Part shown: piece after piece, positions 1 through 9,260 of the stretch
How positions within the stretch are numbered: position 1 is the stretch's first letter
Layout of the letters: each line of letters starts with the position of its first letter
From: Phycisphaerae bacterium
GTDB lineage: Bacteria > Planctomycetota > Phycisphaerae > Tepidisphaerales > Tepidisphaeraceae
Direction of reading: 5' to 3'
DNA length: 9,260 bases
Assembly: GCA_014380825.1 (NCBI GenBank)
Contig: JACMJD010000672.1
Location: 1 to 9,260 of the forward strand
Notes under the pieces: model-generated
Databases searched by the model: none
The model's input: the letters and a program-made list of their open reading frames with translations, nothing else
What the model was told of the DNA's origin: nothing
Made by a program: the position numbers and the translations under genes

Positions 1-329
1 CACCGCGAGGTGCGGCGTCGGCGACGGCAGCACAACCCGGCGCCGCGGGTGCGCGCGGAGCGCCGCGGGAACTTCCGCCGCCTAGTTTTGCCACGCTCGT
101 GCAGTCGCTCGTCACGCAGGCGCTGTTTTATCTCGGCGATCTCGCGCCGCGCGGCAGCGAGCCCACGCTGAACCTCGACATGGCCAAGCACCAGATCGAC
201 ATGCTCGGCGTGCTGGAAGAAAAGACGGCGAACAATCTTTCGCCCAAAGAAAAACAGTTGCTCGATGCGGCGCTGTACGAAACGCGCATGCGATACATCA
301 GCGTGGCGTCGCAGTTTCTTGGGCCATGA
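1..329 (+). CDS. DUF1844 family protein, 5'-truncated by the window edge
   Basis: The frame is open from the first bases of the window (codons starting at position 3), so this is the C-terminal part of a longer gene. The GTG at 99 is an internal valine codon and not a start. The visible protein begins with a low-complexity Ala/Gly/Pro/Arg-rich stretch, then reads LPPPSFATLVQSLVTQALFYLGD. A helical segment with NLDMAKHQIDMLGVLEEKT and LSPKEKQLLDAALYETRMRY follows, and it stops at TGA 327-329. This pattern (SxxTLVxSLxTQAL, then a helix with AKxxIDxLxxLxxKT) is what I know of the DUF1844 family, small bacterial proteins of unknown function with a variable disordered N-terminus. It is not a known flagellar gene, and the 510-base gap after it suggests a separate transcription unit. 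The family call is recognition by eye; no function can be given. Confidence 0.8.
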   Translation, partial: PRGAASATAAQPGAAGARGAPRELPPPSFATLVQSLVTQALFYLGDLAPRGSEPTLNLDMAKHQIDMLGVLEEKTANNLSPKEKQLLDAALYETRMRYISVASQFLGP

Positions 330-337
330 GCGGATTC

Positions 338-436
338 GTTCTTGGTTCTTGAGGATTGGTTATTCGGGCTCGCTTGTCAGATGCCACGTCGTCGGCTACG
401 GCGCACACCAATAACGAATAACCAAGAACCAAGAAC
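338..436. repeat. Heptad-repeat inverted repeat 1 (long loop)
   Basis: The left arm 338-351 (GTTCTTGGTTCTTG) is perfectly complementary to 423-436. A second left segment, 358-366 (GGTTATTCG), is complementary to 415-423. The downstream arm reads as 7-base units ACCAATA, ACGAATA, ACCAAGA, ACCAAGA, ACC (407-437). The upstream arm has the same period, and the 6-7 bases that seem to be a bulge (about 352-357) are close to one extra unit. The central loop is about 48 bases. CTTTT follows the right arm, so weak terminator activity after the DUF1844 gene is possible, but the AU-rich stem and long loop are unlike a classical terminator. Confidence 0.8.
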
Positions 437-438
437 CT

Positions 439-456
439 TTTGCGCATTCGCGCAAA
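439..456. repeat. Small perfect hairpin next to inverted repeat 1
   Basis: TTTGCGC (439-445), loop ATTC, GCGCAAA (450-456) form a perfect 7-base stem with a four-base loop. It starts two bases after the right arm of the larger element. No run of T follows on the + strand, so it is not a clear terminator. It could be part of a compound transcript end after the DUF1844 gene or a protein-binding dyad. Confidence 0.45.
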
Positions 457-636
457 CCTTTCGCGAACATCCGGCGTACAGAAGTTTGTTGTCCACCTCG
501 ACGATCAGATCGATTGAAAAGTGATGAAGTTCACGCTTGCGTTTTGCTAGTTGCGCATTAGTATCCGAAGCGGCCGAGACGACGGGACAGGCGTTTCGGT
601 TCCTGCACATGCGGCCTCGGGTCGACGACCGGGGGT

Positions 637-667
637 TTGACATCGCTGTTTTGTTTTTGACGATAAT
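637..667 (+). promoter_or_regulatory. Weak candidate sigma-70-type promoter upstream of the TPR gene
   Basis: TTGACA at 637-642 is an exact -35 word, and GATAAT at 662-667 matches the -10 word at five of six positions. The 19-base spacer is longer than the usual 16-18. A dyad GGTCG-A-CGACC (620-630) lies just upstream and another (674-696) just downstream, as expected for operators but also possible by chance. GACGATAA (659-666) resembles the -10 of sigma-28 promoters (GCCGATAA), but no matching -35 is present at the right distance. This is the best candidate in the gap and could drive the TPR-FlgN-kinase-activator genes. Confidence 0.25.
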
Positions 668-841
668 GCGTGAGCGTCGACGATGTTTGTCGATGCGAAG
701 TTGTGTGCAGCATCTCACAGTGACGCGCGAAGGATCGAGCGTGAAGGCGTGAGATGAAGTTGGGAGCGTGCGATACACGGAATGGTGTCACACGAGATTC
801 GGGTTGTACGCCGCGGGGTTTTTAATCGCGGCGGGGAAGGC

Positions 842-3193
842 ATGGAAGCCATGGCGTCTCGGCGCGCGAACGCACGTCTTGCTCAACTCTGGCAGTTGCC
901 GCTGTTGCTGTTGTCGCTGGCGCTGTTCGGCTACGCCGCTTACCTGTTCATCGATCCGCAGCCGGGGCTCACGACCGAAGAGCGGATCAACTCAGCCAAA
1001 ACTTATCTCGCCCAGGAACGCCCCGACGCGGCGAACCAGCTCATCCTTCGCATTCTCTCATCAGAAAAGCTGTCGGCCGAGCATCAAGGGGTGCTCTATC
1101 TGCTCAACGCCGAAGCCATCGACATGACGCAGAAGCAGAAGCGCATCGGCGTGCCGCTTAACTACATCAACATCATCGAGCAGACCCGTCGCGCAACCGC
1201 GAACGGTGCGAAGCTCGATTGGCAGGCGCATCGACGTCTGGGCGAGGCATACGAATCGCTCCGCAAGCCGGCCGAGGCGCTGGCGAGTTATCGCAGCGCG
1301 ATGGATCTGGATCCGACGCGCTCGCTGCGATTGCAGCGGAAGGTCATCGATCTCCAGCTCGCGCAAGACGACGCCGCGCCGGCGGAGCATTCGCTGGATG
1401 AGTTTTTGAAAAGCAATCAGCTCACGGATGTGGAGCGGGCCTGGGCGCTCGGGCAGAAGGCGAACATCCTGATCGACCTTGGAAAATTCGCCGACGCCCG
1501 GCGACTGTTGGATCAGGCGCTGAAGCTGTCGACCGACGGAATCGTGCAGGGCGAAGTGAACTATCACCTCGGTTACTGCGCTTACAAGCTGAGCAACTCC
1601 GCCGACGCGGAACGATATCTGCGCGTGTCGCGCGAATTCCTTCGCACGCAACATCCGCTCGATGCGGACGCAGCCTATCTGCTTGGAAAAATCGCCCAGG
1701 AGCGCGGCGACAATTCCATGGCCATCTCGTTCTACGAGATTGTCCTCGTCAGCCACATCGATTCGAAAGTCGCACCCAGCGCGCTGATGGGCCGCGGCGT
1801 TTGCCGGATCGCAAGCGGGCAGGACGATGCCGGGCTAACCGATCTGCATGATCTGGTTGAGCAGATCACGTCGCGCAACAACCGCCAGAAGCTGAAGGAT
1901 CAGGCCCTGATCGCGCTGCAACAGGGCGTGCAGATTCTGACTGGTCGACAAAATCTCACCGGCGCCATCGAACTGCTGGCGTACGAGCAAACGCTGCAAC
2001 CCGATCCGGCCGCCAACTTCTACGCGCGACTGGGCAACGTCTTTGAGAATCGCGCGGAGCAGATCGAGCGATCGATTCCGACGGCTCAGGGAGCCGAGCG
2101 TATCCGCCGCGAGCAGCAGGTGCGCGAATCGCGCACCCGAGCGGGCGATGCGTTCATCGCGTATTCGCGCAAGCTCACGCTCGCCGACGACAAGGGCTAT
2201 GGCGAGGCGATGTGGAAGGGAATCGATCTGTACGATCGCGCCGCCAACGTGCAGTGTGTGATCAGCGCGTTGGATTTATTCGCGAACGAGCGGCCGGAAG
2301 ATCCGCTCACGCCCGATGCACTGTTGCGGCTGGGCGGCGCGTATCAGGCGGCGGGTTTGTTCGATAAGGCGATCGACGCGTTCAGCCGAAACCAGTTCCG
2401 CTACCCGAAGAGTCTCGCGGCCAGCAAGTCGGCGGTGCCGCTGGCGCAGGCGTATATCGCAAAGGGGCCCGAGGCGTTCGCCAAGGCGGAATCGGTGCTG
2501 ATCGGCGTGGTCGAGGACAACCCGCTCGTCACGCCCGAAGCGGAAGAATTCCGCCAGGCGCTGTTCGAACTGGCCCAGTTGTATTACCGCACGACCCGCT
2601 ACGAAGAAGCGGTGGCGCGGCTGGAAGAATTCACGCAGCGTTACAAAAACGACGACCGCATGGGCCAGTTGTTGTTCCTGATGGCGGACAGCTATCGCAA
2701 GAGCGCGTCGACGCTTGATGTGCGATTGGCGTCGGCGGAAATCGGGCCGGGCGCGGGCGCGATCGACATTGTCGCAGCGGCGGCGGCCAAGCGCGATCGG
2801 TTGCTCAAGGCGCGTGGGCTCTACGATCAGGTCGTCGAGCTGTACAAGAATAAGCAGCCAATTGGGTCGATCGATCAGCTTTACTTCAAGCTGTCGCACT
2901 TCTATCGCGCCGACTGTCTGTACGACCTCGGTGACTACGCCGACGCCGTCAAACTCTACGACACGGCGATCTTCCGCTACCAGGAAGATCCCTCCGCGCT
3001 GGCGGCGTATGTGCAGATCGTAAACGCATACTGCGCGCTCGGCCGGATTCAGGAAGCGAAGACCGCGAACGAACGCGCGAAGCTGATGCTGGGCCGCATT
3101 CCGCAGGAAGCGTTTAAGGATGGCACGTTCGCGATGCCAAAAGAGTACTACGCGCAGTGGCTGAAGTGGACGAGCGAGTCAGGCTTGTGGTGA
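842..3193 (+). CDS. Membrane-anchored tetratricopeptide repeat protein
   Basis: The product is 783 residues from ATG 842. A short basic N-terminus (MEAMASRRANARLAQLWQ) is followed by one hydrophobic segment at about residues 19-37 (LPLLLLSLALFGYAAYLFI), consistent with a signal anchor that leaves the rest outside the cytoplasm. The remainder is helical and rich in TPR-like units. The clearest is at about 127-160 (HRRLGEAYESLRKPAEALAS, then YRSAMDLDP); others are near 199-230, 276-305, 492-525, 568-601, 683-715 and 720-750. No catalytic motif is visible. The start is uncertain: the frame is open from ATG 782, and ATG 851 is also possible. GGGGAAGG (833-840) and the basic-then-hydrophobic layout favour 842 or 851. 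It lies 120 bases upstream of the FlgN-like gene on the same strand. TPR proteins mediate protein-protein contacts; an envelope scaffold for the flagellar motor is my inference. Other candidates are a general periplasmic TPR protein or a secretion-linked scaffold. Confidence 0.85.
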   Translation: MEAMASRRANARLAQLWQLPLLLLSLALFGYAAYLFIDPQPGLTTEERINSAKTYLAQERPDAANQLILRILSSEKLSAEHQGVLYLLNAEAIDMTQKQKRIGVPLNYINIIEQTRRATANGAKLDWQAHRRLGEAYESLRKPAEALASYRSAMDLDPTRSLRLQRKVIDLQLAQDDAAPAEHSLDEFLKSNQLTDVERAWALGQKANILIDLGKFADARRLLDQALKLSTDGIVQGEVNYHLGYCAYKLSNSADAERYLRVSREFLRTQHPLDADAAYLLGKIAQERGDNSMAISFYEIVLVSHIDSKVAPSALMGRGVCRIASGQDDAGLTDLHDLVEQITSRNNRQKLKDQALIALQQGVQILTGRQNLTGAIELLAYEQTLQPDPAANFYARLGNVFENRAEQIERSIPTAQGAERIRREQQVRESRTRAGDAFIAYSRKLTLADDKGYGEAMWKGIDLYDRAANVQCVISALDLFANERPEDPLTPDALLRLGGAYQAAGLFDKAIDAFSRNQFRYPKSLAASKSAVPLAQAYIAKGPEAFAKAESVLIGVVEDNPLVTPEAEEFRQALFELAQLYYRTTRYEEAVARLEEFTQRYKNDDRMGQLLFLMADSYRKSASTLDVRLASAEIGPGAGAIDIVAAAAAKRDRLLKARGLYDQVVELYKNKQPIGSIDQLYFKLSHFYRADCLYDLGDYADAVKLYDTAIFRYQEDPSALAAYVQIVNAYCALGRIQEAKTANERAKLMLGRIPQEAFKDGTFAMPKEYYAQWLKWTSESGLW

Positions 3194-3266
3194 GGCCAGG
3201 TAAGAGGAATGGGTGATGATTGCAGCATGTGTCTTGATACTGGGTTGGCTACTTCTATTGCGTTTG

Positions 3267-3287
3267 AACAGCTAACAACTAACGAAC
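3267..3287. repeat. One-armed heptad repeat upstream of the FlgN-like gene
   Basis: Three consecutive 7-base units, AACAGCT (3267), AACAACT (3274) and AACGAAC (3281), are followed by TTTT. They resemble the downstream arms of the inverted repeats elsewhere in this window. No good complementary left arm is present; 3246-3266 keeps only scattered matches, so the element may be decayed or single-armed. It lies in the 120-base gap between the TPR gene and the FlgN-like gene. Confidence 0.5.
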
Positions 3288-3313
3288 TTTTGGCCACAAC
3301 CGAAGCCAGACGA

Positions 3314-3760
3314 ATGACAGCGACTGAAAACGTGATCGACGCCTTGGAAGAGCAAGTTGGCTGCTATCAGCGGCTGGCCAAGCTCGCGCACATTCAGCAT
3401 GAACACATTCAGCAGAGCCAAACCGACGCTCTGCTGGAAGTGCTCAAGAGTCGCCAAGAAGTGCTGGAAGAGATCGGCCGATTGGAGCAAACCATCGCGC
3501 CCGTGAAACGATCGTGGAGCGGATTCGTCGGCACGCTCGAGCAGCCAAATCGCACTCGCGCCGAAGCGCTGGTGGCCGAGGCGACGCAGTTGCTGAAGGA
3601 GATCACCGATTGCGATCGTGATGATGTCCTGGTGCTGCAACAGCGCACGCTCAATCTCGGTAAGCAGATCAATCAGGCAACGGTCGCGAGAAAGATCAAC
3701 ACGAAGTACGCGGCCGCTGCTTATGGGTCGAGCCAGTCACGAATGGATGTGCAGAGATAA
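3314..3760 (+). CDS. flgN: FlgN-like flagellar export chaperone
   Basis: The product is 148 residues from ATG 3314, almost wholly helical with coiled-coil character. A first helix holds EEQVGCYQRLAKLAHIQHEHI, a second DALLEVLKSRQEVLEEIGRLEQ, and a third runs through ATQLLKEITDCDRDDVLVLQQ. The C-terminal tail is basic and Tyr/Ala-rich (INTKYAAAAYGSSQSRMDVQR). This layout is typical of the FlgN family, cytoplasmic chaperones that hold the hook-junction proteins FlgK and FlgL before export. The frame is open upstream to ATG 3209, but those 35 extra residues are encoded across the heptad repeat and look unlike protein, so I place the start at 3314, although no good ribosome binding site precedes it. 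The family is weakly conserved, so the assignment rests on size, helices, tail and flagellar context; a FliT-like or FliJ-like protein is the alternative. Confidence 0.6.
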   Translation: MTATENVIDALEEQVGCYQRLAKLAHIQHEHIQQSQTDALLEVLKSRQEVLEEIGRLEQTIAPVKRSWSGFVGTLEQPNRTRAEALVAEATQLLKEITDCDRDDVLVLQQRTLNLGKQINQATVARKINTKYAAAAYGSSQSRMDVQR

Positions 3761-3817
3761 GTGGCCAGTGGTCAGTGGTCAGCAAAGACCAATCTGACCA
3801 CTAACCACTGACCACTT
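3759..3817. repeat. Heptad-repeat inverted repeat 3, filling the gap between the FlgN-like gene and the kinase
   Basis: The left arm 3759-3782 and right arm 3794-3817 are 24 bases each and complementary at 22 of 24 positions, with an 11-base loop (3783-3793). Left units are AAGTGGC, CAGTGGT, CAGTGGT, CAG; right units are CTG, ACCACTA, ACCACTG, ACCACTT. The left arm starts inside the TAA stop of the upstream gene (3758-3760), and the right arm ends on the base before the kinase ATG (3818). Both mismatches are C against A on the + strand and would be G-U pairs in a transcript of the other strand. No run of T follows, so it is not an ordinary terminator. Confidence 0.9.
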
Positions 3818-4642
3818 ATGAGCCTCGACACTGTCCAATCTGAATCGCCGACGACCCAGCGCATGGAAGAGCTGGGGCGGATCATCATGGCGTACAGCGA
3901 GGTGACGGACAAACTGCAGCAGAGTCACGATCAGTTGAATCGACAAGTGCAACATCTTCGCGGCGAGCTGAGCGAAAAGAACCGCCTGCTGGAACGGAAA
4001 AACCGCCTGGCCGCGCTCGGTGAGATGGCGGCGGGGATGGCGCATGAGATTCGAAATCCGCTGGGCGGCATTCAGTTGTACACGTCGCTGCTGGCGAAGG
4101 ATTTGATCGATCGTCCGCCATCGCATGAGATCGTGCTCAAGATTTCGAATGGCGTGAAGCGGTTGGAATCGATCGTCAGCCAGGTGCTGCAATTTTCGCG
4201 GGACGTTCAGATCAATTCCGCGCCGTGCGACCTCGCCGAGATCGTTCGACAGGCTGTGGAGCTGGCTGCACATGACAATTGCACAGTGACCGGACCGCAA
4301 TCGATGGTGGTGAACATCGATTCGTTGCTGATTGGCCAGTCGATCCTGAATCTCGCGCTGAATGCGATTGAAGCGATGAACCGCGACGGCGAACTGCGGA
4401 TCGAGTTTTCCGCGCCGCCGGTTGGATCGGACGCGAAACAGTTTCACTTGATCGTGCGCGACACGGGGCCGGGGATCGAGCCGGCGGTGATCGATCGGAT
4501 TTTCAATCCGTTTTTTACGACAAAGGATTCGGGGACCGGGCTGGGCCTGTCGATCGTGCATCGCGTAATCGAAGCGCACGATGGCACGATCATGGCGTCG
4601 AATTGCGATGAGGGCGGGGCGAAATTTGAAGTTCGAATCTAA
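3818..4642 (+). CDS. Soluble sensor histidine kinase (FlrB/FleS/NtrB-like)
   Basis: The product is 274 residues with no membrane segment and no recognisable PAS domain. Residues about 30-65 form a predicted coiled coil (DKLQQSHDQLNRQVQHLRGE onward). The phospho-acceptor H box is MAAGMAHEIRNPLGGIQLYT with His76. The catalytic domain has an N box around NLALNAIEAM (residues 178-187), a G1 box DTGPGI (215-220), and an F/G2 region IFNPFFTTKDSGTGLGLSIV (228-247). All key kinase residues are present, so it should autophosphorylate and pass phosphate to the response regulator encoded 28 bases downstream. This class pairs with sigma-54 activators to control flagellar genes (FlrBC in Vibrio, FleSR in Pseudomonas, FlgSR in Campylobacter). 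ATG 3818 directly follows an inverted repeat and has no Shine-Dalgarno sequence; ATG 3863 is a possible internal alternative. The short N-terminus suggests it senses a protein partner in the cytoplasm, which is inference. Confidence 0.9.
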   Translation: MSLDTVQSESPTTQRMEELGRIIMAYSEVTDKLQQSHDQLNRQVQHLRGELSEKNRLLERKNRLAALGEMAAGMAHEIRNPLGGIQLYTSLLAKDLIDRPPSHEIVLKISNGVKRLESIVSQVLQFSRDVQINSAPCDLAEIVRQAVELAAHDNCTVTGPQSMVVNIDSLLIGQSILNLALNAIEAMNRDGELRIEFSAPPVGSDAKQFHLIVRDTGPGIEPAVIDRIFNPFFTTKDSGTGLGLSIVHRVIEAHDGTIMASNCDEGGAKFEVRI

Positions 4643-4670
4643 CGAGAGTCCTTGGGGACGGAGTTGACCT

Positions 4671-6050
4671 ATGGCGAAAATTTTAATTGTTGACGACCAG
4701 GACATGATGCGTGATTCGCTAGCGGCCACGCTGGCGCGCGAGGGCCATGAAATCATCGCGGCAACCGACGGACCGATGGCGGTCTCTCGATTAACTCAAG
4801 GGCGATTCGATCTGCTGATCTCGGATTTGAAAATGCCAAAGATGACCGGCATCGAGCTACTGCAGGAAGCGCGCAAGCTGCGCCCGGACATGCCGGTCGT
4901 ACTGATGACCGCATTCGCCAGCGTGCAGACGGCCGTGGAAGCGATGAAGCTCGGCGCGTACGACTACATCCAGAAACCGTTCGACGGCGAAGAGATCAAG
5001 CATCTGGTTGAGCGCACGCTCGAGCACAGCCGACTGAAGCTGGAAAACCAGGCCCTGCGCAGCATGGCCGAGATGAACTCGCCGCGGCCGCTGGTGGGCA
5101 ACAGCGAGATCATGGGCGATGTGAAAAAGGTGATGGACCAAGTCGCCAAAAGCAATGTGACCGTGCTGATTCGCGGCGAAAGCGGAACGGGCAAGGAAGT
5201 GGTCGCCCGGGCGATCCACGCCGCCAGTGAACGGCGCGATCGGCCGATGCTGGCCGTCAATTGCGCGGCGCTGTCGGAGAGCTTGCTCGAATCGGAATTG
5301 TTTGGTCACGAGAAAGGCGCGTTCACTGGCGCCGATCGTCTTCGTCGCGGGCGATTCGAATTGGCCGACGGTGGGACCCTGCTGCTGGACGAGATCAGCG
5401 AGATCGCACCCGGCTTGCAAGCGAAATTGCTTCGCGTGTTGCAGGAGAATGCATTCGAGCGAGTCGGCAGCTCACTCACGCAGCAGGTCGATGTGCGCGT
5501 GATCGCCACGACCAACCGCGATCTGGAGACGGCCGTCGAAGAAGGAAAATTCCGTGGCGATCTGCTGTACCGATTGAATGTCGTCCCGATCGAGCTGCCG
5601 CCGTTGCGTCAGCGGGCCGAAGATATTCCGGAGCTGGTCAAACATTTCCTTCATGCGATCTCAAAACGCGAAAAATCGGTCTTCCGGCATATCGAGCCTG
5701 AAGCGATCCGGATCATGCAGCGATATCCGTGGCCGGGAAATGTGCGCGAACTTCAGAACATCGTCGAGCGCGCGTCGGTACTGGAGATGGCGGAGGGCGT
5801 GATTCGCGCCGACACGATCGAACCGTGGCTGCGCCGCAACACCGACATGGTCGGCGCGGTCGGCGGCGCGGTCGAAACGCTCGCCGGCAAACCGCTGGCG
5901 GATATCGAAAAGCAGGTGATCCTGCGCACGCTCGTCCAGTTCCGCGGCCATCGCCTGAAGACCGCCAGCGCGCTGGGCATCGGCGTGCGGACGCTCGGGA
6001 TGAAGATCAAGAAGTGGAAAGAAGAAGGCGTGCCGATCGAGGCGGCGTAA
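4671..6050 (+). CDS. Sigma-54-dependent response regulator (FlrC/FleR/NtrC-like)
   Basis: The product is 459 residues with the full three-domain layout. The receiver domain (about 1-120) has the acidic pair D8-D9, phospho-acceptor D52 in LLISDLKMPKMTG, T80 and K102. The AAA+ domain (about 139-385) has Walker A GESGTGKE (169-176), the sigma-54 contact loop GAFTGA (216-221), Walker B LLLDE (237-241), and the arginine-bearing stretches LRQRAEDIP and WPGNVRELQN. The C-terminal Fis-type helix-turn-helix is at about 427-449 (HRLKTASALGIGVRTLGMKI). With these motifs intact it should use ATP hydrolysis to open sigma-54 promoters when phosphorylated by the kinase just upstream. A ribosome binding site GGAG (4660-4663) lies seven bases before the ATG. 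The structural genes that follow, starting with flgB, are the obvious targets, which is inferred from position. The exact orthology among NtrC-family flagellar regulators cannot be settled by eye. Confidence 0.93.
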   Translation: MAKILIVDDQDMMRDSLAATLAREGHEIIAATDGPMAVSRLTQGRFDLLISDLKMPKMTGIELLQEARKLRPDMPVVLMTAFASVQTAVEAMKLGAYDYIQKPFDGEEIKHLVERTLEHSRLKLENQALRSMAEMNSPRPLVGNSEIMGDVKKVMDQVAKSNVTVLIRGESGTGKEVVARAIHAASERRDRPMLAVNCAALSESLLESELFGHEKGAFTGADRLRRGRFELADGGTLLLDEISEIAPGLQAKLLRVLQENAFERVGSSLTQQVDVRVIATTNRDLETAVEEGKFRGDLLYRLNVVPIELPPLRQRAEDIPELVKHFLHAISKREKSVFRHIEPEAIRIMQRYPWPGNVRELQNIVERASVLEMAEGVIRADTIEPWLRRNTDMVGAVGGAVETLAGKPLADIEKQVILRTLVQFRGHRLKTASALGIGVRTLGMKIKKWKEEGVPIEAA

Positions 6051-6066
6051 GTGCATTCGCAGAACC

Positions 6067-6087
6067 TGCGCTCGTCGCGCACTTTTT
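6067..6087 (+). terminator. Candidate intrinsic terminator after the sigma-54 activator gene
   Basis: TGCGC (6067-6071), loop TCGTC, GCGCA (6077-6081) form a short GC-rich stem followed by CTTTTT (6082-6087). It begins 17 bases after the activator stop codon. An overlapping alternative hairpin, CGCAG-AAC-CTGCG (6058-6070), shares the left side and would exclude it. The five-base stem is short, so termination may be partial. Confidence 0.4.
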
Positions 6088-6133
6088 GCCAATCGCTCGA
6101 GGGACATTCGCGACATGTCAGCACGTTTTACGA

Positions 6134-6148
6134 TGGCATCGTTTTTGA
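6134..6148 (+). promoter_or_regulatory. Candidate sigma-54 (-24/-12) promoter upstream of flgB
   Basis: TGGCATC-GTTT-TTGA matches the sigma-54 consensus TGGCACG-N4-TTGC at 12 of 15 positions counting the free spacer. It keeps the near-invariant GG with correct spacing but has A where the -12 C should be. A sigma-54 activator is encoded immediately upstream, which supports it. Against it: the start point would fall about four bases before the flgB ATG (6164), and the -24 part lies in a perfect dyad, ACGATG-G-CATCGT (6130-6142), which could instead be an operator. A GACATGTC palindrome at 6112-6119 could be an activator site. Confidence 0.35.
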
Positions 6149-6163
6149 CTTAGGTACTCGCCA

Positions 6164-6565
6164 ATGTTTATCGATCGTCTGTTAAGCGGTGGCAACGGGC
6201 CGGTGATTGAGGCGTCGGTGCGCTTTGCGGCGGCGCGGCATCGGATACTGACCGAGAACATCGCGAACGTCGATACGCCCGGATACATCCATCGCGATCT
6301 TTCGCAGGAAAAATTTCAGGTGCGGCTGTCCGAGCGCGTCGAACGGCGAAAATCATTGTCGGATGGCACGACGCGCTTCGACGACTTGGGCGGCGAGATC
6401 GAAAATGAGACCTCCGGCGTCCTGTTTCACGACGGGAATAACCGGTCGATGGAGCAGTTGATGAGCGACAGCGCTAAGAACGCGCTGTTTCACAACATGA
6501 TGCTCGAGATGCTGAGAAAACAATTTGGGACGATAGAGTTGGCGTTGAAGGAACGGGTGGGATGA
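6164..6565 (+). CDS. flgB: Flagellar basal-body proximal rod protein FlgB
   Basis: The product is 133 residues, close to the usual length of about 135-140. The N-terminal rod signature is clear: a helix with AARHRILTENIANVDTPGYI (about residues 23-42), containing the NIANVDTPGY motif shared by rod and hook proteins. The C-terminus forms the partner helix (LMSDSAKNALFHNMMLEMLR then KQFGTIELALKE). The mid-region is rich in charged residues and is typically variable. FlgB is exported by the flagellar type III apparatus and builds the proximal rod in the periplasm together with FlgC and FliE. No strong ribosome binding site precedes ATG 6164; TAGG (6151-6154) is the nearest purine-rich word. It is the first of the structural genes here and follows a gap with terminator and promoter candidates, so it probably heads its own transcription unit. 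Confidence 0.95.
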   Translation: MFIDRLLSGGNGPVIEASVRFAAARHRILTENIANVDTPGYIHRDLSQEKFQVRLSERVERRKSLSDGTTRFDDLGGEIENETSGVLFHDGNNRSMEQLMSDSAKNALFHNMMLEMLRKQFGTIELALKERVG

Positions 6566-6597
6566 CGAGTAAGAGTACGAGTAAGAATAACGGGTAA
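6566..6597. repeat. Short tandem repeat filling the flgB-flgC gap
   Basis: Directly after the flgB stop codon, the gap reads CGAGTA, AGAGTA, CGAGTA, AGAATA, ACGGGTA (6566-6596), a degenerate six-base repeat with a stronger 12-base period. It takes up nearly the whole 36-base gap, leaving only a few bases before the flgC ATG at 6602. There is no inverted arm. It contains TAA words at 6570, 6582, 6588 and 6595. No Shine-Dalgarno sequence for flgC is visible unless the AAGA words serve. Confidence 0.6.
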
Positions 6598-6601
6598 TTG
6601 C

Positions 6602-7006
6602 ATGTTTGATTCACTTGAGACCAGCGCCAGTGCCTTGATGGCCCAGCGCGTCCGCATGGATACGATCGCGGGAAACGTTGCGAACCTGAACACCACGCGC
6701 AATGAGAACGGCGAGCTGTCGCCATATCGTCGGCGGTTCGTGGTGTTTGCAAACGGATCCAATCCCGGGAACACGCACGCGGGCGTACATGTTCACGCGG
6801 TCGAACAGGATCGCGCGCCTTTCAGAAAAGTTTTCGATCCGGGCAACCGTGATGCGGGCCCGGATGGTTACGTCGAATATCCGAATGTCGACCTGGCCAT
6901 CGAACAAGTGAACATGCTCGAAGCATCACGAGCGTACGAAGCAAACGTCACGATGATGGAAACGACGAAGGCGATGATTAACGCGACCCTGCGACTCATC
7001 GCTTAA
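6602..7006 (+). CDS. flgC: Flagellar basal-body proximal rod protein FlgC
   Basis: The product is 134 residues, equal to the usual length. The N-terminus has the rod-protein helix SASALMAQRVRMDTIAGNVA with the NVANLNTTRN motif (about residues 25-34). The C-terminus carries the diagnostic FlgC stretch VDLAIEQVNMLEASRAYEAN, followed by a METTKAMINATLRLI helix. The central part (SPYRRRFVVF, then GVHVHAVEQD, YVEYPNVDL) is the conserved beta region. FlgC is exported and polymerises in the proximal rod with FlgB. The start at 6602 follows a short tandem repeat and has no clear ribosome binding site, so translation may be coupled to flgB. Its TAA lies only 12 bases before fliE, which indicates one operon. 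Confidence 0.96.
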   Translation: MFDSLETSASALMAQRVRMDTIAGNVANLNTTRNENGELSPYRRRFVVFANGSNPGNTHAGVHVHAVEQDRAPFRKVFDPGNRDAGPDGYVEYPNVDLAIEQVNMLEASRAYEANVTMMETTKAMINATLRLIA

Positions 7007-7018
7007 CGAGTAAACAAC

Positions 7019-7321
7019 ATGATCGACGGCATTTCAAACATCTCAAAACTCACCGGCGTGGGAAATACGCCCGGCGTGAAAGGGACCGGCGAAGCTGGAG
7101 GATCCAGCTTTTCCGATGTGCTGAAGGACAGCATCGACGAAGTGTCGAAGCTTCAGCAGGATGCCAGCCAGGCCGTTTCGGATCTGGCGACCGGGAAGAC
7201 CGAAGACGTGACCGGCGTGATGAGCGCGATGGAGAAATCCGATATCGCGTTCAAAACTCTGCTCTCGATTCGTGCGAAGCTGATGGACGCGTACGAAGAG
7301 ATCAAGAGCATGCCGATCTGA
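7019..7321 (+). CDS. fliE: Flagellar hook-basal body complex protein FliE
   Basis: The product is 100 residues; the family is typically about 100-110. The N-terminus is a flexible Gly/Thr-rich stretch. The helical part begins with SSFSDVLKDSIDEVSKLQQD (about 29-48) and runs through ASQAVSDLATG. The C-terminal helix VMSAMEKSDIAFKTLLSIRA (about 68-87) ends with KLMDAYEEIKSMPI and is the most diagnostic part of FliE (SMEKADLSFQTMLQVRNKLV-like in other bacteria). FliE links the MS ring to the proximal rod and is exported early. It sits 12 bases after flgC and before fliF, the standard order. No strong ribosome binding site precedes ATG 7019. Confidence 0.95.
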   Translation: MIDGISNISKLTGVGNTPGVKGTGEAGGSSFSDVLKDSIDEVSKLQQDASQAVSDLATGKTEDVTGVMSAMEKSDIAFKTLLSIRAKLMDAYEEIKSMPI

Positions 7322-7323
7322 AC

Positions 7324-7395
7324 GAGTTGCTAGTTGCTGGTTGCTAGTTGCTAGCGGAATTCTGCTAGCAACTAGCAACTAGCAACTCGCAACTC
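7324..7395. repeat. Heptad-repeat inverted repeat 4 between fliE and fliF
   Basis: The arms 7324-7355 and 7364-7395 are 32 bases each and complementary at 30 of 32 positions. The eight-base centre contains the palindrome GAATTC (7357-7362). Left units are GAGTTGC, TAGTTGC, TGGTTGC, TAGTTGC, TAGC; right units are GCTA, GCAACTA, GCAACTA, GCAACTC, GCAACTC. It begins two bases after the fliE stop. TAG words in the right arm at 7366, 7373 and 7380 fall in the three different frames. There is no following T run. Confidence 0.92.
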
Positions 7396-7405
7396 CATGG
7401 AGGCC

Positions 7406-7411
7406 AGGAGG
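7406..7411 (+). promoter_or_regulatory. Strong ribosome binding site of fliF
   Basis: AGGAGG, an exact Shine-Dalgarno sequence, lies eight bases before ATG 7420 and outside the preceding stem. It fixes the fliF start and rules out the nearby out-of-frame ATG at 7397. It is the best ribosome binding site in the window, as expected for a gene that must start translation after a large hairpin. Confidence 0.85.
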
Positions 7412-7419
7412 GCCAAGCC

Positions 7420-9102
7420 ATGGATGTATTGAAGGCACAACTTGCACGGATGCAGCAGCAGCTTTTGCAGCTCAGCGCGAGCCAGAAGATGCTGGCCATG
7501 TCGCTGGTGGCGATCATGGTGCTGACGTTGCTGTTCTGGGGCCGCTACGCGAGCACGGCGGACATGGAAGCGGTGCTGGATCAAACGCTGAAGCCGGACG
7601 AAGTCACGCGCATCACCAGCCAGATCCGCAGCCGCGGAATAGAATACCAGCTCGTTGGCGACCGCATCATGGTGCCGGCCGATCGCAAGTTCGACGTGCT
7701 GTCGGAGCTGAGTTATCTCCAGCTCCTTCCGAACGACACGAGCAACACGTACGACGAGATTCTCAAGCGCGTCAATCCCTGGTCAAGCACGGCCGACAAC
7801 GACGCGACGCGTAACCAGGCAAAGTCCGTGCTGCTGTCGCAATTGATCAAGAAATTCCCGGGTGTCTGGTCGGCGGATGTGCTGATCGATCCCACCAACG
7901 AGCGTCGGCTCGGAGGCGGCGGAAAGCAGCCGGTCGCGACGATCCTGATCATTCTTGAGGATCGCACCAAAACGCGCTTCGATCGCAACCTGGTCAATGC
8001 CGCCGCCCAGGCGGTGGTGGGCGCGCAGTCAGGCCTGGCGTTGTCGAACATCAAGGTCGTGATCAACGGCGTGCCGTGTACCGTCAGCGATCGCAACAGC
8101 GGCGTCGGTGGATTTGCCAGCAGCGACGAGATTCTCTCGCAGCAGCAGGAGGCCGAGCAATTCTTTACTCAGAAGATCTCGCAACTGCTGATCTGGATTC
8201 CCGGCGCGATGGTGGCGGTCACGTGCGATGTGAACATCAAGAGCGAGCGTCGCACCGAAGAACTTTACGATCCGAAAGGTATCGCGTCGAAAGAGTCGTC
8301 GTCCGAAAGCGAAACGAATGAGCAGGCATCGCCGCCCGCACCCGGCGGCGAACCCGGTGCAATACCGAACGCGCCGCTGTCGGTCGGGGGCTCGTCCCCA
8401 AGCGGCAGCGGAGCCGCGGCCGGATCAAATCGCAATCGCGAGTCGACCAAGTTTGAAAACCATTTCAGCAAATCGCAGATCGAGTCCTCGACTCCGCCCG
8501 GAAAACCGAAAGCGTTGGCCGCCACGGTTCGACTGCCGCGCAGCTTCTTTGTCGGCGTGTACAAACGATCGAACCCGGACTCGAAATCCGAGCCCGATGA
8601 ACAGGCCGTCGCGCAGCTTGTCGAGAAAGAGCTGCCGAAAATTCGCCGCGACGTGAAGAGCTGCACGTATATCACGAACGACGAGGACATCGTCGTCGAT
8701 ACGTATCCGGATGACCTCCCGCTGCTGAGCGCGGTGGCCACCAGTTCGCTGGCGGCATCGAAGAGCGCCGGTGGTTTCGCGGCGGCGCTGGGCGGTCACT
8801 ACAAGGAGATCGGCATCGGCGTGCTGGCGCTGATCAGCCTGTTCATGGTCTCGTCGATCGTCAAGAAGGGCACGCCCGCGCCGGTGATGGCGGTGGTGAG
8901 CGCACCAACGCAGCCGGAGATGCTGATGGCCGGCGAGGACGTCGCGGGCGAAGCCATGGAAGGCAGCTCGACGCTGGACGGTATGGAACTGGATGACGAC
9001 GCCGTCAAGGCGCAACAAATGGTCGAACAGGTCGCCACGATGGTAAAGGAAAATCCCGACGGCGCGGCAAACCTGGTGAAGCGATGGTTGAATAGAACAT
9101 GA
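7420..9102 (+). CDS. fliF: Flagellar MS-ring protein FliF
   Basis: The product is 560 residues, near the usual 520-570. The first membrane segment is at about residues 23-43 (KMLAMSLVAIMVLTLLFWG). The YscJ/FliF ring-building domains follow, with conserved stretches such as EVTRITSQIRSRGIEYQL, VADR-like DRIMVPADRK, SVLLSQLIKKFPGVWSADVL and VVGAQSGLALSNIKVV. A low-complexity Ser/Gly/Pro/Glu-rich stretch (about 290-362) corresponds to the variable periplasmic loop of the family. The second membrane segment is at about 463-481 (EIGIGVLALISLFMVSSIV). The cytoplasmic tail ends with VATMVKENPDGAANLVKRWL (538-557), the FliG-binding motif. FliF forms the inner-membrane ring that houses the export gate and carries the FliG rotor. 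The strong AGGAGG at 7406-7411 supports the start. fliG follows after 90 bases occupied by another inverted repeat. Confidence 0.96.
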   Translation: MDVLKAQLARMQQQLLQLSASQKMLAMSLVAIMVLTLLFWGRYASTADMEAVLDQTLKPDEVTRITSQIRSRGIEYQLVGDRIMVPADRKFDVLSELSYLQLLPNDTSNTYDEILKRVNPWSSTADNDATRNQAKSVLLSQLIKKFPGVWSADVLIDPTNERRLGGGGKQPVATILIILEDRTKTRFDRNLVNAAAQAVVGAQSGLALSNIKVVINGVPCTVSDRNSGVGGFASSDEILSQQQEAEQFFTQKISQLLIWIPGAMVAVTCDVNIKSERRTEELYDPKGIASKESSSESETNEQASPPAPGGEPGAIPNAPLSVGGSSPSGSGAAAGSNRNRESTKFENHFSKSQIESSTPPGKPKALAATVRLPRSFFVGVYKRSNPDSKSEPDEQAVAQLVEKELPKIRRDVKSCTYITNDEDIVVDTYPDDLPLLSAVATSSLAASKSAGGFAAALGGHYKEIGIGVLALISLFMVSSIVKKGTPAPVMAVVSAPTQPEMLMAGEDVAGEAMEGSSTLDGMELDDDAVKAQQMVEQVATMVKENPDGAANLVKRWLNRT

Positions 9103-9104
9103 AG

Positions 9105-9187
9105 GAGAGGGCAGAGGGCAGAGCGCAGAGGGCAGGAAAGACGCGGATCGCATTTCCTGCCCTCTGTCCTCTAACCTCTGACCTCTA
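9105..9187. repeat. Heptad-repeat inverted repeat 6 between fliF and fliG
   Basis: Two arms of exactly five 7-base units each (9105-9139 and 9153-9187) are complementary at 29 of 35 positions, with a 13-base loop. Left units are GAGAGGG, CAGAGGG, CAGAGCG, CAGAGGG, CAGGAAA; right units are TTTCCTG, CCCTCTG, TCCTCTA, ACCTCTG, ACCTCTA. The inner 14 pairs (9126-9139 with 9153-9166) are perfect. It starts two bases after the fliF stop and ends five bases before the fliG ATG, so it leaves no room for a Shine-Dalgarno sequence. Confidence 0.9.
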
Positions 9188-9192
9188 CAATT

Positions 9193-9260
9193 ATGGCCGA
9201 CATTTCCGGTGTCCGAAAAGCCGCCATTCTACTGCTCACCCTTGAGCAGGATCAGGCGGC
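9193..9260 (+). CDS. fliG: Flagellar motor switch protein FliG, 3'-truncated by the window edge
   Basis: Only the first 22 codons and two further bases are present: MADISGVRKAAILLLTLEQD followed by QA. The pattern (GxxKAAILLLxLxxDxA) is the typical N-terminus of FliG, the rotor protein that binds the FliF tail and interacts with the stator for torque. Its position directly after fliF is the standard order. The ATG lies five bases after an inverted repeat and no Shine-Dalgarno sequence is visible (the preceding bases are ACCTCTACAATT), so translation may depend on coupling to fliF or on an unusual initiation. Confidence 0.88.
   Translation, partial: MADISGVRKAAILLLTLEQDQA

Follow-up and report, generated by a model that had tools for sequence, protein, structure and literature searches.

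Hairpins whose arms are built of tandem 7-base units occupy four gene gaps in the window (the whole 9,260-nucleotide stretch of DNA analysed here). The DNA looks like that of a Phycisphaerae/Tepidisphaeraceae planctomycete, and several relatives of these soil bacteria have many more such hairpins than the window. We tentatively regard them, at slightly less than even probability, as a genuine class of intergenic hairpin that occupies many loci in Phycisphaerae and is built by foldback copying and homogenisation.

Heptamer hairpins of the window

An earlier note, made from the letters of this DNA, had described inverted repeats with heptamer-tandem arms in four gaps, with a different unit in each gap and none inside a gene. 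All four are present, exactly at its coordinates or a few bases away (Table 1), and within the window the change of unit and the absence from genes both hold. TRF reports a period-7 array at each hairpin (for 338-436, at 407-437). Scanning for lag-7 arrays in inverted pairs gives three in the window and any at all in 1 of 1000 first-order Markov shuffles; the 3757-3819 and 7323-7395 hairpins are recovered in both settings and 9105-9187 by the relaxed scanner. The 338-436 hairpin is missed because its arms pair only if one 7-base unit of the left arm is skipped; judged by eye, this arm has one extra unit compared with the right arm. The 3757-3819 hairpin overlaps a stop codon at 3758-3760 and the ATG that follows at 3818, and the 9105-9187 hairpin lies 3 nt past the FliF stop and a few nucleotides ahead of the FliG start. 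A search of the whole window against Rfam at the gathering threshold gives no match. The one-armed relative described at 3267-3287 is weak: by eye it has about two units, and the array scanner gives no match there. It falls inside the longest open reading frame (3209-3760); the FlgN domain starts at residue 36, which is ATG 3314, so the piece probably lies in the gap, as the earlier note had placed it, and not in the gene.

Table 1. Heptamer repeats of the window, with RNA folding energy z-scores (100 shuffles each).
Feature	Position	Strand	Folding z	Location and units
Hairpin	338-436	.	-3.3	Gap after the first (partial) ORF; GTTCTTG / CCAAGAA + CGAATAA
Hairpin	3757-3819	.	-4.9	Fills the FlgN - histidine-kinase gap; AGTGGTC / ACCACTG
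Hairpin	7323-7395	.	-8.5	FliE-FliF gap, 3 nt past the FliE stop; AGTTGCT / CTAGCAA
Hairpin	9105-9187	.	-5.4	Fills the FliF-FliG gap; AGAGGGC / CCTCTGA
Weak one-armed heptamer piece	3267-3287	.		Before FlgN; ~AACAGCT AACAACT AACGAACT; by eye

The strong folds (z of -3.3 to -8.5) and the adjoining stop and start codons are consistent with selection on RNA structure, by which intercistronic operon hairpins would act as mRNA stabilisers, processing sites or terminators, with pairing alone conserved and the units drifting with compensation. The FliF-FliG gap bears on this reading from both sides. A heptamer hairpin or its remnants occur there in several lineages (judged by eye in G046, G048 and G056), requiring six changes on the tree, at least three of them forced, which favours a selected structure. 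However, the same gaps lack a hairpin in many relatives. Where the hairpin is absent, the FliF-FliG gap of most relatives is 13-57 nt long, and the hairpin is therefore an insert. Its distribution on the tree shows no clustering, since 160 of 500 shuffles are equally low. We consider selection on RNA structure unlikely as the origin; it also leaves the period of 7, the words common to many loci and the single arms within genes unexplained.

Period, words and placement in relatives

Relatives were scanned as sampled stretches rather than full genomes, and repeat densities rest on these samples. The stretches of five relatives contain 21 inverted pairs of tandem arrays with a period of 7, nine with a period of 8 and 0-2 at other periods; the shuffled stretches contain none. 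The shuffle comparison proposed in the earlier note, run here on the stretches of relatives, thus places period 7 far above shuffled sequence (21 versus 0). Every repeat-bearing genome among the five sampled has inverted pairs (1 to 12), single arms also occur, and the G001 sample shows no period-7 inverted pair. The intergenic share of lag-7 arrays is 20/23 in G003, 10/16 in G004, 10/12 in G005 and 45/74 in G014. Loci L006-L008, L001, L002, L011, L015 and L016, at which the scanner sees no array, are counted in the totals, and 16 loci duplicating others are left out of the mismatch, polarity, unit, fold and loop-end counts.

The rule of a different unit per gap does not extend to the relatives, which repeat one unit across dozens of loci. 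A few words are reused in this way within a genome, for example ACTGAGG in G005 and AGAAGCC in G014. As a wider marker, AGAAGCC is found in 1 of 28 family genomes, namely G014 itself. AGTTGCT was rejected as a phylum-wide marker, being present in 6 of 298 class genomes compared with 5 of 298 for the backward control.

Absence from genes likewise holds for the window and fails in the relatives, where the sampled stretches of four genomes contain 26 in-gene lag-7 arrays, 20 of them in G014. In MutS and LeuRS of G014, extra residues are present at the arrays compared with solved homologues, and the arrays are apparently in-frame insertions; for PurL of G014 the alignment has no coverage at the array. 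The in-gene inserts of G014 are mostly single arms. All eight of its AGAAGCC-type in-gene arrays read AGAAGCC in the sense direction. A general sense bias was discarded, as the 26 arrays together give 15 with G>C in sense, 10 with G<C and one tie. Rickettsia palindromic elements are in-frame inserts in protein genes, a kind of insertion to which the arrays in MutS and LeuRS of G014 may correspond.

Arms, loops and orthologous gaps

Arms and loops behave differently in the 21 ACTGAGG hairpins of G005 (20 G005 hairpins were picked from ACTGAGG word matches and are not a random sample). Exactly ACTGAGG are 96 of the 149 arm units, whereas only 2 of the 210 loop pairs resemble each other, and the core is unconserved in this class. 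Private loops with common arms mean that the element is not copied whole. Thus, the architecture that the earlier note had inferred, constant in form with changing unit and loop and with arms that track each other, is seen in the relatives' hairpins, and these are not copies of one ordinary transposable repeat, the outcome that would have spoken against it. Some copies do have alike loops (L207/L223 and L208/L211), and some members of the family therefore spread together with their loop.

REP, REPIN and BIME repeats are dispersed, high-copy intergenic hairpins with fixed arm polarity and a common primary sequence. The present hairpins resemble them in copy number, intergenic position and fixed polarity; however, REPs share primary sequence, whereas here the tandem-heptamer arms change between genomes and the loops are private, so that copies are not alike through the loop. 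A related explanation sees the hairpins as non-autonomous, REPIN/MITE-like elements that a transposase (e.g. Y1/RAYT) mobilises, with the arms as recognition ends and loops that decay fast. The overlapping matches to one word (188 in G014, 124 in G005), an arm polarity fixed in 32 of 33 pairs, the loop modules common to some copies such as L207/L223, and Y1_Tnp matches in 15 of 16 genomes all agree with it. We nevertheless hold it to be quite unlikely: Y1_Tnp does not appear to track the sampled repeat density, with two matches in the repeat-rich G014 and also two in G001, whose sample shows no period-7 pair, and loops are private, yet the only orthologous loop traced over its full length (L185/L195) remained alike by eye.

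Complementarity extends beyond the heptamers. Loop ends are complementary at 5.15 of 10 positions on average (n=46), a value reached in none of 200 permutations (maximum 4.87). In L213, it continues past the arm into the private loop, as ACTGAGT-aagaaggcag ... ctgccttctt-ACTCAG. The loops by themselves fold barely better than shuffles (mean z -0.53). Arms can also be nested, as in L204, where ACTGAGG arms enclose GGGTTCA arms, and in L022 and L032 of G003, with two nested pairs each; neighbouring single arrays of two units occur in L086 (6674-6739). Arm mismatches on the transcribed strand comprise 51 of G.U type and 44 of A.C type (p=0.54), which is no G.U bias and argues against RNA-structure selection. 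By eye, unlike units follow in identical order in both arms of gap B of G012. For these two reasons, copying is preferred to RNA selection, and of the two options in the earlier note, selection on structure or copying of one arm onto the other, the latter fits better. Indels between aligned arms are of 1-2 nt in 15 of 16 cases and of 7 nt in one; therefore, 7-nt slippage between arms is not favoured. No variation within one strain was observed, which also weighs against this account.

The comparison of related genomes at the same gaps, also proposed in the earlier note, is provided by the congeners G005 and G012, in which arrays tend to stay in place and units change. All 12 orthologous gaps compared hold heptamer or octamer arrays in both species (11 by the scanner, gap 11 by eye), and by our reading the units differ in 10 of the 12. 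For example, in one gap three of three units have changed (ACTCAGC versus ACTCCGC). In only four of the 12 gaps does the scanner accept inverted pairs from both species. Among gaps of at least 30 nt not chosen for G012 repeats, six of six are repeat-bearing in G012, compared with 6 of 19 background gaps. Counted gap by gap, with gaps below 30 nt or lacking consecutive orthologous genes on both sides left out, six gaps have repeats in both species, one in neither and none in a single species (Fisher p=0.14, with few gaps). Repeats in both congeners at the compared gaps would also suit selection on RNA structure. The changed word at the same gaps points to a copying process that rewrites the arms.

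The left arm is richer in G than in C in 32 of 33 pairs and, in the relaxed set, in 50 of 65, with three against and 12 ties. This polarity is expected from trans-templated addition, in which a telomerase-like enzyme would add heptamers to broken 3' ends and the joined ends would be G-richer on the left and C-richer on the right. The same words flanking private loops and the existence of single arms also fit. We consider this highly improbable, however: a similar lean is seen in ordinary inverted repeats between genes (50 versus 33), a matching order of unlike units in the two arms is not predicted, and the repeat-bearing G004, G012 and G048, genomes that are possibly incomplete, give no PF00078 match. 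Reverse transcriptase (PF00078) is found in 9 of 16 genomes and does not follow the repeats. At class level, six of six show the polarity and one is a tie (compared with the ordinary inverted-repeat control, Fisher p=0.08). As proof of end-addition the polarity is weakened, because plain inverted repeats lean alike and the units of different genera are related.

The rotation alignment of units scores 139.5 against a shuffled-unit maximum of 123.3, the shuffles having been given fewer restarts. Across genera, 20 cluster pairs have alike units on the same strand (mean 10.5 and maximum 17 in 300 position-permuted sets), and four on the opposite strand versus 4.8. The unit network overstates relatedness, because variants within genomes are counted. 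A conserved unit core was rejected, since at the level of genus clusters CAG alone exceeds the shuffles (7/16 versus a maximum of 6) and six others do not.

Known heptamer repeats and a possible origin

Short tandemly repeated repetitive (STRR) heptamers of heterocystous cyanobacteria are dispersed intergenic direct repeats used as fingerprints. The present arrays share with them the dispersed intergenic heptamers, but form hairpins where STRRs are direct repeats. In eukaryotic foldback elements, including a nematode case, inverted ends of short tandem sub-repeats flank variable loops; these elements are far larger, and the present repeats are tied to no transposase. TAACTGA direct repeats form intergenic heptamer arrays in Beggiatoaceae, cyanobacteria and Bacteroidetes, with 132 of 170 sets pointing toward a start codon and a few sets in ORFs; related strains differ by 7-nt steps, and the closest relatives sometimes have short gaps without repeats (PMC4679880). 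Like the STRRs and TAACTGA repeats, ours are tandem 7-base units, intergenic and at many loci, and the reverse complement TCAGTTA is one letter off the unit TCAGTTG; however, the repeats of the sampled relatives have inverted partners. The TAACTGA sets are direct repeats with 1 of 170 inverted and one favoured word in that genome instead of several, and no hairpin is reported for them (PMC4679880).

The closest known case is the P6b stem-loop in the group I intron of Nostoc trnL (UAA), with a stem built of 7-base repeats of class I (TDNGATT) or class II (NNTGAGT): two words in one structure, of a length that varies by repeat units, with shifts from one word to the other (PMC4476775). It shares the complementary heptamer arms and the changeable word with the present hairpins, so the earlier note went too far in knowing of no described family of this form. 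Rotated, class II reads TGAGTNN, into which, by eye, the hairpin units TGAGTAC, TGAGTCC and TGAGTGC appear to fit. P6b is one intron site in cyanobacteria (PMC4476775), whereas the present repeats occupy hundreds of gene-gap places in planctomycetes; the window hairpins lie between protein genes and not in a trnL intron. In a broader reading, which we hold to be very doubtful, heptamers would be written in trans by a dedicated bacterial machinery with the word drifting genome-wide, the G-richer strand would be the growing 3' strand, and Nostoc P6b and TAACTGA would belong to the same system. This reading predicts the same-strand likeness of units across genera; shared descent gives it too.

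Returning to foldback copying, we infer the following order of events. Short arrays of a tandem 7-base word would have spread to many loci, both in gene gaps and, in the form of single arms, within genes. A hairpin would arise from such an array when a 3' end folds back and uses the array as a template, by snap-back synthesis or template switching; the second arm would thus replicate the first, and the loop would be whatever local sequence was adjacent. Slippage by 7 nt and further arm-to-arm copying could then produce uniform units and arms, whereby a changed unit would take over both arms together. Effects on the mRNA between cistrons would be secondary. Template switching is reported to make hairpins and homogenise the arms of inverted repeats in RNA genes and yeast proteins, not in period-7 arrays (PMC8794818, PMC8604942). 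It is the process proposed here for making and correcting the second arm. Foldback copying accounts for the second arm and leaves the presence of one word at dozens of loci unexplained.

The heptamer hairpins tie together scattered reports of bacterial heptamer repeats. With one word at dozens of loci and private loops, arms that have changed jointly between related species, and in-frame invasion of genes such as MutS, they offer a natural test bed for the origin and upkeep of palindromes. If foldback copying is true, a mutational process, and not selection on RNA structure, would build many intergenic hairpins, and efforts to predict structured RNAs from such genomes would have to allow for mutational hairpins.

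Hairpins of the window and their period

The window is a flagellar region, and the named relatives of its FliF include Tepidisphaeraceae and Phycisphaerae. The four hairpins with arms of tandem 7-base units described in the earlier note are real, as found by inverted-repeat search, period-7 arrays and folding.

Features of the window and of loci in related genomes
Location	Feature	Remark
window 338-436	heptamer hairpin	
window 782-3193	TPR protein	
window 3209-3760	FlgN	longest ORF
window 3209-3314	FlgN start	probably ATG at 3314 rather than 3209, because the Pfam match starts at long-ORF residue 36
window 3757-3819	heptamer hairpin	
window 3818-4642	histidine kinase	
window 4671-6050	sigma-54 response regulator	
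	FlgB-like ORF	identity by position; no Pfam match
window 6566-6600	short irregular array (acgagtaagagtacgagtaagaataacggg)	FlgB-FlgC gap; TRF assigns period 6
	FlgC, FliE, FliF	next genes in the window
window 7323-7395	heptamer hairpin	
window 7390-7419	conserved stretch like gccaaggagggct before FliF	also in FliE-FliF gaps of many relatives; perhaps a ribosome site within a small stem
window 9105-9187	heptamer hairpin	
window 9193	FliG start	placed from relatives
L046:4123-9996 (G004)	octamer hairpins (AGAGACGA) every ~1.9 kb	sites between or within long ORFs resemble repetition of a gene-plus-hairpin unit
L067:18003-18108; L195 near 400-560; L187:1002-1099	~100 bp dispersed hairpin (cacgcc...gaggccccggat...ggcgtg)	many G005 and G012 sites; several cases inside heptamer-hairpin loops
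L067:12133-12321 and 19220-19330	further dispersed repeats, 50-190 bp	multicopy in G005 and G012
L182:3222-3480 (G012)	large hairpin with ccctctccctcgtactcgggggagaggg arms	missing from the orthologous G005 gap

The relatives sampled were 16 loci with FliF, stretches of eight genomes and further loci. In the window and the 16 loci, a scanner for inverted pairs of tandem arrays returned 11 pairs at period 7 and one at period 5; periods 4, 6 and 8 to 15 gave no pair. Lag-7 arrays were wholly absent by scanner from 8 of the 16 loci, and the heptamer feature is therefore lineage-specific. The sampled stretches of five genomes contained 0 (G001), 6 (G003), 1 (G004), 2 (G005) and 12 (G014) period-7 pairs, together with nine pairs at period 8, two each at periods 5 and 6, one at period 10 and none at periods 9, 11 and 12; on these counts, period 7 is the commonest, and periods 8 and 10 make up a minor class. 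Shuffling the relatives' stretches (once each) left no pair at any period, so in this sample period-7 pairs exceed shuffled sequence, a comparison of the kind that the earlier note had asked for. In four genomes, the sampled stretches have 26 lag-7 arrays within called genes, 20 of them in G014. The MutS array corresponds to +9+9 residues relative to solved MutS, LeuRS has extra residues at both array sites, and the PurL alignment leaves the array site uncovered.

Gaps shared between relatives

In most relatives without the hairpin the FliF-FliG gap measures 13-57 nt, L007, L179 and L009 being exceptions or without data; with heptamer arrays or their remains it measures 71-184 nt. On the FliF tree, hairpin presence takes six changes, at least three of them forced. 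The hairpin in this gap is an insert rather than an ancient core.

The congeners G005 and G012 (FliF 76% identical, common DNA mostly 78-90%) were compared at twelve orthologous gaps, most chosen through repeats in one species. The earlier note had proposed comparing related genomes at the same gaps, and between these two species the repeats recur: in 11 of 12 gaps the scanner picked up arrays, heptamer or octamer, on either side of the comparison, and in the twelfth (L187/L198) a G005 array, ACTCCGC, read by eye, lies just beyond the scanned slice. In four gaps (2, 3, 5 and 8) G005 and G012 each have an inverted pair that passes the scanner; gap 10, also listed by it, was rejected as a fifth, its G012 pair reading as two same-strand arrays. 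By eye, gaps 1, 6 and 9 have a degenerate second arm. Gap 4 (FliG-FliH) has a period-7 hairpin in G005 versus a period-8 array in G012, and the two G005 arrays in gap 12 do not match each other. On our reading, the word (repeat unit) differs between the species in 10 of the 12 gaps, for example GCTGGTT/GCTGAGT, ACTGAGG/GCTGAGT, ACGTGAA/AAGTAAA, ATTGCAA/AATGCAA and ACTCAGT/ACTCAGC; one hairpin, in L185/L195, is conserved together with its loop. Restricting the comparison to L005/L012 and L067, and to gaps of at least 30 nt, leaves six gaps where both species carry repeats and one where neither does (Fisher p=0.14); six of six gaps against a G012 background of 6/19 has a chance of ~1.4e-3. Thus, conservation of position is likely but not proven.

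Recurrent words and private loops

AGAAGCC repeats have 188 matches in G014 and none in its 27 family mates. The RCTGAGK family, counted with overlapping matches, has 124 in G005, 32 in G012 and none in G051 or G001, and its backward control also gave none. The earlier claim of a different unit in each gap therefore holds within the window and fails in the relatives, which reuse words; since words recur within G014, G005 and G012, those of the window are most likely four among several words of its genome.

Twenty G005 stretches chosen from earlier matches, plus L195, supplied 21 hairpins with the ACTGAGG word. Their arms share exact ACTGAGG in 96 of 149 units (ACTGAGT in 25), only 2 of 210 loop pairs are alike, and 11 of the 21 loops are 21-34 nt long. 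Arm complementarity extends into the private loop beyond expectation (5.15 versus a maximum of 4.87 in 200 permutations, n=46); loop folding energy by itself is barely better than shuffled. Nested hairpins are found in L204, L022 and L032.

Level and route of the proposed copying

If transcript pairing were selected, G.U should be tolerated better than A.C on the transcribed strand. Arm mismatches on this strand between co-directional genes are 51 G.U, 44 A.C (p=0.54) and 79 other; as far as a count of this size can tell, the balance of 51 versus 44 favours a process acting on DNA. The best-supported account is that dispersed heptamer arrays would be copied by foldback or template switch and homogenised afterwards. 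Template switching is described as a source of hairpins and arm homogenisation in PMC8794818 and PMC8604942, and heptanucleotide preference is attributed to polymerase slippage in work cited in a passage of PMC4679880. This account does not cover how the same word came to occupy many loci, so a mobile or trans-templated route stays a candidate. All but one of 16 genomes have Y1 transposases, whose counts do not follow repeat density in the sampled stretches, and reverse transcriptases were not found in repeat-bearing G004, G012 and G048, whose completeness is uncertain. No description of the planctomycete hairpin class was recognised among titles and abstract openings of the open-licence papers searched; the nearest forms are the Nostoc P6b stem (PMC4476775) and TAACTGA arrays (PMC4679880).

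The arms also have a polarity. The G-richer strand is the left arm in 32 of 33 pairs of the strict set and 50 of 65 of the relaxed set (3 against, 12 ties), and, once the words are merged to seven classes, in 6/6 with the seventh tied. Among plain intergenic inverted repeats the split is 50 versus 33 (Fisher p=0.08 against the heptamer classes). Between genera, words resemble each other on the same strand beyond expectation (20 cluster pairs versus mean 10.5, maximum 17 of 300), with no excess on opposite strands (4 versus 4.8). Given this same-strand likeness, arm polarity may reflect shared ancestry of the words.
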